Of a DNA stretch of 64,000 bases, positions 1-64,000 are shown piece after piece; the first letter of the stretch is position 1; each line of letters begins with the position of its first letter. Location: positions 1-64,000 of the forward strand of contig NZ_LKKW01000002.1 in NCBI RefSeq assembly GCF_001891165.1. Reading direction: 5' to 3'. The notes beneath the pieces were generated by a model, which was given only the letters and a program-made list of their open reading frames with translations, searched no databases and was not told where the DNA came from. The position numbers and the translations under genes are program-made. The stretch is from Streptobacillus ratti. GTDB taxonomy: Bacteria; Fusobacteriota; Fusobacteriia; Fusobacteriales; Leptotrichiaceae.

Positions 1-60
1 TTTTGTAGTAGAAACACTTAGATTTATAAAAATTTTCACATATATTTCATAGATTACAAA

Positions 61-89
61 TTGCTTTTAGGCAATATATATGTTATGAT
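61..89 (+). promoter_or_regulatory. Predicted sigma70 promoter of the sppA operon
   Basis: A TTGCTT box (61-66) and a TATGAT box (84-89) are separated by 17 bases, placing a start site near position 96, just ahead of the Shine-Dalgarno sequence before sppA. Read by eye; no other good promoter lies in the first 145 bases. Confidence 0.55.
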
Positions 90-117
90 AAATAATAACA
101 AAAAAGAAAGGAGATGT

Positions 118-153
118 ATGATAAAACTATATCATACAAATTTTTATGTTTAA
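118..153 (+). CDS. Possible 11-codon leader ORF overlapping the sppA start
   Basis: A strong Shine-Dalgarno (AAAGGAG) is followed by ATG at 118 and an 11-codon frame, MIKLYHTNFYV, that stops at 151-153. The sppA ATG at 146 lies inside this frame, 8 bases before its end, and has no good ribosome site of its own. The layout fits translational coupling, in which ribosomes finishing the leader restart on sppA. The peptide has no recognised function. An alternative is that sppA uses a non-ATG start. Confidence 0.35.
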   Translation: MIKLYHTNFYV

Positions 154-1888
154 ATTTATTAAGAGATTTTTTATATATACTATAAAAAAAATATATTCTT
201 TTTTTATATACATTACTTTACTAATATTATTGATAAGTACAATAATGGCTGGAATGTTTAATAAAGAGGTAATAAATGAAGATTATACCAATGTGTTAAT
301 TTCAGATATATTCATTCCAAGTGATGATAAATTCACAAATTCTATAAAATATATAGATGGTAAAAATATTACATTTTCAGAAGTATATAATTCACTTAAC
401 ATTATTTCTGGTGATGATAAGGTCCAAAAAATATTTATTGATTTAGATAATACAGCTTTTTCAGCTTCACAATTAGAGGAATTAGAACCTGTATTTAATA
501 AAATAAAATTGGCTAATAAAAAAATATATGCTTATGGTAGTGAAATAAATAATACAAACTATAGTCTTGCTACTTATGCTGATGAAATTATTATTCCAGA
601 AACACAAAATGCAGATATCAATTTAACTGGATATTCAAATAAGAATATGTATTATAAAGAGCTGTTTGATAAATATGGATTTAAAATGGAAGTAATACAT
701 GTTGGAAGTCATAAAAGCTTTGGACAAAATTACAAAAGAAATAGTATAAGTGAAGAAGAAAAAGAAACTATTACTAGAATACTTGATAAAAGATTAAATT
801 TATTCATAGAAAAAAATGCTAATGCGAGAAAAATTAAACCAGAAATATTTAAAGAAAAATTATTAAATGGTGAATACGCATATATTAGTCCTGAAAAAGC
901 AAGAGATTTAGATTTAGTAGATAAAATAATGTTCTATGAAGATTTAGCAGAAAAAATTGAATTAAGAAATGATAATACTATATCTTTAGAAGATTATTCT
1001 AAAAAGAAAATAAAAGAAATTAATACTAGTTCTAATAAAATAGCCGTAATTTATCTTGACGGAGAAATTACTGAACAAAGTAATTCATCAGCACCATATA
1101 TTTCTTACAGTAATTTTGAACAAAAATTTGAAAAAGCTGAAAAAATAAATGGGTTAAAAGGTATAGTAATAAGGGTTAATTCTCCAGGAGGTTCTGCTAT
1201 AGAGGCTAAACAGATATATAATAAGATAAGAAAATCAGAAGTTCCTGTATATATATCTATTGGAAATATTGCTGCAAGTGGTGGTTACTACATATCTAGT
1301 GCTGGAAATAAGGTATTTATAAACCCATCATCTTTAACTGGATCTATAGGTGTTGTTTCAATAATACCTAAATTTTCAGGTGCTTTAAATAAATTAGGTA
1401 TAAATATAGATGGTGTAGAAAAAGGAAAATACACTAATTTACTAAGCCCTTATAAAGAATTAACAGATGAAGAAAGAAATATTTATCAAAGAAAACTTAA
1501 TGATGTTTATTCTGAATTTAAAAATGATATATTGAAAAATAATAGTAAATTAACTCCAGAATCTTTAGAAGAAATTGCACAAGGAAAAGTTTGGTTAGGT
1601 AGTGAAGCAATAAAATTAAATTTAGTTGATGAATTTGGTGGACTTCAAGATACAATAAATGCACTTCAAAAAGATTTAGAGCTTGATAACAACTATAACA
1701 TAGTTAATATATATTCAGAAAAAAATTATGAAGATGTGTTTTCTATGTTTGACAACTTATTAATTAAACTTAAACTAAAAAATAAGAAGATTTTAGTTTT
1801 AAATGAATTAGAAGAAAAAATACAATTTATAATAAATCAAAAAGGTAAGGCTATGTATTATTCTGATATTTTACCTTTTGAATTTTAA
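146..1888 (+). CDS. sppA: Signal peptide peptidase SppA, 67K type
   Basis: This is an inner-membrane serine protease that degrades cleaved signal peptides. The 580 residues match the long, duplicated-domain form (as in E. coli) rather than the short Bacillus form. A single N-terminal membrane segment spans roughly residues 15-37. The first ClpP-like domain carries the likely catalytic Lys190 (motif VGSHKSFGQ). The second carries the likely nucleophile Ser378 in AASGGYY, preceded by the RVNSPGGSA strand. The catalytic pair is therefore intact. It is the first gene of an operon with the helicase and two exported proteins. The ATG at 146 is poorly supported by a ribosome site and may be coupled to a short upstream frame (118-153). 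Confidence 0.92.
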   Translation: MFKFIKRFFIYTIKKIYSFFIYITLLILLISTIMAGMFNKEVINEDYTNVLISDIFIPSDDKFTNSIKYIDGKNITFSEVYNSLNIISGDDKVQKIFIDLDNTAFSASQLEELEPVFNKIKLANKKIYAYGSEINNTNYSLATYADEIIIPETQNADINLTGYSNKNMYYKELFDKYGFKMEVIHVGSHKSFGQNYKRNSISEEEKETITRILDKRLNLFIEKNANARKIKPEIFKEKLLNGEYAYISPEKARDLDLVDKIMFYEDLAEKIELRNDNTISLEDYSKKKIKEINTSSNKIAVIYLDGEITEQSNSSAPYISYSNFEQKFEKAEKINGLKGIVIRVNSPGGSAIEAKQIYNKIRKSEVPVYISIGNIAASGGYYISSAGNKVFINPSSLTGSIGVVSIIPKFSGALNKLGINIDGVEKGKYTNLLSPYKELTDEERNIYQRKLNDVYSEFKNDILKNNSKLTPESLEEIAQGKVWLGSEAIKLNLVDEFGGLQDTINALQKDLELDNNYNIVNIYSEKNYEDVFSMFDNLLIKLKLKNKKILVLNELEEKIQFIINQKGKAMYYSDILPFEF

Positions 1889-1894
1889 AGGGAG

Positions 1895-4111
1895 ATGAAT
1901 GAATTGAGTATCTTAGATAACTTAAATACACAGCAAAAACAAGCTGCAAAGTTAGTTGAGGGACAAACCTTAATACTAGCTGGTGCAGGAAGTGGAAAAA
2001 CAAGAACACTAACATTTAAAATTGCATATATGATAAAAGAAAAAAATATTAACCCTAGAAATATTCTAGCATTAACATTTACAAATAAGGCTGCAAAAGA
2101 AATGAAAGAAAGAGTTGAAACATTAGTTGGAGATAATAATGATGTATTAATCTCTACTTTTCACTCTTTTGCTGTAAGATTATTAAGAACTTATTCTGAA
2201 AGAATAGGATATACAACTAATTTTAATATTTATGATAATAATGATCAAAAATCTATAATAAAAAAGATTTTAAAAATCCAAGGACTTGATAAAAAATATA
2301 AGGAAAGTCAAATTATTTCAAAAATAAGTAGACTTAAAGAATTAGGTTTAAACTATACTAATCTTGGACAAGAATTAGATATGAACTTACCTTTCAACAG
2401 AGAATTTAAAGAAATATTTAGAGAATATCAAGAAAAACTTGAAAGAAGTAATGCAATGGATTTTTCTGATTTATTAGTTAATGCAAAAGCTTTACTTGAT
2501 GATGAATATGTTTTAGATAAAATACAAAATAGATATATGTATATATTAATTGATGAGTATCAAGATACTAATGAAATACAATATCAAATTGTTAAAAAAA
2601 TTGCAAAAAAATATATGAATATATGTGTAGTTGGAGATGAAGATCAAAGTATTTATGCCTTTAGAGGAGCTAATATACGTAATATATTAAATTTTGAAAA
2701 AGATTATCCAAATGCAAATACTATTAAACTTGAACAAAACTATAGGTCAACTCAAACTATATTAGATGCTGCTAATTCTGTAATAAGAAATAACAAATCT
2801 TCTAAGGGTAAAAAATTATGGTCAGATAATAATAAGGGAGAAAAGATTGGTATTTATACTGCTATAAATGTTGAAGATGAAGCAAACTTTATATCTGATA
2901 AAATAAATGAATTAAAAATTAGAAAAGATAAAAAATACAAAGATTTTACAGTGCTTTATAGAACAAATGCTCAATCAAGGGCAATAGAAGAAAGCCTTAT
3001 GCAAAACAAAATACCATATAAAATATATGGTGGATTAAGATTCTTTGACAGAAAAGAAATTAAAGATTTACTTTCATATTTATTATTAATAAATAATACT
3101 AAAGATGATTTAAGTTTTGAAAGAGTAATAAATTTTCCTAAAAGATCTATAGGACCTAAAACTATAGAAGTTTTAGCTCATATTGCTTCAAAAAATCAAA
3201 CATCACTTTTTGATGCAATATTACAAATAGAAAATGAAATTTCAAGTAGTGCTAAAAGTAAGCTTTTATCTTTCAGGAGTTTAATAGATAAATATGTTAC
3301 AGCTAAAGAAGATATGACAACTTCTGAGATATTAAATGATTTAATGGATGATATAGACTATAACTCAGCACTTGAAACATATGATAATAAGGAAAATAGA
3401 GAAGAAAATATACAAGAATTGGTAAATTCAATAATTACAATAGAGGAAGAAACAGGATTTTTATCATTACCAGAATATTTAGAAAATGTAGCATTAAATT
3501 CTCCCTCAGATAATTTAGTTGAAGAGGAAAATTTTGTTAAATTAATGACTATACATGCTTCAAAAGGACTTGAATTTAACACAGTATTTTTAGTAGGTGT
3601 TGAAGAGGGCTTATTCCCTAATGATGATAGTAACTTTGTAAGTGATGAACTTGAAGAAGAAAGAAGAATATTCTATGTAGCTGTTACTCGTGCCGAAGAA
3701 GATTTATATATCTCTCATTCTCTTGAAAGAAAAACATGGGGGTCTATGACTAACTATTTTGTTAAACCATCAAGATTTATAGGAGAAATACAAAAAGAAC
3801 TTAAAATGGAAATATTTAATCCAAATAACAGAAAACCTAAATTTGATAATGATAATGAAGTAGTAAGATTTGTTAATCCAAATAAAAAATCTATAGAAAA
3901 CTTTAACCCATTTAAATTTATCAATAATTCTAAAACGATAACTCCTAAAGTGGATACATCATTTAAAATTGGAGAAAAAGTTAAACATAGTGAATATGGT
4001 CAAGGTATAATTAAAGAGATTACACCTAAATCAATAACAGTTAATTTTTCTATAGGCTCAAAAAAAATTGCTCTTAAATTTGCAGAAACATTTTTAGAAA
4101 GGATAGAATAA
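1895..4111 (+). CDS. pcrA: UvrD/PcrA-type superfamily 1 DNA helicase
   Basis: This is an ATP-driven 3'-5' DNA helicase for nucleotide excision and mismatch repair and for clearing replication-blocking proteins. Visible motifs in order are Walker A AGAGSGKT (about residues 30-37), TFTNKAA, the Walker B DEYQDTNE, GDEDQSIYAFRGA, NYRST, TIHASKGLEF and VTRAEE. A short C-terminal domain (about 690-738) resembles the PcrA/UvrD Tudor-like RNA polymerase-binding module. Length (738) is normal. The first ATG directly abuts the AAGGGAG ribosome site, so a TTG at 1904 with about 9 bases of spacing (start M-S-I-L-D) is a plausible true start. It sits 6 bases after sppA and overlaps the next gene by one base. 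PcrA versus UvrD naming is a matter of convention here. Confidence 0.93.
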   Translation: MNELSILDNLNTQQKQAAKLVEGQTLILAGAGSGKTRTLTFKIAYMIKEKNINPRNILALTFTNKAAKEMKERVETLVGDNNDVLISTFHSFAVRLLRTYSERIGYTTNFNIYDNNDQKSIIKKILKIQGLDKKYKESQIISKISRLKELGLNYTNLGQELDMNLPFNREFKEIFREYQEKLERSNAMDFSDLLVNAKALLDDEYVLDKIQNRYMYILIDEYQDTNEIQYQIVKKIAKKYMNICVVGDEDQSIYAFRGANIRNILNFEKDYPNANTIKLEQNYRSTQTILDAANSVIRNNKSSKGKKLWSDNNKGEKIGIYTAINVEDEANFISDKINELKIRKDKKYKDFTVLYRTNAQSRAIEESLMQNKIPYKIYGGLRFFDRKEIKDLLSYLLLINNTKDDLSFERVINFPKRSIGPKTIEVLAHIASKNQTSLFDAILQIENEISSSAKSKLLSFRSLIDKYVTAKEDMTTSEILNDLMDDIDYNSALETYDNKENREENIQELVNSIITIEEETGFLSLPEYLENVALNSPSDNLVEEENFVKLMTIHASKGLEFNTVFLVGVEEGLFPNDDSNFVSDELEEERRIFYVAVTRAEEDLYISHSLERKTWGSMTNYFVKPSRFIGEIQKELKMEIFNPNNRKPKFDNDNEVVRFVNPNKKSIENFNPFKFINNSKTITPKVDTSFKIGEKVKHSEYGQGIIKEITPKSITVNFSIGSKKIALKFAETFLERIE

Positions 4112-4671
4112 TGAAAAAAATATTATTGATTATTGCGATATTTTTCTCATTTAATGTTTATTCATATAATTTTAATGATTATCATTGGTATACATTTAAA
4201 TATGTCAATAGAAATATACAAAAATTAAAACCATTTGATATTATAGTGCTAAATAAAGGAAAAGAAATTACTCAACAATTTGGACATTTATTTATACTTA
4301 ATAAAGATAAAAAATTAGTTGAAATTAAAGGACTTGATGACTATTTTTCAGATAGTCCTATATATTCATTTTCACATATAGATAATAGAAAAATTACTGT
4401 TTTAAGGTATAAAAAGATGAATAAGGAACTTGAAGAAGAAATTGAAAAAATACTTCCAAAGTACTATAATAAAAAATATCATATTTTTGTAGGTAATGAT
4501 CCAGATAATCTATATACCTACTGTTCAAATTTTGTATATAACATATTTCTTGAGGCAAGTAAAAATTTAAAAATCGATGAAATTGAATTAGTTAAAAACA
4601 AATACCCTATACTACCTTTTAATTTTTTAGATAGTAAAGAGTTAGAAAATATATATTTGGGAGAAGAATAA
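4111..4671 (+). CDS. Secreted permuted NlpC/P60 (YiiX-like) papain-fold protein
   Basis: This 186-residue protein has a clear signal peptide (about residues 1-18) and so acts outside the cytoplasm. The mature part shows a histidine in QQFGHLFIL and, much later, a cysteine in YTYCSNFVYNIF. That His-before-Cys order is typical of circularly permuted NlpC/P60 families such as YiiX/YaeF, which hydrolyse amide or acyl bonds, for example in peptidoglycan peptides or lipids. The phrase KPFDIIVLNKG resembles the family entry strand. It starts on the last base of the helicase stop (ATAATG overlap) and is followed after 1 base by a lipoprotein, so it belongs to the sppA operon. The fold assignment is by motif order only; the substrate is unknown. 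Confidence 0.6.
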   Translation: MKKILLIIAIFFSFNVYSYNFNDYHWYTFKYVNRNIQKLKPFDIIVLNKGKEITQQFGHLFILNKDKKLVEIKGLDDYFSDSPIYSFSHIDNRKITVLRYKKMNKELEEEIEKILPKYYNKKYHIFVGNDPDNLYTYCSNFVYNIFLEASKNLKIDEIELVKNKYPILPFNFLDSKELENIYLGEE

Positions 4672-4672
4672 A

Positions 4673-5527
4673 ATGAGAAAAATATTAATTACCATTATTA
4701 CACTTATTACACTATTTTCTTGTAATAAGATGGTAAATAAAGATAAAATTATGTATAGTAATTTAGCTGGAGAAAAATCACAAAAATTTATAAAAGATGT
4801 ATTACTTAAAAATGGTATTAAAGAAGAAAATGTAAATTCTTTCTTAAGTCAAGTTAATTTATTTAATGATACAGTTGAAAGTAAAGAATTAATTGATGAA
4901 TTTAAAGATATTGATAATCCTGAAAAAATAACATACAATATTGAAGATATGATAGATAAACTTACAGAAAAATATCCAAATTTTGTAGGTTGTAATTGTA
5001 GAATTACATCATTTACATTAATAAATGATGTTATAAACATTGAAAATACTTCAAAAATAAATGGAAGTTCAAATTTTCTATTCCTTGATAAAGATAGTTT
5101 AGAAAATATACCATTAAATTTAAACCTAGAAAAAGATAAATTTTTAGCACTGTATACTGACATACCTACAGAATTAACTAAAGATTATAATGTACATCTA
5201 AAAAATATACAAAATGAATGGAAAAATAGGAAAATATCATTTAAAGATTCAAATGTTAGTATGATATCTGTAGTATTACACAGTGATTTAGACGAACCAA
5301 GTATGCTATTTATAGGTCATATAGGTATACTTATAAAGGATAATAATAAATTTATATTTATTGAAAAATTATCTTTCCAAGAGCCATATCAAGTAATCAT
5401 ATTTAATAATAAGGTAGAACTTAATGATTACTTAATGTCAAAATATGATAAATCATTTGACCAACCAACAGCTCATACTATATTACTTGAAAATGATAAA
5501 TTATTAGAAACATATAAAATAAAATAA
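4673..5527 (+). CDS. DUF4300-like lipoprotein
   Basis: The N-terminus has a lipoprotein signal with the lipobox LFSC (Cys about residue 17), so the 284-residue product should be lipid-anchored. The mature part begins with YSNLAGEKSQKF and continues with ENVNSFLSQVNLFN and CNCRITSFTL, which I recognise as the pattern of DUF4300, a family without known function. It contains several acidic, AT-codon-driven stretches and no catalytic motif I can name. It is the last gene of the sppA operon and its stop codon lies in the terminator stem. The family call is from memory of the motif, not a search. Confidence 0.6.
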   Translation: MRKILITIITLITLFSCNKMVNKDKIMYSNLAGEKSQKFIKDVLLKNGIKEENVNSFLSQVNLFNDTVESKELIDEFKDIDNPEKITYNIEDMIDKLTEKYPNFVGCNCRITSFTLINDVINIENTSKINGSSNFLFLDKDSLENIPLNLNLEKDKFLALYTDIPTELTKDYNVHLKNIQNEWKNRKISFKDSNVSMISVVLHSDLDEPSMLFIGHIGILIKDNNKFIFIEKLSFQEPYQVIIFNNKVELNDYLMSKYDKSFDQPTAHTILLENDKLLETYKIK

Positions 5528-5552
5528 GAAGGAAAGTGCTTTCCTTCTTATT
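5523..5552. terminator. Bidirectional Rho-independent terminator
   Basis: A 14-bp perfect stem (AATAAGAAGGAAAG with its complement) and a 2-base loop sit between the convergent DUF4300-like gene and enolase. A T-rich tract follows on both strands. The stem includes the stop codon of the upstream gene. Confidence 0.85.
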
Positions 5553-5560
5553 TTTATTTA

Positions 5561-6892
<1,332 letters not shown>

Positions 6893-6895
6893 TTA

Positions 6896-6924
6896 ATTAT
6901 ATCACAGTAAGGAAAAAAAAACAA
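6896..6924 (-). promoter_or_regulatory. Predicted enolase promoter
   Basis: On the minus strand, TTGTTT (6924-6919) and TATAAT (6901-6896) are 17 bases apart, with a TG extension ahead of the -10 box. This sits about 40 bases before the enolase ATG. Confidence 0.6.
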
Positions 6925-6934
6925 GTAAATGTAA

Positions 6935-7951
6935 CTATATAAATACAAACTTTTTATACTTTTTAATATATTTTAAAAGCTCTAAATCTTCACAAATAAT
7001 TTTAGTAAGTTTATCCCTTTTTTCATCGATACCCAATTTTTTTAAAGCTATCTCTAATTCCCCTGAATATCTTTTATACATTTCATTACTAACTAATACA
7101 TCTCCAATTTCTATTTCTTCTCCACTAATTAATTCATCTCTATTTATATTTTCAAAAATATATTTTTCAAATTCTTTTCTATCGTGAACCATATTTCTAA
7201 CTACATAATCTGATGAATCTATTCTATCTTCAAAAATCTTATTAATTAAAACTTTTTTTGAAATTCTAAGTGGAATTATTCCCTTTGTTAAATATTCTAA
7301 TTCTTTCCAATTTTCTTCTTTTAAATCAATATCACCAACTAAAACAACATCTGTATCATTATTAAATAATTCTAATGCTGAAGTTAATATCCTTTTATTT
7401 CTATGCTCCTCTAAAGTTGGTAACCCTTCAAAAACTGGTCCTCTTTTTTCATCTCCAGAAATAAATGCCATATTTAATATTCCATAATTAGAATATTTTC
7501 TATTTTGTTCTTTCAAAAATTCTAAAGATATTCCAGTATATTTTTTAGGATAAAAATTATGTAAACTTAAAATATTAGTAAAATCAACTTTTTTTGATTT
7601 CATATACTCTAAATCTTTCTCACTTAAAACACTTGAATTTAATACAACTTTATTATTTTTACTAAAATCTATAATTTCATCTAATGTATATCCATCATCT
7701 ATCCTATAATATACATTTTTATTTGTCTTAAGAATATTTTTACTATTTCCATTAATATCTACTATTAACTTTAAATCATTTTCCAAACATAATTCAATAA
7801 TTTCATTAATTTGTTTTTCCTTATCAACATCTTCCTCTTGAACATTTAAAGATGTAAATACAAACTCTGAACCATATTTTTTAGCTTTTAAAATAATATC
7901 CTTATTTTTTTCTAGTTCTGTACTCAAGTATATTGAAAATCCTATTTTCAT
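6935..7951 (-). CDS. mupG: MupG-type 6-phospho-N-acetylmuramidase (DUF871 family)
   Basis: The protein resembles the MupG/DUF871 family, a TIM-barrel fold of about 340-360 residues followed by a small C-terminal domain; this one has 338. Family-like features are the opening KIGFSIYLS, the FTSLNVQE strand and FYPKKYTGIS. The known family member hydrolyses MurNAc-6-phosphate-GlcNAc inside the cell after PTS uptake, releasing GlcNAc and MurNAc-6-phosphate. It is the last gene of the run murQ-murR-murP-esterase-mupG, 20 bases after the esterase, which supports this role strongly. That setting implies the PTS brings in a phosphorylated disaccharide as well as, or instead of, free MurNAc. Confidence 0.82.
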   Translation of the reverse strand: MKIGFSIYLSTELEKNKDIILKAKKYGSEFVFTSLNVQEEDVDKEKQINEIIELCLENDLKLIVDINGNSKNILKTNKNVYYRIDDGYTLDEIIDFSKNNKVVLNSSVLSEKDLEYMKSKKVDFTNILSLHNFYPKKYTGISLEFLKEQNRKYSNYGILNMAFISGDEKRGPVFEGLPTLEEHRNKRILTSALELFNNDTDVVLVGDIDLKEENWKELEYLTKGIIPLRISKKVLINKIFEDRIDSSDYVVRNMVHDRKEFEKYIFENINRDELISGEEIEIGDVLVSNEMYKRYSGELEIALKKLGIDEKRDKLTKIICEDLELLKYIKKYKKFVFI

Positions 7952-7971
7952 ATATTTATTCTCATTTCTTT

Positions 7972-8757
7972 TTATTTATTAAAATTCTCTACAAAAAATA
8001 GTGTTTGATATTTAATTGAGTTTCCCCAATATGTCCAATTATGTATACCAGCTCTTTCTATATAGTCATGATTAATGTTTAATGATAATAGTTTTTCATG
8101 TACCTTTCTATTAACTTCAATAAAAAAATCGTCAACTCCACAATCAAATATTATATTAGTTTTTGTAAATAATAGTTTATGTACTAATGAATCTATGTTA
8201 TAATCATCCCAATTATTATTAATAACCTTAGAAATTCCCCAGTTACCTTTAAATTCTTCTGGAATTAATCCACCACTCATACTACCTATATTTCCAAATA
8301 CATTTTGATTATTTAATCCTATAAAAAATGCTCCATAACCACCCATACTTAATCCAGTTATAGCTCTATTTTTAGATTCTTTAATAGTTGAATACATATT
8401 ATCTATATTTTCTATTAATTCTTTTGAAATAAAAGTTAAATATTTTGATTTTTTATTAACTTCTGAATCAACATACCAACTATCATAATTTCCATCTGGC
8501 GAAATATATATAATATTATATTTATCTGCCAATTCACCTATAGGAGTTTTTTCAACAAAATTTTTATTAGAACCAGACCAACCATGTAAAGTGTAAATTA
8601 CAGAATACTTATTATCCTTACTATATCCATCAGGTAATACTACTGTAACTGGTATCATTTTATTCATAGATTTTGAAAATATTTTAATATCTTCTCTTTT
8701 AAATGAATATACAAAAGTTGTCAAAAATAGTAAAAATATTAATAAATATTTTTTCAT
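7972..8757 (-). CDS. Secreted alpha/beta-hydrolase esterase (esterase D / tributyrin esterase type)
   Basis: A signal peptide (about residues 1-18, cleaved near VYS) is followed by an alpha/beta-hydrolase domain. The oxyanion-region motif YTLHGWSGS, the nucleophile elbow ITGLSMGGYGA, the acid in FDCGVDDFF and the histidine in AGIHNWTYW make a complete Ser-Asp-His set. Length (261) fits the putative-esterase family. It lies 18 bases after murP and 20 bases before mupG, in a MurNAc operon. Removal of O-acetyl groups from muropeptide sugars before uptake is therefore a reasonable guess; a generic carboxylesterase is the alternative. The enzyme would act in the periplasm or outside the cell. Confidence 0.8.
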   Translation of the reverse strand: MKKYLLIFLLFLTTFVYSFKREDIKIFSKSMNKMIPVTVVLPDGYSKDNKYSVIYTLHGWSGSNKNFVEKTPIGELADKYNIIYISPDGNYDSWYVDSEVNKKSKYLTFISKELIENIDNMYSTIKESKNRAITGLSMGGYGAFFIGLNNQNVFGNIGSMSGGLIPEEFKGNWGISKVINNNWDDYNIDSLVHKLLFTKTNIIFDCGVDDFFIEVNRKVHEKLLSLNINHDYIERAGIHNWTYWGNSIKYQTLFFVENFNK

Positions 8758-8775
8758 ATTATCTCTCCTAATATA

Positions 8776-10182
8776 TTATTCTCCATAAATTTCATTTATT
8801 CTTTCTTCATCTACTCCAAATAAATATGTTAATAAAAATCCACCTATATATGCTCCTACCATAGCTATTAAGTATAGATGCCATGTTCCAGGTTTAACTA
8901 TTAATAATCCAAATAACCCTGATACACCTTGAGTTATTGTACCAATTTTAAATAATGATGCAAGTAATCCACCAAATCCAGCACCTAAACATGCTGTTAT
9001 AAACGGTTTACCTAAAGGTAAAGTAACTGCATACATCAATGGTTCTCCTATACCTAAAATTCCAACTGGAAGTGCATCTCTTGTAAGAGTTCTAAGTTTA
9101 TTATTCTTAGTTTTGAAATAAATTGCAAGTCCTGCTCCAACTTGTCCTCCACCTGCCATCATTAATATAGGTAATAAATAATTAATTCCAGCTGTAGGAC
9201 CATCAGGTGAATTTAATAATACATGTATTGGTGTTAAAGCTTGATGCAACCCAACTGAAACTAAAGGTAAGAATCCAGCTGATAAAATATATCCACCAGC
9301 TATACCAAATTTATTATACACTATATCAAGTATTATAAAAATTGAACTAGTGATATAAGTTCCTAATGGTTGAATTAATAATATTGCAATAAATACACTT
9401 ATTAATAAAGTAAATAATGGTGTAAAGAATGTATCAAGCATTGTAGGCATAATTTTTCTAATACTTCTTTCAAGTTTAGCAACTATTATACCCATGAATA
9501 ATGATGCAAGTAATCCACCTATACCAGGAGAAAAAGCTTTATTAACTATAGGTAAATTTAAAGGAACATCATTAACTTTTAAAAGTAATGGATGTGCTGA
9601 ATTTCCAACAAATAAAGCACCAATAATTCCACCTAAAATGGCTGTCCCACCAAATTCTTTAGCTGTATTCATACCTACATAGATAGCTAAATAAGTAAAC
9701 ATACCAAAACCTATTGTTTTAATCGCTGCAAACCACCAATGTCCAGCAAATGCACCTTTAGTAGTAACATTAATAACATTAGTTAATCCTAATATTAATC
9801 CAGCTGATATTATTCCAGGTAATAAAGGAACAAAAACATTAGCAATTTTTTGTAAAAACTGTTGAACTATTCCATTATGTTTAGATTTATTAATTTTTTT
9901 ATTTTCATTTGCAACATCTTTAACATCAAAAGATCCTAAAGATATTCCAGTTAATTTAGTAAATTCTTCTCCAACTAAATTAACTTTTCCAGGACCTAAA
10001 ATAATTTGGATAGTATCAGATTCAACAACACCTAGAACTCCATCTATTCTTTTTATAGATTCAATATCAACTGTTTCTCTAATACCTACTCTTAATCTTG
10101 TCATACAAACTGAATTACTTACAATATTTCCTTTACCACCCAAGACTTCAAAGATTTCTCTTGAAATTTTTTTAGCATCCAT
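8776..10182 (-). CDS. murP: PTS MurNAc-specific EIIBC component
   Basis: This membrane permease phosphorylates its sugar during import. The EIIB domain (about residues 1-80) carries the phospho-cysteine at about 26 in NSVCMTRLRV, and the remainder is a glucose-family EIIC with about ten membrane segments and the motif GILGIGEPLMYAV. No EIIA domain is fused, so it must take phosphate from a separate EIIA(Glc)-type protein, as MurP does. At 468 residues it matches MurP. Position between the RpiR-type regulator and the MupG pair, and downstream of murQ, supports a MurNAc or MurNAc-GlcNAc substrate rather than sucrose or trehalose. Confidence 0.82.
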   Translation of the reverse strand: MDAKKISREIFEVLGGKGNIVSNSVCMTRLRVGIRETVDIESIKRIDGVLGVVESDTIQIILGPGKVNLVGEEFTKLTGISLGSFDVKDVANENKKINKSKHNGIVQQFLQKIANVFVPLLPGIISAGLILGLTNVINVTTKGAFAGHWWFAAIKTIGFGMFTYLAIYVGMNTAKEFGGTAILGGIIGALFVGNSAHPLLLKVNDVPLNLPIVNKAFSPGIGGLLASLFMGIIVAKLERSIRKIMPTMLDTFFTPLFTLLISVFIAILLIQPLGTYITSSIFIILDIVYNKFGIAGGYILSAGFLPLVSVGLHQALTPIHVLLNSPDGPTAGINYLLPILMMAGGGQVGAGLAIYFKTKNNKLRTLTRDALPVGILGIGEPLMYAVTLPLGKPFITACLGAGFGGLLASLFKIGTITQGVSGLFGLLIVKPGTWHLYLIAMVGAYIGGFLLTYLFGVDEERINEIYGE

Positions 10183-10198
10183 AAATTCATCTCCAATC

Positions 10199-11038
10199 CT
10201 ATTTTATTTTATTTATTTTTGTTTCATTAATTTTAATACTTACTTCATCAAAATTCATATTTGAATATTTTAAATATATTACATCAATTAAATTTAACAT
10301 TGAAATTCTTGAGTAAATAGCTGCACTTCTTTTTAGTGATTCTCTTGAAGTTACATATAGATTATGATTTGCTCTTGATGCTACTTCATTACTACCATAC
10401 ATTGTTATAGAAATTGTTTCTATTCCTCTATTTCTAAGAACTTCACTAATCTTTATTATATCTTCTGTCATACCTGAATATGAAATAACAATTGCTAAAT
10501 TATCCTCAGTACTATTTACAGCTTGTATATATTGTAAATCAAATGGTCCAAAGGCATTACAAACTTTTCCAATTCTCATAAACTTGTATTGTGCATCTAA
10601 ACATACTATATGTGATGCTCCAATTCCATAGAAATCTATTACCCTTTTCTTTCTAATTAAATCTACTACTTTATCTATAATTGAAGGATCTTGTAATAAT
10701 TTTGTTTCTTGTAAAGAATTAATACTAAGTTTACTTAATTTTTCTATTATCATTCTTGTATCATTATTTCTTTCTATATCTGCATTTTCAAATACTAATC
10801 TTGACTGTTCTAAATTAGCTAATTCTTCTATCATTGCTAGTTTAAATTCTTGAAAACCACGTAATCCTAATTTTTTACAAGTTCTAGTAACTGCTGAAAC
10901 ACTAGTAAATGTTTCCTTAGCAATTCTTCTAGCATCAGTATTTCTTATACTTTTGTAATTATTCATTAAATATTTAGCTATATCTTTTTCACTAGATGTA
11001 AAATCATTATTTTCTCTAAGTTTAACTAGTATACTCAT
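10199..11038 (-). CDS. murR: RpiR/MurR-family transcriptional regulator
   Basis: An N-terminal RpiR-type helix-turn-helix (about residues 1-75, with TFTSVSAVTRTCKKLGL) is followed by a SIS sugar-phosphate-binding domain (about 120-260, DFYGIGASH and VISYSGMTEDI). It probably senses MurNAc-6-phosphate and controls the operon that contains it. Its start overlaps the end of murQ by 17 bases, so the two are co-translated. At 279 residues it is typical for the family. Confidence 0.82.
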   Translation of the reverse strand: MSILVKLRENNDFTSSEKDIAKYLMNNYKSIRNTDARRIAKETFTSVSAVTRTCKKLGLRGFQEFKLAMIEELANLEQSRLVFENADIERNNDTRMIIEKLSKLSINSLQETKLLQDPSIIDKVVDLIRKKRVIDFYGIGASHIVCLDAQYKFMRIGKVCNAFGPFDLQYIQAVNSTEDNLAIVISYSGMTEDIIKISEVLRNRGIETISITMYGSNEVASRANHNLYVTSRESLKRSAAIYSRISMLNLIDVIYLKYSNMNFDEVSIKINETKINKIK

Positions 11039-11927
11039 GTATCAACCTCGCTATATTATAATTATATTGTTTAAGTTTCTTTTCAGCATCTTCTTTTTCC
11101 ATTTTAAGTAATATCATTGCTATTGCTACTTTTACACTCATACCTGATTTTTCAAGATATATTTCTGCTTCTTCATAACTAACATTAGTAGTATTCATTA
11201 AAATTCTTTTAGCTCTCTCAATTAACTTAAGATTAGAAGTTTTAATATCAACCATATATCCTGAAAATACTTTACCTCTTTTAATCATAACACCTGTAGA
11301 TATCATATTTAATATCATTTTTTGTGCAGTAGCTGATTTCATTCTAGTAGAACCTGTTACAATTTCAGAGTCAACTAAAACTTCTATAGGAATATCAACA
11401 TTCTGTGATAATTCTGAATTTTCAGAACAAGTTATACTACCTGTTAAAGCTCCTATTTCTTTTGCATATTCAATTGCCCCTAATACATATGGTGTTCTTC
11501 CTGAAGCAGTTAATCCTATAACAACATCATCTTTGGTAAGTTTAATTTTTTCAAGATCCAATCTTCCTTGATTGGGATTATCTTCTACATTTTCTTGAGC
11601 CTTAAACATTGCTTCTTTCCCACCAGCCATTAAACCTTGAACTGTTTCAAAGTCAACACCATAAGTTGGTGGACATTCTGAAGCATCAAGTACTCCAAGT
11701 CTTCCTGAAGTTCCAGCACCAATATAGATTATCCTATTTTTTTCTACAATGGCATCTATTAATTTAGCAACTGATGGCAATACTTTTTCAACACTATATG
11801 CAACTTTTTTATCTTCATCATTTATCCTTTTAACTATTTCATAACTATCCTGTAATTCAATATTTTTACTATTTTCATTATTTTTTTCTGTTGATAATTT
11901 AGAAAGATCTAACAATATACTCACCAC
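11022..11927 (-). CDS. murQ: N-acetylmuramic acid 6-phosphate etherase
   Basis: MurQ cleaves the lactyl ether of MurNAc-6-phosphate, giving GlcNAc-6-phosphate and D-lactate. The SIS-type domain shows IYIGAGTSGRLGVLDASE, GLTASGRTPYV and TGSTRMKSATAQK, all family hallmarks. About 298-301 residues is the normal length. The first possible start is a GTG at 11927, but that codon overlaps the AAAGGTGG ribosome site. A TTG at 11915 (reading M-L-D-L-S-K-L) is better spaced and fits the family N-terminus. It is the first gene of the MurNAc operon. Confidence 0.95.
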   Translation of the reverse strand: MVSILLDLSKLSTEKNNENSKNIELQDSYEIVKRINDEDKKVAYSVEKVLPSVAKLIDAIVEKNRIIYIGAGTSGRLGVLDASECPPTYGVDFETVQGLMAGGKEAMFKAQENVEDNPNQGRLDLEKIKLTKDDVVIGLTASGRTPYVLGAIEYAKEIGALTGSITCSENSELSQNVDIPIEVLVDSEIVTGSTRMKSATAQKMILNMISTGVMIKRGKVFSGYMVDIKTSNLKLIERAKRILMNTTNVSYEEAEIYLEKSGMSVKVAIAMILLKMEKEDAEKKLKQYNYNIARLIHEYTS

Positions 11928-11945
11928 CTTTACATTAATTAATAT

Positions 11946-11973
11946 AGTATACCTCGATTTTCAAATAAATCAA
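11946..11973 (-). promoter_or_regulatory. Predicted promoter of the MurNAc operon
   Basis: On the minus strand, TTGATT (11973-11968) and TATACT (11951-11946) are 16 bases apart, about 30 bases before the murQ start. No clear operator for the RpiR-type regulator was recognised in the short gap. Confidence 0.5.
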
Positions 11974-12004
11974 TTTATATTAAAACTTATTTCCAAAATA
12001 AAAA

Positions 12005-12024
12005 GTAGAAGATAATTCTTCTAC
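12005..12024 (-). terminator. Terminator of the iron transporter operon
   Basis: A GTAGAAG/CTTCTAC stem with a 6-base loop overlaps the stop codon of the ATPase gene and is followed on the minus strand by TTTTTATTTT. It separates the iron transporter operon from the murQ promoter. Confidence 0.75.
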
Positions 12025-12638
12025 TCCATATTTATTACTCTATCTGCAATTATACTATCATTTAAATCATGGCTTACAATTATAGTTGTAACTCCAATTT
12101 TTCTTAAAATATCTTTTAATTCTAATCTTAATTTTTCCCTTAATTCTATATTAAGTGAAGAAAATGGTTCATCTAGTAATAAAAGCTTAGGTGTTACAGC
12201 AAGTGATCTTGCTAGTGCTACTCTTTGTTTCTCTCCACCTGATAATTCATGAGGATATCTTTTTTCATAACCTTTAAGTTCTATTAATTCTAATAATTTA
12301 TCAACCTTTTCTTTTTTTTCTTCTTTTTTTAATTTGGACAGTCCAAATGAAATATTTTCATACACATTTAAGTGGGGAAATAAGGCAAATTCTTGAAATA
12401 AATAACCTATATTCCTTTTTTCTATTTTTTCATTTGTAATTTCTACTTCATCTAAAAATATTCTACCTTTTTTTACTTCTTCTAGCCCTGAAATTAATCT
12501 TAATAAAGTCGATTTTCCAATACCTGATCTTCCTTTTATCATAAGTATCTCTCCCTTATCAACATAAAAAGAATAATTATCAATAATTAATTTCTTATCA
12601 TATGAAAAACTTACATTATTAAATTCTAAAAAATACAT
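12021..12638 (-). CDS. fbpC: Iron(III) ABC transporter ATP-binding protein (FbpC-like)
   Basis: The 205-residue ATPase shows Walker [11 protein letters not shown]-loop [12 protein letters not shown], signature [15 protein letters not shown], Walker B LLLLDEPF and H-loop IIVSHDL. It lacks the C-terminal regulatory domain found in longer FbpC/PotA-type subunits, so it is a minimal ATPase. One base separates it from the permease gene. By context it powers ferric iron uptake; the ATPase sequence alone would not tell the substrate. Confidence 0.82.
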
Positions 12639-12639
12639 A

Positions 12640-14217
12640 TTAATTTTCCCCTTTCATGTCAAAATAGTTATATATACCTATTAATACTAAGGTAATACTT
12701 ATTAATATTAGTGCAGGAACACCTATTAACACCAATTCTTCATCACTAGCATAATTTTTAATTTGTATAGATAATGTTGTATTGGTTAATAGAAGTGCTG
12801 CAAGTGGCATCTCCTTTATTATTTCTATAGCTAATAACAATGTTGCTGATATTATTGCAGTTTTCTGCATAAATATATCAACTTTAAAAAATGTTTTTAA
12901 TTTACTCATACCTAATAGTCTTGAGCTTTCATGTAAACTATTACCATTTTTTTCAATACTTGATTCTATAGGTGTATAAGCCAGAGATAAAAATCTTGTT
13001 GTATATGCAAATATCAATATTAATGGACTTTTAATAAGAGTCATACTTTCAGTTATACCCCTATTTATTAATATTAAATCTATCCCTATAAATATATATA
13101 AAAAACCTATTGCAATTACTGACCCAGGTATAGAATATCCCACTGAACTAAGTTTATTTATTATCCATTTTCTTTTATTTAATCTATTAACATTAGTTAA
13201 AAACAGAGCAACTATTAATACAAATATTGCAGTGTAAAATAGGATAAATAAAGTATTTCTAGTATTTATTAAAACATCTTTAATATAAACATAACCAATA
13301 GAAAGATATATCCATCTAAAAATATACATTATTGGGAATAATAAAGTAAAGAAAAAAACTATAAAGAAAAATGACACTACTAAAACGTGTTTTATTCCTT
13401 TTAATTTCTCTCTTTTTATCTTAGTATTCTTCTCTGTATGATACTTTATTTTTCTTCTACCTAATTTTTCAATAAATAAAAAAGATAACACAATAGTTAT
13501 TAATATTAACGATAATTTATTAGCTCCGTCTAAATCATAATTATTAATCCAACTATCATATATACCTGTACTAAAAACTCTAATACCAAAAAAGAATGGA
13601 ACACCAAAAGCATTTAAAGTTTCCATAATCACTAACATTAATCCAGTTATTATTGCTGGTCTTGATACAGGTAATATTATTTTATATAAAGTTTGAAAAG
13701 TACTTTGTCCCAGTAGTTTAGATGAATATATTAAATCCATAGAAATTCTTTTCATATATGCCCTTGATGTAATATATACATATGGATAAAAAGAAATAGA
13801 AAGTATTGCTATTGCCCCTTTTATATTTGCAATATCTAAATACATATTCACACCATTTTTTTTCAAAAAAATATACAATGGTCCTGTTAAAAAATCTACA
13901 TAAATGTATGCAAATAGATAACTAGGTATTGCAAAAGATAAAAAATTAGTATATCTAAAAAAATTTCTAAATTTAAAATCATAAAAAGTTTCAAAATAAG
14001 CTAATCCTACTCCAATAATAAAAGTAAAAAAAACTGTTGGAAATAGTATAAAAACAGTGTTTATAACATATTCTTTTAATAAATATTCAAAAATATGATT
14101 TGTTAATTCACTATTAGGTTTAAAACTATTTATAATAATATAGATTATAGGGCTAATAATTAGCCCTATTAATATATGTGATAGTATTTTCCAAACGTTG
14201 ATTTTTCTTATTTCCAA
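12640..14217 (-). CDS. fbpB: Iron(III) ABC transporter permease, fused two-domain type (FbpB-like)
   Basis: The 525-residue membrane protein has about twelve membrane segments in two similar halves, each with a binding-protein-dependent permease loop. The second-half loop reads [19 protein letters not shown], and the first half has [19 protein letters not shown] at the equivalent place. Fused permeases of this length are typical of FbpB/ThiP-type importers. It overlaps the binding-protein gene by 10 bases. Confidence 0.85.
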
Positions 14218-15218
14218 TTTGCTTTATCTGCAACAAATTTAGCTTTTTCTAAATTTTGCCCTATTTTATCAAAGTCAATTTTAGAAGTTTTAAATTTACC
14301 CCATGATTCAACTACTGGACTTAAAATCGTTTTTGGATTTACTGGATATTCATAATTTTCATGTGAATATACCATTTGTGCATATTGGTCTGTTAAAAAT
14401 TCTATAAATTTAATAGCATTTTCTTTATTTTTACTATATTTAGTAATTCCTGCTCCTGAAAGGTTAATATGTGTTCCACCATCTTTTTGATTAGGGAAGA
14501 ATATTTTTAATTTTGAAGCAACTTCTCTTTCAAGAGGGTCTTTAGACACTGTCATTCTACCCATATAGTAACTATTCATTATTGCTATATCTCCTACACC
14601 TGCAAGAACTGCTTTAGCTTGATCTCTATCATTACCTTTAGGTTCTCTTGCAAAATTTTCAGTAAGTTTCATAGCCCATTCAGAAGCTGATTTTTCACCA
14701 TTTTTAGCTATCATAAATGCAATTAAATGTTTATTATATGAACTTCCAGAACTTCTTGTTAAAATTCTTTTATCCCATTTTTTATCTGCTAATGCTTCAT
14801 AAGTTGAAAGTTCTTTTACATTAACTGTTTCAGGATTATATACAAATATACGTGCTCTATATGTTAATCCTACCCAATTATTTGCTTTATCTCTAAAGCT
14901 AGCAGGAACATTACTTAACACTTTTTTTGATTTAATTGGTTGTAATAAGTTTTTCATTTTTGCAGTATATAAATCTCCAACACCAACAGTTATAAATACA
15001 TCAGCATCTGTTGATTTACCTTCTAACTCCAATCTTTTAATTAAAGCTGAAACATCTGAATTTTGTACTACATTTACTTTTATTCCAGTTTCTTTTTCAA
15101 ATTCAAGATAAATTGATTTATCTGAATCATAATGTCTTGATGTGTATACATTAACTACACCACTAGCAAGCATTAAGTTTGTTGCAAAAACAGTAATTAA
15201 TAATACTAGTTTTTTCAT
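14208..15218 (-). CDS. fbpA: Iron(III)-binding periplasmic protein (FbpA/FutA-like)
   Basis: A signal peptide (about residues 1-18) precedes a periplasmic binding fold. The mature start VNVYTSRHYDSD and the later tyrosine pair in IMNSYYMGRM are the iron-ligand pattern of FutA/FbpA-type ferric-binding proteins. The 336-residue length fits. It is first in its operon and has its own strong promoter, so the binding protein is probably made in excess over the membrane parts. Other small anions cannot be excluded, but the tyrosine set favours Fe(III). Confidence 0.88.
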   Translation of the reverse strand: MKKLVLLITVFATNLMLASGVVNVYTSRHYDSDKSIYLEFEKETGIKVNVVQNSDVSALIKRLELEGKSTDADVFITVGVGDLYTAKMKNLLQPIKSKKVLSNVPASFRDKANNWVGLTYRARIFVYNPETVNVKELSTYEALADKKWDKRILTRSSGSSYNKHLIAFMIAKNGEKSASEWAMKLTENFAREPKGNDRDQAKAVLAGVGDIAIMNSYYMGRMTVSKDPLEREVASKLKIFFPNQKDGGTHINLSGAGITKYSKNKENAIKFIEFLTDQYAQMVYSHENYEYPVNPKTILSPVVESWGKFKTSKIDFDKIGQNLEKAKFVADKANWK

Positions 15219-15253
15219 TAATTTTGACCTCCAAATAGTTTGATTACAAAAGC

Positions 15254-15282
15254 ATTATATCACAATTTATTTTGAGTGTAAA
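15254..15282 (-). promoter_or_regulatory. Predicted promoter of the iron transporter operon
   Basis: On the minus strand, TTTACA (15282-15277) and TATAAT (15259-15254) are exactly 17 bases apart with a TG extension. No convincing 19-bp Fur box was seen around it. Confidence 0.7.
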
Positions 15283-15329
15283 TAAAAAGTATAAATAAAA
15301 ATAATATGATCATAATGCTACTTTTCTTA

Positions 15330-16601
15330 TTAATTCCATTTTTCATTCATTATATTAAACTTATCAAATATATAGAATAATAAACTAACAATTATTCCAA
15401 TAATAGCTGAAAGATTCATTCCTTGAAAAGTGATACCAAATATTTTTATCTGTAATCCTGATAAACCAGCAATAAATATAACTGAAGCTAATATTAAATT
15501 TTGTGGTTTATTAAAATTAACTTTTTCTTCTACTAATAATCTTAATCCAGATGACCCTATCATACCGTATAATAGAAAAGTTACTCCTCCTATTACATTT
15601 CCTGGTATAGATTGTATTAAAGCTGAAAATGGTCCAATAAATGCCATAAATATTGAAATTATTCCAGCACCTTTTATAACTTGAACACTATATACTCCTG
15701 TTATAGCCATTACACCTATATTTTCTCCATAAGTTGTGGTAGGTACTCCACCTACTAATCCTGAAAGCATAGTTGAAAAATTATCAGCAAATAGACTCTT
15801 ATGTAGCCCAGGGTCTTTTAGTAAATCTCTTTCTATAATCCTACTTGTTACAACTTGATGAGATATATGTTCTGAAACAATAACAAATATTACAGGTAAC
15901 ATAGTTAGTATCGCAGTAACATTAAATTTAGCTAACTCAAATTTTGGTATAGTAAATAATGGAACATTAATTACCGTAGAAAAGTCTACCATACCTAAAT
16001 ATACAGAAGTAATGTATCCAATAACAATAGCTATTAATATCGGTATAGTTGCAAAAAATTTTCTAAATAAAACTGAGCCTAAAATTGCGACAGATAATGT
16101 AATCCCAAATACTAATTTATCATTTAATGTAGATGTATCTGTCATTATATTTCCACCAATTTTCCCACCACTTATTGTTATCTTTGCTAATTCAAATCCT
16201 ATTAATGATACTACAGATCCCATAGCAACAGGTGGGAGTATAATATTAATCCAAAATGTTCCAAATTTATAAATTATTAATGAAATTATAATTCCTACAA
16301 ACCCAATAAAAACAAATCCACCTAAAGCATATTCATAACCCATATCAGATATGACAATACTCGCTGGTGCTAAGAAAGCAAAACTTGAACCTAGATAAGC
16401 TGGTGCTTTCCCTTTAGTAAGAAAAATAAAAAGCAATGTACCAATACCATTCATCAATAGCACTATACCTGTATCAATTCCGAAAATAATAGGTACTAGC
16501 ACTGAGGCACCGAACATTGCAAAAGTGTGTTGTAAACTTAGTGGCACTAATAATTTAGTTGGCACTTTTTCATCAACTTGAATAATCTTTCTAATTGACA
16601 T
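15330..16601 (-). CDS. uraA: Uracil permease, NCS2 family
   Basis: This 423-residue membrane protein belongs to the NCS2 (UraA/PyrP) nucleobase:proton symporters, with about fourteen membrane segments. Signature parts are PLSLQHTFAMFGASVLVP near the start, the SEHISHQVVTSR loop with the substrate-site Glu, and GGVPTTTYGENIGVMAITGV. It is preceded by a GGAGG ribosome site and by a promoter that places an inverted repeat at the extreme 5' end of the mRNA. No other pyrimidine gene is nearby. Confidence 0.93.
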   Translation of the reverse strand: MSIRKIIQVDEKVPTKLLVPLSLQHTFAMFGASVLVPIIFGIDTGIVLLMNGIGTLLFIFLTKGKAPAYLGSSFAFLAPASIVISDMGYEYALGGFVFIGFVGIIISLIIYKFGTFWINIILPPVAMGSVVSLIGFELAKITISGGKIGGNIMTDTSTLNDKLVFGITLSVAILGSVLFRKFFATIPILIAIVIGYITSVYLGMVDFSTVINVPLFTIPKFELAKFNVTAILTMLPVIFVIVSEHISHQVVTSRIIERDLLKDPGLHKSLFADNFSTMLSGLVGGVPTTTYGENIGVMAITGVYSVQVIKGAGIISIFMAFIGPFSALIQSIPGNVIGGVTFLLYGMIGSSGLRLLVEEKVNFNKPQNLILASVIFIAGLSGLQIKIFGITFQGMNLSAIIGIIVSLLFYIFDKFNIMNEKWN

Positions 16602-16621
16602 AATTTTCCTCCTTAATTAAC

Positions 16622-16647
16622 TACAGTCTTACTTAGAATTCACTGTA
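16622..16647 (-). repeat. Inverted repeat at the 5' end of the uraA mRNA
   Basis: TACAGT and ACTGTA arms (6 bp, 14-base loop) lie between the predicted -10 box and the ribosome site of uraA. It may be a small hairpin or a repressor operator. The sequence does not resemble the PyrR-binding consensus as I recall it. Confidence 0.35.
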
Positions 16648-16656
16648 ATTTTTAAA

Positions 16657-16685
16657 ATTTTAACAAAAATATAAATCATTGTCAA
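16657..16685 (-). promoter_or_regulatory. Predicted uraA promoter
   Basis: A consensus TTGACA (16685-16680) and a TAAAAT box (16662-16657) are 17 bases apart on the minus strand, right after the stop of the upstream lipoprotein gene. Confidence 0.65.
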
Positions 16686-16688
16686 CAT

Positions 16689-16970
16689 TTATTCTGTATA
16701 ATCATTTTTTTGATATTTTAAAACATTTCCCTCTTCATCAATTTCAAGTGTATATATACCATAATCTCCATATGCACTGACAAACCATTTCCCATAACCC
16801 TTTTTATATATCCTCATATCTCTATACTTAATTTTTTCAAAACTTTTTTCAAATATTTTTATACTTACAATATTTGAAATTTCCTTAATATGATGTTTAG
16901 ACATAGGTGTAACACCTGAACATGATATAAATAAAAATAATGTAAATGTAAAAAATATTTTTTTATTCAT
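16689..16970 (-). CDS. Small hypothetical lipoprotein
   Basis: This 93-residue product has a lipoprotein signal (lipobox FISC, Cys about 17). The mature part is short and basic, ending in a beta-rich stretch (WFVSAYGDYGIYTLEIDEEGNVLKY) like a small cystatin- or BamE-sized fold, but no family is recognised. It follows nrnA after 1 base and so belongs to the ruvC operon. The uraA promoter begins just after its stop codon. Confidence 0.7.
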   Translation of the reverse strand: MNKKIFFTFTLFLFISCSGVTPMSKHHIKEISNIVSIKIFEKSFEKIKYRDMRIYKKGYGKWFVSAYGDYGIYTLEIDEEGNVLKYQKNDYTE

Positions 16971-16971
16971 C

Positions 16972-17916
16972 TTATCCCCTCAATTCCTTTAATACTATTT
17001 CAAGTACTTCTTCTATTTTTCCAGAAAATTTAAATCCAGCAGCTAATATATGTCCACCACCATTAAATTTTGATGCAATTTTATTTACATCTATATTTTT
17101 AGACCTAAAACTACCTTTAAGTTTTCCCTCTTTATCTTCTCTAACAAAAAGTGCAACTTCTACATCTTCAATACTTAATAATAATTCTGATATGCCGTCA
17201 GTATCTTCTTCAGATACAGACATGCTTTTCATTTCATATTGTGAAATATTGAAAAAAGCAAACTTTAAATTTTCATAATATTTATACTCCACTAATGCTT
17301 TTCCAAATACTCTTACTTTTTCTCTAGTTTTAGAAAAAAGTATATTAGTAATTTCTCTATTATCAATTCCAAATTTCATAAGTTGAGATGCAACATTAAA
17401 AGTATCTTCTGTTACGTTAGAATGTCTAAAATTTCCAGTATCATTAATTATTCCTAGATACATAAACTTAGCAATTCTCTCATCAAGTTCTATATTAAAT
17501 ACATCTAAAAATCTATATAATAATTCACATGTAGAAGAAATATTTTCTACATAATTAATATTAAGATATTTACTATTACTAATATGGTGGTCAATATTTA
17601 TAGTTTCCTTAGCTAATTTAAAAACTTCCTTATCTATAGCAGCTCTATCAATATTTGCAGTATCAAGCATAATAACTAATTCTACATTTTCATCAATAAC
17701 ATCTTTTATATACTTACTTTCATCAAATTTATATATAAACTTAGGAAGCTCATATTGAATTACTATATCAACCTTTTTATTCTTATTATATTTCTCTATC
17801 ATAAATTTAAATGCAAATAAAGCACCAAAGGCATCTCCATCTGGATTTACATGTGCTGAAAGAATTATATTATCATACTTATCAATTTTTTCTTTAATTT
17901 CAAATAATTGTTTCAT
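16972..17916 (-). CDS. nrnA: DHH/DHHA1 phosphoesterase, NrnA-type oligoribonuclease
   Basis: The 314-residue protein has the DHH motif set: DGDAFGA near residue 26, MLDTANIDRA, the DHH of IDHHISN, and NDTGNFRHS. The DHHA1 domain ends with the GGGHILAAGF substrate loop. NrnA degrades short RNA (nanoRNA) and dephosphorylates pAp. The size and domain order match. It lies 7 bases after ruvC and 1 base before a small lipoprotein. Confidence 0.92.
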   Translation of the reverse strand: MKQLFEIKEKIDKYDNIILSAHVNPDGDAFGALFAFKFMIEKYNKNKKVDIVIQYELPKFIYKFDESKYIKDVIDENVELVIMLDTANIDRAAIDKEVFKLAKETINIDHHISNSKYLNINYVENISSTCELLYRFLDVFNIELDERIAKFMYLGIINDTGNFRHSNVTEDTFNVASQLMKFGIDNREITNILFSKTREKVRVFGKALVEYKYYENLKFAFFNISQYEMKSMSVSEEDTDGISELLLSIEDVEVALFVREDKEGKLKGSFRSKNIDVNKIASKFNGGGHILAAGFKFSGKIEEVLEIVLKELRG

Positions 17917-17923
17917 TATTCCC

Positions 17924-18526
17924 TCACTTTTTCTTTTTCAAAATATTCTTGTAATCTTCTATACTAATAACATTCTTATTCTTCATTTTATTTTTTTCAA
18001 TTATTTGTGTAACCTTATTAACTCTATCTCTAGGATTATTAAGTAAAGCTCCAACTCCCCTTATAGTATTAATATGATTAATAGCAATAGCAATAGCATC
18101 TGCTGCATCATCTGGTTTAGGAATTTCATCTAATTTAAGTATTATTTTAATCATCTCTTGGACTTGTTTTTTTTCTGCTCTACCATAACCTGTAATACCC
18201 GTCTTAACTTGTAATGGAGTATAGTTAAATATTTCAATACCTGAAATTTGTGCCTTAGCTACTATAACTCCTCTTGCTTGAGCAACTGAAATTATAGTTT
18301 TTTGATTTTTAAAAAAGAATAATTCTTCAATAGCCATATGGTCTGGTTTATACATATTAATTAAAGTTTCTAATTTAAAAAAAATCTGCTCAAGTCTTTC
18401 TGGCATAGGTAAATCTTTATCAGTATATATGCACCCATAATCAATTAATTCAGTCTTACCATTTTTAAAATCTAATATAGAATAACCAATTATAGCAGTC
18501 CCTGGATCTATTCCTATTATCCTCAT
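17924..18526 (-). CDS. ruvC: Holliday junction resolvase RuvC
   Basis: This endonuclease resolves four-way junctions after recombination. Catalytic acidic residues are visible in RIIGIDPGTAIIGYS (Asp7), AIEELFFFKN and DDAADAIAIAI. Of the 200 residues, about 30 form a lysine-rich C-terminal tail beyond the core. It is divergent from yebC, as in many genomes where yebC and ruvC are neighbours. It heads the operon ruvC-nrnA-lipoprotein. Confidence 0.96.
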   Translation of the reverse strand: MRIIGIDPGTAIIGYSILDFKNGKTELIDYGCIYTDKDLPMPERLEQIFFKLETLINMYKPDHMAIEELFFFKNQKTIISVAQARGVIVAKAQISGIEIFNYTPLQVKTGITGYGRAEKKQVQEMIKIILKLDEIPKPDDAADAIAIAINHINTIRGVGALLNNPRDRVNKVTQIIEKNKMKNKNVISIEDYKNILKKKK

Positions 18527-18547
18527 ATTGCACCTCTTTTCATTAGT

Positions 18548-18608
18548 AGTATATCACATTTAATAACATATATACAACTTGAAGAAATATTGTAGAATAT
18601 GATATAAT
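18548..18608. promoter_or_regulatory. Divergent promoters for ruvC and yebC
   Basis: For yebC (+): TTGAAG 18579-18584 and TATAAT 18603-18608, spacer 18. For ruvC (-): TTGTAT 18577-18572 and TATACT 18553-18548, spacer 18. The two -35 boxes nearly touch. Confidence 0.55.
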
Positions 18609-18634
18609 TTAATAAAAAACAAAGGTGATATGTA

Positions 18635-19381
18635 ATGGCTGGACATAGTAAATGGGCAAATATACAACATAGAAAAGGTAGACAAGATAAAATTCGTGGA
18701 AAACTATTTACAAGACTTGGAAAAGAAATTACTATTGCTTCAAGAATAGGTGGAGGTAACCCTGATTTTAACCCTAGACTTAGACTTGCAATAGATAAGG
18801 CAAAGGCATCAAATGTTTCAAAAGATGTAATAGAAAAAGCAATCAAAAAAGGTACTGGAGAACTTGAGGGTCTTGAATATATTGAAATTCGTTATGAGGG
18901 TTATGGTGCAGGTGGTTCTGCATTTATAGTTGATGTAGTTACAGATAATAAGAATAGAAGTGCATCATCAGTAAGAATGAATTTTTCAAGAAATAATGGT
19001 AATTTAGGCTCTGATGGTTCAGTATCATTCATGTTTGATAGACGTGGAATAATCACATTAAATAAAGAAAATGATTTTGATAAACTACTTGAGATATCCA
19101 TAGTTTCAGGTGCTATTGATGTTATAGAAAAAGAAAATGAAATAATTGTTATTACAGAAGATAAGGATATGGAAAATATTTTAAATATACTTAAAGAAAA
19201 TAATTTTACTACCATAGAATCTGAAATTGGAATGTATCCACAAAATGAAATAGAAATAACGGATATTGAGATAGCTAAAAATATACTAAATCTTTATGAT
19301 GCTTTGGAAGATAATGAAGATGTACAAAATATTTATTCAAATTTCAATATCCCAAATTATATATTAGAAAAAATAAATTAG
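18635..19381 (+). CDS. yebC: YebC/PmpR-family (TACO1-like) protein
   Basis: The 248-residue protein starts AGHSKWANIQHRKGRQD, the family hallmark, and continues with IEKAIKKGTGE and the GSVSFMFDRRG region. Family members act either as DNA-binding regulators or as translation factors that relieve ribosome pausing. Normal length. It is followed after 10 bases by ldh and shares its transcript. Confidence 0.95.
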   Translation: MAGHSKWANIQHRKGRQDKIRGKLFTRLGKEITIASRIGGGNPDFNPRLRLAIDKAKASNVSKDVIEKAIKKGTGELEGLEYIEIRYEGYGAGGSAFIVDVVTDNKNRSASSVRMNFSRNNGNLGSDGSVSFMFDRRGIITLNKENDFDKLLEISIVSGAIDVIEKENEIIVITEDKDMENILNILKENNFTTIESEIGMYPQNEIEITDIEIAKNILNLYDALEDNEDVQNIYSNFNIPNYILEKIN

Positions 19382-19391
19382 GAGGAAAAAC

Positions 19392-20321
19392 ATGAAAAAA
19401 ACTGCAAAAGTTTCAATAATTGGTGCAGGATTTGTTGGATCTGCTACAACTTTATCTATAGTTCTTTCAGGACTAGCTTCACATGTTGTATTAGTTGATG
19501 TAAACAAAGAAAAAGCAAAAGGAGAAGTTTTAGATATAGCCCATGGTGCTGCATTCATTAAAACTTGTGATATTATTTCGGGGGATTATAAAGATACTAA
19601 AGATTCTGACATAGTTATAGTAACGGCAGGTGCAAATCAAAAACCAGGAGAAACAAGACTTGATTTAGTACATAAAAATGTAGAAATATTTAAAACTATT
19701 ATTCCTCAAGTAGCTCGTTATTCACCTAATGCCGTATTAGTAATAGCATCTAATCCAGTTGATATTTTAACTTGGGTTGCATATAAATTATCAGGTTTCC
19801 CATCTCATAAAGTAATAGGTACTGGTACTGTACTTGATACTTCAAGACTAAGATATTATGTAGCAGAAGAATTTGACTTGGATGCAAGAAATATACATGC
19901 TTACATTATAGGGGAACATGGAGATTCAGAATTTCCAGTTTGGTCATCAGCTAATATAGGACCATTAAATTTCGCTGATTTTTGTGCAAGAGAAGCAAAA
20001 AATGCTGAAGAATTAAAAGAAAAAATACATCATAAGGTTAGAGATGCTGCCTATGAAATAATTTCAAGAAAAGGATATACTAATTATGCTATAGGTATGG
20101 CAATAAGAAGAATAGTAGAGGCTATTTTAAGAGATGAAAATTGTATTTTAACAATTTCAACTTATAATCAAATTGAAGATGTATACTATTCTATACCTAA
20201 TATTGTTGGTAGAAATGGACAACACTTAAAAATATGTCCTGAATTTGAAGCAGATGAAAAAGAAAAATTAGAAAATACAAAAAAAGTTCTTAAAGATGTT
20301 ATTAAAACAATAAAATTATAG
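19392..20321 (+). CDS. ldh: L-lactate dehydrogenase
   Basis: This enzyme reduces pyruvate to L-lactate with NADH, regenerating NAD in fermentation. The nucleotide-binding GAGFVGSATTLS, the DTSRLRY loop (substrate Arg) and the catalytic GEHGDSEFPVWS are present. The 309 residues are normal. GAGG before the ATG gives a strong ribosome site. The Q of GANQKPGETR in the specificity region favours lactate over malate. Confidence 0.96.
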   Translation: MKKTAKVSIIGAGFVGSATTLSIVLSGLASHVVLVDVNKEKAKGEVLDIAHGAAFIKTCDIISGDYKDTKDSDIVIVTAGANQKPGETRLDLVHKNVEIFKTIIPQVARYSPNAVLVIASNPVDILTWVAYKLSGFPSHKVIGTGTVLDTSRLRYYVAEEFDLDARNIHAYIIGEHGDSEFPVWSSANIGPLNFADFCAREAKNAEELKEKIHHKVRDAAYEIISRKGYTNYAIGMAIRRIVEAILRDENCILTISTYNQIEDVYYSIPNIVGRNGQHLKICPEFEADEKEKLENTKKVLKDVIKTIKL

Positions 20322-20330
20322 ATAAAAATA

Positions 20331-20364
20331 AGAGAATTTCTAAAATTATTCACAGAAATTCTCT
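20331..20364. terminator. Bidirectional terminator after ldh
   Basis: An 11-bp perfect stem, AGAGAATTTCT with its complement, and a 12-base loop are followed by TTTTTATTTT on the plus strand; an A/T-rich flank on the other side serves the convergent operon. Confidence 0.85.
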
Positions 20365-20383
20365 TTTTATTTTCTCAATCCTT

Positions 20384-20848
20384 TTATTTAGCAAAAAGCT
20401 CTAATATTTGCTCAATTTCAAATTCATTTTCATCTATATTTTTAATAACTTTTCCATCTTTAATAATACCTATTGCTGGTATAGATTTTAAATTAAGTTT
20501 TTGTAATATCTCTTTATCCTTATCTAAGTAATATTCAAAATTATATTTTTTCTCATTAATAAAATCTAAAGTTTCTTTTTCATAATCAACAAATCCATTA
20601 TCTGAATGAATAAATGGATACATTATAACTGTAATTTTTGTGTCCTTTAATTTATCTTGTATTTTATTTAATCTTTCTAATTCTTCATGACAATGAGGAC
20701 ACCAACTAGCAGCATAAACTATTATATTATTTTCACTTTTAATTACATTTTCGTAATTTTTATCATTAATAATTTTAACATTATTTTTTTCTGCTAAAAC
20801 ACATGAAAATGTAAGTAATGTCATTAAAACCAATATTATTTTTTTCAT
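20384..20848 (-). CDS. Exported thioredoxin-fold protein
   Basis: A hydrophobic signal (about residues 1-19) is followed by a thioredoxin domain with the active site SWCPHCHEELERL and the cis-proline segment KSIPAIGI. The CPHC motif is DsbA-like rather than CGPC, suggesting an oxidising or disulfide-shuffling role in the periplasm. LTFSC offers a weak lipobox; cleavage after VLA is equally possible. Last gene of a long operon, 11 bases after the TPR protein. Confidence 0.8.
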   Translation of the reverse strand: MKKIILVLMTLLTFSCVLAEKNNVKIINDKNYENVIKSENNIIVYAASWCPHCHEELERLNKIQDKLKDTKITVIMYPFIHSDNGFVDYEKETLDFINEKKYNFEYYLDKDKEILQKLNLKSIPAIGIIKDGKVIKNIDENEFEIEQILELFAK

Positions 20849-20859
20849 CTTAAACTCCT

Positions 20860-22218
20860 TTATTTGTTATTTATTAATATATTAGTATATACTCTTATTT
20901 TTTCTTTATCACCATTTTTATTAGCTAAATCTACTAATAGTTCTAAGGCTTTAAGCTCATTTTGAGATAAAGCAATAATTGCATATTTTTTCTTAGCATC
21001 TACATCATCGCTTAATAATGAAATTTCATAACTTGCAGGTCCAACTCCAAGCTTAGAAGCTATTTTTAAATAGTCAATATAATTAGACATATTAGATTTT
21101 ATTCCTGATGTTATTTCTAAATTTTTAACTATAGAATAATAATTAAGAATTGCATCTAAATTTCCTATTTCAAAACTTTTTTTATACATTTCTAATGCCT
21201 TATTTATCTCATCTGAATTTTCATAATATTCTCCTAATTTATTATATACAGGATTATATTCTAATAATTCTAAACTATCATAAATTTCTTTTGCTTTTTT
21301 CCATTCATCATTTTCATAAAGTAAATTAGCTTTCATAAATTGAATATCTTTATTATACTCAGTAATTTGCTCAAGTATTTCTATAGCTTTTTTTCTCTTA
21401 TTCTTTGTAGATAAATCTGAATACTGAACAATTTTCATTGCTGATTTTGCATATTTATGTTTCATATATAGTTCTCTATATATTTTTATTGCATTCTGAG
21501 TTTCACCTTCCATTTCCAAAAAACTTGCTTTAGCAAATAAAGCATCAACATTTTCTCTTTCTATAAAAGGTTTAAGTATCTTATATGCCACACCTACATC
21601 ATCTCTATCTAAAAGAAATTTACCTAAAATGTATCTTTCTGAATCCTCTATTTTATTTTGATTAAATTTAACATATAGTTCTTCCATACGTTTAAATTTT
21701 TCTAAATTATTTTTCATATCAATATATGTTGTATATATTGTATAATTATTTTGAGCATATGCTTTTTCAAAATATTCATATGCTTCACTATATCTCTTTA
21801 GAGAATATAAGTAAGTTGCTAAAAATGATGTTGCTCCTATATTTCCTTGATTAGATGCTTCCTTTAATTTATCTATAGCCTGTTCATACTTATTTGCAAA
21901 TATTAATGAAGTTGCCTCTCTATATTCTGCATAACCATATGATTTACCTATTTTATTTTCATAAAAAGAATTTAATACATCCTCATCTCCTAAGTAATTT
22001 ATAACCTCATAAATATCTACATCATTACCTCTATAGGCTTTTTCAAAATTTTTTAAAGTTAAATCATTTTCTTCCCTATATATACTTACTATTCCATCTT
22101 CAATATAGTCAAAAGTTTTACTATCATAATTTAATTTCTTATACTGAAATACTAATAACACAACCAATGCGAAAAGAAATACAATAAAAATTTCTTTTAT
22201 TATTCTATTTTTCTTCAT
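20860..22218 (-). CDS. Membrane-anchored TPR/Sel1-like repeat protein
   Basis: One N-terminal membrane segment (about residues 8-26) precedes roughly 400 residues of helical pairs with TPR/Sel1 spacing, for example YEYFEKAYAQNN, AIKIYRELYMKHKYA and ALEMYKKSFEIGN. Such proteins are scaffolds; no catalytic part is seen. It lies 8 bases after metG. Function unknown. Confidence 0.75.
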   Translation of the reverse strand: MKKNRIIKEIFIVFLFALVVLLVFQYKKLNYDSKTFDYIEDGIVSIYREENDLTLKNFEKAYRGNDVDIYEVINYLGDEDVLNSFYENKIGKSYGYAEYREATSLIFANKYEQAIDKLKEASNQGNIGATSFLATYLYSLKRYSEAYEYFEKAYAQNNYTIYTTYIDMKNNLEKFKRMEELYVKFNQNKIEDSERYILGKFLLDRDDVGVAYKILKPFIERENVDALFAKASFLEMEGETQNAIKIYRELYMKHKYAKSAMKIVQYSDLSTKNKRKKAIEILEQITEYNKDIQFMKANLLYENDEWKKAKEIYDSLELLEYNPVYNKLGEYYENSDEINKALEMYKKSFEIGNLDAILNYYSIVKNLEITSGIKSNMSNYIDYLKIASKLGVGPASYEISLLSDDVDAKKKYAIIALSQNELKALELLVDLANKNGDKEKIRVYTNILINNK

Positions 22219-22226
22219 TTATACTC

Positions 22227-24101
22227 CTATTTTATACTTGTTGAAACTTTAACTAAATTATCTATTTCAACCAATGAAACTCTTTTTTTCTCTGCTGTAG
22301 TAAGCAACATTCCTTGAGAAAGTATTCCTCTAATTTCTACAGGTTCTAAGTTTAAAACTGCCATTACCTTTTTACCTAATAAACCTTGTTCATCTTTATA
22401 ATATCTTGCAATACCTGAAACTATTTGTCTAAGTTCAGTTCCAGTATCTACTATAAATCTTAATAGAGAGTTATTTTCAACAACTCTTTCTACTTTTTTT
22501 ATCTCTACCACTCTTATATCTACTTGATTAAAATGTTCTATATTAATAGGATTATTTATTATCAAATTTTCTTCAAATTCAGATTTAGGCAGTTCTATTC
22601 TTGGAAATAGAACTTCAGCTCTATTTAATTTATTATTTTCTGGATACATTCCCCATTTTTTAATATCCTCAAGTGATAATTCTTTTTCTTCTAAAGCAAG
22701 TTGATTTAATATTTTTTTAGAAGAATCTGGCATTATAGGGGAGATTAGAACAGCTATTTTATATATCCCATCAATTAAATTATATAATACTGTTTTAAGT
22801 CTATCTATATCATTATTTTTATATAATGTCCACGGTTCTGACTCATCTATATACTTATTTAATCTTGATATAAATTTCCATATAGTTTTTAACATTTCAG
22901 AAAAATTATACTCAGTATAATAATTATCAACATTTTTTAAAGTTTCATCCCATAAATTTATTATTTCATTATCTAAACTATTTAATTCATTTATACCATA
23001 AACTACTGAATCAAAATATTTATTTTGCATTCCAATTACTCTATTTAATAAATTTCCTAAATCGTTTGCAAGATCTGAATTTATTCTTTGTATAACTGCC
23101 ATGTTAGAATAATCAGCATCTTGTCCAAATGTTGCTTCTCTTAATAAGAAATATCTAAATTGATCTAAACCATATTTATTTACTTCATCTATTGGATCTA
23201 CAACATTACCTAAAGATTTAGACATTTTTTGACCATCTTTTGTCCACCAACCATGTACTGCTAATACATCAGGCAATTTAATTCCAGCTGACATAAGCAT
23301 AGCTGGCCATATTATTGCATGAAATCTTAATATATCCTTACCTACCATATGGACTACTTCTGAATTATTCCAATATATATCAAAATTTTCACTATTATAT
23401 CCAGCACCAGTTAAATATGAGTTTAGTGCATCAAACCATACATAAACTATATGACCTTTTTCAAGCTCTAAAGGTATTCCCCAATTAAATGTAGTTCTTG
23501 AAATAGATAAGTCTTGTAATCCTTGTTTAATAAATGAAATTACTTCATTTTTTCTATTAGATGGTTTAATGAAATCTGGGTGTTCTTCATAGAATTTTAA
23601 TAACTTATCTTCATATTTTGATAATTTAAAAAAGAAAGATTTTTCTTTCATATCAATTACAGGTTTACCCATGTATAAACCATCTACTAATTGTGATTCT
23701 GTAACAAAAGTTTCTTCACTTACTGAATACTTCCCTATATATTCACCACTATATATATCTCCATTTTTATAAACTTTTCTAATTATATCTCCTACTGTAA
23801 ATTTATGTTTTTCACTAGTAGTTCTTACAAATTCAGAATAATCTATATTAAGTATATCCCATAAATTAATAAAATCTTCTTTCATTTTATCTACCCATTG
23901 TTGAGGTGTTACATTATTTTTTTCAGCAGATTCTTGTATTTTTTGACCATGCTCATCAATTCCAGTTATTAATCTAACATTTTTACCTTTTAGTTTATTA
24001 TATCTTGCAACAACATCACAAATTATTGTTGTATATGCTGTCCCTATATGAGGTTTAGCATTAGGATAATAAATTGGTGTTGTGATATAGAAATTATTCA
24101 T
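22227..24101 (-). CDS. metG: Methionyl-tRNA synthetase
   Basis: This enzyme charges tRNA-Met. The catalytic domain shows PIYYPNAKPHIGTAYTT (HIGH-like) and DGQKMSKSLGN (KMSKS). The insertion reads GKYSVSEETFVTESQ with no zinc cysteines, so it is the zinc-free type. The C-terminal about 105 residues form the EMAP/Trbp-like tRNA-binding domain (FNQVDIRVVEI). An upstream in-frame ATG exists at 24170, but the ATG at 24101 has an ideal AAGGAGG ribosome site and gives the family N-terminus, so I use it. This makes an 8-base overlap with folA. Confidence 0.95.
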   Translation of the reverse strand: MNNFYITTPIYYPNAKPHIGTAYTTIICDVVARYNKLKGKNVRLITGIDEHGQKIQESAEKNNVTPQQWVDKMKEDFINLWDILNIDYSEFVRTTSEKHKFTVGDIIRKVYKNGDIYSGEYIGKYSVSEETFVTESQLVDGLYMGKPVIDMKEKSFFFKLSKYEDKLLKFYEEHPDFIKPSNRKNEVISFIKQGLQDLSISRTTFNWGIPLELEKGHIVYVWFDALNSYLTGAGYNSENFDIYWNNSEVVHMVGKDILRFHAIIWPAMLMSAGIKLPDVLAVHGWWTKDGQKMSKSLGNVVDPIDEVNKYGLDQFRYFLLREATFGQDADYSNMAVIQRINSDLANDLGNLLNRVIGMQNKYFDSVVYGINELNSLDNEIINLWDETLKNVDNYYTEYNFSEMLKTIWKFISRLNKYIDESEPWTLYKNNDIDRLKTVLYNLIDGIYKIAVLISPIMPDSSKKILNQLALEEKELSLEDIKKWGMYPENNKLNRAEVLFPRIELPKSEFEENLIINNPINIEHFNQVDIRVVEIKKVERVVENNSLLRFIVDTGTELRQIVSGIARYYKDEQGLLGKKVMAVLNLEPVEIRGILSQGMLLTTAEKKRVSLVEIDNLVKVSTSIK

Positions 24102-24564
24102 TATTCCTCCTTGTGTATGTATATAATGTGAATGTATTGTATTTAAATTCTTCAATAAAAAATTTATCACAATTTATTTTAGGAAAATATTTATCTGCAC
24201 TTGGAAATTCTTCTTCAATTTTAGAAACATAGATTTTTTCTGCATATTTTAAAAACTCTTTATATATACTTTCTCCACCAATAATATATACTATTTCCTC
24301 ACTATTTAAATATTTTTCCAATATCTCATTTATGTTCCTTATTACATTAATATTCATGTTTTTTTCTAAACTACTACTTATTACTATATTTTCTCTTAAA
24401 TCTAATGGTTTTCCTATAGATAAATATGTATTCTTACCCATAATTACTTTATGATTTAAAGTAAGTGTTCTAAAAAAATTTAAATCTTCAGGATTATGCC
24501 ATAACATTTTATTATTCTTACCTATTTCATTATTTTTACCAATAGCAACCACTATATGTATCAC
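24094..24564 (-). CDS. folA: Dihydrofolate reductase
   Basis: This enzyme reduces dihydrofolate with NADPH. It opens HIVVAIGKNNEIGKNNKMLWH; the catalytic acid is in PEDLNFF and the cofactor motif is YIIGGESIY. The 156 residues are normal. It overlaps trmL by 4 bases and metG by 8, so all are co-translated. No thymidylate synthase gene is nearby. Confidence 0.94.
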   Translation of the reverse strand: MIHIVVAIGKNNEIGKNNKMLWHNPEDLNFFRTLTLNHKVIMGKNTYLSIGKPLDLRENIVISSSLEKNMNINVIRNINEILEKYLNSEEIVYIIGGESIYKEFLKYAEKIYVSKIEEEFPSADKYFPKINCDKFFIEEFKYNTFTLYTYTRRNNE

Positions 24565-25079
24565 TTAATTGTAGCTCCCTTAATTGTTAAATCTTTTCTA
24601 ATTAATTCTACTTTTTCAGTTTCCATATTAAATTCAAAATTTTGTTGTCTTAATGCCTCATAAAGTATTATGACAGCTGAATTTGATAAATTAAGAGATC
24701 TACCAATATTTAACATTGGTATTGTAATATTTTGTTCTTTATATTCATTTAAAATTTCTTCTGGTAATCCACGTGATTCTGATCCAAACATTATATAGTC
24801 ATCTTCTTCAAATTTTACATCACTATATTTCCTATCAGTCTTAGTTGTGGCAAAATATATTTTACCCTTACCCTTATTTTCCAAAAATTCTTCAAAAGAT
24901 TCCCAGATTTTCAAATCAACATATTGCCAATAATCAAGACCTGTTCTCTTTATATGTTTATCATTAATTTCAAATCCAAGTGGTTTTATTAAATGAAGTG
25001 TTGTGTTAGTTATTACACAACTTCTACCAATATTTCCTGTATTGTATGGCATTTCTGGTTGATATAAAACAATATTCAC
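24561..25079 (-). CDS. trmL: tRNA (cytidine/uridine-34-2'-O)-methyltransferase
   Basis: A SPOUT-fold methyltransferase of 172 residues that modifies the wobble base of tRNA-Leu isoacceptors. Family motifs are PYNTGNIGRSC, MFGSESRGLPEE and the knot sequence IPMLNIGRSLNLSNS. Typical TrmL length without extra domains. It lies 11 bases after the site-2 protease gene. Confidence 0.93.
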   Translation of the reverse strand: MNIVLYQPEMPYNTGNIGRSCVITNTTLHLIKPLGFEINDKHIKRTGLDYWQYVDLKIWESFEEFLENKGKGKIYFATTKTDRKYSDVKFEEDDYIMFGSESRGLPEEILNEYKEQNITIPMLNIGRSLNLSNSAVIILYEALRQQNFEFNMETEKVELIRKDLTIKGATIK

Positions 25080-25090
25080 TTTTATTTCTC

Positions 25091-25876
25091 CTAAAATATG
25101 TATTTTGTAACATCATTAAATACTACATACACCATAAGTATTAATAATAATATCATTCCTACAGTATGTATTTTTTCTTCTAATTTCTTATTTAATTTAA
25201 TACCAAAATATTCAAGTAAAACAAATATTGTACGACCACCATCTAATGCTGGTATAGGTAATAAATTAAGTATACCTATATTTATAGATAAAAGTGCAAA
25301 TAAAGGTATTAATACTAAATATCCTTGTGTTCTAATTTGCTCAGCAAAAACTAAAGGAAGACCTACAGGTCCGACCATTTCTTTTGCTTTAACTGCTCCT
25401 GTAAGTAACATTTTTAATCCTAAAAATGTTGTTGAAAATACTTTTGCAAACATAGTAAAGGCAAGACTTAAAGGTTGTCCTGTTAGTAACATTAATATTA
25501 TAAAGGCTATTAATGCTGTAACAAAATTCATAAATACACCAGCTAAAAGAACTATTATCTGTTCAAATTTAGGATGAGATATGAATCCTTTACTATTATA
25601 CTCCCTTATTTCTTCTTCAGTATAGTCTTTAAATTCTTTATCATCTATGCTAGCTTCAATCATACCCTCTATTAATACATATCCACCTATAGGTATAGCT
25701 CTTAAACTATATTGTGTCCCATTTTTTTCTTTACTATAAACTAAAGGCCCCATACCTATAGAAAATTCAGATACAGGCATATTGAATTTTTTTGCAGTAT
25801 AAAAATGTCCTAATTCATGTAAAAATATTATTAGACTTAGAATCATTAATGTAATTATTACAACAACAAACATCAT
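25091..25876 (-). CDS. Site-2 protease family zinc metalloprotease, short form without PDZ
   Basis: This M50 intramembrane protease has the zinc motif HELGH at residues 20-24 in the first membrane segment and the second zinc ligand in NLLPIPALDGGR (about residue 218). The region FSIGMGPLVYSKEKNGTQY and the IPIGGYVLI strand are RseP-like. At 261 residues it is much shorter than usual RseP/RasP (about 340-450). The stretch between the second membrane segment and the MVGPVGL part is too short to hold a PDZ domain. It lies 2 bases after the TrmB-type regulator and lacks the usual dxr/uppS neighbours. The substrate is unknown. Confidence 0.85.
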   Translation of the reverse strand: MMFVVVIITLMILSLIIFLHELGHFYTAKKFNMPVSEFSIGMGPLVYSKEKNGTQYSLRAIPIGGYVLIEGMIEASIDDKEFKDYTEEEIREYNSKGFISHPKFEQIIVLLAGVFMNFVTALIAFIILMLLTGQPLSLAFTMFAKVFSTTFLGLKMLLTGAVKAKEMVGPVGLPLVFAEQIRTQGYLVLIPLFALLSINIGILNLLPIPALDGGRTIFVLLEYFGIKLNKKLEEKIHTVGMILLLILMVYVVFNDVTKYIF

Positions 25877-25878
25877 AT

Positions 25879-26514
25879 TTATTTCTCCGTTTCCATTTTA
25901 ATTCTTTTACTAATTTGATTTATTAGTAAACTATTTTTTGTATATAACATGGTATTATTATCTTTTAATACCATTTCTTCATTATCTTTAATTAATACAA
26001 GCTCATCTGTAGCTTTTTCTTCCTTAATATATACTAAAATATTTTTTTCTTCTAATTCTTTTATTTTATTTATAAAGATTTCATCATATATATTACCTAC
26101 TACTATTAATATATTTTCTGTATTTTTTATTAACTCCATTATCTTATATGTTAAATTATCTAATCTATCAAATAAATGTATACCCTCCATATTATACTGA
26201 GAATACAAGCTATCTAATCTCATTTTTAAACTACTAAGTGTTTCTAACATTTCCTTTTCAAACCTATTAAGAAATACATTTGGATCTATAACACTATAGT
26301 TTTTAGAATCATCATTTGATGGCAATAATTTAATTATTCCCTTTTTTTCCATAAATTCCATCATTTTATATGCTGAACTTCTGGAAATATCTATTTTTTT
26401 TGAAATTTGAGTAGGATTTTCTCCTGAATATTTAATTAAATGCAAATAAATTTCTGCTTCTATTTCTGTAAACCCTATATTTATCAGTTGATTAAAAATT
26501 AATTCTTTATCCAT
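25879..26514 (-). CDS. TrmB-family transcriptional regulator
   Basis: The N-terminal winged helix-turn-helix (about residues 1-75, with FTEIEAEIYLHLIK and ISRSSAYKMMEFMEKKGI) is the TrmB pattern. It is followed by a coiled linker and a short effector domain (about 105-211), shorter than sugar-binding archaeal TrmB forms. It shares one base with the dGTPase stop region and sits 2 bases before the protease gene, so it is part of the operon. The ligand and target are not evident. Confidence 0.78.
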   Translation of the reverse strand: MDKELIFNQLINIGFTEIEAEIYLHLIKYSGENPTQISKKIDISRSSAYKMMEFMEKKGIIKLLPSNDDSKNYSVIDPNVFLNRFEKEMLETLSSLKMRLDSLYSQYNMEGIHLFDRLDNLTYKIMELIKNTENILIVVGNIYDEIFINKIKELEEKNILVYIKEEKATDELVLIKDNEEMVLKDNNTMLYTKNSLLINQISKRIKMETEK

Positions 26515-28040
26515 TATTTTATCCCCATTAATTCTTGATAAGTCGTCTTAATATATGAATCAGTCATACCAGAAATATAGTCTGTAACAAGTAATAATCT
26601 TAAATATAGCTTATAATTATATATCTTATTTTCATATTCTTGTTCAAGTCTTTCTTTTTTGTTACCCTCAAGTTTTTCTTCCTCTATTTTAGCTTCAAGT
26701 TTAGCACGTTGCTTATTCTCAAAATCATTTGCATACACATGATAAGTATATTTTTGATTATCACTTAATATAATTCTATATTTTTTATGTACAGAATTAT
26801 CTTTTTCAAACTTAGTATCATAATATATTATAGAATTAACAAATTTATCTAATAAAAACTGTATCATAATATTTGCAGTAAGTTCCATTTGATTATTCTT
26901 TTTAGATTCAAATATATATTTTCTTGATGTATGTTTTAACATTTTAACTATTTTTGATGATCTACCATCTGCGAGTAATTCCTTAGTAAAAGTTCCATTC
27001 ATTATATCATTATAGTTATTTATAAAATTATTAACAACATCTTTAATAATTAACCCTTGTATAGAAATAATCCATCTACTTGCAGCATAGTTATGTACAC
27101 TTTCATAACCTTTTTTCTTTGCCTCTTCCTTATACTTAATAAGTCTATCATAAAATATATCTCCAGCTTCAAAACCATAACTTCTTAAAGCATTTTCTAA
27201 ATTATAGTAATTTAAATATTTTTTCTTTAATCCATCTTCAACATCTGCTGTAATATATGCTATATCATCTGCTGCTTCTAAAAGAAAAGTTAAAGGATGT
27301 CTATATATTTTATTTTCTTTTTCATCATATGTACCTGTTGATTTTACAACATCTAAAAACACATCTTCTTCTGCAAGAAAGTATCCCATTTTCTTATCCT
27401 TAATATTTCCACTTTCTTTATCTATATCTTGCGATGAAACAGGGTATTTAATTAATGTATTAAGCAAAGCATAAGTTAAATTCATACCATTTTCATCAAC
27501 TAAAAAATGTAATTTAGATACTACCCTTATAGCTTGTGCATTCCCCTCAAAATTTTCAAAATCAGCTATCATTTGAGGTGTTAATAAATCTCTTAATTTT
27601 TTAACTTCACCATTAAAATCTTTAACATCAGTTTTATCAATAAAACTAGAAAACCACATTCTAATAGTGTCTTCTCCAAAATGCCCAAACGGTGGGTTTC
27701 CTATATCATGTATTAAAGCTGCTGATGATAAAATAGTAGAAATAGAATTTAATTCTTCATATCCAAAATCAGGATCTATTTTCTCTTCTATTATTCTTTT
27801 ACCTATAGATTGTGCTATTGACTTAGCAAAAGATGAAACTTCAAGTGAATGAGTTAATCTAGTTCTAACAAAATCATTTTCTTCTAAAGGAAAAGCTTGT
27901 GTTTTATCTTGAAGTCTTCTAAAAGATGGCGATGATATTACTCTATGATAATCTTTTTCAAAATCATTTCTTATATCACTTGATTTTATTCTACTTCTTG
28001 CACGTCTAGTATTTATTGATAATAAATTTTTCCAATTCAT
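26514..28040 (-). CDS. dgt: Deoxyguanosinetriphosphate triphosphohydrolase-like protein
   Basis: This HD-domain enzyme hydrolyses dNTPs to deoxynucleoside and triphosphate. The N-terminal RVISSPSFRRLQDKTQ and RTRLTHSLEVSS, the metal-binding SAALIHDIGNPPFGHFGE and the later EAADDIAYITADVEDG follow the family order. Length 508 matches E. coli-type dGTPase. 12 bases separate it from the MATE gene upstream. Confidence 0.92.
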   Translation of the reverse strand: MNWKNLLSINTRRARSRIKSSDIRNDFEKDYHRVISSPSFRRLQDKTQAFPLEENDFVRTRLTHSLEVSSFAKSIAQSIGKRIIEEKIDPDFGYEELNSISTILSSAALIHDIGNPPFGHFGEDTIRMWFSSFIDKTDVKDFNGEVKKLRDLLTPQMIADFENFEGNAQAIRVVSKLHFLVDENGMNLTYALLNTLIKYPVSSQDIDKESGNIKDKKMGYFLAEEDVFLDVVKSTGTYDEKENKIYRHPLTFLLEAADDIAYITADVEDGLKKKYLNYYNLENALRSYGFEAGDIFYDRLIKYKEEAKKKGYESVHNYAASRWIISIQGLIIKDVVNNFINNYNDIMNGTFTKELLADGRSSKIVKMLKHTSRKYIFESKKNNQMELTANIMIQFLLDKFVNSIIYYDTKFEKDNSVHKKYRIILSDNQKYTYHVYANDFENKQRAKLEAKIEEEKLEGNKKERLEQEYENKIYNYKLYLRLLLVTDYISGMTDSYIKTTYQELMGIK

Positions 28041-28052
28041 ATATCAGCTCCT

Positions 28053-29402
28053 CTAATCTCTTATTATTCTTTTAACCCATTTTTTCTGATTATATCTAAA
28101 TATTGCTGGAAGTAAAACTATAATATCTGAACTTCCTCCTAAAAAATATATTATATTAATAGGAAGATTTAAGCTCTTACCTAATATAGTAAGAGGTACT
28201 GAAAACACCCACATTCCAACTAAATCTAACATCATTGCATAATATATATCTCCACCTGCTCTTAATATACCTACGATAATAAGAAGACTTAATCCCTTAA
28301 ATGGTAATATTAAACTTTCACTAAATACTACAAGTCTTGTTGCACTAATTAAACTAGTTTCTGCTTTCATAAAGCTTAATACTATAGGCGAGATAATATT
28401 TACTAAAATTCCAGATAGTATGGCTAAGATTAACATTAATTTAAAACATAATCTAGCAACCTTTTTAGCTTGTTCTAAATTATTAGCTCCTAATTCATTA
28501 CCAATAAGCACCGATGAAGCATTAGATACTCCACTAAACATACTAATTAACATTGAAGATATAGTCCCTGCCATAACAACAGAAGAAAACTCTACTGCTC
28601 CAATATTACTATATATTGATGTCCTATAAGTAATTCCCATTACCCATATAAATTCATGAATAAATGTTGGTAATGATATCTTAATAATATCTTTAACTAA
28701 AGAGAAATCAAAAAAAAGTGCCTCTTTAAAATTGTAAAGTATAGGGAATTTGTTTTTCTTTACTATGTATATCATATATATTAAAGATACCAATCTAGCT
28801 ATAACAGTTGAAATAGCCGCTCCTTTAACACCTAATACAGGTATTAACATTAAATTCCCTACTATATTAAATACAAGTCCTACTATAGAACTATAAAAAG
28901 AGTATTTTGATTTACTAATTACCCTAAGCTGCATAGAAAAGACAAAACCTAGTCCTGCAAGAGGGAAAGTAAAACTTACATATTTAAAATAGTCTTTTGC
29001 TTGTGCTAAAATCAATGTATCTTTACTATAAAATCTCAGTAATATTTCTGGATCCGTTAAACCTATTACGATAAAAGGTATTGATAAAACTAGTGAAATT
29101 ATTAATAAAAACCCTAAAATTTTATTCATTTTAAAATAATCTTTATTTCCAAAATATTGTGCTGATAATACTGCTGCTCCACTAAATAGCCCAAATAGTG
29201 AAATAATATAAACAAAAAATATTTGGTTAGAAATACCTAGACCTGAAACTGCATTAGTTCCCAATCCTAAAACTGGATCTGTTTTTCCTACCATAAAATT
29301 ATCTACAAAATTAACAAAGTTATACACTAGGTTCTCTAAAGCCACTGGTATCCCAACTATAAGTATCTTTTTATAGATATTCATATCTTTAATCTTTAAC
29401 AT
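28053..29402 (-). CDS. MATE-family multidrug/cation efflux transporter
   Basis: The 449-residue membrane protein has about twelve membrane segments in two related halves and the MATE hallmarks PVALENLVYNFVNFVDNFMVG and ASSVLIGNELGANN. These exporters use Na+ or H+ gradients. The first ATG has an AGGGAG ribosome site and overlaps the nuclease gene by 14 bases. The substrate cannot be told from sequence. A second MATE gene lies at 40474-41832. Confidence 0.9.
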   Translation of the reverse strand: MLKIKDMNIYKKILIVGIPVALENLVYNFVNFVDNFMVGKTDPVLGLGTNAVSGLGISNQIFFVYIISLFGLFSGAAVLSAQYFGNKDYFKMNKILGFLLIISLVLSIPFIVIGLTDPEILLRFYSKDTLILAQAKDYFKYVSFTFPLAGLGFVFSMQLRVISKSKYSFYSSIVGLVFNIVGNLMLIPVLGVKGAAISTVIARLVSLIYMIYIVKKNKFPILYNFKEALFFDFSLVKDIIKISLPTFIHEFIWVMGITYRTSIYSNIGAVEFSSVVMAGTISSMLISMFSGVSNASSVLIGNELGANNLEQAKKVARLCFKLMLILAILSGILVNIISPIVLSFMKAETSLISATRLVVFSESLILPFKGLSLLIIVGILRAGGDIYYAMMLDLVGMWVFSVPLTILGKSLNLPINIIYFLGGSSDIIVLLPAIFRYNQKKWVKRIIRD

Positions 29403-30222
29403 CTAAATCTCCCTTATTCTCAAATTCCATGAATATTATTAGATGATCTGAAATATATTTCCTAATTTGTTCATAATTATTTTTTGTATAATCATAAACT
29501 CCATATCTACCTGTATATTCTCTTAAATTATTTCTATTAAAGAAAGCATTATCATATGAATTAGCAAGTCCCTTGCTTGACATTGTTGTCTTATTCTTAT
29601 TTGGATTAATTACTTCTTTAACTTTATATATATCCTTAAAATATCTAAATGCCTTGGAATTTGCAGGTAAATTAAAATCTCCTAATAAAATTACATCTTC
29701 TTCTTTAGACTTATTCATAAAATATTTATATACTTTATGATATCTACTAGCTTCAATTTCTCTTTCTATCTTATTTTTCCCAAAAATAGAATGTACTGAC
29801 ACTAGTACAAAATCAAAATTATTTGATTTTATTAACACTCCAAATGGTTCTCTAATAAAATCATCTGATTTACCATTTTGATAAGTCCCTAAAGATTTTA
29901 TGCTATCTACTTTCTTTCTTTTAAACAACACTCCATAATATTCCTTATAATCTTTAGTACCAACTGGAATATCAGAAATTATATATCCCCATTTTTCATT
30001 AGTAAGTTTTTCTACTTCATTTTTTAAATTATTTATACCTTTTTCATTCATTACTTCTTGTAAAGAAATAATATCAAATTTAGAAACTATTTTTGCTAAA
30101 GAAATCCAATCTTTTTTATTTTCTCCTAGTTTTAAAGCATTAAAACTAGCAATTAATATAGGCTCAGCCCAAATATTTATAGAAAATAAGATTAAAAAAA
30201 ATAGTTTGAAAATACTTCTCAA
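29389..30222 (-). CDS. Secreted endonuclease/exonuclease/phosphatase-family nuclease
   Basis: A signal peptide (about residues 1-18, cleaved at WAE) precedes a DNase I-like domain of 277 residues in total. Catalytic positions are seen in SFNALKLGE, ISLQEVMN, VSVHSIFG, LLGDFNLPANS, the DNAFF segment and the final SDHLIIFME. It is likely an extracellular or periplasmic DNase for scavenging nucleotides. It is first in the operon with MATE, dgt and metG. Confidence 0.85.
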   Translation of the reverse strand: MRSIFKLFFLILFSINIWAEPILIASFNALKLGENKKDWISLAKIVSKFDIISLQEVMNEKGINNLKNEVEKLTNEKWGYIISDIPVGTKDYKEYYGVLFKRKKVDSIKSLGTYQNGKSDDFIREPFGVLIKSNNFDFVLVSVHSIFGKNKIEREIEASRYHKVYKYFMNKSKEEDVILLGDFNLPANSKAFRYFKDIYKVKEVINPNKNKTTMSSKGLANSYDNAFFNRNNLREYTGRYGVYDYTKNNYEQIRKYISDHLIIFMEFENKGDLDVKD

Positions 30223-30291
30223 AATATCCCCTCTTTCCTTATAATTTACACCTTTAATTATACATCATTTTACAATTTTATTCAAATAAAA

Positions 30292-30314
30292 AAGACTAGA
30301 ATACACCTAGTCTT
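30292..30314 (-). terminator. Terminator of efp
   Basis: An 8-bp stem AAGACTAG/CTAGTCTT with a 7-base loop, followed on the minus strand by TTTTTTATTT, lies just after the efp stop and before the nuclease operon. Confidence 0.85.
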
Positions 30315-30315
30315 A

Positions 30316-30888
30316 TTAGTTTGCTCTTTCCATATACTCACCAGTACGAGTATCTATTCTAATTTTATCTCCTATATTACAAAATAGAGGTACTTGTAGC
30401 TGATATCCAGTTTCTATAGTTGCAGGTTTAGTTGCTCTACCTATAGTATCTCCTTTTAATCCAGGTTCAGTATATGTTATTTCTCTAACTACTGTATTAG
30501 GTAATTCAACTCCTACTGCTCTATCTTCATATAATAAAACTTGTATAACCATTTCATCTACTAAAAAGTCTACTGCATCTCCTAAATCATCTTCTGTTAA
30601 TATCATTTGCTCAAATGTTTCTTGATTCATGAAGAAATATTCTCCATCCATTTGATATAAATATTGCATTTGTGCTCTATCTAAAATAATATCATTCATC
30701 ATATCAGTTGATAAAACTGTTATTTCTTGCACTTTTCCACTAATTAAATCTTTAATTTTAAATTTCATTTCAGCTGCTCTTGCCTTCTTACCAGAAGTTG
30801 ATTGATGTCTATCTGCTTTTAAAATTAAATAAGGTGTATTATCTTTAACATATACATTACCTTGTCTTAATTCCATTGCTGCTTTCAT
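30316..30888 (-). CDS. efp: Translation elongation factor P
   Basis: EF-P rescues ribosomes stalled on polyproline. The 190 residues cover all three OB/KOW domains, ending with GDKIRIDTRTGEYMERA. The tip loop in domain I reads TSGKKARAAE, with Lys34 or Lys35 at the tip, instead of the common PGKG loop. The C-terminal part (EPGLKGDTIG, KPATIETG) is ordinary EF-P. It is a single gene with its own promoter and terminator. Confidence 0.95.
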   Translation of the reverse strand: MKAAMELRQGNVYVKDNTPYLILKADRHQSTSGKKARAAEMKFKIKDLISGKVQEITVLSTDMMNDIILDRAQMQYLYQMDGEYFFMNQETFEQMILTEDDLGDAVDFLVDEMVIQVLLYEDRAVGVELPNTVVREITYTEPGLKGDTIGRATKPATIETGYQLQVPLFCNIGDKIRIDTRTGEYMERAN

Positions 30889-30916
30889 AATTTTCCTCCT
30901 TAAAATTTTCCTTAAT

Positions 30917-30945
30917 ATTATACACTACTTTTAACTGTATGTAAA
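30917..30945 (-). promoter_or_regulatory. Predicted efp promoter
   Basis: TTTACA (30945-30940) and TATAAT (30922-30917) are 17 bases apart on the minus strand, in the gap after asd. Confidence 0.65.
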
Positions 30946-30949
30946 TTAT

Positions 30950-31930
30950 TTATAATAATAACTCTAAAATTTGTACTGCATTTGTTGCTGCACCTTTTCT
31001 AATATTATCTGCAACAACCCATAAATTTAATCCATTATCAACAGTTTCATCTCTTCTTATTCTACCTACAAAAACTTCATCTTTACCCTCTGTCATTAAT
31101 GGTGTTGGATAAATATTATTTTTAACATCATCTACTAATACTACTCCATTTGCACTAGATAATAGTTCTTTAACTTTCTCAATCTCAAATTTAGAGTTTA
31201 ATTCTACATTAATAGAAACTGAATGTGAATATCTAACAGGAACTCTTACACATGTTGCACTCACTTTTAAATCTGGTCTATTTAATATTTTTCTAGTTTC
31301 ATTTACCATTTTCATTTCTTCTTTAGTATATCCATTTTCAAGAAAAGTATCTATATGAGGTATAAGATTAAATGCTATTTGTGTAGGAAAATTAGTTGAA
31401 CTTTCCCCTTTTAAGTTTTTTTCTAAATCATCTAATCCTTTTATTCCAGCACCTGATACAGATTGATATGTTGAATATATTACTCTCTTAATTCCAAAAT
31501 TATCTTCAAGTACTTTTAAAACAGGTATAACTTGTATAGTAGAGCAATTTGGATTTGCGATTATACCTTTCAACATCTTATCTGCATCTGAAATATTAGC
31601 TTCAGGTACTATTAAAGGTACTTCATCATCCATACGCCAAGCACTTGAATTATCTATTACCTTTGCTCCTTTTTCTGCAAATTTAGGGGCAAATTCTAAA
31701 GAAGTTGAGCCACCAGCAGAAAATAGGGCAAAATCTATATCATCTTTAATATTTTCTTCTTTAAGTTCAATAATTTCATATTGAGTACCCTTAAATTCAA
31801 TTTTTTTACCTGCACTTCTACTTGAAGCATATAAATATAGTTTATTAAAAGGTATATTTTTTTCTTCAATAACTTTTAAAATTGTTCTACCAACTAATCC
31901 AGTTGCACCAACTATTGCTATATTTTTCAT
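30950..31930 (-). CDS. asd: Aspartate-semialdehyde dehydrogenase
   Basis: This NADPH enzyme makes aspartate semialdehyde, the second step to DAP, lysine, methionine and threonine. NADP-binding GATGLVGRTIL starts the protein; the catalytic Cys is in NPNCSTIQ and the proton-acceptor His in RVPVRYSHSVS. The 326 residues are normal. Its start overlaps the dapF stop by one base. Last gene of the lysine/DAP operon. Confidence 0.95.
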   Translation of the reverse strand: MKNIAIVGATGLVGRTILKVIEEKNIPFNKLYLYASSRSAGKKIEFKGTQYEIIELKEENIKDDIDFALFSAGGSTSLEFAPKFAEKGAKVIDNSSAWRMDDEVPLIVPEANISDADKMLKGIIANPNCSTIQVIPVLKVLEDNFGIKRVIYSTYQSVSGAGIKGLDDLEKNLKGESSTNFPTQIAFNLIPHIDTFLENGYTKEEMKMVNETRKILNRPDLKVSATCVRVPVRYSHSVSINVELNSKFEIEKVKELLSSANGVVLVDDVKNNIYPTPLMTEGKDEVFVGRIRRDETVDNGLNLWVVADNIRKGAATNAVQILELLL

Positions 31931-32712
31931 TATTTAACACTTCCTTTGTATATCATTTCACTTGGTCCATTCATAAATATTGTATCATTTTTTATTTCAA
32001 TTTCTAAAGTTCCACCTAAAAGGTATGTCTTAACCTTATTATTTGTCTTACTTAACATATTTGAAATTAATGCTACTGCACTTGCACCTGTTCCACAAGC
32101 TAAAGTTAGACCAGCACCTCTTTCAAAAGTCATAATATTTACTTCTTCACTGTTTTTAACATAAACAAAATTTACATTAGTACCCTTAGGAAATACTTCC
32201 TTATTCTCTTCTATACTTTTACCATATTTAATAACAAAGTCCTCATTTAATTCTTCTTTATCAATAAATATAACTACATGATCAGTACCAGTAAAAGTAT
32301 AAATATATTCAAATGTTCTATCAATGGCTTTTATAGTTCTAATTTCAGTTGTATTAATTGCACTACCCATATCTACAGAAACACAAAAATCATCTTTTTC
32401 TGCTTTAATTATCCTTATTTTCTTAATACCTGATAATGTATCTATTAAAATTTCATCATCTTTTGATATTAAATTATGATTATATAAATAATGGGTATAA
32501 CATCTAATTCCATTACCACACATTGACGCTAAAGAACCGTCTGCGTTATAGAAGTGCATATAAAATTTTTCATTTTTCTTTTTAAGAATAATTACACCAT
32601 CAGCACCTATAGACTTTCTTCTTTCACAGTATTTAATAACATCATTAGAACTTAAATCTTCTTCTGTAATTATAAAGTCATTACCAAGTCCACTGTATTT
32701 TTCAAATTCCAT
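31930..32712 (-). CDS. dapF: Diaminopimelate epimerase
   Basis: This enzyme converts LL-DAP to meso-DAP for peptidoglycan and lysine. Both catalytic cysteines are present, in MCGNGIRC and LACGTGAS. It opens EFEKYSGLGNDFII, as expected. The 260 residues are normal. It lies 2 bases after dapA and overlaps asd by one base. Confidence 0.95.
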   Translation of the reverse strand: MEFEKYSGLGNDFIITEEDLSSNDVIKYCERRKSIGADGVIILKKKNEKFYMHFYNADGSLASMCGNGIRCYTHYLYNHNLISKDDEILIDTLSGIKKIRIIKAEKDDFCVSVDMGSAINTTEIRTIKAIDRTFEYIYTFTGTDHVVIFIDKEELNEDFVIKYGKSIEENKEVFPKGTNVNFVYVKNSEEVNIMTFERGAGLTLACGTGASAVALISNMLSKTNNKVKTYLLGGTLEIEIKNDTIFMNGPSEMIYKGSVK

Positions 32713-32714
32713 AC

Positions 32715-33581
32715 CTATATCAGTCCTTTTTGAATAAATAACTCTCTTAGTCTATTTTTAGTTTCATCAGTTGCAGATAATAAAGGTTCTCTAACTCCAT
32801 CATTTTCAAGTAATCCTAATATATTCATAGCAGATTTAATAGTTACAGGATTTCCAGCTATAAACATTGATTTATGTATATCATACATAAATTGATGTAA
32901 TTTAAATCTTTCTTCCCCCTCTAATTCAAATTGCATTGCTACTTGTTTTGGAAAAGCATTTGCAGTAACAGAAATTACTCCACATGAACCAATAGCTTGC
33001 ATAGGTAACATAAAATTATCTTCTCCTGATATCACAGCAAAATCCTTATCAACCCTATTTATTATTTCTATCATTTGATCCATATTACCTGTAGCTTCTT
33101 TTATTCCAACTATATTTTTTACTTTAGATAACTCAACAGTTGTTTCTACTTCCATATTAACACCTGTTCTTGATGGCACATTATAAAGTATTACATCTAC
33201 ACCAACTTCAGCTATCTTTTTATAATGATTAATTATTTCTCTTTGTGTTGGTTTATTGTAATATGGAGTTACAGAAAGTACTGCGTCAACTCCTAAATTT
33301 TTACATATCTTAGTTAAATATATTGCCTTTTCAGTTGAATTTGAACCAGCACCAGCAATTACTTGTATTTTACCCTTTGCCTCATCTATAACTGTTTTTA
33401 TAGCTAAAATATATTCTTCTTCACTCATAGTTGCAGTTTCTCCAGTCGTTCCACAAACAACAATACCTTTTGTCATATTATCTATATGAAATCTAACAAG
33501 TTCCCTAATTTTTTCAACATCTAATTTTAAATCTTTATCAAAAGGTGTTACTAATGCTACATAGCTTTTTGTATACTTCAT
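32715..33581 (-). CDS. dapA: 4-hydroxy-tetrahydrodipicolinate synthase
   Basis: This aldolase condenses pyruvate with aspartate semialdehyde. The Schiff-base Lys is in IVGIKEATGN, Tyr in YNVPSRTGVN, and the TTGETATM loop is present. The 288 residues are normal. It overlaps the GH114-like gene by 4 bases and precedes dapF, within the lysine/DAP operon. Confidence 0.96.
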   Translation of the reverse strand: MKYTKSYVALVTPFDKDLKLDVEKIRELVRFHIDNMTKGIVVCGTTGETATMSEEEYILAIKTVIDEAKGKIQVIAGAGSNSTEKAIYLTKICKNLGVDAVLSVTPYYNKPTQREIINHYKKIAEVGVDVILYNVPSRTGVNMEVETTVELSKVKNIVGIKEATGNMDQMIEIINRVDKDFAVISGEDNFMLPMQAIGSCGVISVTANAFPKQVAMQFELEGEERFKLHQFMYDIHKSMFIAGNPVTIKSAMNILGLLENDGVREPLLSATDETKNRLRELFIQKGLI

Positions 33582-34504
33582 TTTAAACCTCTTTCCTCAA
33601 AATAATAAAAAGTGTCAACTGTATCTAATAAATATCCGTCTACACCTATTTCATCTAATTTTTTTTGATAGTTTTTAATAATTTTTTTCCATTCATTATT
33701 CCAATATTTTACTATATAGTTTCCTGACCAATCCTTATTTTCTTCTACTATCCAATCAGGATATTTATCATTCCAACTTTTTTCCCAGTAATAACGATAA
33801 TCTTCTGCCTCTCCTATACTAAAATATGCTATTACTAATCTTCTATTTCCTGAACTCTTTTTCTTTAAATTTTCAATCTGATTTTTTGAAAAAAACTTTC
33901 CATTTATAGATGGTTCTATTAACAAAATATCAAAATCTGTATTTTTTAAAGCTTTCATATATTCTTCTAAATTCTTAAAATTTTCTGGATTTAATAAACA
34001 TAAAAAATTTTTAGCATCACTTAAAGAATTAATATCATTTTGGTTAAATTCTTTAACAGGTTTATATATTTCCTTTGCTTCAAATGAAGGTAATAATTCA
34101 TTCACAAAATTAAATTTTTTACTTTCATTTTCTAAATTCTTTTTTGTATTTTCTCCTATCCCATAATTAATAGTTAATACTACTTTACCAGACCGTCTTA
34201 TTGGAATTATCATATCTAGTAATTCATTTTTTAATTTTAATGATGTTTGCTTATTAAATTTTAATTCATCTCCATAAAAAAGTGATTCTTGTGTTGTTCC
34301 ATTTGTTACTTGAAAAAACTCTTCATCAATATTACCATTATTAAAATATATTGAATTTCCATTTTGAGTTATAATAATTTTATCTTTACTTGTATTTTCT
34401 CTTAATTCTCTTATCAAATCTCTCATTTTATTTTTATAAATCTCTTGTGAAAAAATATTAAAAGAAAAAATTAAAAAACAAAATATCATAAAATATTTTC
34501 TCAT
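33578..34504 (-). CDS. Secreted GH114/TM1410-like glycosidase
   Basis: A signal peptide (about residues 1-19) precedes a lysine-rich N-terminal region. A TIM-barrel-like part follows with LLIEPSING, VIAYFSIGEAEDYR, KYWNNEWKKII and the final DGYLLDTVDTFYYFEERG. That set recalls the GH114/TM1410 family (endo-alpha-1,4-polygalactosaminidase-like). The protein seems to end shortly after the last motif, so the C-terminal barrel strands may be missing. It overlaps dapA by 4 bases and follows a lipoprotein gene. It is an odd companion of DAP synthesis and may act on envelope or extracellular polysaccharide. Confidence 0.65.
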   Translation of the reverse strand: MRKYFMIFCFLIFSFNIFSQEIYKNKMRDLIRELRENTSKDKIIITQNGNSIYFNNGNIDEEFFQVTNGTTQESLFYGDELKFNKQTSLKLKNELLDMIIPIRRSGKVVLTINYGIGENTKKNLENESKKFNFVNELLPSFEAKEIYKPVKEFNQNDINSLSDAKNFLCLLNPENFKNLEEYMKALKNTDFDILLIEPSINGKFFSKNQIENLKKKSSGNRRLVIAYFSIGEAEDYRYYWEKSWNDKYPDWIVEENKDWSGNYIVKYWNNEWKKIIKNYQKKLDEIGVDGYLLDTVDTFYYFEERGLK

Positions 34505-34515
34505 ATTTCACCCTC

Positions 34516-35343
34516 TTATATATTCATTAAATATTCAATTCTTTCATCAATAAATTCATTTATTTTTCTTAAATCTAACGAATCTTTTATGCTAGTTTTA
34601 TTTATTTCATCTCTAATCTTAGTTAAATTTTCTAAATCTTTCTTAATAAAATAGTAATTTGCTTGTAGTAAATCTAACATCATTAAATAATTAATTCTAT
34701 ACCCTTGAAGTTCTGGATAAAACTTTTCATTTATTTTTCTAACTTCAATTCTAGCATTTCTAAAGTCTTCTTCTTTAAGAGCATCAAAATTATGTAAATT
34801 ATTATAGAAAATTCTATTATACTTATTTAAAGGATAATCTTTAAATTTATCTTCCATATCTACTAAAACTTCTTCAACTTTTTCTTTTTCATTTGTAATA
34901 AAATATATATACATAAATATTTCATCTGCTAAATAAGTTGGTTCTGCACTTTTAGATATCCAAGCATTGTTATAAGCATTATTGTAATCTTCTCTTTTAA
35001 TTTCAAATAATGATAGATAATTGTATACTAAAGGATTTATATTTTTAAGTTTATACATTTCAAGTATTTTTTCATCTGAAATATATAGTCTTTTAATAAT
35101 TAAACTAGGTAATGTTTCAGCAAAATCTGTTACTACAACATCATCAAATTCATACTGCATACTATTAAGTAGTTTAAAAAATTCTCTATCATAATAAAAA
35201 TCTGTTTTTTCAAGTTCTGAATAAAGATAATTATGTTCGACTTCTTTAGTTATAGGGTTATAATCATTTTTATCTATAGTTACCTTATCTGAAATTGAGG
35301 AACAAGAACAAATTAAAAGAAAAATAAATATATATCTTTTCAT
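34516..35343 (-). CDS. Hypothetical lipoprotein in the lysine/DAP operon
   Basis: The ATG at 35343 has a TAGGAG ribosome site and gives a clean lipoprotein signal with lipobox LICSC (Cys about 13); an upstream in-frame ATG at 35373 inside lysC lacks both. The mature 260 residues are acidic and mostly helical, with TPR-like stretches (YNYLSLFEIKREDYNNAYNNAW). No family is recognised. It follows lysC after 7 bases and precedes the GH114-like gene by 11. Confidence 0.7.
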   Translation of the reverse strand: MKRYIFIFLLICSCSSISDKVTIDKNDYNPITKEVEHNYLYSELEKTDFYYDREFFKLLNSMQYEFDDVVVTDFAETLPSLIIKRLYISDEKILEMYKLKNINPLVYNYLSLFEIKREDYNNAYNNAWISKSAEPTYLADEIFMYIYFITNEKEKVEEVLVDMEDKFKDYPLNKYNRIFYNNLHNFDALKEEDFRNARIEVRKINEKFYPELQGYRINYLMMLDLLQANYYFIKKDLENLTKIRDEINKTSIKDSLDLRKINEFIDERIEYLMNI

Positions 35344-35350
35344 ATTACTC

Positions 35351-36553
35351 CTATAATTCAAATTTTTCTGCAAGTAATCTTGCTACATTTTCAGCTATAT
35401 TTTCATCAACTACTATAGAAATAGTTATTTCTGATGTAGAAATTTGATGAAAACTTATATTATTTTCTGATAAAACTTCAAAAATTTTAGAAATAGTATT
35501 TATTGAAGTTGCAAGTCCTATACCAACAAGAGATACTTTTACAACATTACTATTTATAAGTATGTTATAATTATGGTCTAAATCATCAAACATTTTTTTA
35601 AGTATTTCTTCATCATTTCTAGGTGATGTAAATGCAATACTTCCTTTTTCTGCTATTACATCATTTTGACTTATCATGTCAATTATAACACCATATTCAG
35701 AAGCCTTTTTAAAAATAGGATAAAGATTTCTAGCATAAGTTGGTATTCCATCTATAGTAACCATAACTATATTCTTATTAATAGAAATTCCTCTAATTTC
35801 TTTCTTTTCCATTATTTTCTCCTTAAATGTAATTATTGTTCCATTTTCCATTCCAAGTGTTTTTCCTACATATATACTAATACCATATTTAAAACCAAGT
35901 TCTACTGCTCTTGGTTCCATTACACCTGCTCCAAGATATGCAAGTTCCATCATTTCTTCATATGATATATACTGTATTTTTTTTGAATTTTCATAAACCC
36001 TTGGATCTATAGTATAAACTCCCTCAACATCTGTATATATTTTACATTCAGCATTAAGAGAACATGCAAGTGCTACTGCTGATGTATCTGACCCACCTCT
36101 ACCTAAAGTGGTAATATCTCCGTTTTCATTAATACCTTGAAACCCTGCAATAATTACTATCTTTCCCTCATTTAAATTTTTTAAAATTATTTCATTATTA
36201 ATACTTTCAATAGTATTTTTAGTATGTAGACCTAACGTTTTTATTCCTGCTTGTTCTCCAGTTAAAGATATAGCTTTTTGACCAAGTTCTATTAATGCCA
36301 TAGAAAGCAAGGCAATAGTTTGTTGTTCTCCTGTAGACATAAGTCTATCAAGTTCTCTTTTATCTGGATTTTTAGAAATTTCATTAGCTAATTTTATTAA
36401 ATTATCTGTAGTTTTACCCATAGCTGATACTACAACTACTAAATCTTTTCCAGATTTCTTTACTTCAATTAAGTGTTTGGCAATATTCATTATTTTCTCT
36501 GTTGTTGCAACTGAACTGCCACCATATTTATGTACTACAATTTTTCTGTTCAT
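35351..36553 (-). CDS. lysC: Aspartate kinase
   Basis: This enzyme phosphorylates aspartate, the entry to the DAP/lysine/threonine/methionine branch. KYGGSSVATTEKI begins the kinase domain, with GRGGSDTSAVALA later. The C-terminal third is a pair of ACT domains for feedback control (VSLVGIGLATS in the second). The 400 residues suit the monofunctional type. It is the first gene of the operon; no lysine riboswitch fits in the 120-base leader region. Confidence 0.96.
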   Translation of the reverse strand: MNRKIVVHKYGGSSVATTEKIMNIAKHLIEVKKSGKDLVVVVSAMGKTTDNLIKLANEISKNPDKRELDRLMSTGEQQTIALLSMALIELGQKAISLTGEQAGIKTLGLHTKNTIESINNEIILKNLNEGKIVIIAGFQGINENGDITTLGRGGSDTSAVALACSLNAECKIYTDVEGVYTIDPRVYENSKKIQYISYEEMMELAYLGAGVMEPRAVELGFKYGISIYVGKTLGMENGTIITFKEKIMEKKEIRGISINKNIVMVTIDGIPTYARNLYPIFKKASEYGVIIDMISQNDVIAEKGSIAFTSPRNDEEILKKMFDDLDHNYNILINSNVVKVSLVGIGLATSINTISKIFEVLSENNISFHQISTSEITISIVVDENIAENVARLLAEKFEL

Positions 36554-36576
36554 AAATTCTCCTAGTATTGTGCTTT

Positions 36577-36605
36577 TATATATATTTTACCACATTTTAT
36601 ATCAA
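36577..36605 (-). promoter_or_regulatory. Predicted lysC operon promoter
   Basis: On the minus strand, TTGATA (36605-36600) and TATATA (36582-36577) are 17 bases apart. This leaves only about 20 bases of leader before lysC. Confidence 0.45.
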
Positions 36606-36642
36606 GTTGCATAGTAAAAATATTATAACCATATCTTCCTTT

Positions 36643-36670
36643 TTGAGATTTTCAAGCTATAATATATTAT
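36643..36670 (+). promoter_or_regulatory. Predicted promoter of the MORN-repeat gene
   Basis: TTGAGA (36643-36648) and TATTAT (36665-36670), spacer 16. An alternative TATAAT lies at 36658-36663, with a weaker -35. Confidence 0.4.
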
Positions 36671-36694
36671 AGTAAATATTTATGGAGGTTCTTT

Positions 36695-37438
36695 ATGAGA
36701 GTTTATTTAGGTTTGGACAATACTCCCATTTTAAATGGAGAATACAAAATATTAAAATCTGTTGATTATCTAACTGAAATTATAGGTATAGAAAATTATA
36801 AAAATGGGCTTTTAGATGGAAAAAAAATAGTTTTTGATAATTCAGGTATAGGAAAACTTATTAAATCATTAAATTATGAAAATGGCGTATTAGTTTCTGA
36901 AGATGATATTGATAATCCTAATGAATACATTCAACTTGCAATTGATGAGAATAAAGCTTCAAAAAGAAATGGAAACTATATACTTTATGCAAATGATGAA
37001 ACATCTATTTTCACTTTAAAAAATGGTATGTTTGAAAAAAATAAATGGATATTTAATGATAATCCTAACTTTGAAAATCCTATTTTGTTATCAATAGAAC
37101 ATTTTATAGCTAATCATCATGTAGGAGAACAAGTATTTTTCCATGAAGATGGTAAAATAATGTTAATTGAATATTATAGAGAACATACAGGAGCCTTACC
37201 TGAAAAATCAACTTGGTTTGACTATGATGAAGATGGTAACCTTATATCAGAAAGAAACTTCAGAAGAAACAAAAAAGACGGTAGACATAAATACTATGAT
37301 AAAAATGGTACTATATATAAAGATATTTCATATAGAGATGGTAAATTATTTGGACCTTCAATTTATTACAAAGAAGATGGCACAAAACTTATAATCGATT
37401 ATGAATTTGGTTTTAAAATAGGAGAAAGAGTAGAATAA
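36695..37438 (+). CDS. MORN-repeat-variant protein
   Basis: This 247-residue cytoplasmic protein has no signal or membrane segment. The C-terminal part contains repeated Tyr-Gly-rich hairpins such as YYDKNGTIYKDISYRDGKL and YYKEDGTKL, the MORN-variant (YwqK-like) pattern also found in proteins annotated as antitoxins. The N-terminal half has similar NGEYKI, NGLLDGKK and GKLIKSLNYENG elements. It forms a single-gene transcript with its own terminator. Role unknown. Confidence 0.65.
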   Translation: MRVYLGLDNTPILNGEYKILKSVDYLTEIIGIENYKNGLLDGKKIVFDNSGIGKLIKSLNYENGVLVSEDDIDNPNEYIQLAIDENKASKRNGNYILYANDETSIFTLKNGMFEKNKWIFNDNPNFENPILLSIEHFIANHHVGEQVFFHEDGKIMLIEYYREHTGALPEKSTWFDYDEDGNLISERNFRRNKKDGRHKYYDKNGTIYKDISYRDGKLFGPSIYYKEDGTKLIIDYEFGFKIGERVE

Positions 37439-37462
37439 TGGGAATAAATTCCCATTTTTTAT
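37437..37462 (+). terminator. Terminator after the MORN-repeat gene
   Basis: A 9-bp perfect stem AATGGGAAT/ATTCCCATT with a 2-base loop is followed by a T-tract; it overlaps the end of the stop region. Confidence 0.85.
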
Positions 37463-37490
37463 TGAAAATATTAGTTAAATAATATAGAAT
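37462..37490 (+). promoter_or_regulatory. Predicted promoter of the flavoprotein reductase gene
   Basis: TTGAAA (37462-37467) and TAGAAT (37485-37490), spacer 17, lie immediately after the preceding terminator. Confidence 0.45.
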
Positions 37491-37521
37491 ATAGTATACA
37501 TAATATATAGGACGGTGTAAA

Positions 37522-38808
37522 ATGAGAATAGTTGTAATAGGTGGAGGGGCGTCAGGAATGATGTTTTCTACACAATATAAAAAAATGAATCCAAATGACG
37601 AGATAATTTTATTTGAAAAAACTCCATATGTTTCATGGGCTGGATGTCCATCTCCATATTATATAGCAAATGAATTACCACTTAAAAAAGTTATAGGTTC
37701 TCCAGCTGATTCTTTTATAAACAAAGGAATAGATGTAAGAATAAACACTAAAGTAAGTGAAATAAATTTTGATGAAAAATATGTTATAGTTAATAACGAA
37801 AAAGTTTCATATGATAAATTAGTATTAGCCATTGGTGCTAAATCTACTTTAGATATTAAAAAAGATAAATACTATAGCTTATCACATGCAGTTGATGCAA
37901 TAGAAATCAAAAATTTCATAGAAAATAATAAACCTAAAAATGCCTTAGTTTTAGGCTTAGGATTTATAGGTTTAGAAATGGTTGAAGCATTACTATTAAA
38001 TAATATTAATGTAACTGTTGTAGAAAAAGCTAATGATGTATTTAATATATTACCATTAGAATATAGAAATATATTAAAAGAAAAAATAGAAAATAAAAAT
38101 GTTAAATTAATTCTAGGTAATGGAGTTAAAGAATTTAATGATGAAAATGTAATATTAGAAAATGATGAAAAAATAGATTTTGATATGTTAATAATATCTA
38201 CAGGTATAACTACTAAAACTGAAATATTAGGAAATAAAATTACCTTATTAAACAATAAAATAGTTGTTGATGATAACTTTAAAACAAATATAGAAGATGT
38301 CTATGCCTTAGGAGATGCTGTATTAAATAAAAATATCATAACTAATGAATATACTTATGCTCCTTTTGGTGATGTTGCTAATAAGCATGGAATGATGCTT
38401 GCTAAATTACTTTCAGGTAAAAAATCAGAATTTATAGGTGTTATAAATACATATGCAACTTCATTCTTTGATTTAAAAATTGCTGGTACAGGATTAACAG
38501 AAGCATCTGCAATAAACAAAGGATACAATGTAGGTAAGGTAAATATGGAGGTATTAACTAAAAATTCTGGATTTAAGGATTCTATTTCTGGAAGTGCTGA
38601 AATAATTTATGATAAAGATACTAATACTGTACTTGGAGCAACTATGATAGGAAATGAGGCTGTAGCTCAATTTATAGATCAAATTTCTATAGTTATTAGA
38701 TTTAAAATAAAAATAGATGATTTAATTTCTGTAGATTTTGCATACTCACCAACTAATGCTAGTGTATGGAACCCATTACTAGTACTTTATAGAAAAGTAA
38801 TAAAATAG
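37522..38808 (+). CDS. CoA-disulfide reductase / NADH oxidase-like flavoprotein
   Basis: An FAD/NAD(P)-binding pyridine nucleotide-disulfide oxidoreductase of 428 residues. The FAD motif GGGASGMMFS opens the protein; a single redox cysteine lies in WAGCPSPYYIANE (about residue 42), the position used by CoA-disulfide reductases and water-forming NADH oxidases. The second nucleotide site GLGFIGLEMVEAL and the FAD site YALGDAV follow. No rhodanese domain is fused. In an oxygen-sensitive fermenter it would detoxify O2 or reduce CoA disulfide; sequence alone does not decide. Confidence 0.82.
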   Translation: MRIVVIGGGASGMMFSTQYKKMNPNDEIILFEKTPYVSWAGCPSPYYIANELPLKKVIGSPADSFINKGIDVRINTKVSEINFDEKYVIVNNEKVSYDKLVLAIGAKSTLDIKKDKYYSLSHAVDAIEIKNFIENNKPKNALVLGLGFIGLEMVEALLLNNINVTVVEKANDVFNILPLEYRNILKEKIENKNVKLILGNGVKEFNDENVILENDEKIDFDMLIISTGITTKTEILGNKITLLNNKIVVDDNFKTNIEDVYALGDAVLNKNIITNEYTYAPFGDVANKHGMMLAKLLSGKKSEFIGVINTYATSFFDLKIAGTGLTEASAINKGYNVGKVNMEVLTKNSGFKDSISGSAEIIYDKDTNTVLGATMIGNEAVAQFIDQISIVIRFKIKIDDLISVDFAYSPTNASVWNPLLVLYRKVIK

Positions 38809-38828
38809 GGAGATTTTCTCCTTTTTTT
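38809..38828 (+). terminator. Terminator after the flavoprotein reductase gene
   Basis: GGAGA/TCTCC with a 3-base loop followed by TTTTTTT, adjoining the stop codon and just before the tRNA promoter. Confidence 0.75.
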
Positions 38829-38829
38829 A

Positions 38830-38858
38830 TTGACAATAAAAATAAATTTATGTATAAT
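38830..38858 (+). promoter_or_regulatory. Consensus promoter of tRNA-Thr
   Basis: TTGACA (38830-38835) and TATAAT (38853-38858) with a 17-base spacer and a TG extension: a perfect sigma70 promoter, 10 bases before the tRNA. Confidence 0.9.
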
Positions 38859-38867
38859 AAATCATAT

Positions 38868-38943
38868 GCCGCTTTAGCTCATTCGGTAGAGCAACTGACT
38901 TGTAATCAGTAGGTGATTGGTTCGATTCCGATAAGCGGCACCA
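38868..38943 (+). tRNA. tRNA-Thr (anticodon TGT)
   Basis: A 76-base cloverleaf: acceptor GCCGCTT/AAGCGGC, D arm GCTC/GAGC, anticodon stem ACTGA/TCAGT with anticodon TGT at 38901-38903, and a T loop containing TTCGATT. The discriminator is A and the 3' CCA is encoded. It reads ACA and other ACN threonine codons. Confidence 0.96.
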
Positions 38944-38968
38944 TATTAAAAAATAAATTTGAATATAT

Positions 38969-38993
38969 AAAGGAGAGCCTGGCTCTCCTTTTT
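38969..38993. terminator. Bidirectional terminator between tRNA-Thr and dapB
   Basis: A perfect 11-bp stem AAAGGAGAGCC with its complement around a single T, with T-runs on both strands. It ends the tRNA transcript and the convergent dapB operon. Confidence 0.85.
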
Positions 38994-39708
38994 ACATTAC
39001 ATCTTTCATATTATATAATCCATTTTCAAGTTTTACTAATTTAGAAATAACATTTACTGCACCATCTGAAAATATTTTTCTTGACATAGCACTATGTTTT
39101 AATTCTATTATTTCATCTCCTTTAGCATATATTACTGAATGTTCTCCAACAATGGAACCACCTCTAATAGAGTGAACTCCTATTTCATTTTCTTGTCTTT
39201 TTTCATCTTTTCTTCCATATACTCTATTTCTTTTTTCATCAAAACAAGAATCAATAATATCAAGTAAAGTATTAGCTGTACCACTAGGAGCATCTATTTT
39301 TCTATTATGATGTGCTTCCACCAGCTCTATATCAAAATCTTTAAGTATTTTAGTTGCATATTCAACTATTTTATTTAAAGCATTAACTCCAAAAGAGGTA
39401 TTAGTCGATTTAAGTATAGCTATATCTTTACTAGCATTTTCTATAATTTTCACTTCATCACTACTATGACCTGTAGTAGCAATCAATACATTTTTCTTTT
39501 TAGATACTGCAAACTCTAAAATATCAGATGTTAATAAATGATTTGAAAAATCAATTATGACATCAAATTCCTTATCAACCTTAGAAAAAGAATTAAATTC
39601 ACCCTTACCAAATATATCTACTCTTCCTACAAATTCATATCCTTTATCCTTAATAGAATTTATTAAATATTCTGACATTACTCCTGCACCAACTACCAAT
39701 ACTTTCAT
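38992..39708 (-). CDS. dapB: 4-hydroxy-tetrahydrodipicolinate reductase
   Basis: This enzyme reduces the DapA product with NAD(P)H. It has the N-terminal nucleotide site VVGAGVMSEYL, the substrate/catalytic motif EAHHNRKIDAPSGTA and the HSIRGGSIVGEHSV region. Its 238 residues are a little short but complete. It is separated from the other DAP genes and overlaps the SDR gene by one base, as the last gene of a MATE-SDR-dapB operon. Confidence 0.95.
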   Translation of the reverse strand: MKVLVVGAGVMSEYLINSIKDKGYEFVGRVDIFGKGEFNSFSKVDKEFDVIIDFSNHLLTSDILEFAVSKKKNVLIATTGHSSDEVKIIENASKDIAILKSTNTSFGVNALNKIVEYATKILKDFDIELVEAHHNRKIDAPSGTANTLLDIIDSCFDEKRNRVYGRKDEKRQENEIGVHSIRGGSIVGEHSVIYAKGDEIIELKHSAMSRKIFSDGAVNVISKLVKLENGLYNMKDVM

Positions 39709-40481
39709 TATTTTTCCTTTCTTTCCTGTATTTTTTCAACAAAAATCATCAATAATTTAACAGGTACAAACCTAACTAAAAATACTGTTATCTTATTTAA
39801 AATTCCAGGAATAATCATTCTTTTTCCAATATGTTTTAAAGCATAATCTGCAACATTTTTAGGACTAGCAACACGCATATTATCAAATAATTTAGAATTT
39901 TCTAAATTAGAACTTTTAACAAATTCTGTACTAGTTGCACCCGGTGCTAAAATAGAAACTTTAATATTACTGTCTTTTAATTCATGAGATATCGCATTAG
40001 TAAAAGATGTTACAAATGATTTTGTAGCATAATATATACTCATTTTAGGTCCAGGCATAAAACTTGCTATAGAAGATACATTTAATATTTTACCTCTATC
40101 ATATTTTAACATATCTTGAAGATATAGCTTAGTTAATGATACTAAAGATAATATATTTAAATTTATCATATCTATTTCTTTGTCAAGGGAAGTTTCTGAA
40201 AAATCTCCAAACAGTCCAACTCCTGCATTATTAATAAGTATTTCTACAAATAGATTTTTGCTTTTTGTGTATTCATATATCTCTTTGGCACTAGATATCA
40301 AACTTAAATCCTTTTGTATTACATGTATATCTATGTCCCTATATTTCTCTTTAAATTTTTCTAAAATATCAATTCTTCTTGCAACCAAAATTAAATTTTT
40401 ACCTTTTTTTGCATAATTTTGTGCAATTTCCATTCCTATACCAGAACTAGCTCCAGTAATTAAAATATAGCTATTATTCAT
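39708..40481 (-). CDS. Short-chain dehydrogenase/reductase
   Basis: A classical SDR of 257 residues: TGASSGIGMEIA (NADP-binding), NNAGVG, the catalytic Ser in NVSSIAS and YATKS (Tyr-x-x-x-Lys). A C-terminal hydrophobic stretch (about 230-250) suggests membrane association, as in DltE/HSD-like SDRs. The substrate is unknown. It overlaps MATE by 8 bases and dapB by one. Confidence 0.88.
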   Translation of the reverse strand: MNNSYILITGASSGIGMEIAQNYAKKGKNLILVARRIDILEKFKEKYRDIDIHVIQKDLSLISSAKEIYEYTKSKNLFVEILINNAGVGLFGDFSETSLDKEIDMINLNILSLVSLTKLYLQDMLKYDRGKILNVSSIASFMPGPKMSIYYATKSFVTSFTNAISHELKDSNIKVSILAPGATSTEFVKSSNLENSKLFDNMRVASPKNVADYALKHIGKRMIIPGILNKITVFLVRFVPVKLLMIFVEKIQERKEK

Positions 40482-41832
40482 ATTTAATATTACTCCTCCA
40501 ACTACTATTTCTAATTATCACATAAAATATCGCTGCTGCTAAAAAATTTGAAAATAAATTACCATAAAATATTGAATAATATCCTAGGTATGAACTTGTA
40601 ACAAGTATAAATAAATATCTAAATACCCATATTCTTAAAAATGACATTATAAGGGGGTATATATTTCTACCTAAAGCATTAAATACTGATTGTGTAATAA
40701 TAAATAATGCAAAAGGAAATACTGAATATGTATAAATATTTAGTGCTTCTTGTGTTTTTATTGCTACATTATAGCTTGGCTCATATAAGGCAATTAAATA
40801 TTTTGAACTTGAAAGAACTATAACTAAAAGTATTAATGCTACTATTTCTCCTATCAATAAACCCTTTTTATATATATCTTTAGATTTTTTAACATTCCCT
40901 ACCCCTATATTCATACTTATCATAGTTGTTACCGTAGTTCCTATAGATGTTGGAACGGTAAAACATATATTATTTATCTGTGATGCAATTGCAAGTCCAG
41001 CAAAAACATCAGTACCATAAATTTCTATTTCAGCATTAATTAAATAAAAACCTAAATTTATTGAAGTAAATGATAATATAGTTGGTATTGATAATCTTAT
41101 CATTTCTTTAACTACAGAATAATCAAATCTATATTCCATAATGCTAAGTTTAAACTTATATTTTCTTATAAACAAATCATAATACATCCAAACTGTTGTA
41201 AAAATATATGCCGTTAATGAAGCAAATATTGCACCTTTAAGTCCCATTTTAAAGAAAATCAAATAAATAAAATTAAATAAAATTTTTAATATTAATAATA
41301 CTATCATTCTATAAAAAGTTGCTTCTGGCTCACCAGTCGCACTTTTAATAGCATTGAATATAGATGCCATAAATTGAAATGGTATTATTAATGCACTAAG
41401 AGAAAAATATGTTATAGCATAATTTCTAATAACAGGGTCATTTGGTGCTAAAAAATCAGCTCCAAAAAAACATATAGGCATTAAAAATATTCCTAATATA
41501 AAGCCAAAAATTAATACTTGTAAAGAAACATTTTTTACACCTTTAAATTCTCCTTTACCATTTAACTGACCTATCATTGACATAGCCACTACACTTAATC
41601 CTTGAGATATAGCTATTAACATATTATACACAGGTTGTACATATGAAACACTTGCTCCAACATCTGTCCCCAATATTCTATTTAGAAACAATCCATCTGA
41701 AAATGGTATAAGTACTTGAACTATAGACATCATAAATGTTGGTATAGTTAAAAAAAGTATTGTTTTTATAGTATCCCCATGTATTATCATTTCACGTCTT
41801 TCATCTAAATTCATTTTTAATAAATTATTCAT
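40474..41832 (-). CDS. MATE-family efflux transporter (second copy)
   Basis: About twelve membrane segments with TIPTFMMSIVQVLIPFSDGLF and TTVTTMISMNIGVGN as MATE landmarks; 452 residues from the ATG at 41832. An upstream in-frame ATG at 41865 is unlikely because AGAGGGA lies correctly before 41832. It is not closely similar to the MATE protein at 28053-29402. It heads the operon with the SDR and dapB. Confidence 0.9.
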   Translation of the reverse strand: MNNLLKMNLDERREMIIHGDTIKTILFLTIPTFMMSIVQVLIPFSDGLFLNRILGTDVGASVSYVQPVYNMLIAISQGLSVVAMSMIGQLNGKGEFKGVKNVSLQVLIFGFILGIFLMPICFFGADFLAPNDPVIRNYAITYFSLSALIIPFQFMASIFNAIKSATGEPEATFYRMIVLLILKILFNFIYLIFFKMGLKGAIFASLTAYIFTTVWMYYDLFIRKYKFKLSIMEYRFDYSVVKEMIRLSIPTILSFTSINLGFYLINAEIEIYGTDVFAGLAIASQINNICFTVPTSIGTTVTTMISMNIGVGNVKKSKDIYKKGLLIGEIVALILLVIVLSSSKYLIALYEPSYNVAIKTQEALNIYTYSVFPFALFIITQSVFNALGRNIYPLIMSFLRIWVFRYLFILVTSSYLGYYSIFYGNLFSNFLAAAIFYVIIRNSSWRSNIKYE

Positions 41833-41864
41833 ATATTCCCTCTTATTATTTTCAATATAAATCA

Positions 41865-41936
41865 ATAATACTTTATACTGAATATTAAGTCAAGGAATTT
41901 TAATATATTGTCTTATTTTCATATGTAAGGTATAAT
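41865..41936. promoter_or_regulatory. Divergent promoters for the MATE-dapB operon and the radical SAM gene
   Basis: Minus strand: TTGACT (41893-41888) and TATTAT (41870-41865), spacer 17. Plus strand: TTGTCT (41908-41913) and TATAAT (41931-41936), spacer 17. Confidence 0.6.
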
Positions 41937-41956
41937 TTAAGGGTAAGAGGTGTTTT

Positions 41957-43069
41957 ATGAAAATAAATAAACTAAGAAGTCTGAACTTATTAATTAAACC
42001 TGCATCTTGCAATTGTAATTTAAGATGTAGTTATTGCTTTTACTTTGATGTTGCAGAAAATAGAGAAACATATACTTATGGAAATATGTCTTTTGAAACA
42101 TTAGAAAATTTAGTAAAAAAAGTTTATGACTGTGTAGAATATCAAGTAAACTTCATATTCCAAGGTGGAGAGCCTACAATGAGAGGTATAAATTATTATT
42201 ATAAACTTCATGAACTTATAGAAAAATATAATATAAATAATGTAAATACAACATTTTCTCTACAAACAAATGGAACTTTATTAAATAAAAGATGGTTTGA
42301 TTTATTTAAAAAATATAATTATCTAATTGGTGTATCACTTGATGGAACTAAAGATATACATGATATTTTCAGAATAGATATTAGGCAAAAAGGAACATTT
42401 GATTCTGTACTTAATAATATAAATAAATTAAGAGAACAACAAATTGATTTTAACATATTGTGTGTTGTAAACTCAGAAGTTTCAAAAAATGCAAAAGAAA
42501 TATACAATTTTTTTAAAGAACAACAATTTAAATTTATACAATTTATTCCAGCTTTAGATCCTCTAAAAAATTATGATGAGCAAGATTATACTTTAACTGC
42601 TGAAAATTATGGTGAATTTTTAGATGAGATTTTTAATCTATGGTATGAAGATTTAAAAAAAGGTAATTTTATAAGTATAAGATACTTTGAAAATCTTTTA
42701 TTAATTTTATCAGGAAGAAATCCTGAAGCATGTGATATGGTTGGTCATTGTTCTGTTAATACTGTTATAGAGGCTGATGGTTCTGTATATCCTTGTGATT
42801 TCTATGTTGTTGATGAAAGAAGATTAGGAAATATCAATACTCAAACTATACCTGAAATTATATTCTCACAAAAGGCAACAGAGTTTGTAAGAGAATCATT
42901 TAAAATTGATGAAAAATGTAAAACTTGTAAATATTTAAAAATATGTAGAACTGGGTGTAAAAGACATAAAGATGAAAATAATGTAAACAAATTCTGTTAT
43001 AGTTATAAATATTTTTTTGGAAAAAATTTAGATAAACTTGTGGATATAAGAAATAGATTTATTAAATAA
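41957..43069 (+). CDS. Anaerobic sulfatase-maturating enzyme, radical SAM/SPASM
   Basis: The radical SAM cluster motif is Cys20-x3-Cys24-x2-Cys27 in CNCNLRCSYCFY, within the anSME-like start LLIKPASCNC. GGEPTMRG and the SLDG strand follow. The C-terminal SPASM region has many cysteines (CDMVGHCSVN, YPCDFY, KCKTCKYLKICRTGCKRH, FCYSY) for two extra Fe-S clusters. The 370 residues match anSME, which converts a Cys or Ser of sulfatases to formylglycine. No sulfatase gene lies in this window, so the partner is elsewhere. A related peptide-modifying SPASM enzyme is possible. Confidence 0.88.
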   Translation: MKINKLRSLNLLIKPASCNCNLRCSYCFYFDVAENRETYTYGNMSFETLENLVKKVYDCVEYQVNFIFQGGEPTMRGINYYYKLHELIEKYNINNVNTTFSLQTNGTLLNKRWFDLFKKYNYLIGVSLDGTKDIHDIFRIDIRQKGTFDSVLNNINKLREQQIDFNILCVVNSEVSKNAKEIYNFFKEQQFKFIQFIPALDPLKNYDEQDYTLTAENYGEFLDEIFNLWYEDLKKGNFISIRYFENLLLILSGRNPEACDMVGHCSVNTVIEADGSVYPCDFYVVDERRLGNINTQTIPEIIFSQKATEFVRESFKIDEKCKTCKYLKICRTGCKRHKDENNVNKFCYSYKYFFGKNLDKLVDIRNRFIK

Positions 43070-43103
43070 TATTTTATATAAAAATTTAAAGTATTTCAAA
43101 ATA

Positions 43104-43136
43104 AAAAAAGCTTGTTTTTTTTCACAAGCTTTTTTA
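43104..43136. terminator. Bidirectional terminator between the radical SAM gene and malK
   Basis: AAAAAGCTTGT and its complement flank an 8-base T-rich loop, with long T and A tracts on both sides, serving both converging genes. Confidence 0.85.
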
Positions 43137-43186
43137 TTAATTAAAACTATATATAATTATATCCCCTTTTTATTTTATTACATTTC

Positions 43187-44266
43187 CTATATTCTATTTC
43201 CATTTTCATCAAAGAAATGTAAAGCTTCTGTATCAAATCCGAAATTATGAACTTCACCAATTTCATATTGATAATGTCCAGGCATTGTAACAACTAAATT
43301 AGTTCCATCAGTTAATTTACAGTAAAGTAATTTTTCTTTACCTAACATTTCTATAACTTCTATAGTTGCAGCAAATCTATTTTCATGTTCTTCTCCACTT
43401 AAAAATCTTTCAGATCTAATACCTAAAGATACTTTTTTACCTTCATATTCTCTTAATCTTTCTTTATCTATCTCATTAGCTTTAATAACAACTTCTTCAG
43501 AATTAGATATGAAGTGAGCATCTTTAATATATCCCTCCATAATATTCATAGTAGGAGAACCAATAAATTTAGCTACAAATATATTTTGAGGTTTGTTATA
43601 AAATTCTTCTGGTTTACCAACTTGTTGTATTTTACTATCATTCATTAATACTATTCTTGTTCCCATAGTCATAGCTTCTGTTTGATCATGTGTAACATAT
43701 ATAGTAGTTGTATCTAAATTTCTATGTATTTTAACTAACTCTATTCTCATATGTTCTCTTAACTTAGCATCTAAGTTAGATAATGGTTCATCCATTAAGA
43801 ATACTGCTGGTTTTCTAACAATAGCACGTCCAAGTGCAACCCTTTGTCTTTGTCCTCCTGAAATATCAGATGGTTTAGAGTAAAGATATTTTTCTATTTG
43901 TAGAATTTTAGCTGCTTCTAAAACTCTTTCATGTATCATTTTTTTATCCATTTTTCTCATAGCAAGAGAAAATGCCATGTTATCATAAACTGTCATATGT
44001 GGATATAGTGCATAACTTTGGAAAACCATTGCTATATTTCTATCTTTTGAGTGTACTTTATTCATTATTTTATCATCAAATAATAACTCTCCTGTTGTAA
44101 TTGAGTTTAATCCAGCTATCATTCTTAATAATGTTGATTTTCCACACCCTGATGGACCTAGTATAACACAAAAATCTTTACTTTCTATTTCTAAATTTAT
44201 ATTTTCTAAAGTATAAACATCATTTCCCTCATATTTTTTCCCTACATTTTTTAATTCTACTTTCAT
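43187..44266 (-). CDS. malK: Maltose/maltodextrin ABC transporter ATP-binding protein (MalK/MsmK type)
   Basis: A 359-residue sugar-importer ATPase with Walker A GPSGCGKST, signature SGGQRQRVALGRA, Walker B FLMDEPLS and H-loop YVTHD. The C-terminal TOBE/regulatory domain (about 240-359) is present, including GIRSERFL. It is last in the mal transport operon, 8 bases after malG. Such ATPases are often shared by several sugar importers. Confidence 0.92.
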   Translation of the reverse strand: MKVELKNVGKKYEGNDVYTLENINLEIESKDFCVILGPSGCGKSTLLRMIAGLNSITTGELLFDDKIMNKVHSKDRNIAMVFQSYALYPHMTVYDNMAFSLAMRKMDKKMIHERVLEAAKILQIEKYLYSKPSDISGGQRQRVALGRAIVRKPAVFLMDEPLSNLDAKLREHMRIELVKIHRNLDTTTIYVTHDQTEAMTMGTRIVLMNDSKIQQVGKPEEFYNKPQNIFVAKFIGSPTMNIMEGYIKDAHFISNSEEVVIKANEIDKERLREYEGKKVSLGIRSERFLSGEEHENRFAATIEVIEMLGKEKLLYCKLTDGTNLVVTMPGHYQYEIGEVHNFGFDTEALHFFDENGNRI

Positions 44267-44274
44267 ATATTCTC

Positions 44275-45168
44275 CTATCCTTTCACTGATCCACTACTTA
44301 ATCCAGATACTAATTGTTTTTGTAGTATTATAAATAATAATACTATCGGTATTGCTGTTAAAATTCCTCCTGCAGCAAACACTGGTTCTAGTCTTGTTCT
44401 ATCATCAGCAATTAACGTAAATAAACCAGCTGCAAGTGTATATTGTTTAGGATTTGTAAGTAATATTCTTGGTAATAAGAAATCCATAAATGGACCTATA
44501 AATGACCATAATGCAATTATAGCTAACATAGGTTTTGCTATAGGCATAATTATCAATCTATAAACCTGCATATTAGAAGAACCTTCCATTCTAGCAGCCT
44601 CATCAAGTTCTGGAGATATAGAATCTATATAACCTTTAAGTATAAAAGTATTACCTGCTATACCACCTATTGAATAGATTGATATTAACATTAATGTTCT
44701 TGTAAAGAAAGGAAAAATAGATACTATAATCTGGTGCATAGTATAATAAGCAGCTATTCCTGCAAATGCTGGTATAACTTGAATTAACATTATTGCCATT
44801 AATGATACTTTTTTACCTTTAAATCTAAATCTTGAGTATACATATCCTGTGAAAGATACTATAAATAATGTAAATAAAGCTGTAGCTGTTGCTATAACTA
44901 TAGTATTTACTACCCATCTTAAAAACAATGTTTTACTAAATAAAATACTGTAATGTTTTAATGAAAAAGTAAAACTTGAACCTAATATTAAATATTTTTG
45001 TTGTTCTCCATTAAATGATGCAACAACCATAAATAAAAGTGGTACTATTATTAATAAAGCCCAAATAGTTAAAATAGTATAACTAAGTCCTAATCCAACT
45101 TTTCCTGCAAAATTCAAAGGTGGTTTATCTGATAAATATAAATTAGTATTTTTACTTTTCTTAGCCAT
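44275..45168 (-). CDS. malG: Maltose/maltodextrin ABC permease MalG
   Basis: A 297-residue permease with six membrane segments and the ATPase-coupling EAA loop ELDEAARMEGSSNMQVYRLI. The C-terminus ends SGLSSGSVKG, as in MalG. It overlaps the malF gene by one base. Confidence 0.93.
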   Translation of the reverse strand: MAKKSKNTNLYLSDKPPLNFAGKVGLGLSYTILTIWALLIIVPLLFMVVASFNGEQQKYLILGSSFTFSLKHYSILFSKTLFLRWVVNTIVIATATALFTLFIVSFTGYVYSRFRFKGKKVSLMAIMLIQVIPAFAGIAAYYTMHQIIVSIFPFFTRTLMLISIYSIGGIAGNTFILKGYIDSISPELDEAARMEGSSNMQVYRLIIMPIAKPMLAIIALWSFIGPFMDFLLPRILLTNPKQYTLAAGLFTLIADDRTRLEPVFAAGGILTAIPIVLLFIILQKQLVSGLSSGSVKG

Positions 45169-47186
45169 TATTTCCCCTCCTTGAACGCTTTAGAATTTTT
45201 AAATCCTAAATATGCTACAAACATCAATCCTATTGAGATAAATACTGTTATTGCAGCCCCTATAGATTGATATTGTTTCTCTATAGTTAGTTTATAAATA
45301 TATGAAATTAGTAAGTCTGTACTTCCTGCTAAGTTTCCATATTTAGACGGATCAAATGGTCCACCACCATTAAACAGATAAATTATAGAGAAATTATTAA
45401 AGTTAAATGTATATTGTCCTATTAATAATGGTGCTGTTTGGAATAGAACTAAAGGTACAGTAATCTTAGTTAATTTTTGCCAAGCAGTTGCACCATCTAT
45501 ATCTGCTGCTTCATATAAATCAGCTGATATACCTTGAAGTACTCCTGTTGATAATAAGAAAACATATGAGCTTCCTAACCATGTTTGTAGTGAGATTAAT
45601 GCAACCCTTGTTAAAGTTGTACTATTTTTTATAGCCCAATCTCCACCAAACATAAATTCTAATATCTTAGTAATTTGTCCAGTTCTTGAAGACATAATAC
45701 TAAAGAACATTATTGTAATAAATGCTGGTACTGCCCATGGTAATAAGTATATTGTTCTATATAAAGTTTTACCTTTAATTCTTTCATTATTTGCAAGTAA
45801 TGCAAGTCCGAATCCAACTGTAATTGCAAGAGTTGTTGCAAATACTGTCCATAATAATGTCCAACCTAAGATTAACCAGAATGGTCCTCCTGCAATCCCT
45901 GTTCCTGTAAGTAATAACTTATAATTTTCAAAACCTATCCATTGGAACTTAGATTGATTATTAGGATCCATACCTGCAAATGATAATAATATTGTTGTCA
46001 TTATTGGTAAAATTACTACAAATATTAATAAAATAAATGAACTTATAGAAACTATATAAGGGAACCCCTCTTCTTTTAATGATTCTATAGTTTCAAAAGT
46101 AGTTTTAGGTCTAATACCTTTTAATTTTGCAACCATAACATCTTTAGCATCTTTAAATGATAAATATGAAATTGTAATTGTAAATAATATTAATATAATA
46201 GAAATTATTCCTTCTATCATAAATATTATAGATTTATCTAATTTTTTACCATTCTTTGCAAGAGAAATTAATCCTCTTATACCCTCTCCTCTATAGTTTC
46301 CATAACCTAAAGTATAAGGGATTGCTACAAAATAAATAAATAATAAACCTATAAAAAATAATGCTGCCTTAAAGTATTGTTTATTATGATATTGTCCAAA
46401 TCCTGGGAATAATAATGATAATAATGCTGGTGTTTTATTTATTGATTCAATTTCTACAGGTATTTTTCTATATAAATCAGCTATATCTTGTTGCATTATC
46501 TTATATCTTGATTTAACTTCAACAGTAGATAAATAATTTAAAACATTTATTCTACTCTTAATACCCTCACTTGGAATATCAAGTTTTAATACTTCCAATT
46601 TATCTTTTAATTCCATTTTTAATTGACTAATTTGAGTTCTTAATGCTTTTCCTGAAATTAATCCCTCACTATGACTATTTTTTAATTTATCTACTTCTGA
46701 TTTGAAAATATTTTTTAAATCTTGTTTTTTAGATTCAAATTCTTTAATTTTTTCTTCTTCATCATGTCTTGAAAGAGTTGATAATTTAAGTTGTAATTCT
46801 TTCTTTTCCTTAATTGATTCACTATATAATTTTATTATACTTGGTAATCTATCAATTTTTATAGCACTCTTTTTAGATTCCAATTCAAAATCATAGCTTT
46901 TTTCTTCTTTACCTGCATAAAATAAATTCAATTTTTCTGCTTCAAATAATTCAATTCTTAACTTTGCTTCTTTTTCATCAAATTTTGATAATAATTCTTT
47001 CTTTTCAGTAAACTTAAGTTTATTTAATGCAGAAAGATATATTTTTTCTTCTTCAAGTAATTTTTTCATTTCCACAATATATGAATGTGAATTTTTATTT
47101 GTTGTAATGCCATCAGCTACATCTTTTAAATAAAGATTTTTCCTTGCATGAGGATTATCTAAACTATCATAAACTTTATGATTCAT
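45168..47186 (-). CDS. malF: Maltodextrin ABC permease MalF with long N-terminal coiled-coil extension
   Basis: The last 300 residues are an ordinary MalF permease: membrane segments from about residue 375 and EAA loop EAADIDGATAWQKLTK near 557. The first 250 residues are unusual: a highly charged, Lys/Glu-rich, predicted coiled-coil cytoplasmic region without signal. A hydrophobic module follows (about 251-340) starting PALLSLLFPGFGQYHNKQYF, like the TM2-type loops of some Gram-positive sugar permeases. Total 672 residues, over twice a Gram-positive MalF core. The frame is clean through the junction, so this is a real fusion. It follows a small membrane protein gene by 2 bases. Confidence 0.88.
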   Translation of the reverse strand: MNHKVYDSLDNPHARKNLYLKDVADGITTNKNSHSYIVEMKKLLEEEKIYLSALNKLKFTEKKELLSKFDEKEAKLRIELFEAEKLNLFYAGKEEKSYDFELESKKSAIKIDRLPSIIKLYSESIKEKKELQLKLSTLSRHDEEEKIKEFESKKQDLKNIFKSEVDKLKNSHSEGLISGKALRTQISQLKMELKDKLEVLKLDIPSEGIKSRINVLNYLSTVEVKSRYKIMQQDIADLYRKIPVEIESINKTPALLSLLFPGFGQYHNKQYFKAALFFIGLLFIYFVAIPYTLGYGNYRGEGIRGLISLAKNGKKLDKSIIFMIEGIISIILILFTITISYLSFKDAKDVMVAKLKGIRPKTTFETIESLKEEGFPYIVSISSFILLIFVVILPIMTTILLSFAGMDPNNQSKFQWIGFENYKLLLTGTGIAGGPFWLILGWTLLWTVFATTLAITVGFGLALLANNERIKGKTLYRTIYLLPWAVPAFITIMFFSIMSSRTGQITKILEFMFGGDWAIKNSTTLTRVALISLQTWLGSSYVFLLSTGVLQGISADLYEAADIDGATAWQKLTKITVPLVLFQTAPLLIGQYTFNFNNFSIIYLFNGGGPFDPSKYGNLAGSTDLLISYIYKLTIEKQYQSIGAAITVFISIGLMFVAYLGFKNSKAFKEGK

Positions 47187-47188
47187 GA

Positions 47189-47596
47189 TTATTCCCCTCT
47201 TTCTTTTTGTTTAAATTTTAATATATAAATAACCAAGATAAATTGAATAATTATACTTAAATAATAAAAAATTGTATCTTGTTTAAATACAAATATTTTA
47301 AATAGTATATTAGAAGTTATAAATAAAGTCCATACCCCTTTATATAAGCTATTTATTTTATAATGTCTATAAGACACATATGTATATATTGAAAAAATCA
47401 TAAATATAGAAACTGAACTAAAATATTTTATCATTTCCACAGTAATATAATCATTCAAAGATATACCAGTTTTGGAATGTACTTCATTAAATAAGTCTAT
47501 ACTTTTAACTGCATACATACCATTTAAACTTTCAAATATCATTATAAACAAAACCATAAGTAAAAACTTATTTAATGTATTTCTATCTAATTTCAT
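47189..47596 (-). CDS. Small four-helix membrane protein of the mal operon
   Basis: A 135-residue protein with about four membrane segments (roughly 10-30, 55-75, 86-105 and 108-127) and charged ends. No family is recognised. It lies 2 bases before malF and after the terminator-like hairpin that follows malE, so it is the first gene of the less-expressed distal part of the mal operon. It may be an accessory of the transporter. Confidence 0.65.
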   Translation of the reverse strand: MKLDRNTLNKFLLMVLFIMIFESLNGMYAVKSIDLFNEVHSKTGISLNDYITVEMIKYFSSVSIFMIFSIYTYVSYRHYKINSLYKGVWTLFITSNILFKIFVFKQDTIFYYLSIIIQFILVIYILKFKQKERGE

Positions 47597-47610
47597 AAAT
47601 CCTCTTCTTT

Positions 47611-47657
47611 AAAAAAGGAGTAAGTGCTTTTAGAACATGTTCTTTAACACCTACTCC
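47611..47657 (-). terminator. Terminator/attenuator between malE and the membrane genes
   Basis: On the minus strand, GGAGTAGGTG pairs with CACTTACTCC with one mismatched step, and the enclosed loop holds a 12-bp palindrome AGAACATGTTCT. It is followed by TTTTTT. Partial read-through would give more MalE than transporter. Confidence 0.7.
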
Positions 47658-47664
47658 ATTTAAT

Positions 47665-48966
47665 CTATTGTCCTAAATTTGTTAATAATGCTTTAAAGCT
47701 TGCTTGTACTTCTTTATATGCCTCTTCTGGAGTTGCAGGTTTTTTAGCTTCCCATGAAAGTAAAGCATTTTCCCATGTTGTCCATACTTGTCCCCATTCT
47801 TGGAATAATGGTCTTGAAATAGCTCCTTCATATCCTTCTATAACTGAAGTTATAACTTTTTTATCTAATTCTTCTAATTCAAGTTTAGCATATTCATCTG
47901 TAGAAACGTTAGGCATGATTTTACCTGTTATTTTATAGAAATCTGCTGCAAACATTGGATTCATAATTTCAGCTATTACTGCTTCAGATAAAGCTAATTT
48001 TTCCATGTTTTCTTCATTTCTAGCATTAATTGATAAAGCCCATCCACCTTTCCAGTGTTTTAATTCTTTACCAGCAAATTTAGCTTGATTTAATCCAGCA
48101 ACTTCTAAGTCTTCTCCAACTAATCCTGACCAAGCTGCTAATTCCCATGGACCAGAAATTCTAACTGAACCTTTTTTACCAGTTTTGAAATTATCATCCA
48201 TGTATCCATAAACTGCTGTTATATCAAAAATAGGAAGTTTTTTATCATTTGATTCTTTCCAATATTTATGTAATCCAACAAACATAGTTTGTACTTCTGG
48301 AGTTAATTCTGCCCAATCTTTTGTTAAGTCAGAAAAGAATTTATCTCCATCTTTACCTAATAATTCTACACCAAATCCATTAGTTATAGCAACAGCCCAC
48401 CATGCGTTAAATACAGGTATCATAGCAACTTCAGGAGAAAGTTCAGCTAAATCTAAATTAGCTAAATCTATTCCGTTTGCTGCAACGTTTTTAGTATTGT
48501 ATCCTAATAATAATGTTTCAATATTGAAAGGGAATCCATAGTATGAACCATCAAATTTTAATTGTCCACCAAGTCCTTTATCAAAATCTCCAAATCCACC
48601 AATTTTATTACCTAAAGCTTTAGCATCAAATGAAGCTAATAAGTCTTTTCCGTGTAATGATTCTATTCTATCTAATGGTATAGCAAAAACGTCAGCTACA
48701 TCTTCATTTTCAGCATTAGTTTCTTCAATAACTTTCATATGATCAAATGAACCAATAACTTTTAAATCTATTGTAGCATCAGGATTTTTTTCCTTAACTC
48801 TTTCTATTGCTGCCTCATAATAAGGTTTCCAAGATTCTTCAGCTTGTACAACTATATGTCCTGTTAAACCTTCTCCATTTCCAGTTTTAACATCTCCTTT
48901 AGAACCACAAGATATTAATAAAGAAAACGCTAAAAATACACTTGTTGCAAGTTTCTTAAAATTCAT
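47665..48966 (-). CDS. malE: Maltodextrin-binding lipoprotein MalE (copy 1)
   Basis: The lipoprotein signal ends in lipobox LLISC (Cys about 20), then GSKG. The rest is a 433-residue periplasmic binding fold with the maltodextrin-binding pattern HIVVQAEESWKPYY, NAENEDVADVFAIP and GYPFN-like GFPFNIETLLLGYNT. It ends LLTNLGQ. It has its own promoter with a LacI-type operator and leads the mal transport operon. Copy 2 at 55844-57139 is highly similar (three-quarters or more identical by eye). Confidence 0.9.
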   Translation of the reverse strand: MNFKKLATSVFLAFSLLISCGSKGDVKTGNGEGLTGHIVVQAEESWKPYYEAAIERVKEKNPDATIDLKVIGSFDHMKVIEETNAENEDVADVFAIPLDRIESLHGKDLLASFDAKALGNKIGGFGDFDKGLGGQLKFDGSYYGFPFNIETLLLGYNTKNVAANGIDLANLDLAELSPEVAMIPVFNAWWAVAITNGFGVELLGKDGDKFFSDLTKDWAELTPEVQTMFVGLHKYWKESNDKKLPIFDITAVYGYMDDNFKTGKKGSVRISGPWELAAWSGLVGEDLEVAGLNQAKFAGKELKHWKGGWALSINARNEENMEKLALSEAVIAEIMNPMFAADFYKITGKIMPNVSTDEYAKLELEELDKKVITSVIEGYEGAISRPLFQEWGQVWTTWENALLSWEAKKPATPEEAYKEVQASFKALLTNLGQ

Positions 48967-49006
48967 AATTCTTCCACTCCTACTTCTTTAATTTTTATAT
49001 TTTTTA

Positions 49007-49020
49007 TGCAATCGTTTGCA
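49007..49020. promoter_or_regulatory. LacI-family operator of malE copy 1
   Basis: The near-palindrome TGCAATCGTTTGCA lies 12 bases downstream of the -10 box, over the transcription start, and recurs identically before malE copy 2. It fits a MalR/LacI site with a central CG. Confidence 0.75.
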
Positions 49021-49032
49021 ATTTTCACTAAT

Positions 49033-49060
49033 ATTATACCTCATTAATTACTAAAGTCAA
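49033..49060 (-). promoter_or_regulatory. Promoter of malE copy 1
   Basis: TTGACT (49060-49055) and TATAAT (49038-49033), spacer 16, minus strand. The 215-base gap between malE and the exporter ATPase otherwise holds only the operator and the ribosome site; no terminator for the upstream exporter operon was recognised. Confidence 0.7.
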
Positions 49061-49181
49061 CATATTTTTCATAAAAAGTTTACTTATTAAATATATTAGC
49101 AGAAAAAAGTTGGAAAAATTAAATTTATGTTATTTATAAAGATATACTTATATATTAAACTAAAATCAATACTTTTAAAGC

Positions 49182-50189
49182 TTAAGCATTTTCAGTTCCA
49201 TAATCATTGTTGTATATTCTTTTAACTATTTTATCTATACTTATTTCTTCAAATTTAATATTTTCTATTTCAAGATTATTGAATAATTTTAGTATTAATT
49301 CTTTTTCTCTTTCTATATTATTTTCAAATATAATTCTTAAATTATTTTTTTCTAATTTATATTCTTTTATTATTTTATCTAAAATAAATTCATTCATTAA
49401 ATCAGAAACATTAGTAGTGTTAATTAAATTACATATGCAAACTTTGTCTTTTGAATATATTTTTTTCAAATTTTCTAAACTATTCTTATATATAATCTCT
49501 CCATTATTAATTACAATAATATTATTACACAAATATTCTACATCTCTCATATCATGTGTTGTAAGTAACATAGTAATATTTTCATCTTCATTAATTTTCT
49601 TTAAAGTTTTTAAAATTTTATCCTTAATAACTACATCTAATCCTATAGTTGGTTCATCTAAAAAAAGAATTTTAGGTTTATGAAGTAATGCTCCTGCTAA
49701 ATCAGCTTTCATTCTTTGCCCTAAAGATAGTTGTCTTATTTGTTTATACTTTATTTCCTCTATATTTAAAATATTATCAAGATACTTATATCTTTCTTCA
49801 AATTCTTTATTACCTATTCCATATATCTCTTTTAAAAGTTTCAGATTATCTTCTAATGTCAAATCCCACCATAAACTTGACTTTTGACCAAATACTACAC
49901 CTATAATCTTAGCATTCTCAATTCTATTTTCAGTCGGTATTAAAGAATTAACATAACAATTACCAGATGTTGGAGTTAATATACCTGTTAACATTTTAAT
50001 AGTAGTTGATTTTCCACTTCCATTAGGTCCTAAAAATCCTAATATTTCTCCTGCATTAATTTCAAAATTAAGATTAGATACTACTCTAAGTACTTTTTTA
50101 TCTCTACTAAATAAACCTTTTCTTTTATATATTGTAAATTCCTTAGTTAAATTTTCAACTTTTATTATACTATGACCCTGAGCTTTCAT
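49182..50189 (-). CDS. ABC-2 exporter ATPase, module A
   Basis: The ATPase shows Walker A GPNGSGKST, the GVVFGQKSSLWWDL region, the signature LSLGQ (in place of LSGGQ) and Walker B ILFLDEPTIGLD, followed by a C-terminal domain of about 100 residues. This pattern belongs to ATPases paired with ABC-2 permeases of the DUF990 type. The ATG at 50189 is preceded by AAGGTG at good spacing; a GTG at 50201 is the alternative. It overlaps the permease gene by 20 bases. Substrate unknown. Confidence 0.85.
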   Translation of the reverse strand: MKAQGHSIIKVENLTKEFTIYKRKGLFSRDKKVLRVVSNLNFEINAGEILGFLGPNGSGKSTTIKMLTGILTPTSGNCYVNSLIPTENRIENAKIIGVVFGQKSSLWWDLTLEDNLKLLKEIYGIGNKEFEERYKYLDNILNIEEIKYKQIRQLSLGQRMKADLAGALLHKPKILFLDEPTIGLDVVIKDKILKTLKKINEDENITMLLTTHDMRDVEYLCNNIIVINNGEIIYKNSLENLKKIYSKDKVCICNLINTTNVSDLMNEFILDKIIKEYKLEKNNLRIIFENNIEREKELILKLFNNLEIENIKFEEISIDKIVKRIYNNDYGTENA

Positions 50190-50970
50190 ATCTTTTTTCA
50201 CCTTGCTTCCAAATTATTTTTGTAATCATAATTAAAACTATAACTATAATAATTAATTTCATAAAAATATATATATTTAATTTTTCTAACAATATATACT
50301 TTATAGGGTAATATGCTGTTAAAGAATAAGCAAATACATATGTCAAAATCATTTGCATAACTTTTGGATATATAGTTATTGGATATTTAGCATAAGTAGA
50401 TATTGAATACAACGCATTTAATATGCTGAACCCTTTTTTGATGTAAAAGACTGATGATGTTGCAATTACTTTAAGACAAGTATAGACTATTACACCTATT
50501 ACAAGAAAAAACAATGTTTTTAAAATCAAGATAAAATTAATATCTATTTTTAATTTTAATACAGCATAAACATATAAACTTATTCCTGTAATTATTTCTC
50601 CAAGAGCATCAAATTGTACTTTTTCTATAATTATTTGAAATAAAGGATTTAATGGTCTTACTAAATATTTATCATATAAGCCTCTAGTAACTCCATTGCT
50701 AGAAAAATTCCATAAGAAATCTGAATAAAAATGGTCGATACCTTTTGTTAATTGAGCAAAACCATATAAGGCTAACATTTGATAAACATCAAATTCATCT
50801 ATACTAGATGTATTGTTATATAATATTCCAATGAATAATAATCCACTTATTTGTATAATTAGAAAAGCAAGAATCCCAATTATGAAATTAGACATTGAAT
50901 TTGTAAATATTTTAAATTCGTACTTAAATTTAACTAAATATATATGTAAATATTTTAAAATCGTCTTCAT
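50170..50970 (-). CDS. ABC-2 family permease, module A second subunit
   Basis: A 266-residue permease with about six membrane segments. The FSSNGVTRGLYDKYLVRPLNP stretch is typical of the DUF990/ABC-2 family 6 permeases (compare REGKYDRYLLRPYST in module B). Its stop overlaps the ATPase start, and its start directly adjoins the first permease. Confidence 0.8.
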   Translation of the reverse strand: MKTILKYLHIYLVKFKYEFKIFTNSMSNFIIGILAFLIIQISGLLFIGILYNNTSSIDEFDVYQMLALYGFAQLTKGIDHFYSDFLWNFSSNGVTRGLYDKYLVRPLNPLFQIIIEKVQFDALGEIITGISLYVYAVLKLKIDINFILILKTLFFLVIGVIVYTCLKVIATSSVFYIKKGFSILNALYSISTYAKYPITIYPKVMQMILTYVFAYSLTAYYPIKYILLEKLNIYIFMKLIIIVIVLIMITKIIWKQGEKRYESSGS

Positions 50971-51777
50971 CTACCCTCCATTTACTTGTAATCTAATTTT
51001 AGCTTTGCTATATACTACATTAACAACTATCCATAATATTATGCACCATATCGCTTGAATTAATAATATTTTGACAGAATTATATCTTGAAAATTTATTT
51101 AATAATATAGAAACTGATCCAAAATTAATGTAGTAAAAAGGTGTAAGTTCTAAAAATTTAACTACCCTATCAGGATAAAAACTTAATGGAAATAGTTGTC
51201 CTGTAACTATCATTAATATTGCATTTTCTAACATTATAAAGCCCCAAATATAGTTGACAAAAAAAGAACAAAATCCAACTAATATACTTATTTCAAAATT
51301 TATAATAATACTAAATAATAATGAAACAGTATAAAATAAAATACTTCCTAGAGTTATTTCAGACTTTATATTAAATATATTCATATATATTATTAACATT
51401 GATATTATTGGTAAAAATAACATTGTTAGGTTATATAAAACTTGCCCTATTCCTTCTCCTACTAATTTTTTTATATAAGATACTGGTCTTATGAAACTAT
51501 TTGTTATTTCCCCACTTTTAACTTCGTTAGAAATTATTCTTGCTATATCTACATTTATTATCATGGCTGTCAAATTAGACATAAGAGTATACAGTATAAT
51601 TGAATTAAAGCTATAGCCCTCTATTGTGGGTTTACCAGAACTATTATAAACCACAGACCATAAAAATAGCATCCCTAAAATATTAAATATCCCTGATAAC
51701 ACAGAAATCCAGATATCCCATTTATATACTAAACTTCTTTTCAAGCTATTTCTTGAATAAATACTAATTATCTTCAT
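50971..51777 (-). CDS. ABC-2 family permease, module A first subunit
   Basis: A 268-residue permease with about six membrane segments; EVKSGEITNSFIRPVSY corresponds to TGTISIDLIRPVSI of the module B partner, and FFPLSFYPDRVVKFLE-like loops match too. The ATG has no close ribosome site; an AAAGGAAG element lies about 50 bases upstream with a stem-loop between them. Confidence 0.8.
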   Translation of the reverse strand: MKIISIYSRNSLKRSLVYKWDIWISVLSGIFNILGMLFLWSVVYNSSGKPTIEGYSFNSIILYTLMSNLTAMIINVDIARIISNEVKSGEITNSFIRPVSYIKKLVGEGIGQVLYNLTMLFLPIISMLIIYMNIFNIKSEITLGSILFYTVSLLFSIIINFEISILVGFCSFFVNYIWGFIMLENAILMIVTGQLFPLSFYPDRVVKFLELTPFYYINFGSVSILLNKFSRYNSVKILLIQAIWCIILWIVVNVVYSKAKIRLQVNGG

Positions 51778-51786
51778 TTCATTTTT

Positions 51787-51829
51787 AAGACTAAATAATA
51801 ATATTTAATATTAATGTTAGTCTTCCTTT
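51787..51829 (-). promoter_or_regulatory. Stem-loop between a ribosome site and the module A permease start
   Basis: AAGACTAA and TTAGTCTT (8 bp) enclose 22 bases. AAAGGAAG lies at the 5' foot and the ATG 10 bases after the 3' foot on the minus strand, so folding would bring the ribosome site close to the start codon. Confidence 0.4.
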
Positions 51830-51895
51830 CTGAAAAATTTTAATTTTATAATAGGTCTTATTTTGATATTTTTTATTCTCTATTTTAACATCTTT

Positions 51896-52804
51896 CTATA
51901 ATTCATATAAATTAATTAAAATATTTTCCAATGTTTGTTCATTTATTTCTAAATTTATTACTTGATTTTTTTCTATAATTTCTTTCATAGCATTTAAAAA
52001 TTCATCTTTTGATTTTAATTTTAATTTATATTTTAAATCATCTATTTTTTCTTTTATGTAACTATCACTAATTTCAAATTCACTGTCATTTTTTATTTCA
52101 ACCATTATTTCATGAGTTATACCAGATTTTTTTAAAAGTTCATCTATATTCCCTTTATAATAAAGAAGTCCTTTATTAATTATCATAATCTTTTGAGTAA
52201 CATTTTCTATATCTTCTAAATCATGTGATGTTATAACTACAGTTGTATTAAATTCCTTATTTATTTTTTTTATTAATTCATGAATATTTTTCTTAGATTT
52301 TACATCTAATCCTATTGTAGGTTCATCTAAGAATACTAATTCTGGATTATGTAAAAAAGTTGCAACTAATTCACATTTAGTCTTTTGTCCTAAACTTAAT
52401 TCTCTAACTGGTTTATTCTCTAGTCCATTCAACTCTAATATCTCACTTAATTTTTTTAAATTATTTCTAAACTCTTCATCTGGTATGTCATATATTCTTT
52501 TTAAAATATAATATGTGTCAATAGATGGTAAATCCCATTCTAGTTGCGATCTTTGACCAAACATTACCCCTATATTTTTAACATATTTTTTTCTATTTTT
52601 TTGAGGTTCTACACCATTTATTAATATAGTTCCACTTGTTGGTTTTAATATTCCAGATAACATCTTTATAGTTGTACTTTTACCAGCTCCATTTACACCA
52701 AGAAACCCTATTATATCCCCTTTTTCAACTTCAAATGAAATCCCTTTTATTGCTTCAAAGTCCTTAAATTTCTTAGTCAATTTTTCAACTTTTATATAAC
52801 TCAT
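51896..52804 (-). CDS. ABC-2 exporter ATPase, module B
   Basis: A 302-residue ATPase with Walker A GVNGAGKST, GVMFGQRSQLEWDLP, signature LSLGQ and Walker B LVFLDEPTIGLD. It is related to the module A ATPase at perhaps 40% by eye, so the two modules are old paralogues rather than a fresh duplication. It lies about 50 bases after the second permease of module B. Confidence 0.85.
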   Translation of the reverse strand: MSYIKVEKLTKKFKDFEAIKGISFEVEKGDIIGFLGVNGAGKSTTIKMLSGILKPTSGTILINGVEPQKNRKKYVKNIGVMFGQRSQLEWDLPSIDTYYILKRIYDIPDEEFRNNLKKLSEILELNGLENKPVRELSLGQKTKCELVATFLHNPELVFLDEPTIGLDVKSKKNIHELIKKINKEFNTTVVITSHDLEDIENVTQKIMIINKGLLYYKGNIDELLKKSGITHEIMVEIKNDSEFEISDSYIKEKIDDLKYKLKLKSKDEFLNAMKEIIEKNQVINLEINEQTLENILINLYEL

Positions 52805-52855
52805 TTAATTATCTCCTTATATTTTAATTTTGTATTTTAGTAATCAAATTACCTA

Positions 52856-53659
52856 CTAATTTCCTACTGATGAATATTTTTTTTCTAATTTTTTAAATAA
52901 TAAATATGACATTACAAAAAAAAGTATTCCTGCTAAAGGAAAAAATAAGTCTAAATAATTATTTTGAGGTTTAATCTTATTTAATATTATACTTATTGGA
53001 TAATATGATACTAATGTTACTGGCAATATATATGAGAAAAAATCTTGTATATATTTTGGAAATACATCTTTTGGATATTGCATCATTGATACACTTCCTT
53101 GTATAAATATTCCTGTAAATTCAATATATTGTGTAAATAGAAATGTTAATGAGCCTACAGCAATATATATTCCAGCATAAAGACTTGTTGATGAAGCTAA
53201 AACAAATAACAAGTAGATTAGCTTATATATATTACTAATGTGTTCAAAATTATAGAATAAACCAATAATTAAAACAAATATAGCTAATAATAACCTACCT
53301 ATTCTCACGGGCTGAAAATTATATGCAGAAATTTGTAGCAATGTAGAATATGGTCTTAATAAATATCTATCGTATTTCCCCTCTCTTATTATAGATTGAA
53401 TATTTGATTCAAATCCTCTAAAAAATACTTCTGAAAATGAAAACGAAAAGTTAATTATTCCATAAAGTAAAAAAACTTCTGTTAATTTCCAATTATTTAA
53501 ACTTCCAAATTTATTAAATAAAGATAATAATCCTAAAAATTCAAATAATATTATTAGTAATTGATTAAATAATCCTACCATAAAATTAGCTTTATAGACT
53601 AAATTAGATTTTAAAACCATTTTTATTATATGTATATATTTTAGCATACTAACCTCCAT
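52856..53659 (-). CDS. ABC-2 family permease, module B second subunit
   Basis: A 267-residue permease with about six membrane segments; REGKYDRYLLRPYST is the DUF990-type loop. The last residues KKYSSVGN echo KRYESSGS of module A, showing they are counterparts. It overlaps the first subunit by 11 bases. Confidence 0.8.
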   Translation of the reverse strand: MEVSMLKYIHIIKMVLKSNLVYKANFMVGLFNQLLIILFEFLGLLSLFNKFGSLNNWKLTEVFLLYGIINFSFSFSEVFFRGFESNIQSIIREGKYDRYLLRPYSTLLQISAYNFQPVRIGRLLLAIFVLIIGLFYNFEHISNIYKLIYLLFVLASSTSLYAGIYIAVGSLTFLFTQYIEFTGIFIQGSVSMMQYPKDVFPKYIQDFFSYILPVTLVSYYPISIILNKIKPQNNYLDLFFPLAGILFFVMSYLLFKKLEKKYSSVGN

Positions 53660-54455
53660 AAATTTCTAATCTACTTGTAAATTTCTCATAGACTTTTTTA
53701 GAATATTTATAAAATATAAATATCCATATAAGTTGTATCATTATTTGTAAAAAAATCTCCTTATAATCATAAACACCATTAAATATTAATGCTGGTGTAT
53801 CTACGATAAATTTAAATGGTTGATATTTTAAATACACAACTAACTCTTTAGGATAAAAAGATAATGGAATTATCATACCTGATAACATAAAAGTAAGAGA
53901 TGTAATCAAACCTATAAAATTAGAGATTGATGTAAATATGAAACACAGACTATATATTGAAACAGTAATCAACGAACTTAATATAGTAGATAAAAAAATA
54001 CTTATTAAGAAAAAGAAAAATATATAGATTTTAGGTAATATTATTGAAATCTCACTTAAATTAAAGATAGGGAATATAAGTAATACAATTATAAACATAG
54101 GTACTGACCTTACTAAAAATCCAACTAATCTCCATGAAAATGTTTTAGAAAAAATTGAATTAAATATACTAACAGGTCTAATCAAATCAATGGAAATAGT
54201 ACCCGTCCTAATAGAATCAAAATCTTTCCAATTTATATTCCAAGGAACTATCATAAATAAAAATTGTGTCATCCAAATATATGTAATAGTTTGAGAAACA
54301 CTCATTGGCGATAACAATTCATTTTGGGAAACAAACGCAGTTATTGTATATATTCTAAATATTGCGAAAAATAACTGTGTTACTATTCCAGAAATAATTG
54401 ATATTACAAATTTTTTTGAAAGTTTCATTTCTTTAATAATTTGGCTAAGTAACAT
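53649..54455 (-). CDS. ABC-2 family permease, module B first subunit
   Basis: A 268-residue permease with about six membrane segments; the end TSRLEIYGG corresponds to KIRLQVNGG of module A. A strong AAAGGAGG ribosome site and a consensus promoter precede it, so it heads the exporter operon. The left half of a split terminator and the IS lie just upstream. Confidence 0.8.
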   Translation of the reverse strand: MLLSQIIKEMKLSKKFVISIISGIVTQLFFAIFRIYTITAFVSQNELLSPMSVSQTITYIWMTQFLFMIVPWNINWKDFDSIRTGTISIDLIRPVSIFNSIFSKTFSWRLVGFLVRSVPMFIIVLLIFPIFNLSEISIILPKIYIFFFFLISIFLSTILSSLITVSIYSLCFIFTSISNFIGLITSLTFMLSGMIIPLSFYPKELVVYLKYQPFKFIVDTPALIFNGVYDYKEIFLQIMIQLIWIFIFYKYSKKVYEKFTSRLEIYGG

Positions 54456-54508
54456 TAAATAATCCTCCTTTTATATTTTTTATTCTACTAAATTTTAATT
54501 AGCTTTTT

Positions 54509-54537
54509 ATTATACCCAGCTAATACTATTTTGTCAA
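54509..54537 (-). promoter_or_regulatory. Consensus promoter of the ABC-2 exporter operon
   Basis: TTGACA (54537-54532) and TATAAT (54514-54509), spacer 17, minus strand: a perfect sigma70 promoter. It lies 2 bases beyond the T-tract of the IS-split terminator. Confidence 0.85.
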
Positions 54538-54545
54538 GACAAAAA

Positions 54546-54562
54546 ACTACACCTACAAAATC
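54546..54562 (-). terminator. Left half of an IS-split terminator (3' arm on the minus strand)
   Basis: ACTACACCTACAAAA pairs with TTTTGTGGTGTAGT at 55797-55810, with one bulged T. The minus-strand T-tract (TTTTTT, 54545-54540) follows this half. The halves are now 1.2 kb apart because of the insertion. Confidence 0.75.
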
Positions 54563-54597
54563 TCCTAAATTCCAAAAGTAAGTGTCCAAAAAAGAAG

Positions 54598-54626
54598 TTG
54601 AAAAAAAATAGGATATACAGTACAAT
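54598..54626 (+). promoter_or_regulatory. Predicted transposase promoter
   Basis: TTGAAA (54598-54603) and TACAAT (54621-54626), spacer 17. The predicted start near 54633 lies after the left arm of the hairpin at 54611-54664. Confidence 0.6.
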
Positions 54627-54664
54627 CATAAATGACGAAATCTATTGAAAGGAACTGTATATCC
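54611..54664 (+). repeat. Inverted repeat controlling transposase translation (predicted)
   Basis: GGATATACAGT (54611-54621) and its perfect complement ACTGTATATCC (54654-54664) enclose the ribosome site and touch the ATG at 54665. Only transcripts that read in from outside contain both arms. Confidence 0.7.
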
Positions 54665-55759
54665 ATGACTAATAATAACACATATTTTGAAATTAATAAA
54701 GAGAAAAAATTTAAACACCTTACTAAAGTTGATAGAGGTATAATATCTCATATCCTTAAAGAACATAACATTAAAGATTTAACCAAATATATTATTAAGC
54801 CCTCTACTAAAAACAGAAAATATTTTATCTCTGTATTAAATAAAATTTCTATTTCTTTAAATAAATCTATCAAAACTATTAAAAGAGAAATAACTAGAGG
54901 TACTATTAAACAACTTGATATTTTCTATAGACCTATTTTAATTTATGCTTTTAATATATCTCATGATAAATATAGAGAAAGAATTACTAAAAAAGAATTA
55001 CCTCTTAAAATTGATAATAATACTAAATTACCTTTTGAAATAGCTAGATTATTAAATAATAAATTTTCTCCTTATGCTATTATTCAAATTCTTAAGAGTA
55101 AGTATAATATTAACTTTTCTATTCAAACTCTATATAATTATATACATAAAGATTTATTTAAGTTTGTTGGATATAAAAAAGTTGATAATACAATAATATA
55201 TAAGAGTAAGGGTAATAGAACATATAATAAAAGAGTTATTAAATCTGGTGGTTTATCTATTGATGATAGAGAAGATTTAGTTAATTTTAGAGAAATATTA
55301 GGGCATTGGGAGATTGATACTGTTGTTGGAATTAGAGAGGGTAAATCTAAAGTTATACTTACTCTTACTGAAAGAGTTTCAAGATTAAATATTGTTACTT
55401 TATTAGATGCTAAGACTAATGATAATGTTATTAAAGAGGTTAAGAAGATAATTAAAAGTAATAAGTATTTAATTCATTCTATTACTTCTGATAATGGTGT
55501 TGAATTTTCTAATGTTAAGGATATTAACGATTTGGGGGTTAAGTGGTATTTTGCTCATCCTTATTGTTCTAATCAGAGAGGTTCTAATGAGAATAATAAT
55601 AAGTTTATTAGAAGATTTATTAATAAGGGTAAGTCTATGAATAATTTAAAGAAAAAAGATGTTAAATTTATTGAAAATTTTATGAATAATTATCCTAGAA
55701 AAATTTTCAATTCTTCAACATCTTTACAAGTTTATGAGTGCTTGTTAAATCTTATTTAA
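54665..55759 (+). CDS. IS30-family DDE transposase
   Basis: The transposase (364 residues from the ATG at 54665; an in-frame ATG at 54632 lies at the predicted transcription start and is less likely) has an N-terminal helix-turn-helix region with SISLNKSIKTIKREI. The DDE core is complete: HWEIDTVVG (Asp), TSDNGVEF (Asp) and GSNENNNKFIRR (Glu). Nothing is broken, so it may be active. Codon use is as AT-rich as its surroundings. Confidence 0.92.
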   Translation: MTNNNTYFEINKEKKFKHLTKVDRGIISHILKEHNIKDLTKYIIKPSTKNRKYFISVLNKISISLNKSIKTIKREITRGTIKQLDIFYRPILIYAFNISHDKYRERITKKELPLKIDNNTKLPFEIARLLNNKFSPYAIIQILKSKYNINFSIQTLYNYIHKDLFKFVGYKKVDNTIIYKSKGNRTYNKRVIKSGGLSIDDREDLVNFREILGHWEIDTVVGIREGKSKVILTLTERVSRLNIVTLLDAKTNDNVIKEVKKIIKSNKYLIHSITSDNGVEFSNVKDINDLGVKWYFAHPYCSNQRGSNENNNKFIRRFINKGKSMNNLKKKDVKFIENFMNNYPRKIFNSSTSLQVYECLLNLI

Positions 55760-55794
55760 TTCTTTTTTTGGACACTTACTTTTGGAATTTAGGA

Positions 55795-55810
55795 TCTTTT
55801 GTGGTGTAGT
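55795..55810 (-). terminator. Right half of the IS-split terminator
   Basis: TTTTGTGGTGTAGT (55797-55810) is the 5' arm on the minus strand of the hairpin that would follow malE copy 2; its partner is at 54546-54560. Confidence 0.75.
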
Positions 55811-55843
55811 ATTTTCAATCTTTAGTATTAATACTTACTTTAT

Positions 55844-57139
55844 TTATTGACCTAAATTTGTTAATAATGCTCTAAAACTTGCTTGTATATCCTTATAAGC
55901 TAACTCTGGTGTAGCAGGTTTTTTAGCTTCCCATGAAAGAATAGCATTTTCCCATGTTTCCCATACTTGTTCCCATTCTTTAAATAAAGGTCTTGATACT
56001 GATACTTCATATCCATCTATAACAGCATTTATAGCTTTTTTATCTAAATCAGATAAATCAACTTTAGCATAATCTTCTTTAGAAACATGTGGCATAACCT
56101 TACTTGTATATCTATAAAAATCAGCAGCATATTCAGGATTCATAATTTCAGCTATCACAGCCTCTGATAAAGCCAATTTATTAGCATCTTCTTCATTTCT
56201 AGCATTGATAGATAATGCCCAACCACCTTGCCAGTGTTTTAATTCTTTACCTGCAAATTTAGCTGTGTTAAGTGCTGCCACATCAAAATCATCTCCAACT
56301 AATCCTGACCAAGCAGATAATTCCCATGGACCTGCAATTCTAACTGAACCTTTTTTACCAGTTTTAAAATTATCGTCCATGTATCCATAAACTGCTGTTG
56401 TATCAAATAAAGGAAGTTTTTTATCATTTGATGCTTTCCAATATTTATGTAAACCAACAAACATTTTTTGCATATCTGGAGTTAGTTCTGACCAATCTTT
56501 TATTAAATCAGAAAAGAATTTATCTCCGTCTTTAGCTAATAACTCAACTCCAAAAGCGTTAGTTATAGCAACACCCCACCAACCATTTATAATTGGTATC
56601 ATTCCAACTTCAGGTGAAATTTCAGCAAAATCTAAATTAGATAAATCTACTCCATTTATTACAACATTTTTAGTATTATATCCTAATAACAATGTTTCAA
56701 TATTAAAAGGGAATCCAAAATATGAATCATTAAATTTTAAATGTCCTCCAAGTCCTTTATCAAAATCTCCAAATCCTCCAAGTTTTACACCTAAAGCTTT
56801 AGCATCAAATGGAGCTAATACATCTTTTTTATAAAGAGATTCCATTTTATGTAATGGAACAGCAAATACATCTGCCACATCTTCATTTTCAGCATTAGTT
56901 TCTTCAATAGCTTGAATATGGTCAAAAGAACCAATAACTTTTAAATCTATTTTAGCTTCAGGATTTTTTTCTTTAACTCTAGCTATAGCTTCTTCATAAT
57001 AAGGTGCCCAAGTTTTTTCAGCTTGTACAACTATATGTCCTGTTAAACCATTGTTAGTTTTTTCTGATATTTTAGAACCACAAGATAGTAATAAAGAAAA
57101 CATTAAAATTCCACTTGTAACAAGTTTTTTTAAATTCAT
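55844..57139 (-). CDS. Maltodextrin-binding lipoprotein MalE (copy 2)
   Basis: A 431-residue lipoprotein (lipobox LLLSC, Cys about 20) closely similar to MalE copy 1 along the whole length, with the same ending ALLTNLGQ. Differences concentrate in surface positions (for example KTWAPYYEEAIARV against ESWKPYYEAAIERV). It has no permease genes after it; exporters and an IS separate it from copy 1. It has the same promoter layout and an identical operator, so it should be co-regulated and share MalFGK. It may bind a different range of glucans. Confidence 0.9.
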   Translation of the reverse strand: MNLKKLVTSGILMFSLLLSCGSKISEKTNNGLTGHIVVQAEKTWAPYYEEAIARVKEKNPEAKIDLKVIGSFDHIQAIEETNAENEDVADVFAVPLHKMESLYKKDVLAPFDAKALGVKLGGFGDFDKGLGGHLKFNDSYFGFPFNIETLLLGYNTKNVVINGVDLSNLDFAEISPEVGMIPIINGWWGVAITNAFGVELLAKDGDKFFSDLIKDWSELTPDMQKMFVGLHKYWKASNDKKLPLFDTTAVYGYMDDNFKTGKKGSVRIAGPWELSAWSGLVGDDFDVAALNTAKFAGKELKHWQGGWALSINARNEEDANKLALSEAVIAEIMNPEYAADFYRYTSKVMPHVSKEDYAKVDLSDLDKKAINAVIDGYEVSVSRPLFKEWEQVWETWENAILSWEAKKPATPELAYKDIQASFRALLTNLGQ

Positions 57140-57168
57140 AATTTTTCACTCCTAATTTATTTTATTTA

Positions 57169-57182
57169 TGCAATCGTTTGCA
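57169..57182. promoter_or_regulatory. LacI-family operator of malE copy 2
   Basis: TGCAATCGTTTGCA, identical to the site at 49007-49020 and at the same distance from the -10 box. Confidence 0.75.
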
Positions 57183-57194
57183 ATTTACATTAAC

Positions 57195-57222
57195 ATTATA
57201 TTCCAATAATCTTTATTGTCAA
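57195..57222 (-). promoter_or_regulatory. Promoter of malE copy 2
   Basis: TTGACA (57222-57217) and TATAAT (57200-57195), spacer 16, minus strand. The rest of the 194-base gap before pulA is AT-rich with only a weak palindrome (57309-57324). Confidence 0.75.
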
Positions 57223-57333
57223 TATCTACATTAATATTTTTTATACTCTCACATTAAATTAGAGTGTGTTTTAATTACTAAAACATTAATATTTTCTATA
57301 TTATTTTATATTATGAAATTTTTCATACATTTT

Positions 57334-59139
57334 TTATATATTTTTTTCTAATATTAAAATATTTAATGGTTTAACTGTGTATTCATTTACTATATTTATT
57401 TCTTCACATTCAACCTTATTAAATTCATTAAAAATTACAGTATATTTTCCACTATCTAAAATAATATTTTGTTCTTCCTTACTTACATTAGCTATAATAT
57501 ATATATTTCCAAATGAATATGCTAACACATTATCATCTGCTTTAATAAGTTTAAATACTTCATCTATTTTTTCATAACTATCTAATTTAAGTATTTTTTT
57601 ATCTTTCCTATAACTAATTAAATCTGATAAATATTTTACATATTCACTATATTTTTCAGCCCTATCAAAATCAAATTTATTTATTTCATCACTTGATTTA
57701 TATGAATTTTCTACTCCATTTTTTGTTCTAAAAAATTCCTGACCTGCATGTATAAATGGTATACCTTGCGACATCATAATTAAAGTTGTAGCAATAGATT
57801 GCATTTTAACTCTATCTTCTAAACTATCATAATTGTTAGTTATTTCTATGTGGTCATAAACTGTATTATTATCATGTGCCTCAATATATTGTATTAATTG
57901 ATTTGGTGCAATATATGATTTTAAGCCCTTACCACCCTTAATGCTAGATAAAAGTCTTTCATCAAATCTTCCACCACTTACAAAACCTTGACCAAGTCTT
58001 TCATATGTAGAACCTCTTAAGCTATCCCTAATATCATCATTAAAAAATGCGATATTTGGCATTTTATAAGCATTTAATTGATTTGCTTTTAAATCATTAC
58101 TTAGAGAAGTAGCAAGATCCCAACCCTCACCAAGGAGTATTATACTTTCATCTATTTTATCTAATTCTCTTCTGATTTCATTCATAGTTTCAACATCTAA
58201 TATTCCCATTAAGTCAAATCTAAATCCATCAAGATTAAATTCACTTGCCCAATATTTAACACTATCAACTATATATTTTCTTATCATAGCTCTTTCACTT
58301 GCAACATCATTCCCACAACCAGTACCATTACTAAAATGGAAATATTCTGTTTTTCTAAAAGCATAATTTGGTATAGTTTTAGATAAAGAATGAGCAAGTG
58401 CATCATATACGTGATTATACACTACATCCATAATTACTCTTATTCCATTTTTATGTAAAATTTCTACCATTTCTTTTAATTCATTTATTCTTGAATAAGG
58501 ATCGTTAGGATTACTTGAATATGAACCCTCAGGTACATTGTAATTTACAGGGTCATATCCCCAGTTATATCTTAAATCAGGATTTAATTCATCTACTGAA
58601 TCAGTTGAATAATCATATATTGGTAAAAGTTGAACATGAGTAATTCCTAATTTTTTCAAATAATTTAATTGTTTTTCTTCAACTACCCCTAAATATTTAC
58701 CTCTATTTTTAGCAGTTAATGTAAAATCTCTAATATGTAATTCATATATTACTGAATCTAACATATTAAACTTAGGTATTCTATTACCCTTTAAAGTTTT
58801 AGATAAATCAACTACAACTGATTTACCTGAATTTGCTTCACTAGCAATAGCATATGGATCAGTTGTTTCAAAAACTTCTCCCTCAAAAAATGTCTTATAC
58901 ATATATGGAATTTTATCTAAATCTCCATTTACAGTTAATTCAAAAATACCTTTATCAATATCTTTTATCATTTCTAAAACTTGATTATTAATTAATAATT
59001 CAACTTTAGTTGCAGTAGGAGCAAATACTCTAAAAACAGTATTTTCTTTAGAATATTCTATACCTAATTTACCGTCATACTTATATCTTAAATCTAAACC
59101 TAAATTTCTTAAATCATTATCTATTTTTCTTGTTATCAT
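57334..59139 (-). CDS. pulA: Type I pullulanase
   Basis: This debranching enzyme hydrolyses alpha-1,6 bonds in pullulan and branched maltodextrins. An N-terminal CBM48-type domain (about 10-110, FRVFAPTATKVEL) precedes a GH13 barrel. The YNWGYDPVNYNVPEGSYS segment is the type I pullulanase signature; catalytic residues lie in DGFRFDLMG (Asp), LLGEGWDL (Glu) and EAHDNNTVYDH (Asp). The 601 residues are short for the family but complete, without signal, so it is cytoplasmic. It follows malQ by 14 bases. Confidence 0.93.
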   Translation of the reverse strand: MITRKIDNDLRNLGLDLRYKYDGKLGIEYSKENTVFRVFAPTATKVELLINNQVLEMIKDIDKGIFELTVNGDLDKIPYMYKTFFEGEVFETTDPYAIASEANSGKSVVVDLSKTLKGNRIPKFNMLDSVIYELHIRDFTLTAKNRGKYLGVVEEKQLNYLKKLGITHVQLLPIYDYSTDSVDELNPDLRYNWGYDPVNYNVPEGSYSSNPNDPYSRINELKEMVEILHKNGIRVIMDVVYNHVYDALAHSLSKTIPNYAFRKTEYFHFSNGTGCGNDVASERAMIRKYIVDSVKYWASEFNLDGFRFDLMGILDVETMNEIRRELDKIDESIILLGEGWDLATSLSNDLKANQLNAYKMPNIAFFNDDIRDSLRGSTYERLGQGFVSGGRFDERLLSSIKGGKGLKSYIAPNQLIQYIEAHDNNTVYDHIEITNNYDSLEDRVKMQSIATTLIMMSQGIPFIHAGQEFFRTKNGVENSYKSSDEINKFDFDRAEKYSEYVKYLSDLISYRKDKKILKLDSYEKIDEVFKLIKADDNVLAYSFGNIYIIANVSKEEQNIILDSGKYTVIFNEFNKVECEEINIVNEYTVKPLNILILEKNI

Positions 59140-59153
59140 TACTACACCCTTAC

Positions 59154-60650
59154 TTATTTATTTAATCTAAAATATGTTTTTGTTAAATCATAAATTTCTT
59201 CACTTAACTCTTTAGTAAGCATTTCTTTTCTAACTCTCCAAGACCAGTTACCTAAAGTAGATGGTGTATTCATTCTACCCTCATCACCAAGTTCTAAAAA
59301 GTCTTGCATTTGTGCTACTGCTAAATTAGCAACTGATGACCATGCAGATCTAATAAATCCTTTAACATAATCTTTAGGGTCTGTTAAATGTAAGTATTTT
59401 TTAGCAAACTCAACTTCAACTGGATTTGCATTGTTAAACCATGTTTTAACAGTATCACTATCATGAGTTCCTGTATACACTGCCCAATTTCTTTCAGTTT
59501 GATGAGGTAAAAAATCACTTTCATTTTCAGGATTAAATGCAAATTGTAACATTTTCATGCCAGGAAATCCTGTTTTTTCTCTAAATTTAACTACATCTAC
59601 AGTTGTATATCCTAAATCTTCAGCAACTATATCTATTTTACCTAAAGACTGTTCAACTGCTTCAAATAATTCTACTCCAGGGGCTTTTACCCATTTACCA
59701 TTTCTTGCATCTTCATCAAATTTAGGTACTGCCCAATATGATTCAAAACCTCTAAAATGGTCTATTCTTAACACATCAATATATTTCATAGTTTTTTCTA
59801 TTCTATTTATCCACCATTTAAAGCCTGTTTCTTTATGTTTTTCCCAATCATATACAGGATTCCCCCATTTTTGTCCTCCTGCACTAAATCCATCAGGTGG
59901 GCAACCTCCTACTATATCATCTAAGAATAAATCTCTATCTTTCCACACTTCTAAACTATCAGGAGAAACATAAATAGGCATATCCCCTATAATCTTAATT
60001 CCTAAAGAATTAACATATTCTTTCCATTTCTTATATTGCCCAAAGAATTTGTATTGTATAAATTTTTGATAATCTATTCTATCTTTTAATAATTTTTCAT
60101 ATTTTTCTAATTCTACTAAATCCCTATCTTTAACTTCTTTTGGAAAATCTTCCCAAGAAATATTTCCAAAATGTTCTTTTAATGCCATAAATAAAGAATA
60201 ATCATTAATCCAATCAGAATTTTCATCTATGAATTTATGGTATTCCTTATCTTCTACATTTTTAAAGTTTTCAAAAGCCTTTGCAAGTACTTCTTTTCTT
60301 GTCATATAAATCTTACCAAAATCTACTCTATTAACATCATTTCCATAATCTAAATTTTGATAATCTTCTTTATTAAGCAATCCCTCTTCTTCAAGTATTC
60401 TAAAATCTATAAAATATGGATTCCCTGCAAATGATGAAAATGATTGATAAGGTGAATCTCCATATCCTGTAGGACCTGTAGGTAATATTTGCCAATAATA
60501 TTGACCAGATGCTTTAAGAAAATTAGCAAATTCATAAGCTTCTTTTCCTAAATTACCTATTCCGTATTCACTCCATAATGAAGAAATGTGCATAATTATT
60601 GCACTTTTTCTATTCTTATTAATATGTTTGTAATCAAAATTTTGTTCCAT
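59154..60650 (-). CDS. malQ: 4-alpha-glucanotransferase
   Basis: Amylomaltase (GH77) rearranges maltodextrins to glucose and longer chains. Visible are PTGPTGYGDSPYQSFS near the start, IGDMPIYVSPDS, the nucleophile in LRIDHFRGFES, the acid in VAEDLGYTT and GTHDSDTV. The 498 residues are normal. The start overlaps the malR end by 17 bases and pulA follows, giving a malR-malQ-pulA operon. Confidence 0.96.
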   Translation of the reverse strand: MEQNFDYKHINKNRKSAIIMHISSLWSEYGIGNLGKEAYEFANFLKASGQYYWQILPTGPTGYGDSPYQSFSSFAGNPYFIDFRILEEEGLLNKEDYQNLDYGNDVNRVDFGKIYMTRKEVLAKAFENFKNVEDKEYHKFIDENSDWINDYSLFMALKEHFGNISWEDFPKEVKDRDLVELEKYEKLLKDRIDYQKFIQYKFFGQYKKWKEYVNSLGIKIIGDMPIYVSPDSLEVWKDRDLFLDDIVGGCPPDGFSAGGQKWGNPVYDWEKHKETGFKWWINRIEKTMKYIDVLRIDHFRGFESYWAVPKFDEDARNGKWVKAPGVELFEAVEQSLGKIDIVAEDLGYTTVDVVKFREKTGFPGMKMLQFAFNPENESDFLPHQTERNWAVYTGTHDSDTVKTWFNNANPVEVEFAKKYLHLTDPKDYVKGFIRSAWSSVANLAVAQMQDFLELGDEGRMNTPSTLGNWSWRVRKEMLTKELSEEIYDLTKTYFRLNK

Positions 60651-61638
60651 TATTATCTCCCTCTAAAATATCTGATTGAACTATTACAAAGTTCTTTTCT
60701 CTTTTAATATTTTCTATACTGTCTATAAGTATATTAACTGATTTATTTGCAAGTTCCTCATAACGTATATCTACAGTAATAAAATCTAATTTAAGATATT
60801 TTCTTAATTTAGAGTTATTAAACCCAGTAACCTCAACTTTTCTACCTAATTCCTCTATTGCTCTAATAGCTCCTATAGCTAAAATATCATCTGTAGTTAC
60901 TATTACTTCTATATTCTCATCCATTTCAAGTAATTTTTTAGTCGTAAAATATGCCTCATATGAATCAAAATCAGAAGAAATTTGATGTTTACTTTTAATT
61001 TTAGCCTCTTTTAATGCTATTAAAAATCCCTCTTTCCTATAATTTGAAACAGTTAAATTAGTAGGTCCAGAAAGAAATTCAAAGTTACTGTATCCTTTCT
61101 CTATCATTTTTTTAGTTACTTCTTTTGTAGCTTTAATATTGTCATTATCCACCCACATTCCCATGCTAAGTTCTTTAGGAGTTCCTAATATTACATAAGG
61201 AAAATTTATTTTCTGTAAATAGTTAATATTTCTATCATTTTCAACTAAATTCAAGAACACAAGCCCATCTATTCTATTTGTTTTTATCAATCTTTCAATG
61301 TTTTCATGTGATTCTTGATTATCTTTTGAATGTATGTATAGTATATAGTAACCTCTTTCAAGTGCATAAGTACTAATATATGATAAAGTTTCTGTAAAGA
61401 AATCATTTTGTAAAGGATTATCATTATGATCTTCTATAACTATCCCTATAATTCTACTACTACTTTTAGTTAATGAAACAGCAGCAGAATTTGGAAAATA
61501 GTCAAGTTCTTTAATAACTTTAAGCACTTTCCTTTTAGTCTTATCACTAATTAATGGACTATTAGACATTACTCTTGATACTGTAGCCTCACTAACATTT
61601 GCTTTCTTTGCAACATCCTTAATTGTAATCTTTTTCAT
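60634..61638 (-). CDS. malR: LacI-family repressor of maltodextrin genes (MalR-like)
   Basis: The ATG at 61638 has an AAAGGAG ribosome site and yields the canonical start KKITIKDVAKKANVSEATVS with hinge helix YFPN; an upstream in-frame ATG at 61686 is rejected. The helix-turn-helix spans residues 1-55, and a periplasmic-binding-like effector domain follows (IGIVIEDH, TTDDILAIGAIRA). It probably represses the malE promoters through TGCAATCGTTTGCA sites and its own operon. 334 residues. Confidence 0.9.
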   Translation of the reverse strand: MKKITIKDVAKKANVSEATVSRVMSNSPLISDKTKRKVLKVIKELDYFPNSAAVSLTKSSSRIIGIVIEDHNDNPLQNDFFTETLSYISTYALERGYYILYIHSKDNQESHENIERLIKTNRIDGLVFLNLVENDRNINYLQKINFPYVILGTPKELSMGMWVDNDNIKATKEVTKKMIEKGYSNFEFLSGPTNLTVSNYRKEGFLIALKEAKIKSKHQISSDFDSYEAYFTTKKLLEMDENIEVIVTTDDILAIGAIRAIEELGRKVEVTGFNNSKLRKYLKLDFITVDIRYEELANKSVNILIDSIENIKREKNFVIVQSDILEGDNNGTKF

Positions 61639-61653
61639 GTTTACTCCTTTTTG

Positions 61654-61702
61654 TGCAAGCATTTTCATTAAAAAGTATACTATCATTTATTAGTTTTTTC
61701 AA
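61654..61702 (-). promoter_or_regulatory. malR promoter with degenerate operator
   Basis: TTGAAA (61702-61697) and TATACT (61679-61674), spacer 17, minus strand. TGCAAGCATTTTCA (61654-61667) just downstream matches the malE operator at 11 of 14 positions and may give weak autoregulation. Confidence 0.5.
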
Positions 61703-61711
61703 TAGCATTTG

Positions 61712-61727
61712 TGCAAAAAAAATTGCA
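61712..61727. repeat. Palindrome upstream of the malR -35 box
   Basis: TGCAA and TTGCA arms around six A residues, using the malE operator half-sites at wider spacing (6 bases instead of 4). Confidence 0.35.
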
Positions 61728-61809
61728 TAGATTTTTTCTATGTCTGTATCATATGTCAAAAAGTATTGATATTATCTTATTTTTATTTATTTTACCACTT
61801 TCAATTTTA

Positions 61810-61838
61810 TTGAAATTAATAATGTTTTGTGATATACT
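61810..61838 (+). promoter_or_regulatory. Predicted alaS promoter
   Basis: TTGAAA (61810-61815) and TATACT (61833-61838), spacer 17, leave about 30 bases of leader. That is too short for a T-box. Confidence 0.6.
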
Positions 61839-61873
61839 TTTAAAGTATAAATTAAATATAAAGGTGATAAAAA

Positions 61874-64000
61874 ATGACTGGAAATGAATTAAGAAAAAGC
61901 TTTATTGAGTTTTTTAAATCTAAGAAGCACAAGCATTTTGAAAGTGCATCTCTAATACCAGATGATAAAACATTACTGCTAACAGTTGCTGGTATGGTAC
62001 CTTTTAAATCATTTTTCTTAGGTGAAAAAAAAGCACCATATAACAGAATAACTACATATCAAAAATGTATAAGAACTAATGACTTAGAAAATGTTGGAGT
62101 AACTCCAAGACACCATACTTTCTTTGAAATGTTAGGTAATTTTTCTTTTGGAGATTATTTCAAAAGAGAATCAATTAAATGGTCTTGGGAATATATAACT
62201 GAAATATTAAAATTAGATCCAAATAGATTATATGTATCTGTTTATTTAACAGATGATGAAGCATATGATATATGGACTAAAGAAGTTGGAGTACCAGAAG
62301 ATCATATGGTAAGACTAGGTGATGATGATAATTGGTGGGCAGCTGGTCCTATAGGTTCTTGTGGACCATGTTCTGAAATATATTATGATACTCAAATTAT
62401 GGGAGAAAATAATGAGGAAATAAATGCTAAACCTGGAGATGAGGGTAATAGATTTTTAGAAATCTGGAACTTAGTATTTACTGAATGGAATAGACTTGAA
62501 GACGGAACTCTTGTTCCACTTCCAGAAAAAAATATTGATACAGGAGCTGGACTTGAAAGAATAGCATCAGTAGTACAAAATAAGGAAAATAATTTTGAAA
62601 CTGATTTATTTATTCCAATTATTAAGAACATTAAAAAAGTACTAAATATAAACGGAGAACAAATTTCAACTTCTGTTAAAATAATTGCAGATCACTTAAA
62701 AGCATCAACTTTCTTAATTTGTGATGGTGTATTACCGTCTAATGAGGGACGTGGATACATACTTAAAAAATTGATAAGAAGAGCTTACGGAGCTGGAGCA
62801 ATTGAAAATAAAGATATTTTTAATAATTCTCTTACTTTTTTACATAATATAGTTGACTCTATTATAGACAACATGAAAGAAGCATATCCAGAACTTAATG
62901 AAAAAAGAGATTACATAAAAAATATTATAAAATCTGAAGAAGATAAATTCTCTAAAACATTAAAATCTGGAACTGAAATATTATTTGAAGAAATTAAAAA
63001 ATGTAAATCAGAAAATATAGATAAATTACCAAGTGAAGTATCATTTAAACTTTATGATACTTATGGATTCCCATTTGAATTTACAAAATTAATAGTTGAA
63101 AATAATAAAATGATAGTTTGTGAAAATGAATTTAATCAAAAATTAGAAGAACAAGTTAAAAGATCTCAAGATTCAAGAGTAAAAAATTCTGATATGATTA
63201 AAGATGAATTTATAGATAAATTCTATAAAGAAAATGGTAAAACTCTATTTACAGGTTATGATACTTTAATTGATGAAGCAAAAGTATTACACATTAAAAA
63301 TTTAGAAAATGGTTTATTTGAGGTAATATTTAATAGAACTCCATTCTACGCTGAGGGTGGTGGTCAAGTAGCAGATAAAGGTGTAATTAAATACGATAAC
63401 AAAATTATTGCAGAAATTAAAGATGTTGCTAAAAAATCTGATATATTTATACACTATATTTCAGGTGAAGAACTTAAATTTGATGTAGACTATATTTTAG
63501 AGGTTAATAAAAAAGTAAGAAATGATATTAAGAAAAATCATACTGCAACACATCTACTACACAAAGCATTAAGAGAAGTATTAGGAAACAGTGTAGAACA
63601 AGCTGGATCATTAGTTAATGAAGATGGATTAAGATTTGATTTCTCATATTACGAACAAGTTAGTCCTGAGCAAGTTACTACTATTGAAAATAGGGTAAAT
63701 GAATTAATTTTAGAAAATTTACCTGTATACATTAATTATGAAAATATCAATGATGCTGTTTCAAAAGGTGCTATGGCATTATTCAGTGATAAATATGGAG
63801 ATGTCGTAAGAGTTATTGATATTTCAGGTGTATCATTAGAACTTTGTGGAGGAACACATGTATCTTCTACTGGTGAAATAGGATTATTTAAAATTAAATC
63901 AGAACAAGGTAAAGCATCTGGTATAAGAAGAATAGAAGCAATAACAGGATATAAGAGTTTAGAGTATGTACACAATTTAGAAAAAGATATACAAGATATA
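61874..64000 (+). CDS. alaS: Alanyl-tRNA synthetase (5' part, runs off the window)
   Basis: The frame is open from the ATG at 61874 (ribosome site AAGGTG) to the last base, 709 codons without a stop. The catalytic core shows LTVAGMVPFKSFF, RHHTFFEMLGNFSFG, GPCSEIYYD and DTGAGLERIA. The editing domain has HTATHLLHKAL and CGGTHV. The C-terminal oligomerisation domain is cut by the window edge. Charges tRNA-Ala and clears mischarged Ser/Gly. It is divergent from malR. Confidence 0.97.
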   Translation, partial: MTGNELRKSFIEFFKSKKHKHFESASLIPDDKTLLLTVAGMVPFKSFFLGEKKAPYNRITTYQKCIRTNDLENVGVTPRHHTFFEMLGNFSFGDYFKRESIKWSWEYITEILKLDPNRLYVSVYLTDDEAYDIWTKEVGVPEDHMVRLGDDDNWWAAGPIGSCGPCSEIYYDTQIMGENNEEINAKPGDEGNRFLEIWNLVFTEWNRLEDGTLVPLPEKNIDTGAGLERIASVVQNKENNFETDLFIPIIKNIKKVLNINGEQISTSVKIIADHLKASTFLICDGVLPSNEGRGYILKKLIRRAYGAGAIENKDIFNNSLTFLHNIVDSIIDNMKEAYPELNEKRDYIKNIIKSEEDKFSKTLKSGTEILFEEIKKCKSENIDKLPSEVSFKLYDTYGFPFEFTKLIVENNKMIVCENEFNQKLEEQVKRSQDSRVKNSDMIKDEFIDKFYKENGKTLFTGYDTLIDEAKVLHIKNLENGLFEVIFNRTPFYAEGGGQVADKGVIKYDNKIIAEIKDVAKKSDIFIHYISGEELKFDVDYILEVNKKVRNDIKKNHTATHLLHKALREVLGNSVEQAGSLVNEDGLRFDFSYYEQVSPEQVTTIENRVNELILENLPVYINYENINDAVSKGAMALFSDKYGDVVRVIDISGVSLELCGGTHVSSTGEIGLFKIKSEQGKASGIRRIEAITGYKSLEYVHNLEKDIQDI

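Follow-up and report, generated by a model that had tools for sequence, protein, structure and literature searches.

An IS30-family insertion sequence in the probable malE2 terminator of Streptobacillus ratti belongs to a Fusobacteriota clade that very probably inserts at a fixed distance from promoters

Results

An IS30-family element lies between malE2 and an ABC exporter operon

The window analyzed here is the whole 64,000-nt stretch at the start of contig NZ_LKKW01000002.1 of S. ratti. It contains, on the minus strand, the solute-binding protein gene malE2 (55844–57139), which is 78% identical to a malE copy at 47668–48966, and the first gene of an ABC exporter operon (53649–54455), an ORF that is collinear with malE2 in G002, a genome of the same genus. 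Between the two genes lies an insertion sequence of 1,230 bp (54564–55793, plus strand). Its left, promoter-proximal terminal repeat (54564–54593, plus strand) and its right terminal repeat (55764–55793, minus strand) are identical at 30 of 30 positions, and the 4-bp target site duplication (TSD) ATCT flanks it on either side (54560–54563 and 55794–55797, unstranded). The 375-aa transposase (54632–55759, plus strand) was identified through its match to the IS30-family model NF033563 (E 2e-62, 211 bits compared with a cut-off of 80) and through the candidate catalytic residues D229, D287, and E320, which were placed by motif. The second-best family, IS481, scored under its own cut-off, and Pfam models matched neither the transposase nor MalE. 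The IS30-type DDE transposase, the perfect terminal repeats in the range of ~20–30 bp, the single long ORF, and the short TSD (ATCT here; GAAC at copy C17/C19, for which the relative G001 has the exact empty site) are in agreement with an IS30-family element.

On the exporter side, we predict a promoter with a −35 box TTGACA (54532–54537, minus strand) and a −10 box TATAAT (54509–54514, minus strand). This TTGACA-17-TATAAT arrangement matches the consensus at 12 of 12 positions and scores 12.7, with its −35 box 26 nt from the IS end (+26), and the insertion leaves the promoter core intact.

The insertion split a hairpin that is very likely the former malE2 terminator

Removal of the IS and one TSD rejoins the flanks into ACTACACC-T-ACAAA-ATCT-TTTGT-GGTGTAGT; a TTTTTT tract (54541–54546) comes next on the malE2 strand. 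The two minus-strand halves, at 54546–54559 with a bulged T at 54554 and, downstream of malE2, at 55798–55810, give a stem of 13 bp with one bulged T and the loop ATCT. The rejoined RNA folds at −14.7 kcal/mol (z −3.6). When pairs were forced to span the TSD, the site reached −16.6 kcal/mol, a value as low at only 4 of 4,394 intergenic window positions (0.09%). The preliminary description had placed an IS30-family element exactly in the loop of such a hairpin, with a 13-bp stem, a bulged T, and a minus-strand T-tract; the element boundaries, the identity of TSD and loop, and the rejoined flanks bear this out. Its proposal that the hairpin was the malE2 terminator is very likely correct.

A scan of positions 54400–56000 found that a terminator-like site is no longer present between malE2 and the exporter, which makes read-through from malE2, also anticipated in that description, plausible. 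Such malE2 transcripts would now run antisense through the IS. Comparison with relatives lacking the element had been suggested as a check. The empty locus is seen in G002, where malE2 adjoins the exporter gene without an IS, but the terminator in the G002 gap is unrelated in sequence to that of the window and thus offers no homologous counterpart of the hairpin. In G001, a hairpin also follows malE2, but different genes lie beyond it.

Further copies in the genome and in a sister species

Insertion sites were resolved from the S. ratti genome itself (G000; 146 contigs), from the sister species G003, and from empty sites. In G000, an 89%-identical form (B copies) contributes about 20 additional ends, mostly at contig ends; for several copies, assembly breaks within the IS leave just one flank visible. 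Copy pairs were rebuilt through their duplicated bases and synteny, giving TSDs of ATAT for C10/C34 and TACA for C14/C53. For the pair C2/C5, the joining relied on a 7-bp TSD and on stem arms that match, rather than on synteny; this TSD, CCCCCTT, equals the 7-nt loop of a hairpin, whereas 4 bp are duplicated at other copies. The elements of G003 are a 65%-identical form, and two of their ends, C307 and C27, form one pair. C24R was left out of the resolved sites because the relatives are rearranged there. We found no target motif in the TSDs beyond A+T richness.

Diverged IS30 elements occupy the same intergenic junctions in G000 and G003 at four places (C10L/C92, C4L/C307, C1R/C290, and C14R/C297), and G001 and G002 have no IS30 element at these junctions. 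The shared junctions suggest that the same promoters have been targeted repeatedly.

Most insertion sites share a fixed distance to a predicted promoter

The feature shared by most sites is a TTGACA-like box 25–28 nt from one IS end, together with a properly spaced TATAAT-like box. Promoters were predicted with a sigma-70 matrix, taking the best outward promoter for each of 36 IS ends from G000 and G003, and the null rate was drawn from the intergenic positions of one 64-kb window. At a score of ≥6, 12 of the 36 ends had a −35 box at +24 to +28, compared with 2.1% of the intergenic positions (binomial, 6e-12); at a score of ≥8, the corresponding values were 10 of 36 and 0.7%. The −35 box lies at +26 in the window, C4, C27, C47, C52, C53, and most B copies, at +25 in C19, at +27 in C34, and at +28 in C2. 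Among the G003 ends, C301, C306, C307, and C308 have it, in each case at +25, the −35 box of C301 being weak. With promoter spacers anywhere between 16 and 19 nt, the distance to the −35 box stays near 26 nt. The copies that depart from the rule are C1R, C49L (+11), C318 (+10) and C290 of G003, and the intragenic C11R and L310.

The promoter is also found in the empty sites of relatives (C46R, +26; C32R, +27). The empty sites of C17/C19 (in G001) and of C46R (in G001 and G002, 99% identical) already carry it, indicating that the promoter predates the insertion.

Several of the promoters have G runs of 9–11 nt between the −35 and −10 boxes (e.g. TTGACAAAAATGCAGGGGGGGGGGGTATAAT). They occur at L251, L243, L246, L236, the left flank of G000 C27 (L218), and C15 (L271). 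Runs of this kind would be expected of promoters whose phase variation is driven by slippage.

The spacing extends to related elements of other Fusobacteriota

A 45%-identical element in G065 is present in 11 complete copies with a 15-bp TSD. Ten of the 11 right ends have a promoter at +25 to +27, eight of them exactly at +26. Because the TSD is 15 bp in this type and 4 bp in the window, the fixed point can only be the promoter-proximal IS end. In a later set of seven right ends from G065, G089, and G010, none of them used before, six had a promoter at +26 or no more than about 1 nt away from it (L311, L304, L306, and L307, +26; L312, +27; L308, −10 box at most 1 nt off expectation), three of which combine a good −10 box with a weak −35 box. 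Relatives of the element in three further genera of Fusobacteriota have the spacing as well. The transposases of the window, G003, G065, G030, and G010 form one clade (support 100/99), within which G030 is less exact, with promoters at +14, +24, and +29.

Duplication length differs by clade (4, 13, or 15 bp). IS30 relatives with 13-bp duplications occur in Fenollaria timonensis (L193–L207) and at other Firmicutes loci. The promoter spacing was absent from the Firmicutes relatives examined, namely those in Fenollaria, Facklamia, and Marinilactibacillus and a number of single copies, mostly with a TSD of 13 bp. Three of six IS30 copies in Caldicoprobacter (L135–L140) have a promoter at +25 to +27 from an IS end, which is no more than suggestive of a possible second promoter-targeting branch. 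In G065, the flanks of the two IS copies L109 and L118 are exchanged, with the TSD of one matching that of the other, which points to recombination between IS copies.

Hairpins, symmetric targets, and selection as alternative explanations

The preliminary description had proposed that the element targets hairpins; on this reading, the transposase would cut a terminator or cruciform at its loop. Three of about 12 resolved sites are indeed hairpin loops, with site-centered energies of −16.6 (window), −13.3 (C2/C5), and about −10 (G003 C307/C27), an excess over plain intergenic chance (p 0.001), and IS1630 is reported to behave in this way. As a general rule, however, the proposal fails, since most resolved sites lack a hairpin. 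Copies in non-palindromic targets, which that description itself had named as evidence against hairpin targeting, are found at C17/C19, C11R, C1R, C32R, and G003 C290, and no comparable site-centered hairpin was present at these sites or at C27L; for B copies other than C17/C19, this comparison used the sequence of a relative in place of the empty site. The insertions C10/C34 and C14/C53 are found just past the T-tract of an intact terminator. C4L was considered as a further hairpin insertion and rejected: G002 shows a hairpin at this locus, but G000 retains it unbroken at another place (C15), so that it is not the site of C4L. Moreover, hairpins of −10 or better occur at the same position upstream of 3–4% of 93 other predicted promoters. 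Against this background, hairpins at 3 of 15 promoter-placed insertions give a p of about 0.02, which rises to 0.12 if the window copy, which had prompted the search, is left out. Once promoter position is allowed for, the hairpin preference is weak, and we regard hairpins as the primary target as improbable.

A combination of both signals, in which the promoter sets the approximate position and palindromes or hairpin loops are favored inside the 25–28 nt range, would accommodate the short palindromes at the cut of C10/C34 (TTTATATAAA) and C14/C53 (TTTTAT-TGT-ATAAAA), the shift of C2/C5 to +28 with a 7-bp TSD matching its loop, and the preference of classical IS30 for nearly palindromic hot spots. 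Symmetry is absent at C17/C19 and G003 C290, however, and significance is out of reach with so few sites. We consider this combination rather unlikely; a minor preference for symmetric targets inside the allowed range of promoter distances is possible. Selection alone, with random insertion and survivors confined to the terminator-promoter gaps where they do least harm, would fit the mostly intergenic sites and the unharmed promoter cores. It leaves unexplained both a precision of ±1 nt, exemplified by the exact +26 of 8 of 11 G065 copies, and the missing spacing in the Firmicutes copies, Caldicoprobacter apart, and we judge it highly improbable.

Discussion

We conclude that the window element very probably belongs to a Fusobacteriota clade of IS30-family elements whose insertion point is fixed with respect to sigma-70-type promoters. 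The sequences show the fixed spacing, predicted promoters already present at the empty sites, and a single clade. According to the model we propose, one IS end would be joined 26 nt (25–28 nt) upstream of the −35 hexamer, roughly at −60 from the transcription start and just outside the contact between RNA polymerase and DNA, and the second nick would fall 4 bp (window) or 15 bp (G065 type) closer to the promoter. Where intergenic regions are compact, that spot would often lie in or beside the terminator of the upstream gene. In the window, it would coincide with the loop of the malE2 terminator, so that the terminator is split and the core of the exporter promoter is spared.

The constancy of the distance despite staggers of 4 or 15 bp and spacers of 16 to 19 nt argues for one strand-transfer point set from the −35 side. 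Since the −35 boxes differ in sequence, a plausible determinant is contact with the bound RNA polymerase or with the structure of the DNA upstream. We infer that the transposase reads either the promoter itself or the bound polymerase. More tentatively, this IS30 clade may have evolved promoter-guided integration independently, with promoter-bound sigma-70 RNA polymerase, or the alpha C-terminal domains of this enzyme, positioning the transposase to cut one strand near −61 regardless of the local sequence or the stagger (4 or 15 bp).

Promoter-anchored integration has so far been described as unusual and confined to two Mutator-like families. If our reading is true, near base-pair precision exists in an unrelated transposase family and in four Fusobacteriota genera, and this mode of integration has more than one origin. 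That the distance holds across unlike staggers opens the mechanism to testing. The promoter rule would also explain the frequent landing in or beside terminators, which alters transcription at operon junctions. We found no promoter rule for IS30-family elements in the open-access literature; as most subscription papers lay outside this search, novelty is provisional.

Within the IS30 family, the targets of E. coli IS30 are hot spots of nearly palindromic sequence and its own inverted repeats (PMC9333248). It resembles the window element in its IS30-family DDE transposase, its short TSD, and its nearly palindromic hot spots, but it targets hot-spot sequences or its own ends, and the open-access literature yielded no rule of promoter distance for it. 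The IS30-type IS1630 of Mycoplasma fermentans, in the account cited in PMC3317919 (Calcutt 1999), is reported to target inverted repeats, with flanking duplications of 16–26 bp in which the inverted repeat is reportedly duplicated. By that account, it differs from the window element, whose 4-bp TSD is the loop alone, and only 3 of our roughly 12 resolved sites fall in such repeats, not the majority.

There is also a likeness to TnGBS/ISLre2 (p-MULT 3) and the ISKra4 group (p-MULT 4), whose insertions lie a short, constant distance upstream of sigma-A promoters (Guerillot 2014, PMC3942029), much as those of the window clade do at a distance of their own. In TnGBS/ISLre2 and some ISKra4 elements, the −35 box lies 13–17 bp from the inverted repeat junction, and orientation is fixed if the terminal repeats differ and free if they match (PMC3942029). 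These elements encode Mutator-like transposases, whereas that of the window is of the IS30 family, and their 13–17 bp contrasts with the 25–28 nt of the window clade. The window clade works like the promoter-targeting p-MULT elements but is not a member of them.
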